From positions 3,472,001 through 3,536,000 of the forward strand of contig NC_014376.1 in NCBI RefSeq assembly GCF_000144625.1: a stretch of 64,000 nucleotides of DNA. The letters are read 5' to 3'. The notes under the pieces were generated by a model that was given only the letters and a program-made list of their open reading frames with translations, had not been told where the DNA came from and did not search any database. Below, one piece after another: positions 1-64,000 of this stretch. A program made the translations under genes and the position numbers. This DNA comes from [Clostridium] saccharolyticum WM1. GTDB taxonomy: Bacteria > Bacillota > Clostridia > Lachnospirales > Lachnospiraceae. How positions within the stretch are numbered: position 1 is the first letter of the stretch; the number at the start of each line of letters is the position of its first letter.

Positions 1-274
1 GGCCGGCTCTGGCAACCTCTGCATATTCCCAGCTAAACTTCCTGCAGATACAGTAGCCCATATAGGATACCTTAATGCAATGAGCCTTACAGGTTGTGTC
101 CCCATGCTGCATAAATTGATCCATGGATTGAAATACCGGACTGTCGATGATATCCTTTACACAATCCATATAATCGGGATCCTCACGGTAATCTTCCCGT
201 TCCACCCAGGAAGAATCTTCTGCCCATCGGAACGCTTCTTCTCTTTCTTCCCTGGTTAAATGCATATTTTCCAT
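1..274 (-). CDS. HD-superfamily hydrolase, N-terminal fragment
   Basis: The reading frame is open from an ATG at 274 to the left window edge, so only about 91 residues are visible. The part containing QHGDTTCKAHCIKVSYMGY followed by an ICRKF segment resembles the region before the HD motif in clostridial HD-domain phosphohydrolases, where an xEHCL-type helix precedes the LLHDxF metal site. The HD motif itself would lie beyond the window. It follows glgA on the same strand with a 37-bp gap, so the two may be cotranscribed. Family assignment rests on recognition of the N-terminal half only; substrate unknown. Confidence 0.6.
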   Translation of the reverse strand, partial: MENMHLTREEREEAFRWAEDSSWVEREDYREDPDYMDCVKDIIDSPVFQSMDQFMQHGDTTCKAHCIKVSYMGYCICRKFSWEYAEVARAG

Positions 275-311
275 CTTAATTCAATCGCTTCTTTCCTTAT
301 GAATGAACGGC

Positions 312-1757
312 TTAACAGCCAATCAGCCAATCATACAGTTCCTGATACTTCATGGCTGACGTTTTCCATGAGTAATCCTTTGTCATGGCACGGTCAATGA
401 TTTTATTCCACTCCCGTTTTTTATCGTAATAAACTATTTTAGCGTACCGGATAATTCCCAGCATCTCATGAGCATTATAATTGGCGAAGGAGAAGCCGGT
501 TCCCCGGTTCTCAAACTCGTTATAAGGCTCTACCGTATCCTTTAAACCGCCGGTTTCCCGCACAATGGGCACGGTGCCGTATCGGAGAGCCATAAGCTGG
601 CTTAATCCGCAGGGTTCAAACAGGGATGGCATAAGAAAGGCATCACAGGCTGCATAGACCTTATGGGACATAGCCTCGGAATAATAAATATTGGCCGAGA
701 CCTTATCCTGGTATTTCCATGCATAATGGCGGAACAAATTCTCATACCGTTCTTCCCCGGTACCGAGAACTACTAGTTGTATATCATCCTGACACAGCTC
801 ATCAATCACGCACTGAATCAGATCCAGTCCCTTCTGGTCTGTCAGCCTGGAAACGATGCCGATCATAAACTTCTTATCATCCTGACTTAGCCCCAGCTCC
901 TGCTGCAAAGCCCGTTTATTCTTCACCTTCTCCTTGCGGAAATTCTTTAAATTGTAATTCTTTTCTATATATTGATCGGTTTCCGGATCAAATTCCTCAT
1001 AATCGATTCCGTTTACAATTCCCCTTAGGCTGCCGGCCCGCGCACGCATAAGGCCGTCAAGGCCCTCCCCGTAAAACGGCATCTTAATCTCTTCCGCATA
1101 AGTATCGCTGACCGTGGTTATGGCATCGGCGTAAACAATCCCGCCCTTTAACAGATTGCCATCCTTATAAGCCTCCAGCTTATCCGGAGTAAAATAGTAA
1201 TCCGGCAGGCAGGTAAACTTCTGTATGGTCTTCACATCCCATACGCCCTGGAACTTTAAATTGTGAATGGTGATCACGGATTTTATGCTCTGGAAAAACT
1301 CCCCTTCATGGAATCGGTCCTTTAATAAAACAGGAATAAGGGCTGTCTGCCAGTCATGACAGTGAACAACATCCGGCTGAAATCCTATCACAGGAAGGGC
1401 TGATAAGGCGGCTCTGGAGAAAAAGCAGAATTTTTCCAGATCATTGTACCAGTCTCCATAAGGCTTGGAACCATTATAATATCCTTCGTTATCAATAAAA
1501 TAAAAGGTAATTCCCTCATGTACATACTGCAGAATTCCTACATACCTGCTTTGTCCCAGATAATCCATGTAAAAATGATCCACATAGGTCATCTGGTTTC
1601 TAAGCTCTTCCTTGATGCAAAGGTATTTGGGAATCATGACTCTCACATCAAAGAATTCTTGATCAAAGCATTTGGGAAGGGAACCCACAACATCTGCGAG
1701 CCCTCCGGTTTTTATGAAAGGAACTGCCTCTGATGCAACGAATAATATCTTCTTCAT
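312..1757 (-). CDS. glgA: Glycogen (starch) synthase, ADP-glucose type
   Basis: GT5-family glycogen synthase that transfers glucose from ADP-glucose to the non-reducing end of a growing alpha-1,4-glucan. The N-terminus carries the ADP-glucose-binding KTGGLADVVGSLP motif (residues about 16-28), and the C-terminal GT-B half has the SLFEPCGLSQLMALRYGT signature with the conserved Glu. At 481 aa it is the usual bacterial GlgA length. The chosen start at 1757 has GGGAGG seven bases upstream; a longer in-frame ORF reaching 1793 lacks such a site. No other glycogen gene is in the window. It lies downstream of spo0A on the same strand after a 97-bp gap. Confidence 0.95.
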   Translation of the reverse strand: MKKILFVASEAVPFIKTGGLADVVGSLPKCFDQEFFDVRVMIPKYLCIKEELRNQMTYVDHFYMDYLGQSRYVGILQYVHEGITFYFIDNEGYYNGSKPYGDWYNDLEKFCFFSRAALSALPVIGFQPDVVHCHDWQTALIPVLLKDRFHEGEFFQSIKSVITIHNLKFQGVWDVKTIQKFTCLPDYYFTPDKLEAYKDGNLLKGGIVYADAITTVSDTYAEEIKMPFYGEGLDGLMRARAGSLRGIVNGIDYEEFDPETDQYIEKNYNLKNFRKEKVKNKRALQQELGLSQDDKKFMIGIVSRLTDQKGLDLIQCVIDELCQDDIQLVVLGTGEERYENLFRHYAWKYQDKVSANIYYSEAMSHKVYAACDAFLMPSLFEPCGLSQLMALRYGTVPIVRETGGLKDTVEPYNEFENRGTGFSFANYNAHEMLGIIRYAKIVYYDKKREWNKIIDRAMTKDYSWKTSAMKYQELYDWLIGC

Positions 1758-1854
1758 CCAATAACCTCCCTTATCATCTTCCCCCTGGGACATTGTAGAT
1801 TTTCATTTAGTATACAGCATTTTAAGGAAATAAGGAAGTATCAAAAGTTACAAA

Positions 1855-2661
1855 TTATGAAAGTTTTTTATAATCCAGCCTTATCTTATCAGCAATTAGA
1901 GCAATAAATTCAGAATTCGTAGGCTTTCCTTTGCCGGTACTTACCGTATACCCGAACAGTTCATTGATGGTATCCATCTTACCTCTGCTCCAGGCTACCT
2001 CTATGGCATGGCGGATGGCCCGTTCCACCCTGCTGGGAGTTGTCTGATGTTTCTTCGCAATGGAAGGATAGAGTATCTTTGTGACAGAGGTGAGCATTTC
2101 CTGGTCCTGTACGGAAATGACAATGGCATCCCTTAAATACTGGTATCCTTTAATATGTGCGGGAATGCCTATTTCATGAAGCATTTGTGTGACATCATTT
2201 TCCAGGTTTTGTTCCATGTACTCCGTTTTATTGACATAAGGCTTTACTTTTTTCATCCCCTGAATGTTTGGTGTCTTCGACTTTCTCTGTCCTACTCTTC
2301 GTACCTTGTCGACGATAATATCCTTATTAAACGGCTTCATTATGTAGTAATTTGCTCCCATCCGAAACGCATCTTCCGTAATATTCTCGCTTCCTGCCGC
2401 AGTGACCATGATAAATGACGGAATCTTTGTAACTGCACCGTTCCCCCTTACGCGCTCCATTACCGTAATTCCGTCCATTCTCGGCATAATCACATCCAAT
2501 AAGACAACATCCGGATTTGTTTTGAGGATCATGTTATAAGCGTCTTCGCCATTATCCGCTCTTCCAACAACGTGGAAATCCTCCTCTCCCTCCAGTATAT
2601 CGTTCAGCAGATTTAATGTCTGCAGGTTATCATCCGCAATCGCAATACTGATTTCTGACAT
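1855..2661 (-). CDS. spo0A: Sporulation master regulator Spo0A
   Basis: Response regulator that commits the cell to sporulation when phosphorylated, binding 0A boxes as a dimer. The receiver domain (residues about 4-125) has the acidic pair DD at 10-11, the phosphoacceptor Asp56 in VVLLDVIMP and Lys in MKPF. The Spo0A-specific C-terminal DNA-binding domain contains the recognition helix [17 protein letters not shown]. Length is 268 aa, normal for the family. The start at 2661 is preceded by AAGGAGAG; an in-frame ATG 27 bp upstream has no site. It is next to spoIVB, the classic order in endospore formers. A sigma-A-like promoter and a 0A box lie upstream. Confidence 0.98.
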
Positions 2662-2713
2662 ATTGGTACTCTCCTTCTGATTCTTCAAAATAGATTAAAA
2701 CTAGTGTAAAGCC

Positions 2714-2743
2714 ATTATAGTCTTGCCTTGGCTCATGCCGCAA
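2714..2743 (-). promoter_or_regulatory. Candidate spo0A promoter
   Basis: On the minus strand TTGCGG (2738-2743) is followed by an 18-bp spacer and a perfect TATAAT (2714-2719), ending about 50 bp upstream of the spo0A start. The -35 is weak (4 of 6), which fits an activator-dependent promoter with the 0A box about 20 bp further upstream. Confidence 0.45.
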
Positions 2744-2761
2744 TGGGATTCTATCGCATTA

Positions 2762-2770
2762 TTCGACAAA
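2762..2770 (-). promoter_or_regulatory. 0A box upstream of spo0A
   Basis: TTTGTCGAA on the minus strand matches the core of the Spo0A operator (TGTCGAA) exactly. It sits about 20 bp upstream of the candidate -35 of spo0A, a position suited to autoactivation. A second, imperfect match (GGTCGAAA, plus strand) is near 2825-2832. Apart from these sites and the promoter, the 530-bp gap from 2662 to 3192 holds only the spoIVB terminator; no gene was supported in it. Confidence 0.6.
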
Positions 2771-3130
2771 AAGTACTGCTTACAAGCTGATTTCCGGAAT
2801 ATTTTTTTCCTTCCATGCGCTGAAGGTCGAAAGGGCCTACCCTGATCCGTATCCCTATCAACCCTTCCATTTTTATGCCGGTGTTGAAAATTGAAACTCC
2901 TTGTCGGCAAAAAAAAGTCACGATTTTTTTAAATCCCACAATTTCTATATTAACACATTATAATTACGATGAAAAGCATAATTTATAAAATATGGCATTT
3001 TCTGTAACTTTAATTACAACATTTTGACGGTTAAACGGAATAATTCAGTATATTTCTTGTGAAAAACACCGGATTTTTCAGCTCTTCCCCTAAATTCTAT
3101 CGTAACTATTGAAAAATTGCAAAATGTGAA

Positions 3131-3178
3131 AAAGAAAAGAACGGCGCCGCAGATCATTACGTTCCTGTTCTTTTCTTT
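3131..3178 (-). terminator. Terminator downstream of spoIVB
   Basis: A perfect 12-bp inverted repeat (3131-3142 with 3167-3178, sequence AAAGAAAAGAAC) encloses a 24-nt loop. Read on the minus strand it ends in a T-rich tract (TTTTCTTTTTC), as in an intrinsic terminator. Confidence 0.65.
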
Positions 3179-3192
3179 CTTTGATGTCAGTC

Positions 3193-4467
3193 TCAGTGAT
3201 TAATCATGTTTTCAATGAAAATCCCGTATCCTCTTGTGGAATCCTGAATGAACACATGGGTCACAGCTCCGATCAGTTTGCCATCCTGAATAATAGGGCT
3301 TCCTGACATGCCTTGTACGATCCCGCCGGTAAGAGCCAAAAGATCCGGATCCGTTACCTTGATCACCATGCCCTTGCTTTTATGAGTGGTGGAATAATCC
3401 ACACGCTGTATCTCAATTTCATAATCCCGGACTTTTCCGGATACATCACTTCGGATATGGGCTGAACCCTTCTTCACATCCTGCCGGTAGCCGATGGGAA
3501 TGGCATCTTGAGCAAGGCTTTGCTTAAACCTGTCATTGACGGTTCCAAAAATTCCTTCTTCCGTATTGGCGGTAATGGTCCCCAGAGTGGAGCCGGGACC
3601 ATAATAGATGATGCCGCTCATTACTCCCGGCTTTCCAAAGGTTCCCTTTTCAATTCCAAGAATCGCTGTCTCGTAAAGTGAACCATCGGTAATCTGAACT
3701 ACATTGCCGGTATCGCTGTCACTGATTCCGTGGCCCAAGGCGCCGAATTGTCCGTTCATATCCACGTAGGTCATGGTGCCAATACCCTGGGTATCATCCC
3801 GGACCCAGACTCCCAGCTTATAAGTTCCGTCTTCCGCCTCTGTGGCATTCATCTTTACGTCAATAAGCTCCCCGTTCCGTCTTACCTTTAACAGAGCTTC
3901 GGAAGGGCCTATTTTACTCAGCTCACTCATCAGGGTTTCCTTATCCTTTAAATGTGTTCCATTGATGGCTTCAATGTAATCGCCTGACTGCAGAATCCCA
4001 AATGCCGGTTCCACCACCATTCCGTCTTTTTTTGTTACATCTCCGGTACCGATTACCATGATACCGTCAGATTTTAAGTAGATCCCAATAGGAGTTCCGC
4101 ATGGAACGGCATATTTGGTATCCACTACATTCACCTGTATGTCTTTTAATTGAATCCATCCAAAAAGCTTCAGTCCCAGTTTATAGCTTCCCTGATTTTC
4201 CGAATATAGGGAAAACGGCTGGTTTACCTGAAGATGGATCTGATCGGAAGGGATATTTGATCCATTGTTTAATACCACTTCCTCGCTGTCGGAATACAGC
4301 GTCACATCAAAAGGCATGGAGAAATGAAACTGTTCTTCTTCCTGTGCAACAATATTTAATTTGTCAGGAATTACCCGCTTCATATAGAACCAGGAAAATC
4401 CGATGCAAAAGATCAGGCTGATCCAGAATGCTCTTATAATAATCTTATGAATTTTATTTTTTTCCAT
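3193..4467 (-). CDS. spoIVB: SpoIVB serine peptidase
   Basis: Forespore-secreted S55-family peptidase that signals across the intermembrane space to trigger pro-sigma-K processing in the mother cell. An N-terminal membrane anchor covers about residues 10-30, followed by a PDZ domain around 130-200 (AFGILQSGDYIEAINGTHL) and the SpoIVB peptidase domain with His246 in GALGHGISD and the nucleophile Ser388 in the GMSGSPII motif. Length 424 aa matches the family. The start at 4467 has TAAGGAGG ten bases upstream. It precedes spo0A as in Bacillus. In most relatives recN lies directly upstream, but here an accessory block separates them. Confidence 0.97.
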   Translation of the reverse strand: MEKNKIHKIIIRAFWISLIFCIGFSWFYMKRVIPDKLNIVAQEEEQFHFSMPFDVTLYSDSEEVVLNNGSNIPSDQIHLQVNQPFSLYSENQGSYKLGLKLFGWIQLKDIQVNVVDTKYAVPCGTPIGIYLKSDGIMVIGTGDVTKKDGMVVEPAFGILQSGDYIEAINGTHLKDKETLMSELSKIGPSEALLKVRRNGELIDVKMNATEAEDGTYKLGVWVRDDTQGIGTMTYVDMNGQFGALGHGISDSDTGNVVQITDGSLYETAILGIEKGTFGKPGVMSGIIYYGPGSTLGTITANTEEGIFGTVNDRFKQSLAQDAIPIGYRQDVKKGSAHIRSDVSGKVRDYEIEIQRVDYSTTHKSKGMVIKVTDPDLLALTGGIVQGMSGSPIIQDGKLIGAVTHVFIQDSTRGYGIFIENMINH

Positions 4468-4922
4468 CTCGCATACCTCCTTAGGTGAATGAAAGGAGAC
4501 AATTTTTTGCTCCTTTCTTAGTATGTGAGAAATTGATTAAATCACACTGTCATATTTTAGTTGTAACTATTTTCTTTGGGTGGCAGCGATCGTAACAGTT
4601 TGGAAATCTTTTTTTCTTCCTTTTGCTGTTCCGAATGAATAATCCGAATTCAATCCTAAAAAAATGAATATAGTGTAATTTTCTTTTCACTTATTTTAAT
4701 AATCTCCACTTTTTAATGGTTTATAATTAAATAGTAGAAAAACGTTTCTTAAGTTTTTATTGAAAATTCCTTCAAATGGCTGCCCATTGGGGATGTCAGC
4801 AAATTTATGTGGAATGCCAGCCGGAACTATCGTATAATTCTATAATAAAATGAAAGATGATATGAAGTGAATTTATATTTTTTATCATGAATGAATGCTT
4901 TGATATAAGGAGAGAAAATAAA
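4468..4922. other. Divergent intergenic region spoIVB / ASCH gene
   Basis: This AT-rich 455-bp gap separates divergently transcribed genes. On the minus strand CATACTA at 4519-4525 resembles the -10 of forespore sigma factors (CATNNTA), but no convincing -35 partner was found, so a sigma-F/G promoter for spoIVB is only suggested. On the plus strand TATAAT-like elements lie near 4835-4850, upstream of the ASCH gene, without a clear -35. No coding sequence is supported. Confidence 0.35.
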
Positions 4923-5363
4923 ATGAATGCCCAACAGATGTGGAATCAATTTGCGGCTCAAAACCAGATCACGGTAACAGAATATCAATCCTGGGCGTTT
5001 GGCGCTTTTGCCGATGAGTTGGCAGAATTGGTATTAAAGGGAATGAAAACAGGAACATCCTCTGCCTATCCCTTATACGAGGCAGAAAACGAAGCACTTC
5101 CAAAAGCTGGAGACTATAGCGTCATCCTGGATTCAAAGGACGAAGCAGTATGCATTATTCAAACGATAAATGTATCTATTGTTCCTTTTCGAGAGGTTAA
5201 GGAAGAACACGCCGCCAAGGAAGGGGAGGGTGATGGCTCGCTGGAATATTGGAGAAAAGTACATGTGGAATTTTTTAAAAAATGTTTGTCAGAAGAAGGA
5301 AAACAATTTGATGAAGATATGCCGGTGGTATGTGAAGAATTTAAATTGGTGTATGTACCTTAA
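4923..5363 (+). CDS. ASCH-domain protein
   Basis: A 146-aa protein with the pattern of the ASCH superfamily, small beta-barrel proteins thought to bind RNA: WAFGAFADELAELVLKGMKTGTSS near the N-terminus (the GxKTxTxS loop), a middle strand AGDYSVILDSKDEAVCIIQT, and the C-terminal EFKLVYVP. The start at 4923 follows AAGGAGAG; an earlier in-frame ATG at 4887 lacks a site. It is one of few plus-strand genes and stands alone between spoIVB and the chemoreceptor, in the accessory block that interrupts recN-spoIVB. Its RNA substrate, if any, is unknown. Confidence 0.75.
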   Translation: MNAQQMWNQFAAQNQITVTEYQSWAFGAFADELAELVLKGMKTGTSSAYPLYEAENEALPKAGDYSVILDSKDEAVCIIQTINVSIVPFREVKEEHAAKEGEGDGSLEYWRKVHVEFFKKCLSEEGKQFDEDMPVVCEEFKLVYVP

Positions 5364-5452
5364 AAATGAGGTCAGGCCATTGATACGGCCAGCCAGTACT
5401 GCATGATAGACTGAAACACTCCGAAACCATGTGGTTCCGCTTACATGAAAAA

Positions 5453-5480
5453 TCTGACGGGCAACACACCACCCGTCAGA
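5453..5480 (-). terminator. Terminator downstream of the chemoreceptor gene
   Basis: A perfect 9-bp stem (TCTGACGGG at 5453-5461 with CCCGTCAGA at 5472-5480) is followed on the minus strand by TTTTTC. It lies just past the stop of the minus-strand MCP gene. Confidence 0.7.
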
Positions 5481-5497
5481 CCGTTACTTTATGTCCT

Positions 5498-7384
5498 TTA
5501 AAAGTCATTTTTAATTATTCTGCATAAAAACAGATAAAAAACAGAAAGAGGAAAACCTTGTGACGGATGGAAATCAATATTTTTCCGGTAAAAGACCCAT
5601 ACTGGGGACAGATTCTGTTTCCGGCTCCTGGTAAGGCGCATGGAAGAAAGGCCCATGACTTCTGTCAGCTTGAATTTTCCAACCTCACCCCGCAAGGCTG
5701 CGGCCTGTGCAGACATCTCCTCGCTGGTAGCGGAGTTTTCTTCTGCAGTGGCAGCATTGGTCTGTACAACGGTGGAGATCTGGAAAAGTCCCTGTTTGAT
5801 CTGCTTGATTGCAGCTGCCTGCTCGATAGAGGACTTCTGGATCTTTCCGAAGCTTTCCGTTACCTTAGAGGCACTCACTCCCACATCCTGCAGGATTTGT
5901 GCGGTCCTGGCGCTGATTTCCGCTCCCTTTGCCACTGTGGCCACAGAAGCCTGAATCAAATCGCTGGTTTGCTTTGCTGCTTCCGCCGATTTTGCTGCAA
6001 GATTGCGGACCTCATCTGCTACCACCGCAAAGCCTTTTCCTGCACTGCCTGCACGGGCCGCTTCAATGGCAGCGTTCAGGGCAAGAATATTGGTCTGGAA
6101 TGCAATGTCCTCAATAACCTTTGTAATGCTGGCGATCTGATCGGAAGCAGTGCCGATGTCAGCCATTGCGGACGTAAGCTGCTTCATATGTACATTTCCG
6201 GCATTTGCGTTTTCACCGGCCTGATTCACGGATTTTGATGCCAGCTCCACCGTGGCTGAATTCTCCGCAGCCTGCTCCGCAATTCTTTCTATGGAAGCAC
6301 TCAGTTCTTCTACGGAAGCTGCCTGCTCCGTAGAGCCTGATGCGAGAGCCTGCGCTCCGCTGGATACCTGATCAGAGCCTGTTGCTACCTGGTCAGCCGC
6401 CACATCAATGGACTTTAAGGTATTACTGAGCCTGTCCCTCATTTTCCGCATGGAATCCAGCAGAGATAAATAGTCTCCCACATAGCTTTCTTCTGCTTGG
6501 GTATGTACTGTAAAATTACCATCTGCCAATTCGCCCAGCAGATAGGAAGCATCGGTTATCATCAGCTTTAATGTACCTGACATGCGGCGGAAGGTCTGGG
6601 CCAGAACACCGATCTCGTCCTTTGAGCTTGCGTCAATATTGACACTGACCTCTCCGCAGGCCAGCTTGTCAGCAGCCTTTACCATCAGGGCGATCCGCTT
6701 AGATATGCCGCGGGCAATCATGAACCCGACCAGCACCGCCAAAAGCACGCCCATAAGCACGCCTATAAACATAATAAGCTTGACGCTTACCACCAGCTTA
6801 TCATTGCTGGTGATCTGCTGCTTTGCATAATTCTGGTTATAACTGACCAGATTGGCAATCCTCTCTTCCACAGTCTGAGCCATAGTGTGGAGCTCGCCTC
6901 CATCACTTAATAAGGTATAGGCTTCCCCGCGGCGGTCCGGGTCCATGGCAGCAGGACTGCTGATAAACTGATTGCGTTCTTCTGTAAAATCATTCAGGGC
7001 GGTCTCAAGCCGGGATATCAGTTTCAGCTCCTCCTCTACTTCCTCTGCATTGTATTTCTCAAGAGCTGCCTTGTATTTGGACAAGTTCTCATCGATGATT
7101 CCTTTGTGACGTGTCAAGGCTTCCACACAGGCTTCCTTATCCGCTTTGTCACTGGACAGCACCATCTCCAAAAGGTCTGTCCGCACTTCCTGAAAAGAAG
7201 CGCTGACCCTCTCCATACATTCCAATGCCGTAACTGTATCCGAATAAGCAACATTGTAGGACCCGCCCACGCGTTCCAGGCCCACAATCCCCACAATTCC
7301 TATTATGCCGGCAATCAGCGCCACAAGAAGGAAACCGCTAATGATCTTACCGCCGATTTTTAAGTTGCTGAACCATTTCTTCAT
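5498..7384 (-). CDS. Methyl-accepting chemotaxis protein (4HB type), probably phase-variable
   Basis: Transmembrane chemoreceptor that would feed an external stimulus to CheA/CheW. It has a first membrane helix (about residues 12-35), a periplasmic-side four-helix-bundle sensor, a second membrane helix near 205-228, a HAMP domain, and the MA signalling hairpin with its tip around [20 protein letters not shown]. The start at 7384 has TAGGAGGG eight bases upstream. The last 45 or so residues after GKFKLTEV look non-native: the -1 frame there gives an acidic tail ending PEKY with a stop at 5574-5576, so a single-base frameshift near 5665-5675 is likely. An invertible promoter lies upstream at 7501-7793 and no chemotaxis partner genes are nearby. 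Confidence 0.93.
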
Positions 7385-7500
7385 AAAATTTACCCTCCTA
7401 ACAGTACTTTCTTTCATTCCTCTATTTATCCTTTTAAAAGGAACCTCCGTGAGACCTGTATCGATCCCCCTCCCTCTGCTTTCCTCCCTTCGTATGGTGA

Positions 7501-7527
7501 ATCACATAATTTCGATTTTGTTGTAAC
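7501..7527 (+). repeat. Left inverted repeat of the invertible segment (IRL)
   Basis: These 27 bases (starting ATCACATAATTT, ending TTGTTGTAAC) are the exact reverse complement of 7767-7793. Identity stops abruptly on both sides, as expected for recombinase crossover sites. It lies 116 bp upstream of the chemoreceptor start. Confidence 0.9.
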
Positions 7528-7582
7528 GCTGAAGAAATCCACACTGCCTTACAATATTTCATAATGAAAAATGCAGATAAAC

Positions 7583-7636
7583 GTACGAAAACCAGGCTGG
7601 TTAAAAAAAAGACCTTCACCAGCCTGGTTTTCGTAC
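7583..7636. terminator. Bidirectional terminator inside the invertible segment
   Basis: A perfect 19-bp stem (7583-7601 with 7618-7636) has a GC-rich core CCAGGCTGGT flanked by AAAA/TTTT, with a 16-nt loop. Because the T-run follows the stem core on both strands, it should terminate in either orientation. It lies behind the promoter in both states and would block transcription running from the recombinase gene toward the chemoreceptor. Confidence 0.7.
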
Positions 7637-7706
7637 ATAAAATTCTAAAAACATTAGTCATCTGTCATTTGATTACGCTTTATTTATGATTATTTATGTG
7701 AAACAC

Positions 7707-7736
7707 TTGCCATTTTCCGCGCGGATGATATATAAT
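7707..7736 (+). promoter_or_regulatory. Sigma-A promoter within the invertible segment
   Basis: TTGCCA (7707-7712), an 18-bp spacer and a perfect TATAAT (7731-7736) read rightward, away from the chemoreceptor and into the 3' end of the minus-strand recombinase gene. After inversion it would read toward the chemoreceptor. Confidence 0.7.
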
Positions 7737-7766
7737 CATGTCGATACTTGTCTAATTTTGGAAACA

Positions 7767-7793
7767 GTTACAACAAAATCGAAATTATGTGAT
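7767..7793 (-). repeat. Right inverted repeat of the invertible segment (IRR)
   Basis: Exact reverse complement of 7501-7527. It contains the last codons and TAA stop (7785-7787) of the recombinase gene. Because the repeats are identical, inversion leaves that coding end unchanged. Confidence 0.9.
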
Positions 7794-8642
7794 CACTAGA
7801 CGCATGTGTTCAATCTGCTGTGCATGAACTGTACCGCTTTCCACGGTATAGATCCTGGTAGTATTGATATTGGAATGGCCCAGGATATCCGCCAGCCGAA
7901 ACAGGTCTTTTTCCAGGGTATAATAAATGCGGGCAAACAGATGGCGCAGATTATGGGGAAATACTTTTTCCGGCTTCACATCCGCACTTTTGCAAAGGTC
8001 TTTCATGTCCCGCCAGATATTGGAACGATCCAGGGGCTTGCCTGTTTTTGTGACAAAAACAGGCCCAAAGCTTCGTTTTTGTCTCCGGGCATATGAGATC
8101 AGGGCCCGCCGCAGCTTTTCAGGCAGAAATATGGTCCGTGTCTTGCCTTTGCAGTTCACATCTGCACGCCCCGCTTGCACTGCTTCCATGGTGATGAATT
8201 GCAGCTCAGAAACCCGGATGCCTGTGGCGCAGATGGATTGAATGACAAGAGAAAGACGCTGGTTGCCTTCTCTCTCAGCCGCCTGCACCAGACGCAGATA
8301 TTCTTTGCGGGTAAGCTCTTTCTCCTCCCGGCAAAATAAATTCCTCTGTATTTTCAAAGGCTTGACCTTTAAATCTATCCAGCCGGCGAAATTCAAAAAT
8401 GCATTGACTGCCGCCAGCATGGTATTGACACTGGCAGCGGCATAATTCCTTGTCAGATATTCCTTCCAATCGATCAGGGCACTTTTGGTAATCGGCACAT
8501 CTCCCAAAAAATTACATAGAACCGCAAGGTCGCGTTTATACTTTTCAATGGTGGAAGTGCTTTTCTCCTGTTCCCTTAAGTAAACAGAAAAGCGTTTTAT
8601 CAGCTCCGGGGTAATATCCCGCTTTTTTTTTGCTTGTGACAT
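7785..8642 (-). CDS. Tyrosine recombinase, probable inverter of the adjacent promoter switch
   Basis: A 285-aa tyrosine-family site-specific recombinase. An N-terminal SAM-like core-binding domain (about 10-95) is followed by a catalytic domain with Arg143 (ATGIRVSEL), a Lys near 165-167, His230 and Arg233 (HNLRH), His256 (ILGHSN) and the nucleophile Tyr265 (TTRIY); all catalytic positions are present. The start at 8642 has AAAGGAG ten bases upstream. Its stop codon lies inside the right inverted repeat of the 7501-7793 segment, and it is transcribed toward the chemoreceptor. This tight linkage suggests a dedicated invertase for that switch rather than a prophage integrase; no other phage gene is nearby. 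Confidence 0.92.
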   Translation of the reverse strand: MSQAKKKRDITPELIKRFSVYLREQEKSTSTIEKYKRDLAVLCNFLGDVPITKSALIDWKEYLTRNYAAASVNTMLAAVNAFLNFAGWIDLKVKPLKIQRNLFCREEKELTRKEYLRLVQAAEREGNQRLSLVIQSICATGIRVSELQFITMEAVQAGRADVNCKGKTRTIFLPEKLRRALISYARRQKRSFGPVFVTKTGKPLDRSNIWRDMKDLCKSADVKPEKVFPHNLRHLFARIYYTLEKDLFRLADILGHSNINTTRIYTVESGTVHAQQIEHMRLVIT

Positions 8643-8749
8643 TGCTGGGTGATCTCCTTTTTGTGTTATATTTTGTCAGGTTATTGTCTCATTTTAGTTA
8701 TGAACACTCCGCCGGACCGGTCCTGCCGGAAAGCGTTTTAATATAAATA

Positions 8750-8797
8750 AAAGACAGGCGGTTGACGCAAAAATTCATGCGCCAGATGACTGTCTTT
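8750..8797 (-). terminator. Candidate terminator downstream of the DUF554 remnant / recN
   Basis: AAAGACAG (8750-8757) pairs with CTGTCTTT (8790-8797); on the minus strand the stem is followed by TTTATTTATATT. It probably ended the recN-DUF554 transcript and separates it from the recombinase gene. Confidence 0.5.
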
Positions 8798-8878
8798 CAC
8801 AGGGATGCCACTTATCCTTCCTCTCCGTTTCCGTACCGGGAATCCGTCTGCAATCAGCTTTGCAGCCGGAAAAAGGCT

Positions 8879-9099
8879 CTAAAAAAGAAAAGCAAAGGCA
8901 ACGGCCAAAAAAATGGCCGGGAGCAAATTGGCTCCCCTTATCATCTTCCCCAGATAAGATTCAGGCCCGCACAAAAAATCAGAACCGAACCCGTAAGGGA
9001 TAAGTTTGACAAAGCCTGCTCCATCATCAAAGGCTGGATCAGTCTTGCCAGATGTGTTATGTTCCCTGAAACAAAGCTGCCGGAATCGCTGAAAACACG
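8879..9099 (-). pseudogene. DUF554 membrane protein, C-terminal remnant with frameshift
   Basis: Between recN and the recombinase, the minus strand encodes a recognisable DUF554 (YdfK-like) C-terminus: SGNITHLARLIQPLMMEQAL, then a membrane helix LTGSVLIFCAGLNLIWG. The frame then hits TGA TAA at about 8940, but the next frame continues with KMIRGANLLPAIFLAVAFAF to a TAG at 8879-8881. A one-base frameshift near 8938-8950 therefore splits the sequence, and the N-terminal two thirds of a normal 220-230 aa protein are absent; the remnant abuts the recN stop. This looks like decay left by rearrangement. No other gene is supported in 8643-9113. Confidence 0.65.
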
Positions 9100-9113
9100 C
9101 ACCCTTTGCCAGT

Positions 9114-10772
9114 TTATCTGCCTTCTTTTGCCAGCCGCTTCATTTCCCTTGCATTGGCTCTCACCGCCTGGGTGATTTCGGCACCTCCTAAAAGCCTTGC
9201 AAGCTCCTCTATCACCTCTTCCCCGGTTAACCGGTGTATGGAGGTGGCCGTCCGGCCTTCTTCCACTGCTTTTGCAATCTCGTAATGGCAGTCTGCCATA
9301 GCTGCGATCTGGGGCAGATGAGTGATGCAGATCACCTGATGGTTCCCGGCAATGTAAGCCAGCTTTTCCGACACTTTCTGGGCCGTACGTCCGCTGATTC
9401 CGGTGTCGATTTCATCAAAAATCAAAGTTGGAATGTCATCCGTATCTGCCAGCACCGTTTTAATGGCCAGCATGATCCTGGACAGTTCTCCGCCGGAAGC
9501 CACCATTCCCAAGGGCTTTAACGGCTCTCCAGGGTTGGTGGAGATCAAAAATTCCGCTTCGTCAAAGCCCCCTGCCGTATAGTGGCCAAGGCGTGAAAAC
9601 TCCATGGAAAATTCCACATCAATGAAATTTAAGTCGTTCAGCCCTTCCTTTATTTTTTCCGTCAGTTCCTTGGCCGTATGTTTTCTCATTTCGGATAAAC
9701 GCTCCGAAAGGTGCTCCAGCCGGTCCGAAACTCTATAAAACTCTTCCTCCGTCCTTTTTTTTGCACCGTCATAATCCTCCAGCTCTTCCAGGCGATTCTG
9801 CTTTTCTTCTCGATTGGTAAAAATCTGGTCCAGGCTTCCCCCGTACTTTGCTTCCAGATTATGGATCACATCAAGCCGCTCTTCCATCTGACTGTATTCC
9901 TCTTCATCAAAGGACAGATCATCCATGTATGAGGTTATTTCCCGGTTGATATCGCTTAAGATGGAGTCCGCGTCAAAAAGCTGGTCCCTGATGGTGGATA
10001 GCCTGTCATCATAGGAAGCAACTGACTCCACCTCTTTTAAAGCCCGGCTGATGAAATCCGAGTCAACAGCGGAATAGGCGATGGAAAGGCTTTCGGTTAT
10101 TTTTTTTGCATTCAAAAACAGACGGTATCTGGAAGACAGTTCCTCCTTTTCCCCTTCCTTTAATCTGGCATTTTCAATCTCTTCTATCTCATAGCGGATA
10201 AAGTCCATTTCCCTGAGCCTGGACTCTTCATCAAGACGGAAGGAGGAAAGGCGGTCCTTTAACCGGACATATTCCCCATATGTAACTGCAATATTCTCTT
10301 TTAGTTCATGGGACTTTTTCTCCTGGTAGCGGTCCAGAATCTCAAGATGTTTTGATTTGTAGAGTAAAGACTGATGTTCATGCTGTCCATGAATATCGAT
10401 GAGAAGACCCGTAATGTCCCGCAGCTTCCCTGCGGTCACGGTTTCGTCATTGATTTTGCTCAAGCTTCTGGAGGGCATGATCTTTTTTGAAATAATCACC
10501 GTACCGTCTCCATCGGGATAAACGTCCATTTCCTTTAACAGGCGGACTTTCTCCAGATCCCTGACCGAAAAGATCAGCTCAATGTAGGCGTATTCCGCGC
10601 CCTTTCGAATAATATCTTTTGGCGTTTTGCCCCCCAGGGCAATGGTAACAGAACCGATAATAATCGATTTACCGGCTCCGGTTTCGCCGGTGAGCACATT
10701 AAAGCCCTGTCCAAACTCCACATCTGCCTTTTCGATCAGGGCTAAGTTCCTTACGTGTAATTCTGAAAGCAT
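9114..10772 (-). CDS. recN: DNA repair protein RecN
   Basis: SMC-like ATPase acting early in double-strand break repair. The N-terminus has the Walker A motif GETGAGKS (about 30-37), a long coiled-coil middle (about 150-350), and the C-terminal half has the ABC signature ASGGELSRIMLAIK and Walker B LIFDEIDTGISG. At 552 aa it is full length. The start at 10772 has AAAGGAGG five bases upstream. It follows argR with an 11-bp gap as the last intact gene of the nusB-to-recN cluster. In relatives spoIVB usually comes next; here a DUF554 remnant and the recombinase/MCP block intervene. Confidence 0.97.
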   Translation of the reverse strand: MLSELHVRNLALIEKADVEFGQGFNVLTGETGAGKSIIIGSVTIALGGKTPKDIIRKGAEYAYIELIFSVRDLEKVRLLKEMDVYPDGDGTVIISKKIMPSRSLSKINDETVTAGKLRDITGLLIDIHGQHEHQSLLYKSKHLEILDRYQEKKSHELKENIAVTYGEYVRLKDRLSSFRLDEESRLREMDFIRYEIEEIENARLKEGEKEELSSRYRLFLNAKKITESLSIAYSAVDSDFISRALKEVESVASYDDRLSTIRDQLFDADSILSDINREITSYMDDLSFDEEEYSQMEERLDVIHNLEAKYGGSLDQIFTNREEKQNRLEELEDYDGAKKRTEEEFYRVSDRLEHLSERLSEMRKHTAKELTEKIKEGLNDLNFIDVEFSMEFSRLGHYTAGGFDEAEFLISTNPGEPLKPLGMVASGGELSRIMLAIKTVLADTDDIPTLIFDEIDTGISGRTAQKVSEKLAYIAGNHQVICITHLPQIAAMADCHYEIAKAVEEGRTATSIHRLTGEEVIEELARLLGGAEITQAVRANAREMKRLAKEGR

Positions 10773-10783
10773 GGCGGCCTCCT

Positions 10784-11233
10784 TTATCCCGTAATGAGTT
10801 TTTTTAGTTTGTCCATCATGAGAATGGTATCATCAGAGCTCCGAATGGCGCACATGATGGTGTCATCCCCTGCAATGCAGCCCACCATTTCACTGAAATG
10901 AAGGGCATCAAGGGCTGCCGCCACCGCCATGGCCATACCGGATACGGTCTTTATAACCAGAATGTTCTGTGCCATGTCCATGGATAAATAGCCGTCCCGA
11001 AGGATCCGGATGAATTTATCGCTGAAAGAGCCCTGGTTCTGAAGCACCACATACCTTTGTTTACCAGACTCAGACTGAACCTTAGTCAGTTTCAATTCCC
11101 TGATGTCTCTGGAAACCGTAGCCTGAGTGACTGCAAAGCCGGACTGATTCAAATAATCCGCCAGCTCCTCCTGGGTTTCGATCTCGTATTTTCCGATGAG
11201 TTCCACAATTTTGCTGTGTCGTTCCAGTTTCAT
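10784..11233 (-). CDS. argR: Arginine repressor ArgR
   Basis: Arginine-responsive regulator of arginine synthesis and catabolism genes; in Gram-positives often also linked to recN. The N-terminal winged helix includes FAVTQATVSRDIRELKLTKV, and the C-terminal oligomerisation and arginine-binding domain ends with the conserved GDDTIMCAIRSSDD acidic segment. Length is 149 aa, standard. Start at 11233 has GGAGGGGC upstream and the gene lies 11 bp downstream of nadK in the same operon. Its probable target in this window is the arg operon at 58604-63934, which has a candidate ARG box upstream of argC. Confidence 0.96.
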   Translation of the reverse strand: MKLERHSKIVELIGKYEIETQEELADYLNQSGFAVTQATVSRDIRELKLTKVQSESGKQRYVVLQNQGSFSDKFIRILRDGYLSMDMAQNILVIKTVSGMAMAVAAALDALHFSEMVGCIAGDDTIMCAIRSSDDTILMMDKLKKLITG

Positions 11234-11244
11234 AGTGCCCCTCC

Positions 11245-12102
11245 CTATATACCAGCCATCTTGTTGCGCAGGTTATCTAAAAATGATATGTTTTTCAGCT
11301 TTATCAGAATGGTCTTAATCTCAGACCGGCGAATCTCTATGCAATCGCCGGGATAAAGCTCCGTGGTAGTATCTCCGTCAAATACCGCTGCCTGGCATAC
11401 GCCCCCTTTTCCAGTCATCTCAATCTGGATCCAGTCGTCAGCGGAAAGGACGATGCTCCTTGCCCCCAGAGCATGAGAACAGATTGGTGTCAGGACCACC
11501 ATTTTGGAATCCGGAACAATGATCGGCCCTCCTGCGGAAAGATTGTAGGCAGTGGAACCGGTAGGCGTTGCTGCTATGAGTCCATCTGCCCGGTATTCAT
11601 TTAAGTACTCCTGGTTTACATAAACCTTAAACTGCAGCATCTTTAAATTGTCACTTCTGGCTACGACAATCTCGTTTAAGGCAATATCCTGACAGACAGC
11701 CATTCCCTTCCGGTAAATGCTGCCTTCCAGCATCATCCGTTCTTCCAGCTTATAATCATTGGCAAGAAGGGCGGAAAGAGCGTCATTGATGTCCTCTGTG
11801 CGGGATACCTGGGTCAGGTACCCAAGGGTTCCCCGGTTAATCCCCATCATGGGAATATTTCGTCCTGCCAAATCTCTGGCCGCCTGTATCAGGGTTCCGT
11901 CCCCCCCTAAGGTAATGAGACATTCCGTTTCCTCCGGCACCATGGCAGCATCCGTATAATGGCTCTTTTCATGACGTTTATCCCGGCCTTCCCCTCCGAT
12001 CAGGCAGACTGCCCCATGACCGGTAAGGTAATCGCGAATGGCGTTTGCAGTCTCTCTGGCACCCTTTTTGTCAGGGTTCATGATCACATAAAAATACTTC
12101 AT
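11245..12102 (-). CDS. nadK: NAD kinase
   Basis: Phosphorylates NAD to NADP using ATP or polyphosphate. The 285-aa protein has the diagnostic GGDGT motif at 66-70 (LGGDGTLIQAARDL) and the NE/D motif region around ALNEIVVAR, followed by DGLIAATPTGSTAYNLSAGGPI, the nucleotide-binding loop of the family. The start at 12102 has TAAGGAGA upstream. It is transcribed between tlyA (9-bp gap) and argR (11-bp gap), the usual clostridial order. Confidence 0.97.
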   Translation of the reverse strand: MKYFYVIMNPDKKGARETANAIRDYLTGHGAVCLIGGEGRDKRHEKSHYTDAAMVPEETECLITLGGDGTLIQAARDLAGRNIPMMGINRGTLGYLTQVSRTEDINDALSALLANDYKLEERMMLEGSIYRKGMAVCQDIALNEIVVARSDNLKMLQFKVYVNQEYLNEYRADGLIAATPTGSTAYNLSAGGPIIVPDSKMVVLTPICSHALGARSIVLSADDWIQIEMTGKGGVCQAAVFDGDTTTELYPGDCIEIRRSEIKTILIKLKNISFLDNLRNKMAGI

Positions 12103-12111
12103 AAAATCTCC

Positions 12112-12978
12112 TTACCTGCCAGAACAATCGCAATCCGCTTCGCTGCTTGCTTGTAACTGGCCGCTCTCGCGTCCTGTCAAAGCCCCGTGGGCCTCTTTTA
12201 CAACTTTCTCCGGGTCTGGGTCTCTTTCCGGACATGCTTCGTCTAAACGGTGATTTTTTAAATGCAGAAGATATTCAATGTTCCCTTCCGGCCCCTTTAT
12301 CGGAGAATATTCCAGATGAAGCACTTCAAAGCCAATGCTGGCTGCATGGGAAATCACCATCCGGATCACCTCCAGATGGACGGACTTTTCCCTTACCACG
12401 CCTTTTTTTCCCACCTTTTCCCGGCCGGCCTCAAACTGGGGCTTTATCAGGCAGACCACCTCTCCTTCATCCGTGAGAAGGGCTTTAACAGGTCCTAATA
12501 CCTTTGTCAGGGAAATAAAGGAAACATCGATAGAGGAAAATTCAATCGGGTCTGCCAGATCCTCAGGAGTCACATAACGGATATTGGTTTTTTCCATGCA
12601 AACCACCCGTTTGTCATTCCGCAGCTTCCAGGCAAGCTGGCCATGGCCCACATCCACCGCATAAACCTTGGCTGCTCCGTTCTGGAGCATGCAATCCGTA
12701 AATCCACCGGTGGATGAACCAACATCCATGCACACCCTGCCTTCTAAGCTCAGTCCAAACTGTGTCATGGCCTTTTCAAGCTTTAAGCCTCCCCGGCTTA
12801 CATACCGCAGTGTGTTTCCCCTTACTTCGATATTTGCATTTTCTTCAAATGTGGTGCCGGCCTTGTCCTCCTTTTCCCCGTCTACGTAGACGATCCCGGA
12901 CATAATGACCGCTTTTGCCTTTTCCCTGGATTCGGCCAGTCCCAGCTTTACTAAAAGCACATCCAAACGTTCTTTCAT
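12112..12978 (-). CDS. tlyA: TlyA family rRNA 2'-O-methyltransferase
   Basis: S4-domain plus FtsJ-type methyltransferase; characterised members 2'-O-methylate 16S and/or 23S rRNA, and the family is also labelled hemolysin A. The S4 RNA-binding domain is at about 1-60 (RLDVLLVKLGLAESREKAK) and the SAM-binding motif is CMDVGSSTGGFTDCML. The methyltransferase core ends near residue 245; the last 45 residues (beginning RLDEACPERDP) are polar, low in predicted structure and unlike the usual C-terminus. Start at 12978 is preceded closely by AAAAGGA. It sits between dxs and nadK in the housekeeping operon. Confidence 0.93.
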   Translation of the reverse strand: MKERLDVLLVKLGLAESREKAKAVIMSGIVYVDGEKEDKAGTTFEENANIEVRGNTLRYVSRGGLKLEKAMTQFGLSLEGRVCMDVGSSTGGFTDCMLQNGAAKVYAVDVGHGQLAWKLRNDKRVVCMEKTNIRYVTPEDLADPIEFSSIDVSFISLTKVLGPVKALLTDEGEVVCLIKPQFEAGREKVGKKGVVREKSVHLEVIRMVISHAASIGFEVLHLEYSPIKGPEGNIEYLLHLKNHRLDEACPERDPDPEKVVKEAHGALTGRESGQLQASSEADCDCSGR

Positions 12979-13042
12979 TCCTTTTCCATTTCCCCTGTTT
13001 TATCTTTATAATATGTTTCTGATGAACGAAGAAAAACGCTCA

Positions 13043-14941
13043 TTATTTCAATCTTTTCCACTCCGCGTTCTGGCGTTCCATATCCAGATATTCTTTTTTC
13101 AGCCTCCATATGATGGAATCGCTGTCAATTCCCAGTCCTTTCCGAAGCAGGGATACGTTGCCATGTTCCACATAGGAATCAGGCAGGGCGATATTCATGA
13201 TCTTTACATGGGGGTAATGCTCATGGATATAAGTGGAAACTCCAGGTCCGTATCCTCCCTGAAGGACATTTTCCTCCATAATGACAATCAGCCAGTGCTT
13301 CTTTGCCAGCCGGTCCACCAGCTCTCTGTCAAAGGGCTTTACAAAGCGGCCATTGGCCAAGGTACAATTCCAGCCCTCTGCCTTCAGCTTCTGCCTTACA
13401 TGCTCTCCCGTGCTCACCATGCTTCCCACCGCAAGAAGGGCAATATCACATTCCTCGTAAATCATCTCTCCCTTGCCGTATTCAATGGGAGCCCGAAAAT
13501 TCTTTAAGCCCTGATAGGCCCCTCCTCTTGGATAACGCAATGCAAACGGACCGTTGTAGGACAAGGCAAATTCCAGCCCATCCATAAGCTCCCATAAATT
13601 CTTCGGTGCAAATACGCTCATATTAGGAATTGCAGTCAAATAGGATAAGTCAAAAATCCCCTGATGAGTCTCCCCGTCGCTGCCTACAAGGCCTGCTCGG
13701 TCTATGGCAAATACCACAGGCAGGTTCTGGATGCAAACATCATGAAGGATCTGGTCAAAGCTGCGCTGCAAAAAGGAGGAATAAACAGCCACAACCGGCT
13801 TTAAGCCACCTGCTGCCATTCCGGCCGCCGAGGTCACTGCATGTTCCTCTGCAATACCCACGTCAAAAAAGCGGTCAGGGTACAGGCGGGAAAACCTCTT
13901 TAAACCTGTTCCATCCGGCATGGCCGCCGTAACCGCCACGATTCTTTTATCCTGTTCCGCCAGACGGCAGATGGCTTTGGAAAACACATCGGTATAGCTG
14001 GGATCTTTTTTCTTCTTTTTCGGTTCCCCGGTAATTATATTAAAAGGCTCCACTCCGTGGAACTTGGAGGGGTTTCTCTCTGCCGGGGCATACCCCTTGC
14101 CTTTCTGGGTGATGACATGGACCAGAACGGTATGAGGTAGCTTCTTTGCTTCCCGCAGGGTTCTGGACAATGCCTTTACATTATGACCGTCCACAGGACC
14201 AAGGTAGGTGATCCCCATATTTTCAAACAGCATACCGGGAATGAGAAGCTGCTTGATTCCGTTCTTCGTCCTGCTGATCTTATCAATGATCTGTTCGCCA
14301 ATCCCCGGAATCCTGGACAGTACATTGGTCACATGCCTTTTTAAGTCCAGATATCCTTCTCCGGTCCGGATGCTGTTTAAATAGGTAGACATGCCTCCCA
14401 CATTTTCTGAGATGGACATGTTATTGTCGTTTAAAATGATGATAAAATTCTTATTCATTCTGGCTGCATTGTTTAAAGCCTCATAGGCCATGCCGCCGGT
14501 CAAGGCTCCGTCTCCGATGACGGATACTACAAAATGATCTTCTCCCAGAACATCTCTTGCCTGGGCCAGTCCCAGGCCGGCAGAAATGGAAGTGGAGCTG
14601 TGGCCGGTATCAAAGGCATCACAAGGACTTTCCTTTCTCTTTGGAAAGCCGCTTATGCCTCCGTATTGCCGCAGATCGTCAAATTCCTCTCTTCTGCCGC
14701 TTAATATTTTATGGGTATAGGACTGATGTCCTACATCCCAGATAACTTTATCCTTTGGAAGGTCAAAGGCCAGATAGATGGCCATGGTCAGTTCCACCAC
14801 TCCTAAGTTGGAAGCAAGATGACCGCCTGTAACACTTATCTTTCCTACCAAAAAGTCACGGATTTCCTGGCTTAAAATATCAAGTTCCTGCTTTGACAGC
14901 TTTTTAATATCCTCAGGCCCGTTTATTAATTCCAGTATCAT
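13043..14941 (-). CDS. dxs: 1-deoxy-D-xylulose-5-phosphate synthase
   Basis: Thiamine-diphosphate enzyme that condenses pyruvate and glyceraldehyde 3-phosphate, the first step of the MEP isoprenoid pathway. The 632-aa protein has the substrate His in WDVGHQSYTHKIL, the ThDP/Mg motif GDGALTGGMAYEALNNA...NDN, and the transketolase pyrimidine domain (VVAVYSSFLQRSFDQILHD). It follows ispA with a 20-bp gap, placing two isoprenoid genes together. The ribosome site before the start at 14941 is weak (GGATCTGAT), suggesting coupling to ispA translation. Confidence 0.98.
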   Translation of the reverse strand: MILELINGPEDIKKLSKQELDILSQEIRDFLVGKISVTGGHLASNLGVVELTMAIYLAFDLPKDKVIWDVGHQSYTHKILSGRREEFDDLRQYGGISGFPKRKESPCDAFDTGHSSTSISAGLGLAQARDVLGEDHFVVSVIGDGALTGGMAYEALNNAARMNKNFIIILNDNNMSISENVGGMSTYLNSIRTGEGYLDLKRHVTNVLSRIPGIGEQIIDKISRTKNGIKQLLIPGMLFENMGITYLGPVDGHNVKALSRTLREAKKLPHTVLVHVITQKGKGYAPAERNPSKFHGVEPFNIITGEPKKKKKDPSYTDVFSKAICRLAEQDKRIVAVTAAMPDGTGLKRFSRLYPDRFFDVGIAEEHAVTSAAGMAAGGLKPVVAVYSSFLQRSFDQILHDVCIQNLPVVFAIDRAGLVGSDGETHQGIFDLSYLTAIPNMSVFAPKNLWELMDGLEFALSYNGPFALRYPRGGAYQGLKNFRAPIEYGKGEMIYEECDIALLAVGSMVSTGEHVRQKLKAEGWNCTLANGRFVKPFDRELVDRLAKKHWLIVIMEENVLQGGYGPGVSTYIHEHYPHVKIMNIALPDSYVEHGNVSLLRKGLGIDSDSIIWRLKKEYLDMERQNAEWKRLK

Positions 14942-14961
14942 ATTTTATCAGATCCTTTGTC

Positions 14962-15849
14962 TTACTTTTCCCGGTTCACCAGCATCCGGATGAGCGCTTC
15001 CAGAAATTCATTCTGTCCGGGAAGCTCATGGAGGCAGGAAATCGCCTCTTCTGAAATCATCTCCACATCCTGCTTTGCCTTTTTTATTCCTTCCAGGGTT
15101 ACATAGGTGGTTTTATGGTTCTTTTCATCACTGTGGACAGGCTTTCCAAGAACTTCCGCACTGCTGGTTAAATCCAGGATATCATCCTGAATCTGAAATG
15201 CCATTCCCAGACAGGAAGCCATGTTCTCCACCAGCTTCAGCTGTCTTTCGTCGGCTCCGCCCAGAAGGGCGCCGATCATCATGGATGCCTCTAAAAGCGC
15301 TCCTGTTTTCAGCCGGTAAATGAAATGAAGCTTTTCCTTTGGAATGGGTTTTCCTGCCAGCTCCACGTCAACGGTCTGCCCGCCGATCATTCCATGGATT
15401 CCTGTTTTTTCAGCTAAAATTCCCATGCACCTGGCTACCAGATCCGGCCTGTCCGTCATGGAAAGGGCTTTTGCTGCTGTCTCCATGGAATAAATCAGCA
15501 GGCCATCTCCTGCCAGCACCGCCATGTCATAGCCGAACTTCACCCATGCTGTAGGAAGTCCCCGCCGCAGGGTATCGTTATCCATACAGGGAAGGTCATC
15601 GTGGATCAGGGAGGAGGTATGAATCATCTCCATCGCCGCCATAAAAGGCTCAATCTCTTTTCCATTGCCGCCGAACAGGCGGTAGGTTTCCTCCATCAGC
15701 ATGGGGCGAAGTCTCTTTCCTCCTGCCCGGACGCTGTAATCCATCGCCGCCAGTACCGTACTCTGATAGCCCTCCACCGGAGGAAGGTAAGTTTCCACAA
15801 CAAGCCCTACTTCCTTTGTTCGGGCAGACAACATATCATTAAAGTTCAT
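14962..15849 (-). CDS. ispA: Polyprenyl (geranyl/farnesyl) diphosphate synthase
   Basis: Trans-prenyl chain-elongating synthase making short isoprenoid diphosphates. Both aspartate-rich motifs are present: DDLPCMDND (first) and FQIQDDILD (second), with GGKRLRP at the N-terminal side for diphosphate binding. Length is 295 aa from the chosen start. Two start codons are possible, 15861 and 15849, both inside the 3' end of xseB; MNFNDML at 15849 matches the usual N-terminus and has GGTGAGG just upstream. The overlap with xseB implies translational coupling. Confidence 0.95.
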   Translation of the reverse strand: MNFNDMLSARTKEVGLVVETYLPPVEGYQSTVLAAMDYSVRAGGKRLRPMLMEETYRLFGGNGKEIEPFMAAMEMIHTSSLIHDDLPCMDNDTLRRGLPTAWVKFGYDMAVLAGDGLLIYSMETAAKALSMTDRPDLVARCMGILAEKTGIHGMIGGQTVDVELAGKPIPKEKLHFIYRLKTGALLEASMMIGALLGGADERQLKLVENMASCLGMAFQIQDDILDLTSSAEVLGKPVHSDEKNHKTTYVTLEGIKKAKQDVEMISEEAISCLHELPGQNEFLEALIRMLVNREK

Positions 15850-16051
15850 GTTCCTCACCATTTTCCTCTAAGACGATAATCTTTTTTTCTACCTTATCTA
15901 TTTTTTCATTGCAGAACTTTACCAGCTTCATGCCCGTCTCATAATACTGGAAGGATTCCTCCAGGGAGCTTTCTCCGCTTTCCAGTTTCTTAATGAGCTC
16001 TTCCAGCTCTCCAAATGTTTCTTCAATGGTCTTTTCTTTTTTTGCCGCCAT
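15839..16051 (-). CDS. xseB: Exodeoxyribonuclease VII small subunit
   Basis: Small subunit of exonuclease VII, which degrades single-stranded DNA from both ends and binds the XseA coiled coil in several copies. The 70-aa sequence has the family pattern TIEETFGELEELIKKLESGE followed by SSLEESFQYYETGMKLVKFC, a helical hairpin. It starts 14 bp after xseA and overlaps the start of ispA. Confidence 0.96.
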   Translation of the reverse strand: MAAKKEKTIEETFGELEELIKKLESGESSLEESFQYYETGMKLVKFCNEKIDKVEKKIIVLEENGEEHEL

Positions 16052-16065
16052 AAATCCGGTTCTCC

Positions 16066-17391
16066 TTATTCACTATCCTTCCGGTCTCCGGCCTCTTCGC
16101 CAGGAAAGGTGCCAGACAAACCGGATTTTGCCCGGGCAATACTGGAAATCACTGCCTCTATGCCGCCATCCCGAAGTCTTACTCCTATCCTGTCTCCGGT
16201 ATGCAGCTGCTTAACGGAATCAATCCTCTTGTCTTTTTCATCGGTCACATAGCCGTACCCGCCCCCAATTCTTTTTAAAGGGGACCGTGCATCCAGACGG
16301 CTGATGAGAAGCTCCAGCCTGTGCCTGTCCCTTACCGCCTGTTTTTCTATCAGCTGCTGCATACGGAACCTGCTTTCTTCTGCCCTTGACCGTTCTGCGG
16401 CAGTCCTGGATAAAATCAGGCTTTTAAGCTTGTCCTCGATGTCCACAAGCCTTTGCCGGCTCTCATGGATGCGGCGCTTCGGGTCAAATAATTTCAGTTT
16501 TAAGGCATACTGGTTCCCATGATAGCGGCAGCGTTCCAGCTTTCTTTCCATGGTCCTTAACAGCGTGTTGCCATAGAGTCCTGTCTGTTCCTGAAACAGG
16601 CCATAATCAAATACCGCAAGCTCGGCCGCCGCAGAAGGGGTAGGTGCACGCATGTCCGCCACATAATCGGTAATGGTCACATCGGTTTCGTGGCCCACGG
16701 CAGAAATCACCGGAGTGGTGCAGTTAAAAACAGCCCTTGCCACAGCTTCCTCATTAAATGCCCATAAATCCTCAATGGAACCGCCGCCCCGCCCTACGAT
16801 CAGGACATCAAGTCCCATCTGATCCAGGATCCGGATCCCCTTTCCAATGCTTTCCTTTGCATTCTCTCCCTGAACCAGGGCCGGGTAAAGATAAAGCTGC
16901 ACATAGGGGTTGCGTCTGGCCGAGATATTCATGATATCCCGAATGGCAGCTCCCGTCGGAGCCGTCACGATTCCTACGGTTTTTGCATACTTTGGTATCG
17001 GTTTCTTATATTCAGGGGAAAACATCCCCATCTCTTCCAGTTCATCACGCAGTTTTTGGAACCGTTCGAACAAATCACCGATTCCTTCTTTTGTGATCTC
17101 CTGAGCATAGAGCTGATATCTTCCGTCCCTCTCATACACCTCCACGCTGCCCTTTGCCACCACCTGCTGCCCTTCCTCCAGCCTAAAAGCAAGACCCTTC
17201 CTGTGACCGGCAAACATCACCGCTGCCATGGAAGACGTTCCATCCTTTAAGGTAAAATAAATATGGCCGGAAGTGTGGTACTTGCAGTTGGATACCTCAC
17301 CTTTAATGGAAATCCGGTTCAATGCAAAATCCTGGGCAAACATATTTTTAATATAGGCATTGACCTGGGTAACGGAATACACACTTGCCAT
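16066..17391 (-). CDS. xseA: Exodeoxyribonuclease VII large subunit
   Basis: Catalytic subunit of exonuclease VII. An N-terminal OB-fold (about 5-100, SVTQVNAYIKNMF) binds single-stranded DNA, followed by the conserved nuclease region with VGIVTAPTGAAIRDI and GRGGGSIEDLWAFNEE, a central coiled coil, and a C-terminal segment with GGGYGYVTDE. At 441 aa it is near the typical length. It lies 3 bp downstream of nusB and 14 bp upstream of xseB in the same operon. Confidence 0.97.
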   Translation of the reverse strand: MASVYSVTQVNAYIKNMFAQDFALNRISIKGEVSNCKYHTSGHIYFTLKDGTSSMAAVMFAGHRKGLAFRLEEGQQVVAKGSVEVYERDGRYQLYAQEITKEGIGDLFERFQKLRDELEEMGMFSPEYKKPIPKYAKTVGIVTAPTGAAIRDIMNISARRNPYVQLYLYPALVQGENAKESIGKGIRILDQMGLDVLIVGRGGGSIEDLWAFNEEAVARAVFNCTTPVISAVGHETDVTITDYVADMRAPTPSAAAELAVFDYGLFQEQTGLYGNTLLRTMERKLERCRYHGNQYALKLKLFDPKRRIHESRQRLVDIEDKLKSLILSRTAAERSRAEESRFRMQQLIEKQAVRDRHRLELLISRLDARSPLKRIGGGYGYVTDEKDKRIDSVKQLHTGDRIGVRLRDGGIEAVISSIARAKSGLSGTFPGEEAGDRKDSE

Positions 17392-17394
17392 AAA

Positions 17395-17838
17395 TTACAC
17401 CAGCTTTGCCAGAACTCCGTTAATAAAAGCCGGAGCTTCATTCCCGCCGTACTTTTTAGCCAGTTCTACCGCTTCATTGATGGCTACTTTTTCCGGCACA
17501 TCCTCATCAAATAAGATCTCATAAAGGGCCAGACGGAGAATCGTCAGTTCCGCTTTCCCCATACGCTTGGTCTTCCACCCTTCGGCGACCTCGTTAATCT
17601 TTAAATCCAGTTCCGGGATCCTGGCCATTACGGACTCTGCCCTTTCCCTTAAATAAGCAGCATTTTCTTCACTCATGTCTACATCATGGATGATCTCCTC
17701 TACGCCGTCGGCGTTTAAGTCATCCTCTTTCGGTTCCTCAAAATATTGGATAAGCTGCCCGGTTTTCTCCTCTGCCGGATAAAAATCCGCACAAAAGAGC
17801 ATTTTAAAGCAGTGTTCGCGCATTTTACTTCTGGTCAT
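17395..17838 (-). CDS. nusB: Transcription antitermination factor NusB
   Basis: RNA-binding helical protein that, with NusE (S10), promotes processive rRNA transcription. The 147-aa sequence has the characteristic N-terminal MTRSKMREHCFKMLFCADF and C-terminal motif INEAVELAKKYGGNEAPAFI followed by NGVLAKLV. The start at 17838 uses AGGAGG ten bases upstream; an in-frame extension to 17874 lacks a site. In relatives an Asp23 gene usually precedes nusB; here the Asp23 gene is at 21300, separated by the diguanylate cyclase and dehydrogenase genes. Confidence 0.96.
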   Translation of the reverse strand: MTRSKMREHCFKMLFCADFYPAEEKTGQLIQYFEEPKEDDLNADGVEEIIHDVDMSEENAAYLRERAESVMARIPELDLKINEVAEGWKTKRMGKAELTILRLALYEILFDEDVPEKVAINEAVELAKKYGGNEAPAFINGVLAKLV

Positions 17839-17903
17839 TTCCCATGGTCCTCCTATTGGTGATTTTCTGGACATTTGGAATTATTATACCTTAACAGGGT
17901 TTT

Positions 17904-18818
17904 TTATACAATAGAAACTTTCCTGTTCTCCAAAAACCTTCTGATATTATCGAGCACCTTTTCACTTAAAAGACCAAAGGCCTGTCTGGTTCTGCCGGCT
18001 GAAGCATTGACACAGAATACCTTTGGATGCAGGAAAAGCTCCCCGGCGGCATCTCCCATCGCTCCAGCCGTATCGCAGGCAAACAAGTTGTCTCCGGCCT
18101 CCAGCCAGTTTTTCAAATCCTCCGGCTCAAAGGCCGGCCCAATGGAAGTATTAAAGAGGATCTTTCCATTTCCAAGCTTCTGAAATTCCTCCTCATGTAG
18201 AAGGATCACGTTCTTGTTCAGACAGGTAAACACAACCTCACTGTTCTCCAAAAGATCATCCAGGGGAAGGTATTTTATTCCTTTTTCCTCCCGGTCCGGC
18301 TTTCGGCTTCTGCTGTAATAGGAAACATCCGCACCCAGAAATTTTAAGGCATCAGCAATCATACCCCCGGAGACACCCATACCAATGATCCCGGTCCTTA
18401 ATCCGGTGATCTCCACAGGCATGTCCTTCCACATGGGTCTGTCATATCCGTGAAGAAACCGAACCAGTTCACAAATGGAATATTCCACTACGCCCGCATC
18501 GCCGTAATCTCGGATCCCCAAAACTGTAATCCCGTGCTCTTCTGCATAAGCAATATCCACGTTTGCACTTTCCTTGGAATACAGGCTGCAGCACATCCCC
18601 ACATACTGAATACCTGGGCATCTTTCAAAGACAAACCGGCTTATTTTGGATGTATAGCTTAATAGCACCCCATCCGCATCCCCGATCCTTCTTATGATTT
18701 CCTCCTCATTCCCGGGAATATCTTCATACATCACCACCTGTTTTGCATAGCGGAAAAGTTCCTTCTCTGCTTCTTCCACCAGACTAACCGGTTCAATGGC
18801 AACCAACTTTTCAAACAT
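17904..18818 (-). CDS. D-2-hydroxyacid dehydrogenase-like protein lacking canonical catalytic residues
   Basis: A 304-aa protein with the two-domain fold pattern of NAD-dependent D-2-hydroxyacid dehydrogenases: a flavodoxin-like N-terminal half and a Rossmann domain with GIIGMGVSGGMIADALKFLG. The catalytic positions are unusual. The Arg of the INTSRG segment is Ile (LFNTSIGPAFEPEDL), the usual Glu after the D-V strand is absent (CDTAGAMGDAAGE), and the His of TPH-AG-T is missing (VNASAGRT). It therefore probably does not catalyse the standard reaction. It lies 14 bp downstream of the aspartate dehydrogenase-like gene in a two-gene operon, which suggests a partner role. Confidence 0.75.
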   Translation of the reverse strand: MFEKLVAIEPVSLVEEAEKELFRYAKQVVMYEDIPGNEEEIIRRIGDADGVLLSYTSKISRFVFERCPGIQYVGMCCSLYSKESANVDIAYAEEHGITVLGIRDYGDAGVVEYSICELVRFLHGYDRPMWKDMPVEITGLRTGIIGMGVSGGMIADALKFLGADVSYYSRSRKPDREEKGIKYLPLDDLLENSEVVFTCLNKNVILLHEEEFQKLGNGKILFNTSIGPAFEPEDLKNWLEAGDNLFACDTAGAMGDAAGELFLHPKVFCVNASAGRTRQAFGLLSEKVLDNIRRFLENRKVSIV

Positions 18819-18832
18819 CTTCTTTTCCTCCT

Positions 18833-19618
18833 TTAAAACACAACCGGGGATACAATATTCTGCAGCACGGCTACCACGCTCCAGCCGGCAATGGCGCTGG
18901 TACTTGAATAAATATCCACAACTGCCTTCACTCCTTCCACTTCGGCTGTAATTTTATGGTCATCGCCCACCATTCCCGGTACGCTGTGAATGTTCACTTT
19001 TGTTTTCTCCGGCCCCACTGCAGCCAGAGAGGTTGCTACTGCAACGTTCACCTTTGTAGGAAGAAGCCCGATGGCCTCTTTTGCGTTGCCCTCAAATACC
19101 TCGGAACGTTCCTTGTCAGTCATCAGACGTTCCTCAAACAGAGGGGTATTCTTTAAGGACTTGGGGCCCTTCCTGGTCTCGATCCCGGCAGTGGCCTCTC
19201 CCATGAGGGTAACCGTTCGGAGCACATCAAAGCCGCCTACAGCTCCTGAGGCAATGTACACTCTGGTATTATGCTTTTGAGCCGTTTCTTTCACTTTTTC
19301 ATAAAATTCTTTATCTGCAAAAGCCCCGATGGACAGTACGATAAGGTTAGAGCCCTTACATAAGACCTTTTCCGCCATATCCCTGACCGAAGCGACTGAT
19401 GCTGCCTCTGCGATGTAATCCGGCTTTAATTCCAGCAATTCATCAATCCCGGAGCAGGAAATGCATCCCATCTCCTCTGCCAGGGCATCTGACTTCTCCT
19501 TTGTCCTTCCCACGATCCCCACCAGTTCATACTCCGGCAGCAAACCGTCTTTCCATGCACCGGCTATGATACCTCCAAGATAACCGTTCCCAATAATTCC
19601 CAGTCTAAGCTTTTTCAT
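18833..19618 (-). CDS. Putative L-aspartate dehydrogenase (DUF108 family)
   Basis: A 261-aa member of the aspartate dehydrogenase family, which interconverts aspartate and iminoaspartate/oxaloacetate with NAD(P) and can feed NAD synthesis. Visible features are the Rossmann motif GIIGNGYLGGIIAG, the family block VLSIGAFADKEFY...VYIASGAVGGFD, and the catalytic-His region VPGMVGDDHKITAEVEG. The start at 19618 has AAAGGAG upstream. A consensus-like promoter (19656-19684) precedes it. Substrate is inferred from family; the downstream dehydrogenase-like partner is unusual. Confidence 0.75.
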   Translation of the reverse strand: MKKLRLGIIGNGYLGGIIAGAWKDGLLPEYELVGIVGRTKEKSDALAEEMGCISCSGIDELLELKPDYIAEAASVASVRDMAEKVLCKGSNLIVLSIGAFADKEFYEKVKETAQKHNTRVYIASGAVGGFDVLRTVTLMGEATAGIETRKGPKSLKNTPLFEERLMTDKERSEVFEGNAKEAIGLLPTKVNVAVATSLAAVGPEKTKVNIHSVPGMVGDDHKITAEVEGVKAVVDIYSSTSAIAGWSVVAVLQNIVSPVVF

Positions 19619-19655
19619 GCTTTTCTCCTTTTGTAGTTATAAACATTTAAATTTC

Positions 19656-19684
19656 ATTATACCTGAAATTTTGAGGACTTTCAA
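19656..19684 (-). promoter_or_regulatory. Sigma-A promoter of the dehydrogenase pair
   Basis: Minus-strand TTGAAA (19679-19684), a 17-bp spacer and TATAAT (19656-19661) lie about 40 bp upstream of the aspartate dehydrogenase-like start. No terminator was seen before nusB, so transcripts may continue into the housekeeping operon. Confidence 0.65.
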
Positions 19685-19709
19685 GGAGAGGTAAGTTCTA
19701 ATGAGGAAA

Positions 19710-21137
19710 CTAAAGCTGGACAGCATACTGATTTTTGCCCTTTCTCTTTGCCTGGTACAAGGCCTGATCCGCCCGTTTTAATATGGCATCGTATTCCGTT
19801 TCCTCTTCCCCTACCAGGGTGATTCCAATGCTTGCATGGATGGTTCCTGATAAATGAAACGCATTCAAAATCCGTTTTGCAATGGCCTCCGGCTGTTTCC
19901 TTCCGCTGGCACCGTAAAGCCAGATGCAGAATTCATCTCCGCCGAAGCGCACGATCACATCCTCTTCTCTTGTACAATCGTTTAAGATCTGACCTGCCTG
20001 GGTTAAGACCAAATCTCCCCTGTGATGTCCGAAGGTGTCATTGATCTTCTTAAAATCATCAATATCAAGGAACATACAGGCGTAAAACCGCTTCTTCCCC
20101 CCGCCTTTCAGCCCTTGTTCCACCAGCTTTCTGGCCGTTTCTCTGGTATAAACACCTGTCAAAGAATCCTTTTGCGCCCGTTTGGATTCCTTTTTCCGCA
20201 GATAAAGCATATAAACAATAAATAAAAAAGTGCAAACAAGCAAGGAGGTCGTACCTGTAATAAAGCTTTCAGACAGCCCCCAGATTTTGTGAAGCGTTCT
20301 CTTATAACCTTCTGTTTCCACCAGGGAAGCTACCATCCAGTCCCCGATTCCCGCAGGCTGGTAATAAAGCAGCTCCCTGCTGCCATTGCTGCCGTAAGCT
20401 ACATAACCGGAACGTCCGCTCCCCACCGCCTGTTCCATCTGCTCCAGGGACTGTCCGCTCCGGAATTCCATGGGTTTCAGCATCTCATAAATTGTAGTAT
20501 ATTTTTCAAATCCAGGGCTGGGGACCACCATTTCTCCTGATTTTGTAAAAACCAGATTGGCCCCATATTTGCTGAATCCTGTACTTTTAAGATATTTCCC
20601 CAGATCTGCTCCGGTATACTCCATGCAGGCCACTCCATTCACATGACCATCCCGTATTACTGGAACCATCAGGACAATTCCTCCCTGGCCGTCAAACTCC
20701 TGGGAAGGAAGTCTGGAAACGCTGTTTTCTCCGCTTAATGCCCTTTGATAATCGCTGCGTGAAGAAACATCTCTTGGTTCATGGTTTCCATAATACATGA
20801 TTCCCCGGCTATCCGAAACCCCGAACCGCAAGCCTTCCCTTTCAAACGGCTCTAAATCCTTCTGCCATTTTTCTATTTCCTGTCCTTCCGGCAGATCACA
20901 GTATGCAGAAAATACCTCCAGCATGCCAAACCGTTCCTGGACCATTCTCTGAAGGCTGACAACCGTTTCGTTATTCTCCTTTTTCAAATCCTGGTAGGTC
21001 TGTTCTATGAGGCTTTTTTCCACCTCCCTGAAATAATAAATATTTAAAGCGAATACTCCCATAATTACTGAAACTACGAGACCAATTAAAATCATTACTT
21101 TTAATGAGTAGTGGTACTTCTCCCTATCAGTCATCAT
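19710..21137 (-). CDS. Membrane diguanylate cyclase with extracytoplasmic sensor
   Basis: A 475-aa GGDEF protein predicted to make cyclic di-GMP. A first membrane helix (VMILIGLVVSVIMGVFALNI) is followed by a Cache-like extracellular sensor domain, a second membrane helix near 305-325 (LLVCTFLFIVYMLYL), and a GGDEF domain with the active-site RFGGDEF and the inhibitory I-site REED five residues before it. The start at 21137 is chosen because AAGGGACAGG precedes it; an ORF start at 21209 lacks a ribosome site. It is accessory to the core cluster, lying between asp23 and nusB. Confidence 0.9.
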   Translation of the reverse strand: MMTDREKYHYSLKVMILIGLVVSVIMGVFALNIYYFREVEKSLIEQTYQDLKKENNETVVSLQRMVQERFGMLEVFSAYCDLPEGQEIEKWQKDLEPFEREGLRFGVSDSRGIMYYGNHEPRDVSSRSDYQRALSGENSVSRLPSQEFDGQGGIVLMVPVIRDGHVNGVACMEYTGADLGKYLKSTGFSKYGANLVFTKSGEMVVPSPGFEKYTTIYEMLKPMEFRSGQSLEQMEQAVGSGRSGYVAYGSNGSRELLYYQPAGIGDWMVASLVETEGYKRTLHKIWGLSESFITGTTSLLVCTFLFIVYMLYLRKKESKRAQKDSLTGVYTRETARKLVEQGLKGGGKKRFYACMFLDIDDFKKINDTFGHHRGDLVLTQAGQILNDCTREEDVIVRFGGDEFCIWLYGASGRKQPEAIAKRILNAFHLSGTIHASIGITLVGEEETEYDAILKRADQALYQAKRKGKNQYAVQL

Positions 21138-21245
21138 ACATGTAAACACCTGTCCCTTAAGAAGCCTTTGATATATTCCGGGTTCATTATAAATCCTGTG
21201 CCATCTCATTACAATAAATTTTTACTCATTTATACACAAAGAAAA

Positions 21246-21282
21246 GCGGGGGGTATGAACCATTTCCCAGTTCGCCCCCCGC
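21246..21282 (-). terminator. Terminator downstream of the Asp23 gene
   Basis: GCGGGGGG (21246-21253) pairs with CCCCCCGC (21275-21282), and an inner GAAC/GTTC pairing extends the stem. On the minus strand it is followed by TTTTCTTTG. Confidence 0.75.
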
Positions 21283-21299
21283 GATAGACTTATCAAAAT

Positions 21300-21686
21300 C
21301 TATTTATTCTCTTCCATTGCAACACCGGCAATCCGAATGTTTACATCCAGAACCGTTAATCCTGTCATGTTTTCAATGGCATTCTGTACCTTTTCCTGGA
21401 CCTTCTCACTGACAGCAGGTATGCTGTAACCGTATTTGATGTTTAAGGATAAGTCTACAGACACATGCTCTTCCGTCAGCTCTACTTTAACGCCCTTGGA
21501 TAAATTTTTCATGCCCAGCTTCGCCACCAGTTCATTGGTGATGTTGCCTGCCATGGAATCTACACCTTCTACCTCGGTTGCAGCAAGACCTGCAATGATG
21601 GCTACCACATCATCTGCAATCTGTACTTCGCCTATTTTATCTTTTTCATATACTTTGTGAGTATTTCTGCTTTCCACTTCTGCCAC
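21300..21686 (-). CDS. Asp23/Gls24 family envelope stress protein
   Basis: A 128-aa Asp23/YloU-type protein, a family of small cytoplasmic-side envelope-associated proteins conserved in Firmicutes. The pattern GEVQIADDVVAIIAGLAATEVEGV and the C-terminal GLTVLDVNIRIAGV are diagnostic. It uses a GTG start at 21686 preceded by AGGAGGGAATTGCT. It has its own consensus promoter and terminator. It sits between spoIIIAH and the nusB cluster, the conserved position in clostridia. Confidence 0.92.
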   Translation of the reverse strand: MAEVESRNTHKVYEKDKIGEVQIADDVVAIIAGLAATEVEGVDSMAGNITNELVAKLGMKNLSKGVKVELTEEHVSVDLSLNIKYGYSIPAVSEKVQEKVQNAIENMTGLTVLDVNIRIAGVAMEENK

Positions 21687-21727
21687 AGCAATTCCCTCCT
21701 GTACTCCTATTTCTGGGTTCTGGAATC

Positions 21728-21756
21728 ATTATAGCAAAACTGTCCACAGTTTGCAA
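21728..21756 (-). promoter_or_regulatory. Sigma-A promoter of the Asp23 gene
   Basis: Minus-strand TTGCAA (21751-21756), a 17-bp spacer and TATAAT (21728-21733) lie about 40 bp upstream of the GTG start. Upstream, 21760-21954 holds only short imperfect repeats and no supported gene. Confidence 0.7.
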
Positions 21757-21954
21757 GTTACAGTTAGTCATGCAGAAGCGTTTGCACAGTTTGTGCGTGG
21801 GAGCTTGCTCACTAAGCAGAAATTGCGAAAATGCTTCTATAAGGCGAATGCCCGGCATGAATAATTTGGCTGCATATCTGTAACCTTTCGAAAATAAATT
21901 CTATCCGCCAAGTTATGAATGGCATGGCTGAAATGTAACATTTGCCGTGGCTTT

Positions 21955-22743
21955 TTACTCTTCCAATTTCATAAGGGTGATCACAATACTCTCAGCCCCA
22001 ACTTCTGTTTTCCGCTTTACGATGTCCTCAATCTGAGCCCGCTGAGGATCTGTAATGCTGGAAGCATTAATAACCACATCCACTTTCCCGCTGGAAATGC
22101 TGACCACCGGATCTGCAAAGCCTTTGGCAAGCAATAAGGTCTCTGCTGCATTTTCTTTTTCTGAAACTGCCGTCATTTCGATCATTTCCTGGATGGCCTG
22201 CTGCTTTGCCGCTTCCTCAATGTTTGGATTGTTAATTAAGTTCATTAAGGTTTCCTTGTTCTTTGCCCTTACCTGCTCTCTGTTTAACTGTACGCTGGAT
22301 ATGTATTCTGATACGTTCATTCCGCTGGTAAGCACTGCTTCCCCAGGGTTGTCAAGGCCGGTCTGGGCCGCCTGTGTCTCATTTGCCGCCAGGTCTACGG
22401 ATCCGTCACTTTCCGCAGCTGCCTGTGTTTCACTTGCCGCCAGCTTATCGATATCTTCCGCATCCTGGTCAAGGCTTGCGATCTCCTGGCCTGCTTCACT
22501 TCCGGTAAGGGACTGGTTTTCCGCTAAAATATCTTCCTCAGAAATATCAGTCATTCCCGCTTCATAGACGTCCGTCCCTGAAGCAGCCTCCTGCTTTCCG
22601 GCATAGTTTAAATATCCAGCAGCAGCTATCATAACGGCCAATGTGGTGATAATAATCTGGTTTCTTCGGAAAAGTTTCTTCATATCCATTTTCTTTGGGG
22701 TTTTAGGGACTTTGGGCTCATTGCTTGTTTTCCAACTTCTCAT
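21955..22743 (-). CDS. spoIIIAH: Stage III sporulation protein AH
   Basis: Mother-cell half of the SpoIIIAH-SpoIIQ channel between mother cell and forespore. A short basic N-terminus precedes one membrane helix (about 30-47, IIITTLAVMIAAAGYLNYAG), then an acidic, Ala/Glu/Thr-rich linker of about 100 residues, and the C-terminal ring-forming YscJ/FliF-like domain (EYISSVQLNREQVRAKNKET onward). The linker is longer than in Bacillus. The start at 22743 has AAGGAG eight bases upstream. It is the last gene of the spoIIIA operon. Confidence 0.95.
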   Translation of the reverse strand: MRSWKTSNEPKVPKTPKKMDMKKLFRRNQIIITTLAVMIAAAGYLNYAGKQEAASGTDVYEAGMTDISEEDILAENQSLTGSEAGQEIASLDQDAEDIDKLAASETQAAAESDGSVDLAANETQAAQTGLDNPGEAVLTSGMNVSEYISSVQLNREQVRAKNKETLMNLINNPNIEEAAKQQAIQEMIEMTAVSEKENAAETLLLAKGFADPVVSISSGKVDVVINASSITDPQRAQIEDIVKRKTEVGAESIVITLMKLEE

Positions 22744-22758
22744 ACATGACACTCCTTT

Positions 22759-23364
22759 TTATTCCACCCTCTTTAATACTTTTATTTTATGTGGGGGCAG
22801 GTTAAATAATGCTTCCATGGCACTGGAAATTTCAGCTTTTACCGTAGGGCTGCCTCCACCCTGGGCACTAATGACGATTCCTTCGATTTCCGGTCGTATT
22901 TCCTTCTCCACAATTGGAGATGTATTTTCTCCTGAACCGGTCAGAATGGTGCTCTCTTTCAGCTCTGCGCTGCTGATCTTTCTGGTCCCCCCGGAGCTGT
23001 CCTTTTCCTCGGTGGAAGAATCCGAGCTGTCCTTATCCACACGCAGTACCTTCTCCTCTGAAGATTTCAGCACGATCATCACCTCTACCTGACCGACCCC
23101 ATCCACGGTTTTTAGGATTTTCTTTACCCTCGCCTCCAACTGTTCCTCGTAGGTCCGGTCTGCTCCAGCCACTGCAGCCGCTTCCCCATCCGCAGGCTCT
23201 GTAACAATCCCTTTCTGCAAAGCTGTCTGGTTTTTGCTTTCTGCTGTCCGTTCTACCTTGGCAGCCATACCCGAACCGGAGGGAAAAGTAAGGATCAGGA
23301 TAATCATTCCAACAGCCAATAAAATCAGCCATTTATCCTTTCCCATCTTCCATTTGAATTTCAA
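22759..23364 (-). CDS. spoIIIAG: Stage III sporulation protein AG, probable TTG start
   Basis: Ring-forming component of the feeding-tube apparatus. It has an N-terminal membrane helix (WLILLAVGMIILILTF) and a C-terminal domain with KILKTVDGVGQVEVMIVLKSS, typical of SpoIIIAG. The reading frame is open upstream to 23397, but the best initiation signal is GGAGG nine bases before a TTG codon at 23364, giving 201 residues beginning MKFKWKMGKDKW. An ATG at 23346 is the alternative. The gene overlaps the end of spoIIIAF by about 30 bp. Confidence 0.92.
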   Translation of the reverse strand: MKFKWKMGKDKWLILLAVGMIILILTFPSGSGMAAKVERTAESKNQTALQKGIVTEPADGEAAAVAGADRTYEEQLEARVKKILKTVDGVGQVEVMIVLKSSEEKVLRVDKDSSDSSTEEKDSSGGTRKISSAELKESTILTGSGENTSPIVEKEIRPEIEGIVISAQGGGSPTVKAEISSAMEALFNLPPHKIKVLKRVE

Positions 23365-24016
23365 TATCCTGTTCCTCCAAATCATAATATTCTGCAATCC
23401 GCCTTCTAAGACCAGAAAGCCGTGAATTTTCTTCCTGCTTCAGCCTTCTCACGTCCTCCTGTTCTTTCATGTCACGTTTCTCTGGCTCTGATCCGGTTAT
23501 TTTCACTTCTTCCACATCCGGTACCTTCTTTACCGGATCCGCCTTGCTTCCGGAAACGGCAATGTCCTTTGCTTCTTCCGCCGGTCCGCCAGGCACCAGG
23601 ACCAGGGTCACCCGCACCACATGGCCAAAGGTACTGCTTCTCTGATCCTGGTCGATTTCTGCCGTGGATCCCCTGCAGCCGAATCCATCTGTCTCAGCCA
23701 TGGATTTTAAATCCGTTTCCACTGCCTCCTCATATCTGGCGATCATGGTTTCAAGTCTTTTCCCTTCCATATCAGACAGCTTGCCTGTCAGCTCTCCAGC
23801 TTCCTTTTTAAGGCTGATGGCCTCAAAATAGTAAGCCAGAGTATCATCAAGCCTTAATCCTCCAGTAACGGGCTTTAACACCAAAAGGATCAGTACCATG
23901 CCGGCAAATAACTTTATGTATTTTTCATACTTTTTATCCGGCAGGAGATTGCCCACTACCGTTATGAAAATCAGGTAATAGGTTATGTTGCGTATCCAGT
24001 TAAACAATTCTTCCAT
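23333..24016 (-). CDS. spoIIIAF: Stage III sporulation protein AF
   Basis: Membrane component of the SpoIIIA complex. Two N-terminal membrane helices (about 5-25 and 35-55: NITYYLIFITVVGNLLP; LFAGMVLILLVLKPV) precede a soluble domain facing the intermembrane space, ending with the YDLEEQDIEIQMEDG pattern. The start at 24016 immediately follows the spoIIIAE stop; the in-frame extension to 24058 overlaps spoIIIAE and lacks a site. 227 aa. Confidence 0.94.
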   Translation of the reverse strand: MEELFNWIRNITYYLIFITVVGNLLPDKKYEKYIKLFAGMVLILLVLKPVTGGLRLDDTLAYYFEAISLKKEAGELTGKLSDMEGKRLETMIARYEEAVETDLKSMAETDGFGCRGSTAEIDQDQRSSTFGHVVRVTLVLVPGGPAEEAKDIAVSGSKADPVKKVPDVEEVKITGSEPEKRDMKEQEDVRRLKQEENSRLSGLRRRIAEYYDLEEQDIEIQMEDGKG

Positions 24017-24021
24017 GTCAT

Positions 24022-25197
24022 TCACCCGGTAAAATAGGTCACATTGGTGGAAGCGCATACTAGCGCTATGGTTACAACAAAGAGAATCACTCCTGAAGCT
24101 GCTACGGAAAGCAGCATCCTGTGGCCCTTTGCCATGTCGGAAATACAGGTAACGATCCTTTTATCACAGACCGGCTGAAGGAGAGCGGCAACACACTGGT
24201 ATAAAACCATCAGCACCACCAGCTTGATCAGCGGAATCACAGATAGGATAAGAAGTATGATAATGCCGGCTGCTCCTATGGTATTCTTAATAAGCACCCC
24301 TGACCCCAGCACCATCTGGGCGACGGAATTTACGCCCTGGCCAACTCCCGGAATGGCTCCGATCAGCTTCTGGATCGCTCCTGTTTTCATGGAATCCACA
24401 TAGGGCAGTACCATGGACTGAATGAGATGAAATCCCAGCACAACCCCTACCAGAGTCTTTAAACTCCAGGAAACCACCTGTTCCAAAAGCTCAGTCAGCT
24501 TTGAAAGCATGTCCTCTTTTGCAATATGGCCTGCCATAACCAAAAGAGCATAAACTCTTATAAGGGCTAAAAGCACCTGCCCTAAAAGCCACTGGGCGGC
24601 AGTAATGATAAATAAAGTAAATTCGTAGGAGGCCGCCGCAGAAGCGCTGCTCCCTGCAAACGCCGCTGCCAGGAAATAGGCCGGCATCAGTACCCTGGTA
24701 AAATCAAAGACCTGCCCAAGCACATTCCCTGTAATGGTAACGCTGGTAAAAAAGCTGGCTGCCAGATAAGTGAACAGCAGCAGATAGGTGACAAAAAATC
24801 CGGTTTCCGATATCTGGCTTCCTGTAAACACGCTGGAAAAGTTAGAGAACACCGCCCCAATGATCCCAAGCACCATAATCTGTCCCATCATATGACCGCT
24901 GTTTTTTATCTCACCCATCAATAAGTCTTTCATGGCTTTTCCAGCCTGTCCCATGACCTGGTTTAAATTTCCGGCCATCAGATCCTTCATCAGTTCTTGA
25001 AAGGAAAGCTTCATGCCCTGTTCTCCCTTAGCCTGGTCCAGAAAATTCTGAATATCCGTTAAATCATACTGATCCAGGTCCAGATTGGCTTCGGAAGTCT
25101 CTGCTTCCTGCCCGTAGGAGCTTTCTGCTCCAAGGCTGTCCGTAGAAAGAAACAGCACGATCAAAAGACACAGCAGCATAAAAGCGGTTCTTTTCAT
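24022..25197 (-). CDS. spoIIIAE: Stage III sporulation protein AE
   Basis: Polytopic membrane protein of the SpoIIIA channel. A cleavable-looking signal sequence (1-25, FMLLCLLIVLFLSTDSLGA) is followed by a soluble segment and about six to seven hydrophobic helices from residue 95 on, including VPLIKLVVLMVLYQCVAALL. The start at 25197 has GGGGAAGGA upstream, better than the ORF start at 25218, which lies within spoIIIAD. 391 aa, normal length. Confidence 0.95.
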   Translation of the reverse strand: MKRTAFMLLCLLIVLFLSTDSLGAESSYGQEAETSEANLDLDQYDLTDIQNFLDQAKGEQGMKLSFQELMKDLMAGNLNQVMGQAGKAMKDLLMGEIKNSGHMMGQIMVLGIIGAVFSNFSSVFTGSQISETGFFVTYLLLFTYLAASFFTSVTITGNVLGQVFDFTRVLMPAYFLAAAFAGSSASAAASYEFTLFIITAAQWLLGQVLLALIRVYALLVMAGHIAKEDMLSKLTELLEQVVSWSLKTLVGVVLGFHLIQSMVLPYVDSMKTGAIQKLIGAIPGVGQGVNSVAQMVLGSGVLIKNTIGAAGIIILLILSVIPLIKLVVLMVLYQCVAALLQPVCDKRIVTCISDMAKGHRMLLSVAASGVILFVVTIALVCASTNVTYFTG

Positions 25198-25214
25198 GGT
25201 CCTTCCCCCTCCCG

Positions 25215-25601
25215 TCATGATAAAAACACCTGAAGTGTTTCAATAAGTGCAAGGAGGATCGGCATGCTGACAGCCAGAACAGACAGCTTTCCAAATATTT
25301 CGATCTGGGTTCCCACGGCACCGTATCCGGCATCCTTGCATATCCCGGCTGCAAATTCCGCAATATAGGTAATTCCTATCATTTTGATCAGAGTGGATAA
25401 ATAAATGCTGTTAATCTTAATATAGGTCTGGATCTCCTTCATGGTATCCAGAATGGTGGTAAGCTTTCCCATTCCGTAAAAGAAGATAAAAAAGCCTGCC
25501 GCCATGACCAGATAGGTCCCATATTCCCCCTTCATTCCTTTTAAGGAAACCGCTAAAAGCACTGCCACGATTCCTGTTATGGCTATGGTAACTACGGTCA
25601 T
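25215..25601 (-). CDS. spoIIIAD: Stage III sporulation protein AD
   Basis: Small membrane protein of the SpoIIIA complex with three to four predicted helices; the segments TVVTIAITGIVAVLLAVSLK and FGKLSVLAVSMPILLALIET are characteristic. 128 aa. The start at 25601 follows AAGAGGAAA. It overlaps the upstream extension of spoIIIAE, consistent with tight operon packing. Confidence 0.95.
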   Translation of the reverse strand: MTVVTIAITGIVAVLLAVSLKGMKGEYGTYLVMAAGFFIFFYGMGKLTTILDTMKEIQTYIKINSIYLSTLIKMIGITYIAEFAAGICKDAGYGAVGTQIEIFGKLSVLAVSMPILLALIETLQVFLS

Positions 25602-25660
25602 GTTTTCCTCTTTCCTGTCCTGCCTTCCAGGACATAAGGGTATGCCTGTAAGACGCTCAC

Positions 25661-25855
25661 CTACAATGCAAACAGATTTTTAATGGATTCAAACAACTGA
25701 TAAATATAAGGCACCAGCCAGAACAGCACCAGGATCAGCCCCGCAAGGCTTGTTAAGAATGCCTGTTCTTCCCGTCCGCTGTGTTTTAATACCTGGCAGA
25801 TGACGGAAACCAGGATTCCAACTGCTGCAATTTTAAAAATCAAATTGACCCCCAT
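25661..25855 (-). CDS. spoIIIAC: Stage III sporulation protein AC
   Basis: A 64-residue protein with two membrane helices (LIFKIAAVGILVSVICQVL and LAGLILVLFWLVPYIYQL), the usual size and layout of SpoIIIAC. The chosen start at 25855 has AAGGAGG seven bases upstream; the ORF extends to 25879 without a site. It lies between spoIIIAB and spoIIIAD. Confidence 0.95.
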   Translation of the reverse strand: MGVNLIFKIAAVGILVSVICQVLKHSGREEQAFLTSLAGLILVLFWLVPYIYQLFESIKNLFAL

Positions 25856-25865
25856 GCTATCCTCC

Positions 25866-26396
25866 TTAATACATAACAATTGTTAGGAATAAACCGCCCA
25901 TAATACCCAGACTGGTATAAAGGCGGCTTCTTTCCTGCTTATGTTTTCTCAAATAACCAATGGTCAGATCCAACTGTTCCAGGTACAAAAGGATGTTCCG
26001 CTCCTGCATGTCCATGTCCAAGTAACCAAGATGTTCTCCAAGACCCTTTAAATTCTGTTTGTCCTCTTTGGACAAACAGACCTCCCCGGGAAGCTTGTCG
26101 ATCTCCTCCTGCCAGATGGTATAAAAGGATTCTCCCTGTTGTCCGGAAAGCCGCTCCGACACATTTTCAAACAAAGCCCCCAGCTCTCCCACCGCCTTTT
26201 TGCCGGTACGTTCAAAGGCCTCCGGCAGAGGGGAATTGGCATATACGATCTCGCCTTTCAGCAAAAAAATCATTTTCCGGAGCTTTTCCACAGTCTTTAA
26301 ATGCTCGTTCCATTGGGCCGCCATAAAAAACCCAAGACCGGAACTTGATAAAATGACCAGAACAGCTCCCACGATCCGCAGCCACGTATTATCCAT
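25866..26396 (-). CDS. spoIIIAB: Stage III sporulation protein AB
   Basis: A 169-aa protein with an N-terminal membrane helix (RIVGAVLVILSSSGLGFF), a helical cytoplasmic region with the family motif RKMIFLLKGEIVYANSPLPEAF, and a C-terminal membrane helix. It resembles GspF-type inner-membrane components. The start at 26396 overlaps the spoIIIAA stop (ATGGATAA), indicating translational coupling. Confidence 0.95.
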   Translation of the reverse strand: MDNTWLRIVGAVLVILSSSGLGFFMAAQWNEHLKTVEKLRKMIFLLKGEIVYANSPLPEAFERTGKKAVGELGALFENVSERLSGQQGESFYTIWQEEIDKLPGEVCLSKEDKQNLKGLGEHLGYLDMDMQERNILLYLEQLDLTIGYLRKHKQERSRLYTSLGIMGGLFLTIVMY

Positions 26397-27402
26397 AAGC
26401 AACACACTCCCGCCTGTCCCACTGAATTCCCATTTGATGAACCTGGGCTTTGTAGAGCTGAGTTCCTCTGGAGTCATAAATCTGATCGATGTTCCCGATT
26501 CTTCCCAGATTATTTAAAACGATATATCGTTCAAAAATCCGCTCCTCCACCAGCTTTCTTAAGACCGGCTTCTGCTTTAAATCGTCAATGGAATTACCAT
26601 GTACCGTGGCGATCAGCTTACAGCCGCAGTTCATCACGTATTCCATTGCCTCTAAATCTTCCCGGCTTCCGATCTCATCCACAGCGATCACTCTGGGAGA
26701 CATGGTCCGGATGAGCATCATCATCCCTTTTGCTTTCGGGCAGCAGTCTAAAATATCGGTACGGATTCCCAGTTCATTCTGAGGGACCCCCTGATAACAG
26801 GCCCCAATTTCAGAACGTTCGTCAACCACCCCCACGGTAAGGCCTGTATGATCCTCAGTACCATTGGAAACCTGACGGATCATATCTCTTAACAGGGTGG
26901 TCTTCCCGCATCTTGGAGGGGAAATGATCAGCGTGTGATAGATCTCTCTCCCTTCCTCATATAAATAAGGCAGAACCTGGGAAGCGCAGCCCTTGACCTG
27001 ATGAGACAGCCGGACATTGATAAAGGATATGTATTTCATGGCTTTAATCCCGGATTCATCTAAAATGGTCTTTCCGGCGATACCGATCCGGTGGCCTCCC
27101 TGAATGGTAATAAACCCCTGCTTCATCTCTTCTTCAAAGGCATACAGGGAATAGTTGCTCATGTACTCCATGGTTTCCTTAAGCTCATTTTTAGAGACTG
27201 TATAGGCGTCCTTTCCTTCCATGCTCAGGGAACCTCTGGGAGTCACATAATACTCCTCATTCCGGTATACCATTAAAAGAGGAGCAGCAACCCGGAGCCT
27301 GATTTCCTGAACCTCATCAAAATCAACAGTCACCCGGTTTAAAATATCTCTTATGCTCCTGGAAAATATATTGATAAGCTCGTCTTTCCTTTCCACCTTC
27401 AT
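26389..27402 (-). CDS. spoIIIAA: Stage III sporulation protein AA, ATPase
   Basis: Secretion-type ATPase of the SpoIIIA complex. The central Walker A is in the segment LIISPPRCGKTTLLRDMIRQ, Walker B is in VIAVDEIGSREDLEAM, and GGHRIGIAG lies upstream. The start at 27402 has AGAGGAGGG directly upstream and yields 337 residues; the ORF is open to 27438. It is the first gene of the eight-gene operon, presumably sigma-E controlled, though no convincing sigma-E promoter was identified in 27403-27569. Confidence 0.96.
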   Translation of the reverse strand: MKVERKDELINIFSRSIRDILNRVTVDFDEVQEIRLRVAAPLLMVYRNEEYYVTPRGSLSMEGKDAYTVSKNELKETMEYMSNYSLYAFEEEMKQGFITIQGGHRIGIAGKTILDESGIKAMKYISFINVRLSHQVKGCASQVLPYLYEEGREIYHTLIISPPRCGKTTLLRDMIRQVSNGTEDHTGLTVGVVDERSEIGACYQGVPQNELGIRTDILDCCPKAKGMMMLIRTMSPRVIAVDEIGSREDLEAMEYVMNCGCKLIATVHGNSIDDLKQKPVLRKLVEERIFERYIVLNNLGRIGNIDQIYDSRGTQLYKAQVHQMGIQWDRRECVAYG

Positions 27403-27569
27403 CCCTCCTCTTACCTCAATATATGTGAGGTGGGACAAATTATGACTGAAAAACTTCTGGCTTCTAAAACAGCTTATAACCGGATATTCATGGGGATTAC
27501 AAGAAACAGAACTTATTCCTAGATGTGAATAAAACCCATTTGATAAAAGAAAAATCCATATACGAAAAA

Positions 27570-27612
27570 GAGCTTATCCCGGATGAGTTTCATGAAACAC
27601 CCTGATAAGCTC
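27570..27612 (-). terminator. Terminator between the NlpC/P60 gene and spoIIIAA
   Basis: GAGCTTATC (27570-27578) pairs with GATAAGCTC (27604-27612), with a small inner palindrome GTTTCATGAAAC. On the minus strand it is followed by TTTTTCG. Confidence 0.7.
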
Positions 27613-27626
27613 AAAGATAACCTTAT

Positions 27627-28172
27627 TTAATTCCCTATGATTCTTCTTACTGAAACCACAGGTCTAAAATCCACAGTGGATATCTTAATCCCGTCCTCTG
27701 GTCCGCTTGCATGAATGAGCTGGTTCTGTCCTGTGTAAATGCCGATATGGCCTATGTATACGATCAGATCCCCTGGCTGGGCATTTTCTATTCCGCCCGC
27801 ATCTATGCCTGCTTTACCCTGGGCCTCAGAGGTCCTGGGCAGGTTTATCCCAAATTGTTTATAAACGCTCATTACAAACCCGGAGCAGTCAGCACCTGAT
27901 GTAAGGCTTGTCCCTCCGTATACATAAGGGTTTCCAAGAAACTGCTTTGCATAAGCCACTACCTGTTCACCTGATCCTGATTGAAATTCCGGTGCTGTCT
28001 GGGAAAATTCCTTTCCCGGACCGGCCCCGGGACCGGTCTGCCACTCCAGGGGCGGAGGGGCCACAAGAGGAACGGTCAGTTCAGGGGCTGTATCCGCTTT
28101 TGCAGTTAATTGATGAGAGGCCATAAATGCCAGACCTGTAAGCATGGTTACGATCCACTTTTTTCTCTGCAT
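27627..28172 (-). CDS. Secreted NlpC/P60 cell-wall peptidase
   Basis: A 181-aa protein with a signal peptide (1-26, ending LTAKADTA), a Pro-rich linker, and an NlpC/P60 domain (about 75-181). The catalytic Cys is in SGADCSGFVMSVY, the His in YIGHIGIYTG, and the third residue region in LIHASGPEDG. It would cleave gamma-D-glutamyl-diamino acid bonds in peptidoglycan. No separate wall-binding domain is present. It follows the DUF3877 gene by 24 bp and probably shares its promoter (28774-28802). Confidence 0.92.
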   Translation of the reverse strand: MQRKKWIVTMLTGLAFMASHQLTAKADTAPELTVPLVAPPPLEWQTGPGAGPGKEFSQTAPEFQSGSGEQVVAYAKQFLGNPYVYGGTSLTSGADCSGFVMSVYKQFGINLPRTSEAQGKAGIDAGGIENAQPGDLIVYIGHIGIYTGQNQLIHASGPEDGIKISTVDFRPVVSVRRIIGN

Positions 28173-28196
28173 TGTTTTTCTCCTGATCGATTATCG

Positions 28197-28736
28197 TTAT
28201 ATGCCCATATCCGCTGCATCCTCGGATAAGAATCTGTGGTATGTGACATGATTTTCATGAAATTTGATATAATACCGGTAATTATCCAGGGAAGGATCTT
28301 CAAAAAATATAATGTAATCAAAATCTTCTTCCTGAGATTTCAGGCAAGTAACCTTTCCATCCCCATATTTATTAAAAACCTTCCATATATCCTCAAAAGT
28401 AGTATGAGGATTTTCTACGGTTTCAATGAATTCTTTTAAAAAACCGCTATCCTTTCCATGATAATATACGTATTCTACACCTTCCGGGGGAATCTCAAAG
28501 CAAAAACGTTCCTGGCTTTTAGTGATTCTGATGTCTCCCAGGCGTTCTTTTACGGATTTCTTAAAACCTTCCATTGCGGCTTTTATTTCTTCGTCAGAAC
28601 CTTCGGAGATCTTCAGTATGTTCATCAGTGCATGCAGGGGATAGTAGAAACGGATCGGTTCTTTTTCATATCCTAATTTAATCTGTACTTCTTTGATTGA
28701 GTTTATGAGCATCTGCTCCAGTGCACCATATTGCAT
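28197..28736 (-). CDS. DUF3877 family protein
   Basis: A 179-aa cytoplasmic protein recognised as DUF3877, a family mostly seen in Lachnospiraceae; function unknown. Features include YPLHALMNILKISEG near the N-terminus and an acidic C-terminal half with CLKSQEEDFDYIIFFEDPSL and YYIKFHENHVTYHRFLSEDA. No signal peptide or catalytic motif is evident. The start at 28736 follows GGAGTGATGATT; an in-frame codon at 28754 is less likely. It is first in a two-gene unit with the NlpC/P60 gene. Confidence 0.75.
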   Translation of the reverse strand: MQYGALEQMLINSIKEVQIKLGYEKEPIRFYYPLHALMNILKISEGSDEEIKAAMEGFKKSVKERLGDIRITKSQERFCFEIPPEGVEYVYYHGKDSGFLKEFIETVENPHTTFEDIWKVFNKYGDGKVTCLKSQEEDFDYIIFFEDPSLDNYRYYIKFHENHVTYHRFLSEDAADMGI

Positions 28737-28773
28737 AATCATCACTCCAGTCATGTTCCAGCAGCATAGTTAA

Positions 28774-28802
28774 ATTATACTGTTACAGACAGGACATGTC
28801 AA
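28774..28802 (-). promoter_or_regulatory. Consensus sigma-A promoter of the DUF3877-NlpC unit
   Basis: Minus-strand TTGACA (28797-28802), a 17-bp spacer and TATAAT (28774-28779): a perfect match at both hexamers, about 38 bp upstream of the start. Confidence 0.8.
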
Positions 28803-28830
28803 GGTTTGGGAATGCAGCTTTTTCTCAAAA

Positions 28831-28872
28831 AGATGCTGTTTCCCACGGACTGGCCGGCAGGAAACAGCATCT
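28831..28872 (-). terminator. Terminator of the ahpC-ahpF operon
   Basis: A perfect 13-bp stem (AGATGCTGTTTCC at 28831-28843 with its complement at 28860-28872) is followed on the minus strand by TTTTTGAG. Confidence 0.8.
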
Positions 28873-28876
28873 GATA

Positions 28877-30406
28877 TCAATTTCTTATTAAATAGTCAAA
28901 AGCACTTAAAGCTGCGCTGGCTCCGGATCCCATGGCAATAACGATCTGTTTATAAGCACTGTCCGTGCAGTCTCCTGCCGCAAAAACTCCGGGTACATTG
29001 GTGGCATTGCGGTGATCCACAATAATCTCTCCCATGGGACTGCGTGCAACGGTTTCTCCCAGCCAGTCCGTATTGGCCGTAAGGCCGATCTGAACGAACA
29101 CACCCTGCAGCTCCTGGTGATGGACTTCTCCTGTTTCACGATCCATATAGGAAATGCCGTTAACCTTGTCTGTGCCGGTAATTTCTTTTGTCTGAACGTT
29201 CTTTATCACTGTCACATTGGGCAGACGGTAAAGACGCTTCTGGAGAATGGAATCCGCCTTCAGCTCAGGCATAAATTCAAGAACTGTCACATGGCCGGCG
29301 ATCCCAGCAAGATCAATTGCCGCTTCAATGCCGGAATTGCCGCCTCCGATGACTGCCACTTGCTTTCCTTTATAAAGGGGGCCGTCACAATGAGGACAAT
29401 AAGCAACTCCCTTATTCTTAAATTCCGCCTCTCCCGGTACACCCACATATCTCCACCGGGCGCCTGTAGATAGGATCACTGCCTTGCTTTTTAAGACAGC
29501 ACCGTTTTCCAGCTCTACCTCAAGGAGTTCTTTTCTTTCCAGGCGTACGGCACGCTGGGAATCCATAATATCCACTTCATAATTTTTTACATGCTGCTCC
29601 AGGATTTCTGCAAATTCAGGACCTTCGGTATATGCCACACTGATGAGATTCTCGATCCCCAGCGTCTCTCTTACCTGACCGCCGAAGCGTTCGGCAACAA
29701 TACCGGTGCGAATGCCTTTGCGCGCCGCATAAATGGCTGCACTGGCTCCTGCAGGGCCCCCTCCGATGACCAGTATATCAAAAGGCTCTTTCTTCTCAAA
29801 TTCTGATATATCAGGGGCACTTCCTAATTTCCCCAATATCTCTTCCAGGGTCATGCGCCCGCTGCCAAAAACCTCGCCGTTTAAGTATACCGTAGGAACG
29901 GCCATGACATTTTTACGTTCCGCCTCATCTTTAAAAGCAGCGCCGTCAATCATGGTATGGGTGATACCGGGATTTAAAATGCTCATTAAGTTAAGAGCCT
30001 GCACCACCTCCGGGCAATTATGGCAGCTTAAGCTGATGTAGGTTTCAAAATGATGCTCCCCCTGTATGCGTTTCACCTGGTCGATTAAATACCCTTCCAC
30101 CTTGGGGGCTCTTCCGCTTACCTGCAAAAGAGCCAGCACCAGAGAAGTAAATTCATGACCCAGAGGAATTCCTGCAAACGTCACTCCCGTGTCTTCCCCC
30201 ATACGGTTAATGCTAAAGCTGGGGGTTCTGGGAAGCTTACCCTCCTCCGTCTTTATCCTTGGAGAGAGGCCGGTCAGTTCATGGATCAGATCCATCATGT
30301 CCTTTGATACACGGTCAGATCCTGCACTGATTTTAATCAGTACATCATTTTCCAGAAGCTGGAGATACTCAGTCAGTTGTTTTTTAATTTCAGCATCCAG
30401 CATCAT
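28877..30406 (-). CDS. ahpF: Alkyl hydroperoxide reductase subunit F-type flavoprotein
   Basis: NAD(P)H-dependent disulfide reductase that recycles AhpC. The N-terminal double thioredoxin-like region carries CHNC (Cys128, Cys131), and the C-terminal thioredoxin-reductase-like half has the FAD motif GGGPAG (215-220), the redox-active CPHC (Cys337, Cys340), the NAD motif GGGNSG and GVFAAGDC. Length 509 aa is typical. Start at 30406 has AAGGAGAGA upstream; it lies 12 bp after ahpC. Confidence 0.95.
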   Translation of the reverse strand: MMLDAEIKKQLTEYLQLLENDVLIKISAGSDRVSKDMMDLIHELTGLSPRIKTEEGKLPRTPSFSINRMGEDTGVTFAGIPLGHEFTSLVLALLQVSGRAPKVEGYLIDQVKRIQGEHHFETYISLSCHNCPEVVQALNLMSILNPGITHTMIDGAAFKDEAERKNVMAVPTVYLNGEVFGSGRMTLEEILGKLGSAPDISEFEKKEPFDILVIGGGPAGASAAIYAARKGIRTGIVAERFGGQVRETLGIENLISVAYTEGPEFAEILEQHVKNYEVDIMDSQRAVRLERKELLEVELENGAVLKSKAVILSTGARWRYVGVPGEAEFKNKGVAYCPHCDGPLYKGKQVAVIGGGNSGIEAAIDLAGIAGHVTVLEFMPELKADSILQKRLYRLPNVTVIKNVQTKEITGTDKVNGISYMDRETGEVHHQELQGVFVQIGLTANTDWLGETVARSPMGEIIVDHRNATNVPGVFAAGDCTDSAYKQIVIAMGSGASAALSAFDYLIRN

Positions 30407-30418
30407 AATCTTCTCTCC

Positions 30419-30982
30419 TTAAATTTTTCCTACCAGGTCAAGACTTGGTTTCAGTGTGGCTCCGCCCTCTTTCCATTTCGCCGGGCAAACTTCGCCGGGG
30501 TTATTTCTTACGTACTGGGCCGCCTTGATCTTATCAATAAGAATATTTGCATCCCGGCCGATGTTTCCTGCATTGATCTCCACGGACTGAATGATTCCAT
30601 CGGGGTCAACAAGGAAAGTTCCGCGGTCTGCAAGTCCTTCTGCTTCAATCAATACGTCAAAATTACGGGATAAGGTATGAGATGGATCTCCAATCATCAC
30701 ATAGGTCAGTTTACGGATGGTCTCTGAATGGTCGTGCCATGCCTTATGGGTAAAATGTGTATCGGTAGAAACGGAATAAACTTCCGCTCCCAGTTTCTTA
30801 AATGTCTCATAATTGTTCTGTAAATCTTCCAGCTCCGTCGGGCAAACAAATGTAAAATCCGCAGGATAAAAACAAATGATGCTCCACTTCCCCTTAAAAT
30901 CTCCTTCTGTTACTTCTACAAACTTTCCGTTATGATAAGCCTGGGCTTTGAATGGTTTTACTTCTGATCCGATTAATGACAT
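30419..30982 (-). CDS. ahpC: Peroxiredoxin AhpC
   Basis: Typical 2-Cys peroxiredoxin reducing hydrogen peroxide and alkyl hydroperoxides. The peroxidatic Cys47 is in DFTFVCPTE and the resolving Cys166 in PGEVCPAKW; 187 aa. Start at 30982 has TAGGAGGG upstream. It is first in the ahpC-ahpF operon, with a promoter at 31217-31245, a Fur/PerR-like operator just downstream of the transcription start, and an untranslated leader of more than 200 nt. Confidence 0.97.
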
Positions 30983-31165
30983 AATGATTTCCCTCCTATG
31001 ATTTATTATATTTTTATTCCGATTAACTTATGAGAATCTCCGCTCCATCTATGGGCGGAAACGGTACATATCCTTTCCCCGGAGGTGAAACCACCGGGAT
31101 ACCAGCAGATGAACTGCATGGAAGCTTTGGTACATGGCAAACCGGATTAATAATAACCGGTTCTC
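30983..31165 (-). other. Structured 5' leader of ahpC
   Basis: Most of the untranslated stretch between the ahpC promoter and start codon contains several short hairpins on the minus strand, including a pairing of GGTTATTATTAATCC with flanking CCGG near 31141-31162 and CCCGG/CCGGG near 31077-31100. It matches no riboswitch class recognised here. No small ORF is convincing. Confidence 0.35.
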
Positions 31166-31170
31166 CTTAT

Positions 31171-31204
31171 TGATAATTAATTTCAATAATAGTAATCATT
31201 ATCA
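31171..31204. promoter_or_regulatory. Fur/PerR-like operator of ahpC
   Basis: Two overlapping 7-1-7-type elements occur: TGATAATTAATTTCA (31171-31185) and TAGTAATCATTATCA (31190-31204). The latter differs at two positions from the Fur-family consensus TGATAATNATTATCA. They lie within about 40 bp downstream of the predicted transcription start, suited to repression relieved by peroxide or iron limitation. Confidence 0.6.
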
Positions 31205-31216
31205 ATATCTATCCTT

Positions 31217-31245
31217 ATAATATAATAAGGATTCCTTTTTGTCAA
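31217..31245 (-). promoter_or_regulatory. Sigma-A promoter of ahpC-ahpF
   Basis: Minus-strand TTGACA (31240-31245), a 17-bp spacer and TATTAT (31217-31222). The spacer and -10 also form a near-palindrome (CCTTAT...ATAAGG, 31213-31230) resembling a PerR box. Confidence 0.7.
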
Positions 31246-31414
31246 GTACTTTTCCTGAAATTATTTAAAAATACAAATTTCCCGGCAGACAATGGCGGAT
31301 CTACACCATCAGCCGGCTTTTCCTTGGCTGCTCTCTTCTTGTCCTGGCACTTCAGAATCATGTTTGGCTCTGCAGGAGCAGTTTTGATTGGATATACCAT
31401 TTTTATGACTGTAA

Positions 31415-32044
31415 TTATGGTGAAAGGGACCGGTTTAAAATAGAATCAACCAGAAAAAGGCTCCCTTTTTTCACCTGTAAAAGCATCCCATCCTTCATTT
31501 TTCCTTTGGGAGACAAGGCCTGGCCTCCGCTTAAAATCAGCCCGTCCTCACACCATTTCTTTATTCTGCTTCTGGACACGGACAACTGCTTCCTTAAAAA
31601 TACATCTGCCCTCAATTCAAATCCAAAAGGGATTCTTAAGTCAATTTCCGTGGCGTAAGCCTCTCCGCAGGGAATGGCAGTATCTACGGTTACCACGTGA
31701 TACTCTCCCTTTGAAGCGGCAGCTTCCGCCTTATTCTTGGCAAATAACTCCCTGTCATTCCCGTATTTTGCTGCCAGATCCGGATCATTTTTCATGAATC
31801 CATCATACTCCTTTTTCTCCAGCCTGCCTGCCTCCGCTCGTTCCCATACGGTCATGTTCCAGGAGGTCTCACATTGTCCGCACCGGTAGATCAGCCAAAC
31901 ATCTATGAGACGGCCATTGGCATTGACTCTGAATTTTCCGCTGTTTATAAATTCCGTCTTTTTCCCGCATTTGGGGCATCTTCTTATAATGGCGGGAAGC
32001 TGGTTTGGCGTAACGATCCATTGTTTTCTTAAATTGTGATTCAT
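31415..32044 (-). CDS. DUF1062 family zinc-ribbon protein
   Basis: A 209-aa protein of the DUF1062 family, function unknown. Two CxxC pairs (Cys23/Cys26 in RRCPKCGKK and Cys55/Cys58 in YRCGQCET) form a zinc-ribbon at the N-terminus. The C-terminal third, with LRKQLSVSRSRIKKWCEDGLI and an S4-like pattern, ends in a short basic segment that may bind RNA. Start at 32044. It is monocistronic between ahpC and the CD3324-like gene. Confidence 0.75.
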   Translation of the reverse strand: MNHNLRKQWIVTPNQLPAIIRRCPKCGKKTEFINSGKFRVNANGRLIDVWLIYRCGQCETSWNMTVWERAEAGRLEKKEYDGFMKNDPDLAAKYGNDRELFAKNKAEAAASKGEYHVVTVDTAIPCGEAYATEIDLRIPFGFELRADVFLRKQLSVSRSRIKKWCEDGLILSGGQALSPKGKMKDGMLLQVKKGSLFLVDSILNRSLSP

Positions 32045-32138
32045 ATTTTTTCTCCATTTTTACAATTGTTTCTTTCGACAACTGTAACACGCCATCTTCC
32101 GTTATCCCACCTCATCCTCTCTTATGAAACAAAGAAAA

Positions 32139-32171
32139 GGCGGAGCACCATTTTCAATCTGATGCACCGCC
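32139..32171 (-). terminator. Terminator of the CD3324-like gene
   Basis: GGCGGAGCA (32139-32147) pairs with TGCACCGCC (32163-32171) with one central mismatch, followed on the minus strand by TTTTCTTTG. Confidence 0.65.
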
Positions 32172-32456
32172 CTATTGTTTTTCCTTACTTTTCTTTTCCT
32201 GAAGCACGATCCTTTGAATGCTTTTCTCGGACAGGTAATAACGCTCTGCCAAAAGCTTCACGCATATACCGGAAACATAATCTGCATAAATGGATCGGTC
32301 CCGCAGTCTTCTTTCCTCTCTGGCTCCTGTCTGCTGTCCCCAGGTTCGTTTATTTTCCTGTTTTCTGGGAATATATACATATTCCCCGTCTATATAATTC
32401 TGAATTAATTCCACCAGCTCTTCCGGCAAAATTTCATTGGCTTTCTGATAGCGCAT
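32172..32456 (-). CDS. CD3324 family protein
   Basis: A 94-aa protein of the CD3324 family, widespread in clostridia. The N-terminal MRYQKANEILPEELVELIQ is followed by YIDGEYVYIPRK and GAREERRLRDRSIYADY, then a C-terminal helix-turn-helix-like segment (VKLLAERYYLSEKSIQRIV). It is probably a small DNA- or RNA-binding regulator; its target is unknown. The 230-bp gap upstream (32457-32686) contains only a short hairpin (32524-32547) and no supported gene. Confidence 0.75.
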   Translation of the reverse strand: MRYQKANEILPEELVELIQNYIDGEYVYIPRKQENKRTWGQQTGAREERRLRDRSIYADYVSGICVKLLAERYYLSEKSIQRIVLQEKKSKEKQ

Positions 32457-32686
32457 CGCTGCCTCCCAAACATATTTTTACTGTCAGGAATAGCAGAGGC
32501 TATACAATTTCTCATTTATTCTAACTGCATAACCCGTGCTATGCAGTCTTTGAGGGTTCCATCATAAGAAAGCTCGCCTCCTTTTATCAACGCTTATCTT
32601 GCAACTTAATTATAATCATACTATCATATGAAGCTTTATTGTAAAACCTCATGTTTGATCCAGAAACGTATCAGAGATTTGCATGG

Positions 32687-33346
32687 TCAGCTTTTTATGA
32701 CAATGCCCAGATATTTCGCCAGCTCAGCTGCCTGATATAAATCCACCACAGCGCCCCTGACCTCCCCGCAGCCGTCAGATATGGTCAGTCCCTGTATGGT
32801 ACTGCTGGTAAAATCCATTCCCTTCATCATGGTTTTAAAGAAACTGGCATTTTCCAGATTTACCCGGTTCCATTCCACCGCCTTGCAGCGGCATTGGGTC
32901 AGGGAACCGCCCTGGATCCGGCAATCGGAAAACCGGATGTGTTCCAGCCTGGAAGAATCAAAATTGGCATAGCTGAAATTACAGTCAAGAACCACGGTAT
33001 GGAGCATGGTATTTCCGCAGAACTTTGCCCCCATGCCCTTGGAAGAGCGGAATTCCGCCCGGTTAAAATAGCTGTCCTCAAAACTGCAGTTGGATATGTC
33101 GCAGGCATTAAACACCACATCTGAAAACTCCCCTTTTTCAAAGGTACAATCCTGAAATATGCAGTTTTCAAATATGACGGCGGAAAAACGCATATGGGAA
33201 AGATCTTCCTCCGTTATATGGAGATTTCTGATGAGAACGTCTGTTACCGCTTCCTCCTGGTCTTTTCTGAGGAATAATTCCTCTAAATCTTCCAATACAA
33301 CATCCATTGCCCCAGGAAGAATGGGGGGAAGAAGTTTCTGGCTCAT
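32687..33346 (-). CDS. Pentapeptide-repeat protein
   Basis: A 219-aa protein in which residues about 50-185 form a right-handed beta-helix of pentapeptide repeats, with Phe or Leu at the central position (for example FENCIFQDCTFEKGEFSDVV, SFEDSYFNRAEF, CNFSYANFDSSRL). Pentapeptide proteins include DNA mimics protecting gyrase, but many have no known role. The N-terminal 45 residues are a helical cap. Start at 33346 has AAAGGAAAGG upstream. No partner gene is evident. Confidence 0.85.
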   Translation of the reverse strand: MSQKLLPPILPGAMDVVLEDLEELFLRKDQEEAVTDVLIRNLHITEEDLSHMRFSAVIFENCIFQDCTFEKGEFSDVVFNACDISNCSFEDSYFNRAEFRSSKGMGAKFCGNTMLHTVVLDCNFSYANFDSSRLEHIRFSDCRIQGGSLTQCRCKAVEWNRVNLENASFFKTMMKGMDFTSSTIQGLTISDGCGEVRGAVVDLYQAAELAKYLGIVIKS

Positions 33347-33436
33347 ATACCCTTTCCTTTCTCAATCCTTTTGATTACTGTTCTTATTATTACCGACTGT
33401 CAGGTAACTTTCAAGTTTATCTGTGTAAAACAAAGA

Positions 33437-33473
33437 AAAACCTTGTATCCTTTCTTGCATGAAACAAGGTTTT
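33437..33473 (-). terminator. Terminator of the rlmH operon
   Basis: AAAACCTTGT (33437-33446) pairs with ACAAGGTTTT (33464-33473); on the minus strand it is followed by TCTTTGTTTT. Confidence 0.75.
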
Positions 33474-33477
33474 GCGG

Positions 33478-33957
33478 TCACTTATGGTATGGCTCTCCAT
33501 TTATAATGCGGTAGCTGCGGTATACCTGCTCCAATAAAATCACCCGCATCAGCTGATGAGGAAAGGTCATTTTAGAAAAGCTCAGCCTGTAATCCGCTCT
33601 CTTTAAAACTGCATCAGAAAGCCCCAAAGACCCGCCGATGACAAACACGATCTGGCTCACCCCTCCGATTCCCAATCCGTTTATTTTCTCTGAAAGCTGA
33701 ACCGAATCTAGGTTTTCCCCATCAATGGCCAAGGCGATCATATAGGCCCCATCCTTAATGGAAGAAAGGATCCTTTCTCCTTCCTTCTCCCTGATCTGCC
33801 TTTCCACTGCTTCACCGGCTGAGTCCGGCGTCTTTTCATCGGGCACCTGGATAATCTCCAGCTTGCAGTAACGGCTCAGTCTTTTGCTGTATTCCCCGAT
33901 GGCATCTGTATAAAACTTTTCCTTTATTTTTCCTACCGTTACCAGAGTGATCTTCAT
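33478..33957 (-). CDS. rlmH: 23S rRNA pseudouridine1915 N3-methyltransferase
   Basis: SPOUT-class methyltransferase modifying pseudouridine 1915 in 23S rRNA. The 159-aa protein has the family N-terminus [15 protein letters not shown], the knot region [15 protein letters not shown] and the C-terminus [20 protein letters not shown] with HK at the end. It overlaps the stop of the upstream esterase gene by 4 bp, so it is translationally coupled to that operon. Confidence 0.97.
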
Positions 33958-34997
33958 TGGTATCTCCTTGATGTGTCCAGTTCTTTCTTCATCATGGCAA
34001 TCAAAAGCTTCACCATATCCCTTGCCGGCTTTGTGTGCTCTGTCTTCACCTTCCGCACTACTTTCCCATCGGGCTTTACGTTGATATGAAAGAGGATCCG
34101 TAAAAATAATTCCACCTCATCCCAGGCCTCCCGGCTCTCAGGGATTAAGTCAAGTCCCATCTGAAATACATGAAACATTCCCTCATAGACAGAAACCCGC
34201 CGCTTGACTCCGGCTTTTTTCAGCTTATCTGCCACAGTCAGGGTATCGCTTAAAAGCACCTCGTAGCTTCCTACCTGCATGAGAACGGGAGGAAATCCCT
34301 CATATTCCCCGAATACCGGAGAAATGTAAGGAAGGCCCGGGTCCTGGCCGCCAATGTAGTCTGAATTGTACAGCATGTTATTGGTGGAATTTCCAAACAG
34401 AGGGTCAATCTCATAATTGGACACATAGCTTTCCCCGCTGTTGGTCAGGTCCGTCCATGGGGACATGGTAATAAATCCTCCGGGAAGGGCGATTCCATGA
34501 TCCTTCAGGTACAGCCCCAGGGCCAGCCCCAATCCGCCTCCTGCAGAATCTCCGGCCACCACAATATGCTCCGGACGATATCCCTTTTCCTCAAGAAGCC
34601 ACTGATAAGCTGCAACTGCATCCTCCAAAGCCGCCGGAAAGGGATGCTCCGGTGCCACCCGGTAGTCAAGGGTAAGCACATCCCCGCCGTAGCTTCGCTT
34701 GGAATACCGGACTGCAAACCTCCGGTAAATGTTTTTCATAGGCCCGATGTAACCGCCGCCGTGAAGCTGCAGGATCACCCGGTCCGTGACCACTCCCACA
34801 GGACGGAGATACTCCATTTTTAAATGCTCCAGTTCTATGATCTCATATTCATACCCAGCCGGACAGACCCATGCAGGCTCCACCGGGTTTCTTCTCAGCT
34901 CTCCGGTGCGGATCGGCTGTTTTAACGAAGTTTCCATTACATTCTGCATCATATCCCTCACAAGATTTCCCCGCACACTTACTTTTCCCCGACGCAT
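33954..34997 (-). CDS. HSL-family alpha/beta hydrolase (esterase)
   Basis: A 347-aa hydrolase of the hormone-sensitive-lipase family. The oxyanion-hole motif HGGGYIG and the nucleophile motif GDSAGGGLG are present, with the Asp and His expected near SYEVLLSD and EGMFHVF. The start at 34997 has AAGGAGGG nine bases upstream; the ORF extends to 35162 within the preceding gene. It follows the DUF6320 acyltransferase-like gene, so substrate and donor ester chemistry may be linked. Confidence 0.88.
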
Positions 34998-35026
34998 CAA
35001 CAACACCCTCCTTGTTCCGGCGCCTT

Positions 35027-36883
35027 TTATACATGAAACCGCCTTTTCAATTCCGTTTTCACACTTCTGTCCCCAAGTACAATGGTAACGGCTAAAATGA
35101 TTACCGTCACGATCACAGTAATAAAAGCCAGAGCCGGTCTGGTAAGAAGCCCGGCCGCCCATAAAATCAAAGGGATAAAGCTGAATACCGTAACAGCAAT
35201 CTGATACATAAAATAACTCTGCCAGTTCATCCGGTTCACCAGAATCAAAAAGACCACCGAAAGATCCGCAAACAGAATGGTGCTTGGAATCCCGTAGTTT
35301 ACGGACCAGCCATTATAACCTGTAGAATGATCCAAAGCCACTAAAAGTGCCTGGGCCCCCACCGTCTGTAAAAGAACCTTTGATGCCAGATTGGCATGGC
35401 GCAGGATGGAATATTCCACGGTAAGAGCCGTATAGGCCATAAGCACAATGGCAATCACAGACCACAGAGAACCGGAATAGGTGGCAAAATTAATGACCCC
35501 CAGAACAGCTCCCACAAAAAACAGCAATCCATAAAAAGTAAATACCAGTTTCTTAAGCCGCTTCCTGTCATAACGGATCTGGGGATACATGCCAAGATCA
35601 TCCCTGTCGTCCGGAATACCGTTGCTTTCTAAGTTTACAGGAATCTCCAATTCTTTCAGAAAGCCGAAGAAACGGTCCTGAAGCCTGGTGTCCTGAAATA
35701 CGGAGGTAAAAGTCACAATCACCTCTTTTTCGTAGGCACAGACTGCACATTTCATAGGCTGTCTTTTGGAAACACCGATCATCATGGAAAATCTCTCGAT
35801 CTCCTTTTTATAGTCCTCTTCTATTTCAATTGGACCGATGTTTGACAGAGTCATAGTGTATGCCTTATCATTCTTTCGGAAAACCAGGTTTAACGCACAC
35901 CATTTTAAAAAAAGAGGGGCGATCCGCAGATACCACTTCTTTTCACTGGAAACATTATAAGAAATGATTTGCTCCATCTTTTCCTTTGTGATCTTTAAAT
36001 CCATCTGGCGGCTCACCGCCTCCAGCACCTCTGAAAAGGTATGTTCCTCGCTGGTGGAGAGGAAGTCTATAAGGGTCACTGCAAAAAAATTAGCAGTTGT
36101 TTCTGAGCTGAAAAAGGTCCTTAAATTAATGGGAATGCTGATACCGATGGATTTTTCACAGGGCTTGCCACCAAGATATTCCTGATAAATCGCCCAGATC
36201 AGTGATGCCGCCAGAAATCTAGTGATGCTGACCCCGCAGCTTTTGGACACCGTCTTCAGCATTTTTAAGTCCACATATCCGTGTAGAACATTCTCCTCAT
36301 CAAGAGGAAGAGTCTCTCCTGTCAGATGATAGGCTTTTCTGGAACTGTATTTACGCTTTACAGTCTTTTTATAATGGCGGACATAGCTGTCCTCTACATT
36401 CATGGAAATATTGGAAGATATTTTCTGAGCCGCCTGATGGCCTGTCCTTGAATTTTGCTCAAGATCCAGATACCGGTAAACCAGGGCCTTCAAAAAGCTT
36501 ACCGCTCCCAGGCCGTCAGTAACCGCATGAAATACCTCCAGATTGATCCGCCTTCCAAAATAAGTGACCCGGAACAGAAAAAGCTGGTTGCTGTGAGGAT
36601 CAATATATTTGCATGGATAGGTAGTCTCCCGTTCGATCACCGGCATCCGTTTATTGTTTTCAAAATAATACCAGAAAAATCCCCTGCGCAGCCTCACTGA
36701 AAATCCTTCAAACTGGGGAAGGATCTCTTCCAGTGCCCGCTGCAGGGTGCCCGGATCCACTTCTTTCTTTAAAACCGCGGAAATACGGAAAACATTGCTT
36801 AAATTTTCGCTGGCTATGACCGGAAATATTTTTGCCGTATTGTCAAGCCGCCTCCACCGCTCTCCCTGGGGACTTCGTTTCAT
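35027..36883 (-). CDS. Condensation-like acyltransferase with C-terminal membrane domain (DUF6320)
   Basis: A 618-aa two-part protein. Residues about 1-415 resemble the alcohol acetyltransferase/condensation (BAHD-like) superfamily, with the active-site HxxxDG motif as HAVTDG and a second conserved block near NIGPIEIEEDY. Residues about 430-618 hold five to six membrane helices, annotated in relatives as DUF6320. It would attach an acyl group to an unknown acceptor at the membrane. It lies 12 bp downstream of a GNAT gene, with an esterase and rlmH after it. Confidence 0.75.
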   Translation of the reverse strand: MKRSPQGERWRRLDNTAKIFPVIASENLSNVFRISAVLKKEVDPGTLQRALEEILPQFEGFSVRLRRGFFWYYFENNKRMPVIERETTYPCKYIDPHSNQLFLFRVTYFGRRINLEVFHAVTDGLGAVSFLKALVYRYLDLEQNSRTGHQAAQKISSNISMNVEDSYVRHYKKTVKRKYSSRKAYHLTGETLPLDEENVLHGYVDLKMLKTVSKSCGVSITRFLAASLIWAIYQEYLGGKPCEKSIGISIPINLRTFFSSETTANFFAVTLIDFLSTSEEHTFSEVLEAVSRQMDLKITKEKMEQIISYNVSSEKKWYLRIAPLFLKWCALNLVFRKNDKAYTMTLSNIGPIEIEEDYKKEIERFSMMIGVSKRQPMKCAVCAYEKEVIVTFTSVFQDTRLQDRFFGFLKELEIPVNLESNGIPDDRDDLGMYPQIRYDRKRLKKLVFTFYGLLFFVGAVLGVINFATYSGSLWSVIAIVLMAYTALTVEYSILRHANLASKVLLQTVGAQALLVALDHSTGYNGWSVNYGIPSTILFADLSVVFLILVNRMNWQSYFMYQIAVTVFSFIPLILWAAGLLTRPALAFITVIVTVIILAVTIVLGDRSVKTELKRRFHV

Positions 36884-36895
36884 GCTGACGGTGCC

Positions 36896-37402
36896 TCACT
36901 TCCCTGTATCTGTAAAATCAAGCCGCATGTCGTACCAGACGGCCCCTCCGTGCACAGATCCGGACATTCCCATATTCCGGTATCCGAATTTCTCATAATA
37001 TGGAATCAGCCTGTCCTTGCAGGTCAGGATCATTCCTTTTCTGCCGCTGTTCTCTGCTTCTTCTATCAGGCACTCCATAAGTGCGGCAGCAACTCCCCGG
37101 CCTCTCCACTCTTTTATCACATCAAGTCCAAATACGCTTTGATAAGCCCCTTTCGGATCATGGAAATCCGGACTTTCAAACATCTCGTCACAAATAGTAT
37201 TCCCGTCAGTCACGCATCCATTAATAAATCCAATGATCGTCCCATCGGCAAGTTCTGCCAAAAGAAAGCTTTCCGGAAAATGATTGATCCTCTGTTCTAA
37301 GGCTTGCCGTCCTGCTGCCTCTTCCTTCGGAAAGCAGAGAGCCTCCACCTCGGCCACCCGGTCTATGTCTTCTTTTCTTACGCTTCTGATGCTGTATTCC
37401 AT
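36896..37402 (-). CDS. GNAT family N-acetyltransferase
   Basis: A 168-aa acetyltransferase. The acetyl-CoA loop is VIKEWRGRGVAAALMECLIEEA and the C-terminal strand includes PYYEKFGYRNMGMSGSVHG, a pattern close to arylalkylamine-type GNATs. The start at 37402 has ACGGAGAAATG upstream; the ORF is open to 37441. It is first in the operon with the DUF6320 acyltransferase and esterase. Acceptor substrate unknown. Confidence 0.85.
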   Translation of the reverse strand: MEYSIRSVRKEDIDRVAEVEALCFPKEEAAGRQALEQRINHFPESFLLAELADGTIIGFINGCVTDGNTICDEMFESPDFHDPKGAYQSVFGLDVIKEWRGRGVAAALMECLIEEAENSGRKGMILTCKDRLIPYYEKFGYRNMGMSGSVHGGAVWYDMRLDFTDTGK

Positions 37403-37453
37403 TCCATCATTTCTCCGTCTTTTAAATTTCTCTTTTCCCAAAATTTAAAGAAA

Positions 37454-37496
37454 AGGCGGATTTCTCCGGTTACCCGTCTGAAATCCTCCTCTTTTT
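37454..37496 (-). terminator. Terminator downstream of the response regulator gene
   Basis: On the minus strand GGAGGATTTC pairs with GAAATCCGCC (one mismatch) around a 14-nt loop and is followed by TTTTCTTT. Confidence 0.55.
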
Positions 37497-37557
37497 ACTG
37501 GATGCAAGGGGCAAAGCCCCGCAGCATTCACCAGATACAGACATTCCCGCATCTGCT

Positions 37558-38259
37558 TCATTGCTTGCAGAAATAATATCCTACGCCCCACTTGGTATGC
37601 ACATATTTGGGATCGCTGGGACTTGGTTCGATCTTCTCGCGAAGACGCCGAACATGAACGTCTACCGTCCGGACATCCCCCGTATCCATCGCCTTATTTC
37701 CCCATACATAAGTAAGCAGCTGCTCCCTGCTGTAAACCTTGCCTGGATTGCAGGTAAGAAGCTCTAAAAGATCAAACTCCTTTGCAGTCAAATTAATCTC
37801 TTTCTCAGCAATAAAAACTCTCCTGCTGTCCCGGTCCAGCTTTAAATCCCCGGCTATCACCACCTGGCTGTCATCCTGGCTGTCCCGTTTATTCTTCTTG
37901 GAATTCCGTCGCATAATGGCCTTGATCCTGGCCTTTACCTCAAGAATATTAAACGGCTTTGTAATATAATCGTCGGCGCCGTATTCCAGACCCAGGATCT
38001 TATCCATATCATTGCCCTTAGCCGTCAGCATGATGATGGGCATCTCGGAGAATTCCCGGATGGCCTGGCACACTTCATACCCGTCATATTTGGGAAGCAT
38101 GACATCCAAAAGAACTACATCATACTCTTTTTGCTTTGCCAGATTAATGGCTTCCTCTCCGTCATAGGCACAGTCCACTTCCATACCGTCCTGTTCCAGA
38201 CTGAATCTCATTCCCTTTACGATGAGTTTTTCATCATCCACTACTAAAACGCTTGCCAT
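37558..38259 (-). CDS. OmpR-family response regulator without a neighbouring kinase
   Basis: A 233-aa two-component regulator. The receiver domain has DDE at 8-10, phosphoacceptor Asp52 (VVLLDVMLP), Thr in MLTAKG and Lys in ITKPF. The C-terminal winged helix contains LTAKEFDLLELLTCNPGKVY and VDVHVRRLREKIEP, closest in style to WalR/PhoP regulators. Usually a histidine kinase gene is adjacent, but here the neighbours are a ComEA-like gene and a GNAT gene, so its kinase must be elsewhere. Confidence 0.93.
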   Translation of the reverse strand: MASVLVVDDEKLIVKGMRFSLEQDGMEVDCAYDGEEAINLAKQKEYDVVLLDVMLPKYDGYEVCQAIREFSEMPIIMLTAKGNDMDKILGLEYGADDYITKPFNILEVKARIKAIMRRNSKKNKRDSQDDSQVVIAGDLKLDRDSRRVFIAEKEINLTAKEFDLLELLTCNPGKVYSREQLLTYVWGNKAMDTGDVRTVDVHVRRLREKIEPSPSDPKYVHTKWGVGYYFCKQ

Positions 38260-38280
38260 ACTACACCTCTGTCCTCTATT

Positions 38281-39033
38281 TTAAACCGATATGTCCTCTT
38301 TAATTTTTTGAAACGCTGCATCCTTGATGCCGGATATCTTCATAATATCCTCGATTTTCTGAAATCCGCCCCGGCTTTCCCGATATTTAAGGATATCGTC
38401 AGCCTTGGCTTCTCCGATTCCCCGCAGGGTCATCAGTTCTTCTTTGGTAGCCGTATTTAAATTCACTTTGGTTTTCAGCGCCTTTGAGGAAGCAGCTGCC
38501 GGCAAAGAAAGCTCTCCCCGGGTCCTTGCAGCCTCCGCTTCTTCCTTATTAAGGACCTGGATCTTCATGCCATCAAAAACCCGCTCTGCCATATTTAAAT
38601 ATTCTGCCTCGGCCTGGTCTGTGAATCCCCCAGCCTTCTCAATCGCCTGAAAAACCCGGCTTCCTTCCTGAAGCTCATAAACACCGGGAGAAACCACCTC
38701 TCCGCAGATATGTACATAGAAAGGCAGGGCAATAATCTCTCCTGCACTTTCCAAGCTGTCCTCTGCCGCCTCTGATGCCGACTGGCCGGCCCCACCGGAA
38801 ACTTCGGCACCGCCTGCTGCCTGGACACCGATTCCTGACGGATTGCCATCTGCCGGACTGCCATCATCTGCTGCGGGAATTCCTGCGGCATTCTCTCCGT
38901 AAGGGAAAGCCGATGCCTCTGACAAAGAGATCCCGGGGGTTCTGTCCTCCCGGCTACTGTTCATGCCATAGCACAAGCCCGCCGCCAAAATACACAAAGC
39001 AATAAGGGCGATTTTTACTTTTTGGTACTTCAT
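38281..39033 (-). CDS. ComEA-like DNA-binding lipoprotein/membrane protein
   Basis: A 250-aa ComEA-type protein. An N-terminal membrane anchor (KIALIALCILAAGLCYGM) is followed by an acidic low-complexity spacer of about 80 residues, an SLBB domain (YVHICGEVVSPGVYEL), and a C-terminal helix-hairpin-helix pair (NLNTATKEELMTLRGIGEAK). In competent bacteria ComEA binds incoming double-stranded DNA at the surface. No comEB/comEC gene is next to it. The start at 39033 has AGAGGGA upstream. Confidence 0.88.
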   Translation of the reverse strand: MKYQKVKIALIALCILAAGLCYGMNSSREDRTPGISLSEASAFPYGENAAGIPAADDGSPADGNPSGIGVQAAGGAEVSGGAGQSASEAAEDSLESAGEIIALPFYVHICGEVVSPGVYELQEGSRVFQAIEKAGGFTDQAEAEYLNMAERVFDGMKIQVLNKEEAEAARTRGELSLPAAASSKALKTKVNLNTATKEELMTLRGIGEAKADDILKYRESRGGFQKIEDIMKISGIKDAAFQKIKEDISV

Positions 39034-39135
39034 GATATCCCTCCTCTTACAAAAATCTCCAAAAAAGGATACCATCTTCAGCCTATGTTACTATTCTACC
39101 TAAAGAAATAGGTAAATACAAGCACTATTTCCAAA

Positions 39136-39561
39136 TTAATTAAATATCATGATTCCGATGATAGCAACAACTGCACCGATGAGTTTTTTCCATTCAAATC
39201 CCACCTTTTCAACACCAAATAAACCGAACAGCTCCACAGCATAAGCCACAATGATCTGAGAAACCACTATGATCAGGGCCGCTTTGGCGGGCCCCAGGGC
39301 CGCCATACTCCTTACTACCGTATAGGTGATGAAGGCACCCATAATGCCGCCCAGCAGCAGATATTTGGGCTGTACGTCAAAAAGACCGGAAACGTTTTCC
39401 CTGCCGGAAAAATACCACAGGATGATACAGGTTAAAAATGCGGTGAGCTGCACCCAGCCTGTGGAAACCCACATGCTGGTCTGCTTTGTTACGCCTGTAT
39501 TAAACACCCCCTGAATGCTCATAAGTGCCCCGGATATAAGAGCTATGATAAAGCCTGTCAT
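39136..39561 (-). CDS. DMT superfamily transporter (DUF606/YdcZ type)
   Basis: A 141-aa membrane protein with four to five helices; TGFIIALISGALMSIQGVFN at the N-terminus and KLIGAVVAIIGIMIF at the end are typical of the small YdcZ half-transporters, which often act as pairs. Only one copy is present here. The start at 39561 follows GGAGGTTGTTTGA. A 15-bp hairpin lies in its leader (39597-39632). Substrate unknown. Confidence 0.85.
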   Translation of the reverse strand: MTGFIIALISGALMSIQGVFNTGVTKQTSMWVSTGWVQLTAFLTCIILWYFSGRENVSGLFDVQPKYLLLGGIMGAFITYTVVRSMAALGPAKAALIIVVSQIIVAYAVELFGLFGVEKVGFEWKKLIGAVVAIIGIMIFN

Positions 39562-39596
39562 TCAAACAACCTCCATATTTCTATATTGTATCTCAT

Positions 39597-39632
39597 GAAT
39601 CAGGCCGATATGCGGCCATATCCGCCTGATTC
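39597..39632 (-). other. Hairpin in the leader of the DMT transporter gene
   Basis: GAATCAGGC (39597-39605) pairs with GCCTGATTC (39624-39632) and GATATG pairs with CATATC inside, giving a 15-bp stem with one mismatch and a 4-nt loop. It lies about 36 bp before the start codon and lacks a T-tract, so it may be an RNA-level regulatory element. The rest of 39633-39820 shows no gene. Confidence 0.4.
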
Positions 39633-39821
39633 TAAAACCCAAGGTCAAAACACCCGTTATCCAACCTTACTTCTTTCCCTAGGTTGTGCTTTATTTGCAT
39701 TTTTATACTGAATTAACAACTGGATCACAGTTCATCCATTCAGAAGCATCTGCATTTCAGAACTACGTTCCTTTTGCAAAATGAAAACTCCGGGACAGAA
39801 TTAAAAGTAACCTGATACAGC

Positions 39822-39850
39822 TTGACAAGCCTTGGTTTTTGCGCTATACT
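39822..39850 (+). promoter_or_regulatory. Sigma-A promoter of the thiT transcript
   Basis: TTGACA (39822-39827), a 17-bp spacer and TATACT (39845-39850) lie about 30 bp before the TPP riboswitch. Confidence 0.8.
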
Positions 39851-39878
39851 CACAGAAAAATTATAGAAATTCACACAC

Positions 39879-39965
39879 GCTAGGGGAGCCTTTGGCTGAG
39901 ATTGGTAGAAACCGAACCCTCACTACTTGAACCGGATAATGCCGGCGTAAGGAAGCATCAGTAGT
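39879..39965 (+). ncRNA. TPP riboswitch (THI element)
   Basis: The conserved THI-box segments appear in order: TAGGGGAGCC, GGCTGAGA, AACCCTC, CTTGAACCGGATAATGCCGG and CGTAAGGAAGC. It is followed by an expression platform and the thiT gene, so excess thiamine diphosphate should switch the gene off. Confidence 0.95.
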
Positions 39966-39967
39966 CC

Positions 39968-39996
39968 CCTCCTGCGCACACAAAGGAGGTTTTTTT
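39968..39996 (+). terminator. Riboswitch expression platform: terminator that also masks the Shine-Dalgarno
   Basis: CCTCC (39968-39972) pairs with GGAGG (39985-39989), followed by seven T residues directly before the ATG at 39997. The downstream arm is the ribosome-binding site AAAGGAGG itself, so hairpin formation can stop transcription and also block initiation. Confidence 0.65.
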
Positions 39997-40668
39997 ATGT
40001 CATTTTTTCTTACTTACTCTGCGGAAAACGAAGAGTACTTATTACAGCCGGCCGGATACCTGCTGATGATCGTTTTATTTGCCGCCATTTTATTCACTCT
40101 TCCTCTTTTTGGCAGATCATCATCCAAATCCAATAAGCTGCAGACCCGCCAGCTTGTTTACTGTTCAGGCGCCATGGCTCTGGCTATGGTAACATCCTTT
40201 ATCAAATTTGCCGCTCTTCCTTTCGGAGGCTCCATCACACTTTTTTCCATGCTGTTCATCTGCCTGATCGGCTATGTTTACGGCGTTAGGGCCGGGATCA
40301 TGACCGGGGTTGCTTACGGAATCCTGCAGTTCATTACAGAGCCATATATCTTTGCCCCCCTCCAGGTTCTCCTTGACTATCCCCTGGCCTTCGGCGCTTT
40401 GGGGCTTTCCGGACTGTTCCGCAATAAAAAGCACGGACTTGTGACCGGATATACGGCGGGTGTTGCGGGACGTTACTTATGCCATGTGGTTTCGGGTTAT
40501 ATATTCTTTGCTTCCTATACGCCGGAAGGCATGAACCCAATGATTTATACTCTAGGTTATAACGCCACCTATATTCTGCCGGAACTGATCGTAACCGTTG
40601 TGATCCTGTATTTCCCTCCTGTACTGGGAGCCATTGGGCAGGTGAAGCGGCAGGCGGTAAACGGATAA
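39997..40668 (+). CDS. thiT: Thiamine-specific ECF transporter S component ThiT
   Basis: A 223-aa membrane protein binding thiamine for an energy-coupling factor importer; the shared EcfA/EcfT module is not in the window. Six or so helices are visible, with the ThiT signatures LPFGGSITLFSMLFICLIGY and GYTAGVAGRYLCHVVSGYIF. The N-terminus is about 40 residues longer than classic ThiT and includes an extra helix. Expression is predicted to be controlled by the TPP riboswitch immediately upstream. Confidence 0.93.
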   Translation: MSFFLTYSAENEEYLLQPAGYLLMIVLFAAILFTLPLFGRSSSKSNKLQTRQLVYCSGAMALAMVTSFIKFAALPFGGSITLFSMLFICLIGYVYGVRAGIMTGVAYGILQFITEPYIFAPLQVLLDYPLAFGALGLSGLFRNKKHGLVTGYTAGVAGRYLCHVVSGYIFFASYTPEGMNPMIYTLGYNATYILPELIVTVVILYFPPVLGAIGQVKRQAVNG

Positions 40669-40672
40669 CGAA

Positions 40673-40722
40673 AAAACAAGCGGTATGGAAGGAGCGGAAA
40701 GCTCCCATATCGCTTGTTTTGT
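40673..40722. terminator. Bidirectional terminator between thiT and folD
   Basis: AAAACAAGCG...TATGG pairs with CCATAT...CGCTTGTTTT around a GGAGC/GCTCC tip. T-runs follow the stem on both strands, which suits the convergent thiT and folD genes. Confidence 0.75.
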
Positions 40723-40726
40723 TTTT

Positions 40727-41581
40727 CTATATTATCTCTCTTGTTTTATTTTTTATAGCCGCCATCACCAGATGCCTGGCCAGCACAGCCGTTGTCACTG
40801 CTCCAACGCCCCCAGGTACTGGAGTTGCCATGGAAGCAGTCCCATCCAGGGAATCAAAGTCCACATCCCCGCAAAGTTTTCCGTATTCATCCACATTGAT
40901 TCCCACATCCACTACCACGGCATCCTGTCCAACATAAGAAACATCAACCATTCTGGCACGGCCGGCGGCTGCCACAAGAATCTGGGCATTTTTACAGGTT
41001 TCCTTTATGTTCTCTGTTCGGGTATGACAGATGGTAACCGTTGCATTTTCCTTTAGCATCAGCATGGATAAGGGGCGTCCTACTACCATGCTTCTGCCCA
41101 CGATTGCAACTCTCTTACCAGTCAAAGGTATCTCATTGGCCTTTAAAACCTCCACCACCGCCTCCGCCGTGCATGGAGCAAAACCTGTATCGTCTCCGGC
41201 AAATACCTTTGCGATGTTCTCCGGAGATATCCCATCCAAATCCTTTTCCGGATGAATCATATGGATAATGTCTTTTTCCTTTATCTGCTTTGGCAAAGGA
41301 CGCAGAAGAAGGATACCGTCAATATCCGGATCATCGTTGATTTTTGCAAATTCTTTCTTAAACGCATCATCTGTGATGTCCTGGGAAAATGGGAAGCTTT
41401 GCCCAGCCAGACCAAAGCCTTCCAACCTCTTTAAAGCACCCCGCTCATAGGATAAATCGTCAGGACGCTCTCCCACCCGTACAATGGCAAGCTTAGGAGT
41501 CCTTCCCGTCCTTCCCGTCAAAAGACCTTCCACCTGTTCTTTGATTTTTGCAGACACATCTGCCCCTTTTAAGGTTATCAC
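40727..41581 (-). CDS. folD: Methylenetetrahydrofolate dehydrogenase / methenyltetrahydrofolate cyclohydrolase
   Basis: A 284-aa FolD-family enzyme interconverting methylene-, methenyl- and formyl-tetrahydrofolate. The catalytic Lys is kept in the segment PDDLSYERGALKRLEGFG, but the classic Tyr four residues before it is Arg, as in a divergent clostridial subtype. Other motifs are GILLLRPLPKQI, PEKDLDGISPENI, VAIVGRSMVVGRPLSMLM and ATPVPGGVGAVTTAVL. It follows fchA by 13 bp, pairing it with a folate cyclodeaminase. Confidence 0.93.
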   Translation of the reverse strand: MITLKGADVSAKIKEQVEGLLTGRTGRTPKLAIVRVGERPDDLSYERGALKRLEGFGLAGQSFPFSQDITDDAFKKEFAKINDDPDIDGILLLRPLPKQIKEKDIIHMIHPEKDLDGISPENIAKVFAGDDTGFAPCTAEAVVEVLKANEIPLTGKRVAIVGRSMVVGRPLSMLMLKENATVTICHTRTENIKETCKNAQILVAAAGRARMVDVSYVGQDAVVVDVGINVDEYGKLCGDVDFDSLDGTASMATPVPGGVGAVTTAVLARHLVMAAIKNKTREII

Positions 41582-41594
41582 GTCTTGCTCCTCC

Positions 41595-42227
41595 TCATTC
41601 TGCCTTTAGCGCAGTTTCTACTCCTGCATAAATGGTGTCTGCCTTTCTGATCCCATCCTCTGCCAGCTGATCCGCCCGGGCCTGAAGCTGTCCGGCCTTT
41701 TCCCGCTGTTTCATGGATTTTGTATTGATGGATACATTCATCTTTGCTCCTAACAGAGCGGATCGGATGAACTGCACACCAACGCCTACGTCACTGACAG
41801 CCAGCCGGCTTCCCTTCTCCGCCAGAACCTCCATGATATCAAGGGCTTCCAGGGCCCGTTCCATAACCGTGAGCGGAACCAGGGTGGCAGCCAAAAGATG
41901 GGTTTCCAAGACTTCATCCTTATGCTTTTTTTCTTCATCCGTACCAGCGGGAAGGCCGTATGCGGCCGCCAGGGGAGCAAATACCACTTCATCTTCATCT
42001 GCAAGTCTTAAAAATTCGCTTTTTAAAACTTCCAGCTTTTCAAGGAAAGACTGCATGTCTTCTTCCACATGGGCATACCGCTTTTTGCCAAGGGTTAAAT
42101 TCACCACCATTTCTCCCAGAGACGCTCCTATGGCTCCGCCAAGGCCCGCCGCTCCGCCGCCGCCTGGCGTTGGGCTTTTGGAAGATAATTGTTCAAGGAA
42201 TGTATGAATGGAATAGTCCTGTATCAT
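41595..42227 (-). CDS. fchA: Formiminotetrahydrofolate cyclodeaminase family protein
   Basis: A 210-aa member of the FTCD_C/FchA family: helical, with the conserved N-terminal SKSPTPGGGGAAGLGGAIGA and the middle block EEDMQSFLEKLEVLKSEFL. In clostridia FchA acts on formimino- or methenyl-tetrahydrofolate and is often clustered with folD, as here. Length fits stand-alone cyclodeaminases. A sigma-A-like promoter lies at 42269-42297. Confidence 0.9.
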   Translation of the reverse strand: MIQDYSIHTFLEQLSSKSPTPGGGGAAGLGGAIGASLGEMVVNLTLGKKRYAHVEEDMQSFLEKLEVLKSEFLRLADEDEVVFAPLAAAYGLPAGTDEEKKHKDEVLETHLLAATLVPLTVMERALEALDIMEVLAEKGSRLAVSDVGVGVQFIRSALLGAKMNVSINTKSMKQREKAGQLQARADQLAEDGIRKADTIYAGVETALKAE

Positions 42228-42268
42228 ATCGATTGGTCCGCCTTTCCTGCCGCATTTTATTTTTCATT

Positions 42269-42297
42269 ATTATATAAGGGTTTCCGTAAAAAAACAA
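42269..42297 (-). promoter_or_regulatory. Candidate promoter of fchA-folD
   Basis: Minus-strand TTGTTT (42292-42297), a 17-bp spacer and TATAAT (42269-42274), about 40 bp upstream of fchA. Confidence 0.5.
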
Positions 42298-42315
42298 GTT
42301 CAACTTAATCCGATG

Positions 42316-42369
42316 AAAACTGGTATGTATAATTTTATTCAAATTGGATATTTATAAAATACCAGTTTT
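42316..42369. other. Hairpin in the fchA / ECF divergent region
   Basis: A perfect 11-bp stem (AAAACTGGTAT at 42316-42326 with its complement at 42359-42369) encloses a 32-nt AT-rich loop and is followed by TTCTATATC on the plus strand. It lies 53 bp upstream of the ECF S-component gene and could act in its leader; no known riboswitch was recognised. Confidence 0.4.
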
Positions 42370-42422
42370 TCTATATCATAGAGTTTACAAAAATATATAG
42401 GATCTTTGAGGGAGGAACAGAT

Positions 42423-42962
42423 ATGAATAAGAACCGGACGAAAAAAATCGTTTTCAGCGCCCTGATGGCAGCCCTTACCGCTGCCGCCACGATGGTAATA
42501 CATATACCCTCTGCTTTCAGCGGGTATATCCATTTGGGAGACGGAATGGTATTGTTAAGCGGCATGCTTCTGGGACCAGTGGCCGGGGCGGCTGCAGGAG
42601 GAATTGGCTCTATGATGGCAGATCTGCTGTCCGGCTATGTCTTTTATGCACCGGCTACCTTGATCATTAAAGCATTGGCGGCATTTGCAGGAGGGTACTT
42701 GTACCTGCATCTGCCTTTCAAAGGGCATGGAGGAAGCTTTCGGCCGCTGCCTTTTCTGGCAGCCGGAATAGGATCCAGCATAGCAGTTACAGGCGGCTAT
42801 TTTCTGTTTGAGCTTGCCGTATATGACTGGCCGGCAGCCGTTTCGAATGTTCCCTTTAATCTGGTGCAGAATTTGTTCAGCCTGATTGCAGCCGGAGTTT
42901 TGCTTCCTGTTCTTCTGCGGGTCCGGGAACTCCGGGAACTGAACAGGAATTCAGCCTCTTAA
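42423..42962 (+). CDS. ECF transporter S component (PF07155 type)
   Basis: A 179-aa membrane protein of the ECF S-component group that includes putative pyridoxine/HMP transporters. Diagnostic is YIHLGDGMVLLSGMLLGPVA followed by GAAAGGIGSMMADLLSGYV and APATLIIKALAAF. Five to six helices are predicted. The start at 42423 has GAGGGAGGA upstream. It sits near thiT and folate genes, favouring a vitamin substrate, but the exact one cannot be named. Confidence 0.85.
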   Translation: MNKNRTKKIVFSALMAALTAAATMVIHIPSAFSGYIHLGDGMVLLSGMLLGPVAGAAAGGIGSMMADLLSGYVFYAPATLIIKALAAFAGGYLYLHLPFKGHGGSFRPLPFLAAGIGSSIAVTGGYFLFELAVYDWPAAVSNVPFNLVQNLFSLIAAGVLLPVLLRVRELRELNRNSAS

Positions 42963-42964
42963 AA

Positions 42965-43005
42965 AAGGAAGCAGCCACTGCCCCTTGGGCTGCGGCTGCT
43001 TCCTT
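42965..43005. terminator. Bidirectional terminator between the ECF and ribokinase genes
   Basis: A perfect 12-bp stem (AAGGAAGCAGCC at 42965-42976 with 42994-43005) is flanked by A- and T-rich tracts, serving the convergent genes. Confidence 0.8.
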
Positions 43006-43013
43006 TTCTTGCA

Positions 43014-43907
43014 TTAACCTCCATAACCATTCATAACCTCGTCTCTTGCAGGAATGGAAGGCGCGGCTCCTGCTCTGGATACTGCAATGGAAGAAGCCTT
43101 TGCCGCATGATCCAAGGCCTGTTTTGGAGATTCTCCCAGAGCCAGTCCTCCAATAAAATAGCCGGTAAAGGTATCCCCGGCCCCGGTGGTATCAACCACA
43201 TGGACCGGATAGATCTCCTGTTCATACACGGAATCGCCGTCTTTGAATAAAGAACCATCCTGGCCCAGAGTTAAAAGGATTTTTGCGTCAGGGAACTTTT
43301 CAGCAAGCTGATCCAGAAGCATTCTGCCATTGCCCGGCTGTTGGCAGATATCCTCAGCTTCAATCTCATTTAATATAAAAAACTCCACATAATGAAGAGG
43401 ATAGGTCCATATTTTGGAGTTCATTGGGGAGGGATTCAAAACGATTCTCATGCCTTTCCCATATGCCAGCTCCATGATGTAACCCACTTCATTGATTTCA
43501 TTTTGCAGAATTAGAAAATCCCCTTCTCCAAACGCACTTAAAACTTCATCTGCCTGAGCTTTTGTAATTTCCTGGTTTGCACCGCCATACAAAAGAATGC
43601 CATTTTGTCCTTCCTGATTCTTTTGGATGATCGCATGTCCAGTCTTGCTTTTCAGACGCTTAACATACTTTGTATCTATGCCAAATTGTTCCAGCTGGTC
43701 AATGAGGATTCCGCCATCCAGTTCCCCAACCGCACCTGCATGCCAGACCTTAACGCCGCTTTTGCTCAATGCCAGGGACTGGTTTAAGCCTTTTCCGCCG
43801 CAAAAGATCTCCAGAGAAACGGAGGATGTGGTTTCCCCCTCTCTGACAAAATGATCTACCTGGTAAACATAATCAATATTCAGAGAACCAAAATTCAATA
43901 TCTTCAT
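43014..43907 (-). CDS. rbsK: Ribokinase (PfkB family)
   Basis: A 297-aa sugar kinase phosphorylating ribose or a related product. The N-terminal GSLNIDYVYQVDHFV and FCGGKGLNQSLALSKSG are typical ribokinase motifs, and the C-terminal anion hole and catalytic base are intact in VVDTTGAGDTFTGYF. The start is ATG 43907 with AGGAG eight bases upstream; a GTG at 43916 is in frame but sits in the ribosome site. It is the last gene of the nucleoside operon, immediately after the LacI gene (short overlap), where it would use ribose released by the nucleoside hydrolase. Confidence 0.93.
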   Translation of the reverse strand: MKILNFGSLNIDYVYQVDHFVREGETTSSVSLEIFCGGKGLNQSLALSKSGVKVWHAGAVGELDGGILIDQLEQFGIDTKYVKRLKSKTGHAIIQKNQEGQNGILLYGGANQEITKAQADEVLSAFGEGDFLILQNEINEVGYIMELAYGKGMRIVLNPSPMNSKIWTYPLHYVEFFILNEIEAEDICQQPGNGRMLLDQLAEKFPDAKILLTLGQDGSLFKDGDSVYEQEIYPVHVVDTTGAGDTFTGYFIGGLALGESPKQALDHAAKASSIAVSRAGAAPSIPARDEVMNGYGG

Positions 43908-44935
43908 ATCCTGCACTCCTGTCCCATTCCCACGGTACTGCTTCTTATCATTAATTTCGGTTCAAATACCGTTATCTTATTTTCTGATTTTTTCCCTTTT
44001 ATCTGGGAAATCAGCCGTTTTACAGATTCTACTCCCATTTCGTATACGGGCTGTCTGACCGTTGTAAGTGGAACTGCCATCATCTCCGCATACAAAACAT
44101 CATCATACCCTACCACCGATACGTCTTCGGGCACTTTTAAATTATATTTGGACAGCTGCCTGCATACTCCAAAAGCAGAAAGGTCATTGCAGGCAAATAC
44201 TGCCGTGAAACCATGGGGCATCAGGGCATCAACCGCACGGGTCCCGCATTCCATGGTATAATCGCCTTCATAAATTAGCGTTTCATCAAAAGGAATCTGA
44301 AATTCCTCAAGGGCCCGGACATATCCTTTTAATCTTCTCCCGGAATCTGCCAGCCGGGCGGGTCCGGTGACACAGGCGATCCTCTTATGGCCAAGCTCCG
44401 CCAGATGCCTCCCGGCCAGATATCCGCCCAGCTCATGATCCAGGATTATTTCCCCGCAGTCCGCATCTGTAAGAAAACGGTCCAGAAGGACAAAAGGCAT
44501 CTGCAGCTGCCCCAATAACTCAACGGATTGTTTACCGGCTGTCTCGTCGCTTTCTCTGGACATGACATAAATAATCCCGTCCACTCCCTGATCCGCCAGT
44601 AAATGGATATATTCCATGTCTCTTTCATGACGATCGTTGGTATTGCACAATATCAGGGTTCTCCCTGATTCCCTGCAGCACTCTTCGATTCCCTTTACCA
44701 TATGGGCATAAAAGACGTTTCCAATATCAGGAATAATAAGGCCAATGGTTTTGCTTCTCTTTTTAACCAGACTGACTGCCAGTTGATTCGGCCGGTAGTT
44801 AAGCCTCTTTGCCGCTTCCATGATCCGTTTTTTTGTATCATCCGGTATCTTATAAGCTTTTCCGTTTAACACCAGAGAAACAGTCGTTACAGAAAGTCCT
44901 GTGTCTGCTGCAATATCCTTAATTGTTGCTCTCAT
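43904..44935 (-). CDS. LacI family transcriptional regulator
   Basis: A 343-aa repressor with the N-terminal LacI helix-turn-helix (TIKDIAADTGLSVTTVSLVL) and a periplasmic-binding-protein-like sensor (KTIGLIIPDIGNVFYAHMVK onward; SVVGYDDVLYAEMMAVPLTT near the end). The start at 44935 follows GAGGATTGAGG and overlaps the stop of the M20 hydrolase gene. Being next to ribokinase at the end of the nucleoside operon, it probably senses ribose or a nucleoside-derived sugar. It coexists with the fused LacI-kinase regulator at 54172. Confidence 0.93.
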   Translation of the reverse strand: MRATIKDIAADTGLSVTTVSLVLNGKAYKIPDDTKKRIMEAAKRLNYRPNQLAVSLVKKRSKTIGLIIPDIGNVFYAHMVKGIEECCRESGRTLILCNTNDRHERDMEYIHLLADQGVDGIIYVMSRESDETAGKQSVELLGQLQMPFVLLDRFLTDADCGEIILDHELGGYLAGRHLAELGHKRIACVTGPARLADSGRRLKGYVRALEEFQIPFDETLIYEGDYTMECGTRAVDALMPHGFTAVFACNDLSAFGVCRQLSKYNLKVPEDVSVVGYDDVLYAEMMAVPLTTVRQPVYEMGVESVKRLISQIKGKKSENKITVFEPKLMIRSSTVGMGQECRI

Positions 44936-46109
44936 CCTCAATCCTCACTGCTGCCATATTGGTCAATGCTCCTATTGCCCTGAGGTAATCCGGGATTCGT
45001 ACACATTCATTGGGCTTGTGCGCCATATCCGCCGATCCTGGTCCAAATAAAAGGGTTGTCAGCCCTTCTCTTCCTTCTGCCAGTATGGAAGCGTCTGTAA
45101 AATAGGAGATTCCGGAATAGGCTTCCGGAATCCCGGCTGCCTCCATGCTTTTTACAAGCGTTGCAACACCTAAAGAAGCCTTGTCCGCTTCAATGCTAAT
45201 TCTGTGATTCTTAATCCTGGGAACCAGACCGGGGATTCCACCGTATTTCCGGCTGATATCCTGAAATATGGTCTCCAGCCGGCTGAGAATACTTTCACAG
45301 GTAAGTCCGGGCACCGTACGGATATCCATTAAAACCGTACACAGATCAGGCGTCATGTTTGGCTGTATTCCTCCCTGTATTTCCGTGATCTGGGCGGTTG
45401 CCCTACCAAGGACCGGATGGTCGTGGAGGCGGATCCAATTTCCCAGACATTCCGCAGCTTCGTATGCACAGGAGACTGCATTGCAGCCCTCTTCCGGATA
45501 TGCCCCATGACTGGTCTTGCCTTTTACCTCCAACTCCAGCCAGATACAGCCCTTTTGTCCGATCCCCACGGTACAGCCGGTGGGTTCTCCGATCAGTAAA
45601 ACCGACCCTTCCATCATATATCCGCCGGAAATAATTGCCCTTGCCCCGGTTCCTCCCCGCTCTTCGTCACATGTTCCAAGAAACTGGATTGTTGTCCCAG
45701 GCTTCTGCCCGGTCTCCCCCAGCTTTCCCAGAACATATACCATGGCAGCCAGTCCGCTCTTCATATCACTGGCTCCCCGCCCGAAGAGGCAGCCGTTTTC
45801 CATCACAGGTGTCCAGGGCGGCCTGTCCCAGCTCTCCAGTGAACCGTAATCCACCGTATCAAGATGTCCGTTCCAGATCATTCCCTTTCCTTCATGCGCT
45901 CCCTGGATCAGGGCAATGACGTTGCCCCTTCCTTCTCCTATATCCTGGACAAAGGCCTCCACCCCGCGGCTGTTTAAGTATTGGCAGATATATTCTGCTG
46001 CCGGCTTTTCTCCGTCTTTGCCGTTGACTGTCCTGATCCCTATTAAATCCTGTAAAAGCTGTACCGCTTCCCTTTCCCAGCTTTCCTTTTCCCAGCCTTC
46101 CTTTTCCAT
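44919..46109 (-). CDS. M20 family metallohydrolase (ArgE/DapE type), first copy
   Basis: A 396-aa di-zinc amidohydrolase. Metal-binding motifs are NGHLDTVDYG (His, Asp bridge), GRGASDMKSGLAAM, TCDEERGGTGAR (catalytic Glu) and GEPTGC. The dimerisation lid contains GKTSHGAYPEEGCNAVSCA. The start is ATG 46109 after GAGGATTGAGA, not the TTG at 46115. It lies between the PF07090 gene and LacI in the nucleoside operon. Family members act on acetyl-ornithine, succinyl-diaminopimelate or ureido compounds; substrate here is unknown. Confidence 0.88.
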   Translation of the reverse strand: MEKEGWEKESWEREAVQLLQDLIGIRTVNGKDGEKPAAEYICQYLNSRGVEAFVQDIGEGRGNVIALIQGAHEGKGMIWNGHLDTVDYGSLESWDRPPWTPVMENGCLFGRGASDMKSGLAAMVYVLGKLGETGQKPGTTIQFLGTCDEERGGTGARAIISGGYMMEGSVLLIGEPTGCTVGIGQKGCIWLELEVKGKTSHGAYPEEGCNAVSCAYEAAECLGNWIRLHDHPVLGRATAQITEIQGGIQPNMTPDLCTVLMDIRTVPGLTCESILSRLETIFQDISRKYGGIPGLVPRIKNHRISIEADKASLGVATLVKSMEAAGIPEAYSGISYFTDASILAEGREGLTTLLFGPGSADMAHKPNECVRIPDYLRAIGALTNMAAVRIEDESNN

Positions 46110-46119
46110 TCTCAATCCT

Positions 46120-46866
46120 CTATTTTTCCGTCAGCCAGTCCAGGATTCCCTTCCAAAGCTGATCGTAATATTCCCACTCACAAAATTCCGGCGGTGCCCA
46201 GTGGGGGGCACAATCCGTGGTAAAGGCTGCACTTCTTCCCTTTCCGTAAAATCCCAATGCAAGGAACGGATCCTCTTCAATGGTAACAGGTACCATTGCC
46301 TCCGGCTTTGCCACGGTCTTATTGTATCCCAATACCTCCGGCCAGTCTGACGGCATTCCGGAAATTGCCTTATGGCCTTCTTTTACAACAGGCTTTGCTC
46401 CGTCACAGTGCTCCATTCTGTCATCCACAGTCAAAACCTCCACAGGAAGAACTTCCTGGACAGCTGTATCATGCCATTTTCCCTTTGCATCCACGCCGGA
46501 AAATGTCAGATATCCACCGATCATCAACAAAGCGCCTCCATCCAGAACATAATCCCGGATGAGCTTGCTGCGGTCCGGCATCTTCCGGCTTTGAGCAAAG
46601 GTAGCGGCCGGAAGCAGCAGTGTATTGGCTCCGATATCGGATAAAATGACTCCGTCATACTGCTTTAGCTCTTCCATCGTAAATGGAAATCCGTCTGATG
46701 CCAGGTGGTTCGGAAGGAACGTCACCTCATAACCTGCTTTCTCCAGGGCCTTTTTGAGCCACTTTTCTCCGGTCTCATAGGTAGAGGTATAAAAAGAATC
46801 AAACCCCTTTACATGTGTAGTATAACTCATCCAGGATTCTCCTGCCAATAGAATTTTTTTAATCAT
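46120..46866 (-). CDS. PF07090 glutamine amidotransferase-like protein
   Basis: A 248-aa class I amidotransferase-fold protein of the PF07090 (former DUF1355) group. Visible are the N-terminal MIKKILLAGESWMSYTTHVK, the strand QYDGVILSDIGANTLLLPA, GGALLMIGGYLTFSGVDAKG and the C-terminal SAAFTTDCAPHWAPPEFCEW. There is no clear nucleophilic Cys elbow (GxCxG), so a transferase activity is doubtful. It overlaps the second M20 gene by 8 bp, so both are probably needed for the same catabolic step. Confidence 0.75.
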   Translation of the reverse strand: MIKKILLAGESWMSYTTHVKGFDSFYTSTYETGEKWLKKALEKAGYEVTFLPNHLASDGFPFTMEELKQYDGVILSDIGANTLLLPAATFAQSRKMPDRSKLIRDYVLDGGALLMIGGYLTFSGVDAKGKWHDTAVQEVLPVEVLTVDDRMEHCDGAKPVVKEGHKAISGMPSDWPEVLGYNKTVAKPEAMVPVTIEEDPFLALGFYGKGRSAAFTTDCAPHWAPPEFCEWEYYDQLWKGILDWLTEK

Positions 46867-48142
46867 CTGTCCTGTCTTCCTTTCCCCATTCTAAAATCAA
46901 TTGTGCATAGATATGAATCGCCTTAAGATAATCCTCTATCGGGATATACTCATTTACGGAATGGCATTGTTCCAGATTTCCGGGCCCATACTGAATGGTT
47001 GGACATCCGGCCATGTTCCTCCACAGCCTGGAATCGCAGCCAGCCGGTGATCCCTTTATTACCACTGGTTTTCCCACCGCTTTTTCAAACGCTTTTTCAA
47101 AGCTGTCTACAAACGGCCCCCGTTCCATCTCAAAAGGACCGCCGGACTGATAAATGCTGATTTCCGGCATATGATCCCTTAGCCATAAATCACTTTCCGC
47201 AAAACGTCTGATCTCATCCGTGATTTCAGCTGCCACCTGATTATGGCTCATTGGCCCGGGAATATAGTGGATGCACATCTCAAATTCGCAGTCACCTGCA
47301 ACCGTGGACCCAGCACTTCCTCCATGGATGGTTCCCACATTTAAATTCGGAGCCGGAAGCAGGGGGTGCTTATAGGCAAGGAGCCAGCCATGTTCCAGTT
47401 CATTCAGACGTTCTATGATCTTTATTGCCTTTTCAATGGCACTGACCCCCAGCCATTTTGCTCCGGAATGGTTGGACTTTCCAGTGACCCGTACTTTCAT
47501 AAATACAAATCCCATATGGGCCAGGATCAGCTCTCCGGATGTGGGTTCACAGACCACCACTCCATCTGCCCGTTTTCCTCTCATAACAGCCTGAATGGAA
47601 CCATTGCCTCCGCCTTCTTCGTCACATACGGAGCAGATATGGACACGGACAGGAAGAGGAATACCAGCATCCTTTAAAAGCTTCACAGCCATGACGGAAG
47701 CCATAAGCCCCCCTTTCATATCCGCCGCTCCCAGACCGTACAGCCTGCCGTCTGCAATCCCGGGAGCATGGGGAGGCACGTTCCATAAGGACACATCCCC
47801 GGGAGGCATGGTATCCATGTGGCCGTTAAACATTAAGCTTCTGCTTTTCTGCCCGTTAAAAACAGCATAAACATTAAAGCGGTCCTTATAATCATGGCCG
47901 GGATTGCCTTCCCCGAATTTCTCCATGGAGGCTGCGATGGTCTCCTCTGTCATAGGATCCCGTTCTATCTGGTCCGCCCCAATCTCTTCCAATAACCGGA
48001 TCAGATATTCCTGTCCTTCCTTCTCTCTTCCACCTGCGATTCCATGTCCAAGATCCTGGGTATCAATGGCAATCAGTTCTGATAAATATTTAACATATTC
48101 TTCCCTGTTTCTTTCCAGTACTTCTCTTAACCGTTCCATCAT
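46859..48142 (-). CDS. M20 family metallohydrolase, second copy
   Basis: A 427-aa di-zinc amidohydrolase of the ArgE/DapE type. Motifs include FNGHMDTMPPG, GLGAADMKGGLMAS, CSVCDEEGGGNGS (catalytic Glu pair) and the lid GKSNHSGAKWLGVSA. It is clearly related to the copy at 44919 but divergent, so not a recent duplicate. The start is 48142 or 48139 (two ATG codons), 5 bp after the nucleoside hydrolase. Substrate unknown; ureido or N-acyl compounds are plausible from family. Confidence 0.88.
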   Translation of the reverse strand: MMERLREVLERNREEYVKYLSELIAIDTQDLGHGIAGGREKEGQEYLIRLLEEIGADQIERDPMTEETIAASMEKFGEGNPGHDYKDRFNVYAVFNGQKSRSLMFNGHMDTMPPGDVSLWNVPPHAPGIADGRLYGLGAADMKGGLMASVMAVKLLKDAGIPLPVRVHICSVCDEEGGGNGSIQAVMRGKRADGVVVCEPTSGELILAHMGFVFMKVRVTGKSNHSGAKWLGVSAIEKAIKIIERLNELEHGWLLAYKHPLLPAPNLNVGTIHGGSAGSTVAGDCEFEMCIHYIPGPMSHNQVAAEITDEIRRFAESDLWLRDHMPEISIYQSGGPFEMERGPFVDSFEKAFEKAVGKPVVIKGSPAGCDSRLWRNMAGCPTIQYGPGNLEQCHSVNEYIPIEDYLKAIHIYAQLILEWGKEDRTDD

Positions 48143-48147
48143 TCACC

Positions 48148-49086
48148 TCATGAGCCATAGGCCCTAATCCCCGACTCGATCAGATCCCAGAAACGGTCTA
48201 CATCAATATCCACCGCCACATCGGCGTTGGCAGCTCTGTGGCTGTATCCAAAGAAGTCACAATTCGTCCTGCCATAGCTTTGTACGCTTCTGATATCCAC
48301 TTCCGTATACATGGGTTTCGTCACCAGAAGGTTGGGATCAAGAATGGAAGCAATGGTCACCGGGTCATGAAGAGGCCCTCCCTCCCAGCCGAAAACCTGC
48401 TTTTGGCTCTTATTAAAGTGGCCCATAAGATCCACAAACAGACGCGCTGCCGGGGTTCCGATCTTTTCCATCCGTTCTACCACCTGGGGATAACAGAGCA
48501 CCTTCCGTGTCACATCAAGCCCTACCATGGTAATCGGACGTCCGCTGGTAAATACCACATGAGCAGCATCGGCATCGGCTATGATATTGAACTCAGCAGC
48601 CGGTGTTACATTCCCCAGCTGATAGCAGCCACCCATGAGAACAATTCTTTTTATTTTTGGTATGATACGTGGTTCCATTCTCATTGCCATGGCAATATTG
48701 GTCAAGGGGCCTGTCGGCACCAGAATAATATCACCATCTGACTCCATCAGAGCGCGGATTATAAACTGTACCCCATGCTCCGCCTCTTCCTTCCTCTTTA
48801 GCGGTTCAAAGACCGGACCGTCAAGGCCGCTTTCTCCATGGATATCTCCTGCAAGGAGCTGTTTATCCCGGATCATAGGCTGTCCGCAGCCGGCATAGAC
48901 CGGAATATTAAGCCCTAAATACTGGCAGATATTCAAGGCATTTTTCGTGGTTTTTTCAAGAGACTGGTTTCCTGCCACCACGGTAATCCCCAGTACTTCA
49001 ATCCCGCTGTTTTTTCCTGCCAGCAGTATATTCACCGCATCATCGTGTCCCGGATCGCAGTCCAGGATAACCTTCTGTTTTTCCAT
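48148..49086 (-). CDS. Nucleoside hydrolase
   Basis: A 312-aa inosine-uridine-preferring-type hydrolase that splits the N-glycosidic bond of ribonucleosides into base and ribose. The calcium-binding aspartate cluster is ILDCDPGHDDAVNILLA at the N-terminus, followed by VVAGNQSLEKTTKNA and, near the middle, LVPTGPLTNIAMA. The start at 49086 has AAGGAGA upstream. It directly follows the ABC permease genes, fitting an import-then-cleave pathway with ribokinase at the end of the operon. Confidence 0.95.
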   Translation of the reverse strand: MEKQKVILDCDPGHDDAVNILLAGKNSGIEVLGITVVAGNQSLEKTTKNALNICQYLGLNIPVYAGCGQPMIRDKQLLAGDIHGESGLDGPVFEPLKRKEEAEHGVQFIIRALMESDGDIILVPTGPLTNIAMAMRMEPRIIPKIKRIVLMGGCYQLGNVTPAAEFNIIADADAAHVVFTSGRPITMVGLDVTRKVLCYPQVVERMEKIGTPAARLFVDLMGHFNKSQKQVFGWEGGPLHDPVTIASILDPNLLVTKPMYTEVDIRSVQSYGRTNCDFFGYSHRAANADVAVDIDVDRFWDLIESGIRAYGS

Positions 49087-49101
49087 TGATCGTTCTCCTT
49101 T

Positions 49102-50034
49102 TTAAGCTTTTGCCAAAGCACTCTTTTTCTTCTTTTCCCTTGACAGCTTCGATGCCATGGACACTGCCAGTGTGGCAATGGTCACCACATAAGGCATTAA
49201 AAGCACAAGCTGAGACGGCACCCCGTAAGCCTGAAGCCTGGCACCTATGGAATCGGTTAATCCGAATACCAGACATCCGGCCGCAGTCAGGATTGGGTGG
49301 GCTCCTCCGAAATACATGGCTGCAACTCCCATAAATCCCCTGGCATTGGTCATATTCTCCGTAAACATTTTGCTGTATCCCAGGGATAAATGGGCACCTG
49401 CCAGTCCTCCGATCAGACCCGATATGGCAATGGCCCGGTATTTCATGGAATTTACATTGATTCCTGCCGTCTGGGCCGCCATGGGAAACTGGCCCACTGC
49501 CCGAAGACGAAGGCCCCAGACCGTTTTATAAAATATAAACCAGACCAGAACAATCAGTACAATGACAAACCATTCGGTAATGCACCAGTTATCAAAAATT
49601 TCCTTTAAAAACGGAACCTTGGCCAGAAACGGAAGGCTGACCCTGGGGATCGCAATGATCCCGGGTTCTGAAAAGGTACCGCTTTTTCCCAATACGCTGT
49701 TTAAAAGAAACTTGGTGATGGCCAGTGCAAATAAATTGATTCCCATGCCAATGGCGCAGATCTCCGCTTTATATCGGATATGGCCCACTGCCATGATCAT
49801 GGCCATAATAAGACCTGCTATCATGGCGACTGCCACTCCAAGGGCCCAGCTCCCGGTTAAATAGCTGACCGCTACTGCCGCAAATGCACCGGTCAGCATG
49901 ATCCCTTCTGTTCCGATATTCAAAATATCCGCCTGCTGGGTAATGGCTGCACACAATGCCGCGTAAATAATAGGCGTGGCAGAACGAAAGGTTGCATATA
50001 TCAAGGATACACTGAAAATTTTTCCTAATTCCAT
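49102..50034 (-). CDS. Nucleoside ABC transporter permease, second
   Basis: A 310-aa permease of the BMP-associated (NupQ/YufQ-like) family with eight or so helices. The segment TQQADILNIGTEGIMLTGAF carries the NIGxEG motif of this group, and GLRLRAVGQFPMAAQTAGIN is the conserved cytoplasmic loop that contacts the ATPase. It pairs with the permease at 50049 (14-bp gap). Confidence 0.92.
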   Translation of the reverse strand: MELGKIFSVSLIYATFRSATPIIYAALCAAITQQADILNIGTEGIMLTGAFAAVAVSYLTGSWALGVAVAMIAGLIMAMIMAVGHIRYKAEICAIGMGINLFALAITKFLLNSVLGKSGTFSEPGIIAIPRVSLPFLAKVPFLKEIFDNWCITEWFVIVLIVLVWFIFYKTVWGLRLRAVGQFPMAAQTAGINVNSMKYRAIAISGLIGGLAGAHLSLGYSKMFTENMTNARGFMGVAAMYFGGAHPILTAAGCLVFGLTDSIGARLQAYGVPSQLVLLMPYVVTIATLAVSMASKLSREKKKKSALAKA

Positions 50035-50048
50035 AGTCCTGCCTCCTC

Positions 50049-51080
50049 CTATTTGCTCTTTTCCTTTTTATTTTTCTTATCTTTAAACTGAAACAAAAGC
50101 TCCATGGTGGCCACAATAATGAAAACGGCTGTTATGGTGTCAACAATCGATTTTGGCACTCCGGTACTTTGCTGCATCCCCATGGCTCCTGATTTTAACA
50201 CTGCAAGGAAAAAGGAAACAAAAGGCGCAAAAACCAGATTGTTTTTAACGATCAGGGAGGCCAGCATACCATTGGAACCAAGCCCGGCTGCAAAATTGTT
50301 CAAAAAATATCCATGAACTCCCAAAACCTCAATGCATCCGGCCATCCCGCCCAATGCTCCGCTTAACATCATGGACTGTATGAAAATCTTTTTAGGACTG
50401 ATGCCCACATATTCTGCATGATCCGGGTTGGTTCCCACTGTTTTTACCTTATATCCGAAGGTTGTCTTGTTTAAGATCCAGATCATCAGAACCACTGTGA
50501 TCATGGCAATGAAAAGTCCTGCGTTGACACTGCTGGGTTTCATAAACTGAGGCAGGTTCACCGTCACAGGCAGAGACTGGGCATTGGCAACGCCTGCACT
50601 CATGGGGCCGCTGACCAGATAGGAGGTTATGTACAGGGCCACGCTGTTCATGAGTATGGTCACACAAACCTCGCTTACTCTGTAATAGGCCTTCAGCACT
50701 GCCGGAATAAGGGCCCACAATGCCGCCACTGTCATTGCTCCCAGAAAGCAGGCGATTAATAGAATAGGAGCCGGAAGAAACGTCCAGTTGATCCCGATAT
50801 ATGCGGCAGCTATTCCTCCCAGAAATACTTCCCCTTCCACTCCTACGTTAAATGCTCCGGCTTTTGCCGCTACGGCAAAGGCACAGGAGGTAAGGAGAAG
50901 AGGCGTAAAACTGGCCAGGGTGGTGCCGATCTTAAGCTTTCCGTTAAAGGCTCCCCGCAGCAGAGCCCCATAGGCTTCCAGGGGATTTTCCCCGATAAAA
51001 AGAATAAATAAGGCCCCGATCGCCAATGCAAGCAGCATAGTAAGTAAAATTTTCTTTATGCTTTTTACCGCTACATTCAT
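50049..51080 (-). CDS. Nucleoside ABC transporter permease, first
   Basis: A 343-aa permease of the NupP/YufP-like family. The motif AFNVGVEGEVFLGGIAAAYI and the loop GYKVKTVGTNPDHAEYVGIS are characteristic. About nine helices are predicted. It overlaps the ATPase gene end by 4 bp, so translation is coupled. Confidence 0.92.
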   Translation of the reverse strand: MNVAVKSIKKILLTMLLALAIGALFILFIGENPLEAYGALLRGAFNGKLKIGTTLASFTPLLLTSCAFAVAAKAGAFNVGVEGEVFLGGIAAAYIGINWTFLPAPILLIACFLGAMTVAALWALIPAVLKAYYRVSEVCVTILMNSVALYITSYLVSGPMSAGVANAQSLPVTVNLPQFMKPSSVNAGLFIAMITVVLMIWILNKTTFGYKVKTVGTNPDHAEYVGISPKKIFIQSMMLSGALGGMAGCIEVLGVHGYFLNNFAAGLGSNGMLASLIVKNNLVFAPFVSFFLAVLKSGAMGMQQSTGVPKSIVDTITAVFIIVATMELLFQFKDKKNKKEKSK

Positions 51081-52615
51081 GTTGTGCTTCCCCTTTCCTC
51101 AGCCGGCCCGGCTCCGCCCATCATCAGTAATCCCAGGTTATCTTCGTTTGCCTCCTCTGCTTTCAGCCTTCCTGTTATCCTGCCCTCATGCATGACAACA
51201 ATCCGGTCTGAAAGAGACAGAATCTCCTCTAAGTCGGCGGAAATCAGCAAAACACCCATTCCCTTGGATTTGACTTCCTGAAGAATTTTCCGGATGGATT
51301 CAATGGCACCGATGTCAACACCTCTGGTAGGCTGGGATGCAACCAGAAGCTTCCCCCCAATGGAAACTTCTCTTGCAACCACTACCTTTTGTGCATTACC
51401 GCCTGACAGGGACTGGGTGGATATCTCCGGGTCCCTGGGACGGATGTCAAAAACTTCAGACAGTTTCTTTGCATATTCCAGCATATCCTTTTGGTTTTGT
51501 ACCAGTCCCCGGCAAAAGGGCGGTTCACTGACTGAAACGGCTATGAGATTTTCCTTGATGCTCATGGACCGGTTTAAGCCTCTCGTGTTGCGGTCTTCCG
51601 GGATATGGGACAGGCCGCCTTTCCGGATCTTCTTCGGGCTTAAGTTTGTTATATCCTTTCCGTCCAGGAGCACGGATCCTTTTTCCACCTGACGGAGTCC
51701 TGTGATCGCCTCAATCAGCTCACTTTGCCCGTTTCCGTCAATTCCGGCTATGCCTACGATCTCTCCTTCCCTGACATCCAGTGATACCCCGCGGATCTTT
51801 GAGATTTCCTTTTCTCCGGAAACCCAAACATCTTTTACTTCCAAAACCTTTTCCCCCGGCTTTGCCTGGGTCTTTTCCATATTTAAAAATACTTCCCTTC
51901 CGATCATCATTTTTGCAAGCTCTGACGGGGAAGTTTCTTCCTTATTTACGCTTCCGATATAATTTCCCTGACGCATGACACTGATGCGGTCAGAGATCTC
52001 CATGACCTCATTTAACTTATGGGAGATAAACACCAGGGATTTCCCATCTTTTCTTAAATTCTGAAGGATCACAAATAGCTGCCTGGTTTCCTGGGGTGTT
52101 AAGACCGCCGTAGGCTCATCCAGAATGATCACATTGGCTCCCCTGGTTAAGGTTTTAATGATCTCCACCCTTTGTGCCTCACCCACTGATATCTGATTGA
52201 TCCTTTTACCAAGCTGGATATCCATTCCATACTGGCTGATATACTGTTCCACCGTTTTTCTGGCCTTATCAAAATCAATGGTAATTCCATGACGGGGTTC
52301 AAACCCCAAAATTATATTTTCCAATACCGTCAGTTCATTGACCAGCATAAATTCCTGATGGACCATTCCGATTCCTTTTTCAATGGCAATTTTAGGAGTG
52401 ATCGACGGGATATTCTCTCCATGAATCCGGAGATTTCCTTCATCAATGGGATACATGCCGTAAAGCAGCTTCATCATGGTGGATTTTCCGGCTCCGTTCT
52501 CTCCGATCAGGGAATGGATTTCCCCCTTTTTTAAAGTGAACTGCCCGCTCTTTACTGCATGAACGTTTCCGAATGACTTTACAATGTCCTTCATTTCAAT
52601 CACATATTCGCTCAA
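51077..52615 (-). CDS. Nucleoside ABC transporter ATPase (double domain), TTG start
   Basis: A 512-aa ATPase with two tandem nucleotide-binding domains, as in NupO/YufO and RbsA-like proteins. The first has Walker A GENGAGKS (38-45), signature SVGEAQRVEI and Walker B VIILDEPTAVLT; the second has a degenerate Walker A (GIDGNGQSELIEA) and signature LSGGNAQKVVVAREV. The start is a TTG at 52615 giving MSEYVIEMKDI, which matches the family N-terminus; a later GTG is possible. The ribosome site is modest (AAAGAGAGTG). Confidence 0.93.
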   Translation of the reverse strand: MSEYVIEMKDIVKSFGNVHAVKSGQFTLKKGEIHSLIGENGAGKSTMMKLLYGMYPIDEGNLRIHGENIPSITPKIAIEKGIGMVHQEFMLVNELTVLENIILGFEPRHGITIDFDKARKTVEQYISQYGMDIQLGKRINQISVGEAQRVEIIKTLTRGANVIILDEPTAVLTPQETRQLFVILQNLRKDGKSLVFISHKLNEVMEISDRISVMRQGNYIGSVNKEETSPSELAKMMIGREVFLNMEKTQAKPGEKVLEVKDVWVSGEKEISKIRGVSLDVREGEIVGIAGIDGNGQSELIEAITGLRQVEKGSVLLDGKDITNLSPKKIRKGGLSHIPEDRNTRGLNRSMSIKENLIAVSVSEPPFCRGLVQNQKDMLEYAKKLSEVFDIRPRDPEISTQSLSGGNAQKVVVAREVSIGGKLLVASQPTRGVDIGAIESIRKILQEVKSKGMGVLLISADLEEILSLSDRIVVMHEGRITGRLKAEEANEDNLGLLMMGGAGPAEERGSTT

Positions 52616-52668
52616 ACTTTCACTCTCTTTCTTATGGCAGGAGCCTCCTTATGTACCTTTTGATTGAA

Positions 52669-52711
52669 AATGGTCTGGAAACCCGAGGGGTATCAGGAAA
52701 TCCAAACCATT
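52669..52711 (-). terminator. Intra-operon attenuator between substrate-binding protein and ATPase genes
   Basis: AATGGTCTGGA (52669-52679) pairs with TCCAAACCATT (52701-52711) with one mismatch; on the minus strand it is followed by TTTTCAATC. It could lower transporter expression relative to the binding protein. Confidence 0.5.
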
Positions 52712-52732
52712 CTCCATTCTTTTCAGTTCCTG

Positions 52733-53860
52733 CTATTTATTTGCACCGAAACCGGTATAATTCTCTACGACAATTTCTCCCGAAACGATTTTCTCTTCCA
52801 GCTCTTTTACTTTTTCCACAATGTCTTCGGGGAATTTATCACCCAGATGCTCTTTCATCACGCTGAAATCAGTCAGGCCCACGCCTTCTTCCTTTATGGT
52901 CAGATAAGAAGTGGAATTTCCTTTAAACGTACCTTCTACCACGGACTGGATTGCCAGATAGCAGGCTGTGTCCACACGCTTTACCATAGAAGTCAGCACG
53001 CTTCCCGGCTGGTCATTATCCTGGTTTAAATCCACACCTATGGCATATTTTCCTGCTTCCTTGGCTCCTTCTAAAATTCCAGGGCCTGTACCGGAGGCTA
53101 CGTTCATTACGATGTCCGCTCCCTGATCAAACTGGGCCAGAGTCAGCTCCTTGCCCTTTAACGGATCATTCCATGTTCCTGCAAAGGATTGAAGAACCTT
53201 GATATCCGGGTCTATGTACTTTGCTCCCTGCTCATATCCAGTAAAGAAATCATGTAGAACCGGAATATCCATTCCTCCTACCCAGCCAATGATCTTGTCC
53301 GGGTTTACCCCTTCAATGTCTGTTTTCTGGGTAAACATCGCTGCTGCCGCACCAGCAAGAAATGAACCCTGATTCTGTGCAAAGCTGATGGATACAATGT
53401 TATCGCCTTCCACCGTGGTGTCAATGATGGCAAATTTCACATCAGGATAGCTGGCACAATGTTCTTTCATGTACTCTTCAAAATTAGAGGAAGAGCAGAT
53501 TACAAGATCATAACCGTCCTCGCAGGCGGATAAAAAGTTTGCTTCCCATTCCTCTGCGGATGTTCCCTCAAGATTTTTAATTTCTACTCCATAATCCGCG
53601 GCAGCCTCTTTTGCTCCCTCATTGCAGGAATCATTATAGGACTTGTCCCCTAAGTTTCCGGAATACACAATACATACCCTTTTTCCGGCTCCTGCCTTTT
53701 CCTTTGCTGTCCCATTCTCTGATGCGGCCTGTGCCGTCGTCTCAGCCGTTGTTTCAGCTGTTTTCCCAGTCTCTTTCCCTGCTCCTGCACCGCCGGAACA
53801 GCCGGTCAGCGATACTGCCAGCGCTGCCGTCACCAGAATGCTCCAAAATCTTTTTTTCAT
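52733..53860 (-). CDS. BMP family nucleoside-binding lipoprotein
   Basis: A 375-aa surface lipoprotein that delivers a nucleoside to the ABC importer. A lipoprotein signal peptide ends at the lipobox SLTGC (Cys21), followed by a Thr/Ala-rich linker and a BMP/PnrA-like domain with VCIVYSGNLGDKSYNDSCNE and IGWVGGMDIPVLHDFFTGYE. The start at 53860 has TAAGGAGG upstream. It is the first gene of the operon reading down to ribokinase at 43014, behind a sigma-A promoter at 53985-54013. Confidence 0.94.
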   Translation of the reverse strand: MKKRFWSILVTAALAVSLTGCSGGAGAGKETGKTAETTAETTAQAASENGTAKEKAGAGKRVCIVYSGNLGDKSYNDSCNEGAKEAAADYGVEIKNLEGTSAEEWEANFLSACEDGYDLVICSSSNFEEYMKEHCASYPDVKFAIIDTTVEGDNIVSISFAQNQGSFLAGAAAAMFTQKTDIEGVNPDKIIGWVGGMDIPVLHDFFTGYEQGAKYIDPDIKVLQSFAGTWNDPLKGKELTLAQFDQGADIVMNVASGTGPGILEGAKEAGKYAIGVDLNQDNDQPGSVLTSMVKRVDTACYLAIQSVVEGTFKGNSTSYLTIKEEGVGLTDFSVMKEHLGDKFPEDIVEKVKELEEKIVSGEIVVENYTGFGANK

Positions 53861-53918
53861 TGATATACCTCCTTAAAAAATATAGTGAAAAAGGATATCA
53901 TTTTACCTTTCTCTTTTT

Positions 53919-53934
53919 GGTAAAACGTTTTTCC
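53919..53934. promoter_or_regulatory. Candidate LacI-family operator downstream of the nucleoside operon promoter
   Basis: GGTAAAACGTTTTTCC is a near-palindrome (14 of 16 positions) centred on CG, the usual LacI operator form. It lies about 45-60 bp downstream of the predicted transcription start of the operon. A related AAAACATTTT occurs at 54042-54051, between the two divergent promoters. Either LacI-type regulator of the locus could bind. Confidence 0.5.
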
Positions 53935-53984
53935 TTTTTGTTTAAAAATAATACAGCTTTTTCATCTGCATCTCTTCTACGCTC

Positions 53985-54013
53985 ATGCTACCATCCCAAG
54001 GGTCAGATGTCAA
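53985..54013 (-). promoter_or_regulatory. Sigma-A promoter of the nucleoside operon
   Basis: Minus-strand TTGACA (54008-54013), a 17-bp spacer and TAGCAT (53985-53990). Confidence 0.65.
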
Positions 54014-54087
54014 GTACTTTTGCACAAAAAAATATTTTATTAAAACATTTTCTTATATTCTTTTATCCATACTTTCTTAATGAAACA

Positions 54088-54116
54088 TTGACAAAGGCGA
54101 ATATCTGACACATAAT
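54088..54116 (+). promoter_or_regulatory. Sigma-A promoter of the LacI-ribokinase fusion gene
   Basis: TTGACA (54088-54093), a 17-bp spacer and CATAAT (54111-54116), 55 bp upstream of the start codon. The 310-bp divergent region 53861-54171 otherwise holds only the operator-like palindromes. Confidence 0.7.
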
Positions 54117-54171
54117 AGGCTGTATATTACTGTTTTTTTATTATAAACATCCATTCAGAGAGGAAAGACTA

Positions 54172-56070
54172 ATGACAATCAAGGAAATCGCCCGGCTGGC
54201 AGGTGTATCAATATCCACTGTATCAAAAATAGTAAACAACAAAGATAAAAACATAAGCCCTGAGACCAGAGACCGGGTCCTTAAAATCGTAAAAGACTAT
54301 CATTATACCCCGTACAGTACGGTGAAAAATAATCCAGAGGCAAAAACCTTTATGATCGGCCTCCTCCTTATGTCCATGGAGAAAACCGGCCAGATGATAA
54401 ACGGCATCATAACCGCAGCTCAAAAAAGCGGCTACAGTATTTTGATTTATGACAGCATGAACCGTTCAGAAAATGAACTGAAGCATATTACCTCCCTATG
54501 CAAAAATCATGTTGACGGGGTCATATGGGAGCCGGTAAACGAAAACAGCCTGGAACATAAGCATTACTTTGAGGAACAGGGCATAGAGGTCTGCAGGATC
54601 AACTGCAGAGAGGATCCTTTTTCCTGTTTCATTGATTTTGCAGGCATGGGATATGCTGCTACTGAAATCCTGATCCGCCATGGGCACACAAAGCTGGGCT
54701 GTCTCACGAAGCAGAACAGCCTGCGGTCTGGCATGGTTGTGGAAGGGTTTAAGAAATGCCTGTTCAACCACAGCATCCCTTTTAACAGCTCCATGATCCT
54801 TCCTCTTGAATCAGAAGACTGGTACAACGGCATATTGACCCACACCCCGACCGGAATCATCAGTACCCATTATACGTCGGCTCTTATTCTCATGGAGCAT
54901 ATGGCAAAGCTTAAGATTCAGGTTCCATCGGATCTCTCCCTTATAAGCTTAAGAGATGATGGGCGTGAGACCATTGCTTTCCCAGGCATTTCCAGCATCC
55001 GTATCCCTTATTACGAATTCGGGACATTTGTCTGCAAACGTCTTATTGAAACATGCGAGAAACGGGAAGAGGAATCTTCTGCCTTTCAGGTGGATTTTCC
55101 ACTGGAAAATACACAGAGCCTTGGCCTCCCCTTTACCTCCAACGGAAAAAAAATCGTGGTGGTTGGAAGCGTTAACATCGATGTAACCTTAAACGTAGAC
55201 GAACTTCCCCAGCCGGGACGGACCGTCTGTACCAGCAGGCATTCCGTTATTCCGGGGGGAAAAGGAGCCAATCAGGCCGTTGGCGCTGCAAAGCTGGGAA
55301 ATGAGGTTTCTCTCATCGGGAAGGTTGGAAGCGATTATGATTCCAACTTAATATATACTTGCATGGAAGAAAACAGGGTAGATGTTATGGGTTTAAAAAG
55401 AGATGCCCATGCAGAAACTGGAAAAGCCTATATCCATGTCCAGGATGACGGGGAAAGCATGATCACAATCCTCACCGGAGCCAACCAGAAACTGAGACCT
55501 GAGGACATTGTCTTTCATGAAAGGGCCTTCGAGCATTCCGGTTACTGTCTGCTTCAAACCGAAGTTCCTGAAGATGCCATAGAAACGGCTGCCGGACTGG
55601 CAAAAAAATATGGAGCAAAAAATATTTTAAAGCCTGCTGCCATGAAGTCTATCCGCCCTTCCCTTATGAAGCTGATTGATATCTTCGTACCGAATCGGAA
55701 AGAAGCAGAACTTTTGTGCCCTACGATTCCAGATGTGGAAGGAAAAGCTGCTGAATTCATAAAACAGGGGGCAAAGACGGTGATCATCACCCTGGGGCAT
55801 TCCGGCTGTTATATTAAGGATCCCTCCTTTAAGGGATATCTGCCTGCATCCCCTTTTCCTCCTGTGGATACCACTGGAGCTGCAGATGCTTTCATTGCGG
55901 CCCTGGCTGCCTATTTATCATCAGGTTATTCCATGGAAGCATCTGCCAGAATCGCCGCTTACGCCGCAGGCTTCTGTGTATCCAGGCAAGGGGTCATCCC
56001 TTCGCTCATTGACAGGAATTCCCTTGAAACTTATATTAACAGGATTGAGCCGGAATTGATGAAGCAGTAA
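54172..56070 (+). CDS. LacI-type regulator fused to a ribokinase-like domain
   Basis: A 632-aa fusion. Residues 1-50 are a LacI helix-turn-helix (IKEIARLAGVSISTVSKIVN), about 57-322 a LacI sensor domain, and about 327-632 a complete PfkB kinase with VVGSVNIDVTLNVDELPQPG, GGKGAN (362-367), the NxxE motif (508-511) and DTTGAAD (566-572). The catalytic Asp572 is kept, but the canonical anion-hole GAGD reads GAAD, and the usual NPAP motif is KPAA. The start follows AGAGAGGAAAG. It faces the nucleoside operon across a shared regulatory region, so it probably controls that operon, with the kinase domain acting as enzyme or as a sugar/ATP sensor. Confidence 0.93.
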   Translation: MTIKEIARLAGVSISTVSKIVNNKDKNISPETRDRVLKIVKDYHYTPYSTVKNNPEAKTFMIGLLLMSMEKTGQMINGIITAAQKSGYSILIYDSMNRSENELKHITSLCKNHVDGVIWEPVNENSLEHKHYFEEQGIEVCRINCREDPFSCFIDFAGMGYAATEILIRHGHTKLGCLTKQNSLRSGMVVEGFKKCLFNHSIPFNSSMILPLESEDWYNGILTHTPTGIISTHYTSALILMEHMAKLKIQVPSDLSLISLRDDGRETIAFPGISSIRIPYYEFGTFVCKRLIETCEKREEESSAFQVDFPLENTQSLGLPFTSNGKKIVVVGSVNIDVTLNVDELPQPGRTVCTSRHSVIPGGKGANQAVGAAKLGNEVSLIGKVGSDYDSNLIYTCMEENRVDVMGLKRDAHAETGKAYIHVQDDGESMITILTGANQKLRPEDIVFHERAFEHSGYCLLQTEVPEDAIETAAGLAKKYGAKNILKPAAMKSIRPSLMKLIDIFVPNRKEAELLCPTIPDVEGKAAEFIKQGAKTVIITLGHSGCYIKDPSFKGYLPASPFPPVDTTGAADAFIAALAAYLSSGYSMEASARIAAYAAGFCVSRQGVIPSLIDRNSLETYINRIEPELMKQ

Positions 56071-56104
56071 TATCAGCTATTGTTTCTCTGTCATTCATCG
56101 AAAA

Positions 56105-56184
56105 AAAGCCGGAGCCTTCAGAAATTCTTCCGAAAACCCCGGCTAACACATTCAGGCGGATGCTTAAGCACAGGCTCCGGCTTT
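56105..56184 (-). terminator. Long terminator downstream of the second chemoreceptor
   Basis: AAAGCCGGAGCC (56105-56116) pairs with GGCTCCGGCTTT (56173-56184); an alternative shorter stem pairs AGCCGG with CCGGCT nearer 56144. On the minus strand the arm runs into TTTTTTTCG. Confidence 0.7.
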
Positions 56185-56268
56185 AAGCCGTATATCTGCC
56201 ATGCAGTCATATTGTCCGTCCGCCCTGTTACGAAAAGGGCTATGAAGCTTACTTTTCATTTTGGCAGT

Positions 56269-58341
56269 TTAAAAATTAAGGCCTTTTAACTTAAATTGGC
56301 TGATATAATCTTTCAATAATTGTGCCTGACTATTAAGTTCTTCGCTTGCTGCAGCACTTTCTTCCGCACTTGCACTGTTTGTTTGAACAACCGTCGAGAT
56401 TTCATCAATACCTGCAGTCACTTGTAATACAGCTAATGCCTGCTCATTGGAAGCTTGTGCTATTTCATTGATAAGACCAATCATCTTATCGAAACTTTCT
56501 ACAACATTTCCCATTGATTGTGCCGTGCTGTCAGCTATATTGGCGCCGTTTTCCACGGCGTGTATTGTTTCTTCAATAAGTGTTGTAGTATTTTTTGCTG
56601 CTTCATCTGATTTTTGTGCCAGGTTTCTGACTTCACTGGCTACAACGGCAAAACCCTTTCCTGCTTCACCGGCACGCGCAGCTTCAACAGCGGCATTAAG
56701 TGCCAGGATATTTGTTTGGAATGCAATATCTTGGATTGTCTTGATAATTTTACTGATTTCAGCAGATTTTGCATTAATTTCATTCATTGCAGCGATCATT
56801 TCCTGCATCTTGCCATTGCTATTTTTAACTTCCTCACCTGCAGATATGGCTTCGGTGTTTGCAAGTTGTGCGTTTCCAGCATTACGCTTGATTTGCTGTG
56901 AAATTTCACTGATTGTTGCAGAAAGCTCTTCCGTGCTGCTCGCTTGTTCCGTTGTTCCTTCTGCAAGTAATTGTGCCCCTAAGGATACCTGATTCGAACC
57001 ATTAGAAACCTGGTCTGCTGCGGAATTACACTCTAACAGTGTATTATTTAACTTATCGGTTGCCTGCAGCAGTGCCTCCTTAATTTTCGTGAAGTCTCCA
57101 TCATATGCTTGGGTGAAACTTAAATTTAAGTTTCCATTGCCGATCTGAGCCAATAATTGGGATATTTCATTGATATATGCAATATAAGTCTTTAGCCTTG
57201 TAGTCAAAACTTCCATTGACCGCGCCAAGCTTCCAATTTCGTTCTTTGATTTAATGTTAATTTCAGTATCAAGGTTTCCTTGTGAGAGATCATCAACAAT
57301 AACTGTAAGCTTCTTTAATGGAATAATAATGTCTCTTATGCTTAAGCTCATAAGTAAAACTACTGCTATGAGTATACAAATTCCAATCAAAACTACTGAT
57401 GTTATAACATTTTTAGAGCTTTCCCTTAATTCCTTTTCCGAAATAAAAGATGCCAATATCCAATCTGTGCCTTCAACTTTTCTCGTCAAGCCTACATATT
57501 CCTGATTATCAATCTTGATTTTCAAATCCTTATCAGTTAGGATTTTATCAATTCCATTAATACCTGTTTCATCAAGTTTTTTAAAGTTATTAGTTGCATT
57601 ATTACCATCTGCCATAATAATTCCGGAATTATGTACAATCATAGAAAATCCTGTTTTACCCAATTTCATTTTACTTAACATTTCACTAATAACGGATTGT
57701 GAAACGTCTATTCCTATTGTACCAATCACTTTTCCCTGACTATTGGTTAATGTTTTCGCATTACTGGTAATTAAAGAATTCGTTGCAGTATCAATATATG
57801 GAGAAGTTCTTATTATTTTGCCATTTGCTTTTATTGCATCCTGATACCATTCTCTTGTGGTAGGATCATATTCTTTATTAATACTGCTTTCCGGCCATAC
57901 AACATATCCTCCGCCTTCCGTAGCGGCATAAACATAGATTGTTTCCGGATGATTTTTCGCATAATGATTAAATACTTCAAAAATTTCCTGTTCAATGCCT
58001 CCGTTCTTAGAAGGTGTCATATCAGTTTTTGTTTTAGACTTCTTGTAACTGGTTATTGTATCATCTGCTTTAATAATTGTCGGATCTGTTGCAATCATAT
58101 TAATATTCTCATCCAGCTTATTATAAAAATCATTAATATAGTTTTCAACAATGCTTAATTGATTATTTGCATTTTCTTTAAAGTCTGCGAATGCTTTATC
58201 GCTGATTTTTACCGCCAGCATCAACAGGATAATCGCCAAACCAATGCAAACTAAACCATCGGATCTTAGAATGAGTTTAAACTGAATACTGTTTATAAAA
58301 GGTACCTTGTTCTTAATTGATTTTTGTTTTTCATTTGTCAT
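56269..58341 (-). CDS. Methyl-accepting chemotaxis protein with dCache sensor
   Basis: A 690-aa chemoreceptor. After a cytoplasmic N-terminus and a membrane helix near 20-45, a large extracellular dCache_1 domain (about 45-300) shows the ligand-pocket patterns YVYAATEGGGYVVWPESSI and DPTTREWYQDA. A second helix, a HAMP domain and the signalling hairpin ([20 protein letters not shown]) follow. Its dCache type often binds amino acids. The start at 58341 has GGAGGGAC upstream; the ORF is open to 58449. Its third positions look more AT-rich than neighbouring genes. No inverted repeats flank its promoter region. Confidence 0.93.
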   Translation of the reverse strand: MTNEKQKSIKNKVPFINSIQFKLILRSDGLVCIGLAIILLMLAVKISDKAFADFKENANNQLSIVENYINDFYNKLDENINMIATDPTIIKADDTITSYKKSKTKTDMTPSKNGGIEQEIFEVFNHYAKNHPETIYVYAATEGGGYVVWPESSINKEYDPTTREWYQDAIKANGKIIRTSPYIDTATNSLITSNAKTLTNSQGKVIGTIGIDVSQSVISEMLSKMKLGKTGFSMIVHNSGIIMADGNNATNNFKKLDETGINGIDKILTDKDLKIKIDNQEYVGLTRKVEGTDWILASFISEKELRESSKNVITSVVLIGICILIAVVLLMSLSIRDIIIPLKKLTVIVDDLSQGNLDTEINIKSKNEIGSLARSMEVLTTRLKTYIAYINEISQLLAQIGNGNLNLSFTQAYDGDFTKIKEALLQATDKLNNTLLECNSAADQVSNGSNQVSLGAQLLAEGTTEQASSTEELSATISEISQQIKRNAGNAQLANTEAISAGEEVKNSNGKMQEMIAAMNEINAKSAEISKIIKTIQDIAFQTNILALNAAVEAARAGEAGKGFAVVASEVRNLAQKSDEAAKNTTTLIEETIHAVENGANIADSTAQSMGNVVESFDKMIGLINEIAQASNEQALAVLQVTAGIDEISTVVQTNSASAEESAAASEELNSQAQLLKDYISQFKLKGLNF

Positions 58342-58603
58342 ATTTGTCCCTCCATTATTTAAAAGTAATTTCCCTTTTAAATCTGCTTCCTTATTTCTCT
58401 TCGTTGAAAGCCACTTTATGTTTCTTCCTTGGGTTATCTTTTCTTTCAAAAACGAATATCAGGACCAATATAACGATTCTGCCGGTGTGAATAAGGATTA
58501 TGATTAAAAAAGCAAATTCTCTTAGTAAAAATATATCATTTCACTTTTTTTCATAACACCTTTCGTGCTATTTATATATATTACGACAAATCCGGCAAAA
58601 ATG

Positions 58604-59803
58604 TTAAGAATGATGTTTCAATATTTCTTCCAGCTTCTTTACCATTTCATCCACATGCTCTTTTTCAATGACCAGCGGAGGAACAAAGCGGATAACATTA
58701 GCCCCGGCACTGATGAGCACCAGCTTTTGCTCGATCAGTGCCTGGTTCACAATGGAGGCCACCGGCACAGAAAACTCCAGGCCCTGGATCAGCCCTGTGC
58801 CTCTCCGGCCGGTTATGACAGGATACCGGTCCGCCAGGAAATTAAGTTTTTTTGTAAGATACTCTCCCATCTCTTTTACATGGTCTACGATCTTCCGCTT
58901 TTCAAACAGTTCCAACACCTTACATGCAGCAGCCGTTACAAAAGGATTTCCGCCGTAGGTGGTCCCATGATCACCTGGGGACATGGCTGCCCCGGCCTTT
59001 CCTGCTGCCAGGAACGCTCCCACAGGAACGCCGTTTCCCAAAGCCTTTGCCACGGTCATCACATCCGGCTTTACGCCGTATTTCTGCCAGGCAAACATCT
59101 CACCGGTCCGTCCCATTCCGCACTGGATCTCATCCAGGATCAGCAGCATGTCATGGTCATCACAAAGCGCTCTTACGCCCTTTAAAAATTCCTCGCCGGC
59201 CGGGTAGATGCCCCCTTCCCCCTGGACCGTTTCCATGATTATGGCGCAGGTCTTATCATTCACCAGTTCCTTCACACTGTCCAGATCATTAAAATCAGCA
59301 AATTTGATTCCCGGAAGCAAAGGCTTAAACGGTTCCTGGTAATGGTCATTGCCTGTTACGGAAAGAGCGCCAAAGCTTCTGCCGTGGAACGAGTGTTTCA
59401 TGGCGATTATTTCGTGGTCATGGCTGCTATCCTTATTGTACGCATATCTTCTTGCTATCTTTAAAGCACCTTCCACCGCTTCGGTCCCGCTGTTGGTAAA
59501 AAACACCTTATCCATGCCGGAGGCCTTTAAGATCAGCTCTCCCGCCTCCACAGCCGGGACATTATAAAATAAATTGGAGGTATGAAGAAGCTTATCCACC
59601 TGTGCCTTTAATGCTTCATTAAATTCCGGGTCATTATAACCCAGACCCATTACTGCAATCCCGGCTCCAAAATCCAGATACTCCACTCCATCCGTGTCAT
59701 AAAGGCGGACACCGTCCCCATGGTCAAAAACAACAGGAAAACGGTTATAGGTCTTATAAAGCTCTGACTCCGCTTTCTCAATGTATTCCTGCTTACTTCG
59801 CAT
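58604..59803 (-). CDS. argD: Acetylornithine aminotransferase
   Basis: PLP-dependent class III aminotransferase converting N-acetylglutamate semialdehyde to N-acetylornithine. Motifs include [45 protein letters not shown] and the PLP lysine in [19 protein letters not shown]. Length 399 aa from the start at 59803, which has GAGGAG ten bases upstream and lies inside the end of argB. It is the last gene of the arg operon. Confidence 0.96.
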
Positions 59804-60689
59804 GATAAAACCGCTCCTCTCCTGCACTTATAATAGCTGTACCGATTCCCCTGTTCGTGAATATTTCCAAAAGCAGGCAGTGAGGTATCCGTCCATCCAT
59901 GATATGTACCCTGGATACTCCCTGTTTCATGGCATCAATACAGTTCTGAAGCTTGGGGAGCATTCCTCCTCCCAGCATCCCGCTTTCCATAAATTCCTGG
60001 GCCTCTTCCATGGACATTTCCGAAATAAGGGATTCCTTATCCTGAAAATCCTTATAAACGCCCTCGACATCTGTCAAAAAAGCCAGCTTCTCTGCCTCCA
60101 TGGCCGTGGCAATGGCGCAGGCCGCGTCATCGGCGTTGATATTGTAGGTCTCATAATTCCCGTCAAAGCCCACAGGACAGATAATGGGAAGAAAGTCTTT
60201 TTCCAGTAAATCATATATGATTTGGGGATCCACCTCTGTAATATCTCCCACGAATCCAATGTCTTCTCCGTTTGAATATCGCTTCCGGCATTTCAGCATC
60301 ATGCCATCCTTTCCGCTGATTCCCACGGCTTTTACCCCCAGCTCATTGACCATCTGCACCAGGCTTTTGTTGACCCGGTTAAGCACCATCTCTGCAATCT
60401 CCATGGTAGGTTCATCAGTTACCCGCAGGCCATTGACAAAATGCGGCTCCATACCCGACTTTTCCACCCACCTGCTGATCTCCTTTCCTCCGCCATGGAC
60501 AATGATCGGCTTAAAGCCGACCAGCTTTAAAAGCACCACATCCTGAATGACCTGCTTTTTCAGTTCCTCATCCACCATGGCGCTTCCGCCGTATTTTACC
60601 ACAATGGTTTTGCGGTTGAAACGCTGTATGTAAGGAAGGGCCTCAATCAGCACCTCCGCTTTTTCCATTATGCTGTGATCCAGTTCCAT
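59793..60689 (-). CDS. argB: Acetylglutamate kinase
   Basis: A 298-aa amino-acid kinase phosphorylating N-acetylglutamate. Motifs are [31 protein letters not shown], and [20 protein letters not shown]. The N-terminal helix present in arginine-inhibitable hexameric forms ([17 protein letters not shown]) is here, so feedback inhibition by arginine is likely. Start at 60689 has AAAGGAGA upstream. Confidence 0.96.
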
Positions 60690-60776
60690 ATAGTTCTCCT
60701 TTCCTCTTTCCTGCTGTTATCCGGCTTAAAGGGATGCCTGTAAGGCCCCATATAATCTTTGATCCATCAACAATCG

Positions 60777-62000
60777 CTAGGATCGGTAATCCGCATTGAT
60801 CTTCACATAATCAAAGGTCAGGTCACAGCCCCAGGCCGTTGCAGCCGCCTCTCCCATCTTAATATCCGCAGTTGCCGTCACTTCCGGCTCTGATAAAATC
60901 TTTGTGGCTTCCTCTTCGCTGTAGGGAAGGGCGACACCGTTTTCAATGATTTTCAGCTTCCCTGCTGCACTTTCAAAATACAGATCCACCTTTTCCGGAT
61001 CAAACATAGCCCCGGAATATCCCATGGCACAAAGGATCCTTCCCCAGTTGGCATCATGGCCGAAAATGGCAGCTTTGGTCAGACTGGAAGTGATGACGGA
61101 TTTGGAAAGAGTAACCGCCTGCTCCTTTGTTTCTGCCCCGACGATCTTCACCTCAAACAGCGCGGTACAGCCTTCCCCATCACCTGCCATTTTCTTTGCC
61201 AGGGTTTCATTAATAAAATTAAGCGCCTTGCAGAATGCCTTATAATCCTCATTTTTCGTCCGGATTTCTTCATTCCCTGCCATACCGTTTGCAAGAAGAA
61301 GTACCGTGTCATTGGTGGAAGTGTCCCCATCTACGGAAATCATGTTGTAAGTATCCTTGATGTCCTCTCTTAAGGCTTCCTGCAAAAGCTCTTTGGAAAT
61401 AGCCGCATCCGTAGTGACAAAGCTTAACATGGTGCACATGTCGGGATGGATCATACCGGACCCCTTGCACATGCCGCCTATGGTAACGGTCTTTCCTCCG
61501 GCTTCAAATTGAACCGCAACTTCCTTTTTTACGGTATCCGTAGTCATAATGGCCATGGCTGCAGCCGTTCCGCTTTCCTGGCTGCCCTTAAGAGCCGGTG
61601 CCATCGCTTTCACTCCTGCCACAATGCGGTCCATGGGAAGCTGTTTGCCGATCACTCCGGTAGATGCCACCAGCACGGAACTGACAGAAATGGAAAGGCA
61701 GTCTGCCGCTGCTTCTGCGGTTTCCATACAGTAACGAAGACCTTCTTCTCCTGTGCAGGCATTGGCGATTCCCGCATTAATAACCACTGCCTGGGCGTAA
61801 GAAGAATTTTCCACAACCACCTTATCCCATTTAACAGGCGCTGCTTTCACAACATTAGTGGTAAAAGTTCCCGCTGCCTTACAGGGTACTTCGCTGTATA
61901 TCATTGCCATATCTTTTCTGTCCTTATACTTGATTCCTGCCGCCGTGGAAGCCGCCTTAAATCCTATTGCTGCCGTAACTCCTCCGTCGATATGCTTCAT
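60777..62000 (-). CDS. argJ: Bifunctional ornithine acetyltransferase / N-acetylglutamate synthase
   Basis: A 407-aa ArgJ that recycles the acetyl group from acetylornithine to glutamate. It self-cleaves at the Thr of the GSGMIHPDMCTMLSF motif (Thr190), where the usual Ala before the Thr is Cys. The N-terminal FKAASTAAGIKYKDRKDMAM and the C-terminal AIFGHDANWGRILCAMGYSG are also diagnostic. Start at 62000 has AAGGAGGA upstream. 1 bp separates it from the ACT-domain gene. Confidence 0.96.
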   Translation of the reverse strand: MKHIDGGVTAAIGFKAASTAAGIKYKDRKDMAMIYSEVPCKAAGTFTTNVVKAAPVKWDKVVVENSSYAQAVVINAGIANACTGEEGLRYCMETAEAAADCLSISVSSVLVASTGVIGKQLPMDRIVAGVKAMAPALKGSQESGTAAAMAIMTTDTVKKEVAVQFEAGGKTVTIGGMCKGSGMIHPDMCTMLSFVTTDAAISKELLQEALREDIKDTYNMISVDGDTSTNDTVLLLANGMAGNEEIRTKNEDYKAFCKALNFINETLAKKMAGDGEGCTALFEVKIVGAETKEQAVTLSKSVITSSLTKAAIFGHDANWGRILCAMGYSGAMFDPEKVDLYFESAAGKLKIIENGVALPYSEEEATKILSEPEVTATADIKMGEAAATAWGCDLTFDYVKINADYRS

Positions 62001-62001
62001 A

Positions 62002-62394
62002 TCAATCTTCCTCCTTAGGTCCGGTGACCGTATAACCTGCGGCCTCCAGATGCATCAAAGCACTTTCATAATTTTCTTTTTTCACAAGAATATAATCCGT
62101 ATTGAATGTGGATACTGCAAAGATTCCGATGCCGTGATCTGCCAGTATTGTTGATAGTTCAGATAAGATCCCAATCAGGGAAAAGTCCAGGATTCCTTCT
62201 ATGCGGAATGCCATAAAACCGTCCTCCCTTTCTTCTGTATGACAGGGGACCAACGGAGTTTCACATACCAGTGACACTTCCTGGTCAGTCTTACCCAAAA
62301 ACCAGAATCCTGATGTCATATCAAGCTTTGCCAAATCCGCCGAACGGGATAACTTGCATACGGAGAATTCTGCACAGATCCGTTTTAACTTCAT
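62002..62394 (-). CDS. ACT-domain protein in the arg operon
   Basis: A 130-aa protein with two ACT-like halves, of the CASTOR/ACT_7 type that binds amino acids: FSVCKLSRSADLAKL...GFWFLGKTDQEVSLVCE and FRIEGILDFSLIGILSELST followed by GIGIFAVSTFNTDYILV. The start at 62394 has AAAAGGAGA upstream; a TTG at 62400 is in frame. Its place between the GNAT gene and argJ suggests arginine or another amino-acid sensing, a role inferred from context. Confidence 0.8.
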   Translation of the reverse strand: MKLKRICAEFSVCKLSRSADLAKLDMTSGFWFLGKTDQEVSLVCETPLVPCHTEEREDGFMAFRIEGILDFSLIGILSELSTILADHGIGIFAVSTFNTDYILVKKENYESALMHLEAAGYTVTGPKEED

Positions 62395-62409
62395 ATCCAA
62401 TCTCCTTTT

Positions 62410-62871
62410 TTATTCAATAAAGTTTACCATATTGTCCCCATTTAAGGTGAATTCGTAATAATTGATGTCTTCCCGGAAGGTCCACCCACTCTTTTTCCAG
62501 AATTCATTGCCTAAAGCATTGGTCCGAAAAGCAATTAAATTTACCTTGCTGATCCCCTCAAGCTTCAGCCTTTCCAAGGCTTCCAGGGCCATCCTTTTTC
62601 CAACCCCGTTCTGCCGGTATTCCTCTGACACACAAACGTGATACATGCAGCCCCGCCGGCCGTCGTGGCCGCAGAGGATACATCCAATGATCCTTCCATC
62701 CGCTTCTGCAACCACGCTGGTGCCGGGGTTTCTTTTCATAAACCGTTCCACACCTTCCTTAGAATCGTCTAAGGCGCGGATCCCAAAGCCTTTAATTCCT
62801 GACCAGAGTTCATATACCTGGTCATAATCCTCCAATTTCATAGTGCGTATGGTCATAGTATTTTCCTTCAT
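62410..62871 (-). CDS. GNAT acetyltransferase in the arg operon
   Basis: A 153-aa acetyltransferase with acetyl-CoA loop VSEEYRQNGVGKRMALEALE and GISKVNLIAFRTNALGNEFW, then FWKKSGWTFREDINYYEFTL. It lies between argC and the ACT gene. Because argJ already makes acetylglutamate, it could be a supplementary short N-acetylglutamate synthase, or act on another amine. Start at 62871 or the internal ATG at 62856. Confidence 0.85.
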   Translation of the reverse strand: MKENTMTIRTMKLEDYDQVYELWSGIKGFGIRALDDSKEGVERFMKRNPGTSVVAEADGRIIGCILCGHDGRRGCMYHVCVSEEYRQNGVGKRMALEALERLKLEGISKVNLIAFRTNALGNEFWKKSGWTFREDINYYEFTLNGDNMVNFIE

Positions 62872-62893
62872 TTAAGCATTTCATCTGCAGTCC

Positions 62894-63934
62894 TTAGGGA
62901 AACATGGGGATAAGCCTAAGCCCCTTGTTCTCCGGAAGCCCAAACAGAAGATTCATATTCTGCACCGCCTGTCCTGCTGCTCCCTTTACCAGGTTATCCA
63001 TAGACCCCATCATGACCACACGGTTCGTCCTCGGATCGATCTTAAAGTTTACATCCACAAAATTGCTGCCTTCCACCCATTTGGTCTGTGGAACCACATC
63101 CTTCTCCAGGACCCGGACAAAATACTCGTGAGCATAATATTTGTCATAGACTGCCTTTACTTCCTCATAGGAAACAGATTTTGTAAGTGTTCCGTAGGCA
63201 GTTATAAGAATCCCCCGGTTCATCGGAACCAAATGAGGAGTAAAGCTTATGGTGACCGGACGTCCTGCCCCATAGGATAACTGTTCCTCGATCTCCGGAG
63301 TGTGGCGGTGAACGCCAACGCCGTATGCCTTTATGTTTTCATTGACTTCGCAGTAAAGGTTATCCACCTTGGCCCCTCTTCCGGCACCGGAGGTCCCGGA
63401 TTTGGCGTCGATGATCATGGTGTCCGGGTTAATGAGCCCTTCCTTTACCAATGGATAAATGGATAAGATGGAGCAGGTAGGATAGCATCCCGGATTGGCT
63501 ATCAGCCTGGCAGCTTTGATCTTCTCCCGGTTGATTTCCGCAAGTCCATAAACCGCCTCCCTCAGATACCGGGGAGACTTATGCTTAATTTTATACCATT
63601 CTTCATAGACAGCCACATCCCTGATCCGGTAATCGGCACTTAGATCAATGATCTTTGTCTTCCTTAATATATCCTCATTCATAAGGGAGGAGCAAAAACC
63701 CTGGGGAGTCGCCGTAAATATCACATCTGCCTCTTCTGCCAAAGCCTGTATCTTGTCATCCAGACAGGAATCATCCACAATCTGAAACATATTTTGATAA
63801 ATTGAAGCGTATTTCTGATCCACATAGCTTTTGGATCCGTACCATATGATATCCACATCATCTCTTTGGAGCAAAAGCCTTGCAAGCTCACCGCCTGCAT
63901 AGCCGGTGGATCCTATGATTCCAGCCTTAATCAT
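62894..63934 (-). CDS. argC: N-acetyl-gamma-glutamyl-phosphate reductase
   Basis: A 346-aa NADPH-dependent reductase of the third step in arginine synthesis. The NADP loop is GIIGSTGYAGGELARLL, the catalytic Cys is in IANPGCYPTCSILSIYPLV, and HRHTPEIEEQL lies further on. The start at 63934 (second ATG) has AGGAG eight bases upstream; the first ATG at 63940 sits too close. It is first in the arg operon, behind the ARG-box candidate. Confidence 0.96.
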   Translation of the reverse strand: MIKAGIIGSTGYAGGELARLLLQRDDVDIIWYGSKSYVDQKYASIYQNMFQIVDDSCLDDKIQALAEEADVIFTATPQGFCSSLMNEDILRKTKIIDLSADYRIRDVAVYEEWYKIKHKSPRYLREAVYGLAEINREKIKAARLIANPGCYPTCSILSIYPLVKEGLINPDTMIIDAKSGTSGAGRGAKVDNLYCEVNENIKAYGVGVHRHTPEIEEQLSYGAGRPVTISFTPHLVPMNRGILITAYGTLTKSVSYEEVKAVYDKYYAHEYFVRVLEKDVVPQTKWVEGSNFVDVNFKIDPRTNRVVMMGSMDNLVKGAAGQAVQNMNLLFGLPENKGLRLIPMFP

Positions 63935-63981
63935 ATTCATCTCTCCTTATATTTTTTCATGATTGATTTATTTTTTTATTT

Positions 63982-63994
63982 CTGCATTTTATGC
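63982..63994 (-). promoter_or_regulatory. Candidate ARG box upstream of argC
   Basis: TGCATAAAATGCA on the minus strand is a perfect 5-3-5 palindrome close to the ArgR operator pattern (imperfect palindrome CATNAATAAAAATNCA). It lies about 48 bp upstream of argC at the window edge. Confidence 0.45.
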
Positions 63995-64000
63995 ATAATC

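Follow-up and report, generated by a model that had tools for sequence, protein, structure and literature searches.

We found that positions 7501-7793 of the DNA analysed here most probably form an invertible promoter switch, which would be worked by the tyrosine recombinase encoded beside it at recombination sites that have no match elsewhere in the genome. Its putative target is a gene for a methyl-accepting chemotaxis protein (MCP), which would be OFF as sequenced and ON after inversion. We give this reading a probability of about 0.83. The whole stretch analysed (64,000 nucleotides; hereafter, the window) corresponds to positions 3472001-3536000 of a 4.66-Mb genome that consists of a single contig of 4,662,871 bases. 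An earlier note on this DNA had already proposed an invertible promoter, a dedicated adjacent recombinase, a chemoreceptor target, and an OFF state, and both the anatomy of the locus and the family to which the recombinase belongs support that interpretation.

The switch is bounded by identical inverted repeats, with the left recombination site on the chemoreceptor side (7501-7527) and the right one on the recombinase side (7767-7793). Just as the earlier note had described them, the arms are perfect: each is 27 nt long, they are 100% complementary, and 239 nt lie between them. This is the sole perfect inverted repeat of ≥15 nt (30-1500 bp spacing) in the 64-kb window; none longer than 16 nt arose in any of 40 windows resampled to first order. 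A search of all 4,662,871 bases with the 27-bp site, allowing ≤3 mismatches, returned no third match beyond the two arms, and a degenerate core pattern with ≤1 mismatch was found genome-wide at the same two places and at no others. Across the switch family described below, the recombination-site consensus is ACATAATnnnnATTATGT, with a further nGTA mostly following it (88 sites).

The recombinase gene (7785-8642, minus strand) is an intact frame encoding 285 aa. Its product matches Phage_integrase (E 4e-25) as well as a SAM-like N-terminal domain, and XerC-like, XerA, and XerD proteins are its best hits in a comparison with solved structures. A role as the XerC/XerD chromosome-dimer recombinase was considered and rejected, as the NCBIfam equivalog scores fell far short of their cut-offs (109.5/329.6 bits for XerD and 107.7/335.15 for XerC). 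All six catalytic residues are present (R143, K167, H230, R233, H256, and Y265), at positions that we assigned from what we take to be the catalytic pattern of tyrosine recombinases. R143 is found in 96/96 aligned homologues and K167 in 89/96, with R in the other seven, while H230, R233, H256, and Y265 are each found in 95/96, the remaining one being masked or gapped. The earlier note had also reported that the gene overlaps one repeat, and indeed its stop codon falls within the right repeat, so inversion should leave the protein unaltered. A consensus scan upstream of the gene identified no promoter. For the recombinase, the best relative with a named source comes from Lacrimispora brassicae (Lachnospiraceae; 91% identical), its own cluster occurs on 35 contigs in the protein database, and at least 7995 database relatives match at E 1e-40 or better. 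Elsewhere in the same genome, C1:599701-601362 holds a tandem pair of other tyrosine recombinases, which are paired in several congeners too; an inverted repeat at their 3' ends was not found in this genome.

The chemoreceptor gene (5498-7384, minus strand) encodes 4HB_MCP_1, HAMP, and MCPsignal domains, all of which score over the Pfam cut-offs. The longest open frame starts at 7417, and the likely start codon is the ATG at 7384, which has AGGAGG just upstream. With this start, the chemoreceptor lies 116 bp from the left repeat, the distance previously claimed, and the intervening leader (7385-7500, minus strand) carries the ribosome binding site. Of 24 genome-wide matches to the MCP signalling domain, 23 exceed the cut-off, and the CheW domain has four matches, which makes a chemotaxis pathway likely. 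One further MCP signalling domain is encoded in the window (56389-56850), and the search for perfect inverted repeats of ≥15 nt gave none in its vicinity. It should be noted that the chemoreceptor beside the switch is identical to a 603-aa database protein (P0121) over residues 1-583, after which the tails diverge (5498-5635, minus strand); by eye, the two tails look like different frames of one DNA, and they lie past the signalling domain.

Between the arms, the invertible segment (7528-7766, 239 bp) contains a promoter-like sequence, TTGCCA-18-TATAAT, on the plus strand at 7707-7736, where the earlier note had placed an internal promoter. It has 11/12 consensus bases at a spacing of 18 and scores 13.4, a value reached by 0.45% of resampled switches, and a homologous switch in another genome (L040) has a similar promoter in the same direction. 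Judged by its sequence, this promoter would face the chemoreceptor in one orientation of the segment only. As sequenced, it is directed away from the chemoreceptor and toward the recombinase gene, which it would enter at the 3' end; this is the putative OFF state. The segment also contains a long hairpin with 22-nt arms and one mismatch (7583-7636), which the earlier description did not include. Compared with shuffles, it has a folding z of -7.0 on the minus strand and -6.7 on the plus strand, and it has no canonical U-tract in either direction. Hairpins with a U-tract do occur in the L050-L061 group of homologous switches, and the L040 switch has no strong hairpin. Rfam returned only two sub-threshold matches at this site, to a microRNA model, and these were taken as chance arising from the long stem. 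From its position, the hairpin may serve as an insulator or terminator between the recombinase and chemoreceptor genes, and in the OFF state it would limit read-through from one to the other. By arithmetic, inversion would place the promoter at 7558-7587 on the minus strand, facing the chemoreceptor, and the hairpin at 7658-7711, behind the promoter. In this ON state, RNA would start near 7551 and have a leader of ~167 nt.

The least expected feature of this arrangement is that, in the OFF state, the promoter would transcribe its own recombinase gene in antisense. A terminator-like site on the plus strand, inside the 5' end of the recombinase gene (8607-8621), could conceivably end such an RNA near the start of that gene; two sites of this kind were found in 7300-8800, compared with 1.6 expected in shuffles.

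Recombinase homologues were sought in 61 relatives' genomes, 391 class genomes, 397 family genomes, and genome contigs, in which three loci matched. Matches at E 1e-60 or better were obtained in 60 of the class genomes and at E 1e-98 or better in 17 of the family genomes, the own genome being included in both. A repeat pair with arms of ≥14 nt was found at the recombinase 3' end in 91/96 loci, the window counted (57/60 in the class sample, 14/15 in the family sample, and 20/21 in the others), compared with 0/20 other integrase loci that served as a control. Among the five loci without a pair, three (L045, L158, and L212) end at contig ends 100-205 bp past the gene, while L145 and L181 are true misses. 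Thus, the catalytically complete recombinase is consistently linked to its site. A stem of the form CAGGCYGG/CCRGCCTG was tried as a mark of the family and was dropped, as it occurs in only 8/89 switches. Several loci depart from the standard layout. In L046 and L048, the recombinase frame extends into the invertible segment, with its stop codon at a depth of 27 and 12 nt, respectively, and inversion would alter the recombinase C-terminus. L153, L157, L160, L173, and others carry an additional recombination site close to one switch end, giving two possible invertible lengths. In L058, two identical copies of the recombinase and switch are separated by ~7 kb in a single genome, and a long frame between the copies, partly masked, includes a C-terminal piece of a recombinase.

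We scored 89 switches for promoters and defined a strong promoter as ≥12 bits, a score reached by 1.1% of resampled switches. A count by best direction (51 toward the recombinase, 20 toward the target, and 18 undecided; n=89) was noisy, a difference of >2 bits being present in 51% of resampled switches too, and we therefore relied on strong promoters only. A strong promoter was present in 46/89 switches, directed toward the recombinase in 28, toward the target in 15, and both ways in three. The position of the strongest hairpin tended to change with that of the promoter: far-side and near-side counts were 25/4 in switches whose promoter is directed toward the recombinase and 2/15 in those whose promoter is directed toward the target (Fisher p 8e-7, kinship ignored). 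When the switch interiors were aligned all against all, 63 pairs matched directly and another 13 matched only when inverted; these inverted pairs are between species, draw on 13 switches in all with members shared among pairs, and are not adjusted for kinship. Ten of these inverted alignments span 56-174 bp and three span 191-215 bp. Over the whole interior, the three long pairs (L177/L179, L179/L182, and L136/L144) have an identity of 0.77-0.81 when inverted versus 0.45-0.50 when direct, as in L177/L179 (0.81 inverted, 0.50 direct) and L136/L144 (0.79 inverted, 0.45 direct), and on the recombinase side their flanks match without inversion at an identity of 0.80-0.87. Homologous segments therefore exist in both orientations in different species, and the long pairs are our best evidence that the element may turn over as a unit in nature, although they compare species rather than cells of one culture. 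A switch from another family of the same order (L053) has a strong promoter facing its target, and its interior matches that of L060 only when inverted, over 73 bp.

The evidence for flipping had to be drawn from the wider class because the congeners lack the cassette at this site and their own switches are one-oriented. The comparison of related genomes for mixed orientations, which the earlier note had suggested, thus gave a positive result between species of the class and a negative one closer to home: the congeners' other switches of the family have a single orientation throughout, where alignable, and no inverted copy was found for the window switch or its close clade (the window, L040, and L200 compared; L042 masked). 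The better promoter faces the recombinase in all three compared, in L200 by ~2 bits. This uniformity, together with the consensus scan that gave no promoter upstream of the recombinase, is what would be expected of a switch that was once invertible and is now locked in one state, its recombinase naturally silent or inactive. We consider a locked switch unlikely, however, as the two arms still match over all 27 bp, every catalytic residue is in place, and the recombinase frame is open and has a 91% identical relative in L. brassicae. A switch that can still invert remains our preferred reading, and were the window copy to flip, otherwise identical cells would differ in one of ~23 chemoreceptors, making part of the sensory repertoire, and not just the cell surface, phase-variable.

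The genes next to the switches link the branch to which the window recombinase belongs with signalling. In a quick tree, the window recombinase groups with those of L040, L042, and L200 (SH-aLRT 97), and signalling genes (MCP or GGDEF/EAL) are next in 4/4 of these loci: an MCP in the window, a GGDEF-EAL protein and two MCPs in L040, and a GGDEF gene in both L042, where the frame is open at the contig end and the recombinase is partly masked, and L200. Of the other 92 loci, 81 had a searchable same-strand downstream frame, and only one of these, L126, had an MCP or GGDEF/EAL gene there, namely an MCP. The window and L040 chemoreceptors are 48% identical in the sensor domain; the best chemoreceptor match by E-value in 60 other relatives has 30% identity. 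Past the distal repeat, the congeners have Flp/Tad pilus genes, a capsule CpsB gene, and a gene for a choline-binding-repeat protein, and many signal-peptide-like or unassigned proteins occur there among the loci listed for the class sample. These targets bear upon the possibility that the switch mainly serves its recombinase, with antisense RNA setting the recombinase level and the chemoreceptor as an incidental neighbour. The sole strong promoter of the window switch is directed into the recombinase gene in the sequenced state, as are the strong promoters of 28/43 one-sided switches, which would suit that arrangement. Nonetheless, we regard it as quite improbable, given that strong promoters face the target in the other 15/43, that the congener genes past the distal repeat are of known phase-varying types (pilus, capsule, and surface protein), and that signalling genes adjoin the switch in every member of the window clade.

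A switch that serves its target is also consistent with the way in which the genes appear to be inherited. In L. brassicae, the recombinase is 91% and the chemoreceptor 82% identical to those of the window, and both records show a largest contig of 231434; in Candidatus Pelethousia, the values are 78% and 64%, and both records show a largest contig of 30445. From these equal values, the recombinase and chemoreceptor appear to share a contig and to travel together. By comparison, L177, L179, and L182 have homologous recombinase flanks and switches, while the 300 bp on their target sides are not homologous (0.46-0.49), and the module therefore seems to be re-used before other genes as well. A broader and decidedly tentative proposal, which we think less likely to be right than wrong, is that the recombinase together with its site pair and the intervening promoter and hairpin constitutes a portable, self-silencing memory module of Clostridia. 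While the target is OFF, antisense transcription would keep the recombinase low, and once the target is ON, this brake would be lifted. Each module would retain its own recombinase and switch and serve different genes, and one branch would have specialised in sensing (chemoreceptors and c-di-GMP enzymes), such that single cells vary in what they sense rather than in what they display.

The cassette lies at a site flanked by recN and spoIVB in related genomes. We compared the recN-to-spoIVB stretch in 13 of 24 congeners, and neither the recombinase nor an MCP was present in any of the 13; in none of the 24 congeners did a same-family recombinase exceed 53% identity over its length. At ~8875-9110, the window contains the remnant of a gene, presumably for a DUF554-like membrane protein, that is intact beside recN in 5/13 congeners. 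Since the congeners lack the cassette, it was either gained in the window's lineage or lost elsewhere; a gain is simpler, perhaps jointly with that of L. brassicae. Its absence from 13/13 congeners and the decayed neighbouring gene would also fit a mobile element, with the repeats as its ends or attachment sites and the recombinase as its integrase. This is very unlikely, however, because the repeats are inverted, with 239 bp between them, and do not enclose the recombinase, and because the same arrangement recurs in 91/96 loci versus 0/20 other integrases. For the invertible switch that we favour, the recombinase and the site consensus would allow switches of this family and their targets to be listed directly from genomes.

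The cassette had previously been called less familiar than other switches, and this view needs tempering, as inversions in Clostridia near chemotaxis genes are on record. A 2018 report, which we take to be Sekulovic et al. (PMC5903667), describes read-based inversion signatures in Anaerotignum propionicum (near an MCP) and Clostridium thermocellum (near chemotaxis genes), and it names signalling and chemotaxis as the functions found most often beside invertible sites in Clostridia. Like the window, these cases have short invertible DNA near MCP or chemotaxis genes, and there the inversions were seen in reads. The family studied here also resembles, by description, an inverton group (139) comprising 33 invertons, 32 of them from the class Clostridia, which is statistically linked to a tyrosine-type recombinase (invertase group 35) and of which one member changes orientation over culture passages; the main text of that source makes no mention of chemotaxis (PMC11892184). 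Given these two reports, the window switch belongs among known switches, of which related ones are common in Clostridia. In the open-licence literature searched, no description was found of the window cassette or of an antisense brake on such a recombinase. With the RecV switches of flgB and cwpV in Clostridioides difficile, the window shares a tyrosine recombinase, short inverted repeats, and a motility or surface gene that would be turned ON or OFF, but RecV is required for several switches, whereas the window has one recombinase beside the sole site pair found (PMC7446863). With the fim switch of Escherichia coli, it shares a short invertible promoter and tyrosine recombinases, there FimB and FimE (PMC8777976). 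The window differs from fim in having one recombinase, whose gene abuts the site, and a chemoreceptor as its target. In E. coli, expression of the recombinase gene fimE is controlled by switch orientation; in the window, any such coupling would operate through antisense transcription. Overall, we view the window switch as a well-supported addition to the switches already known, in which the predicted antisense arrangement and the sensing branch of the recombinase family are the more novel points.
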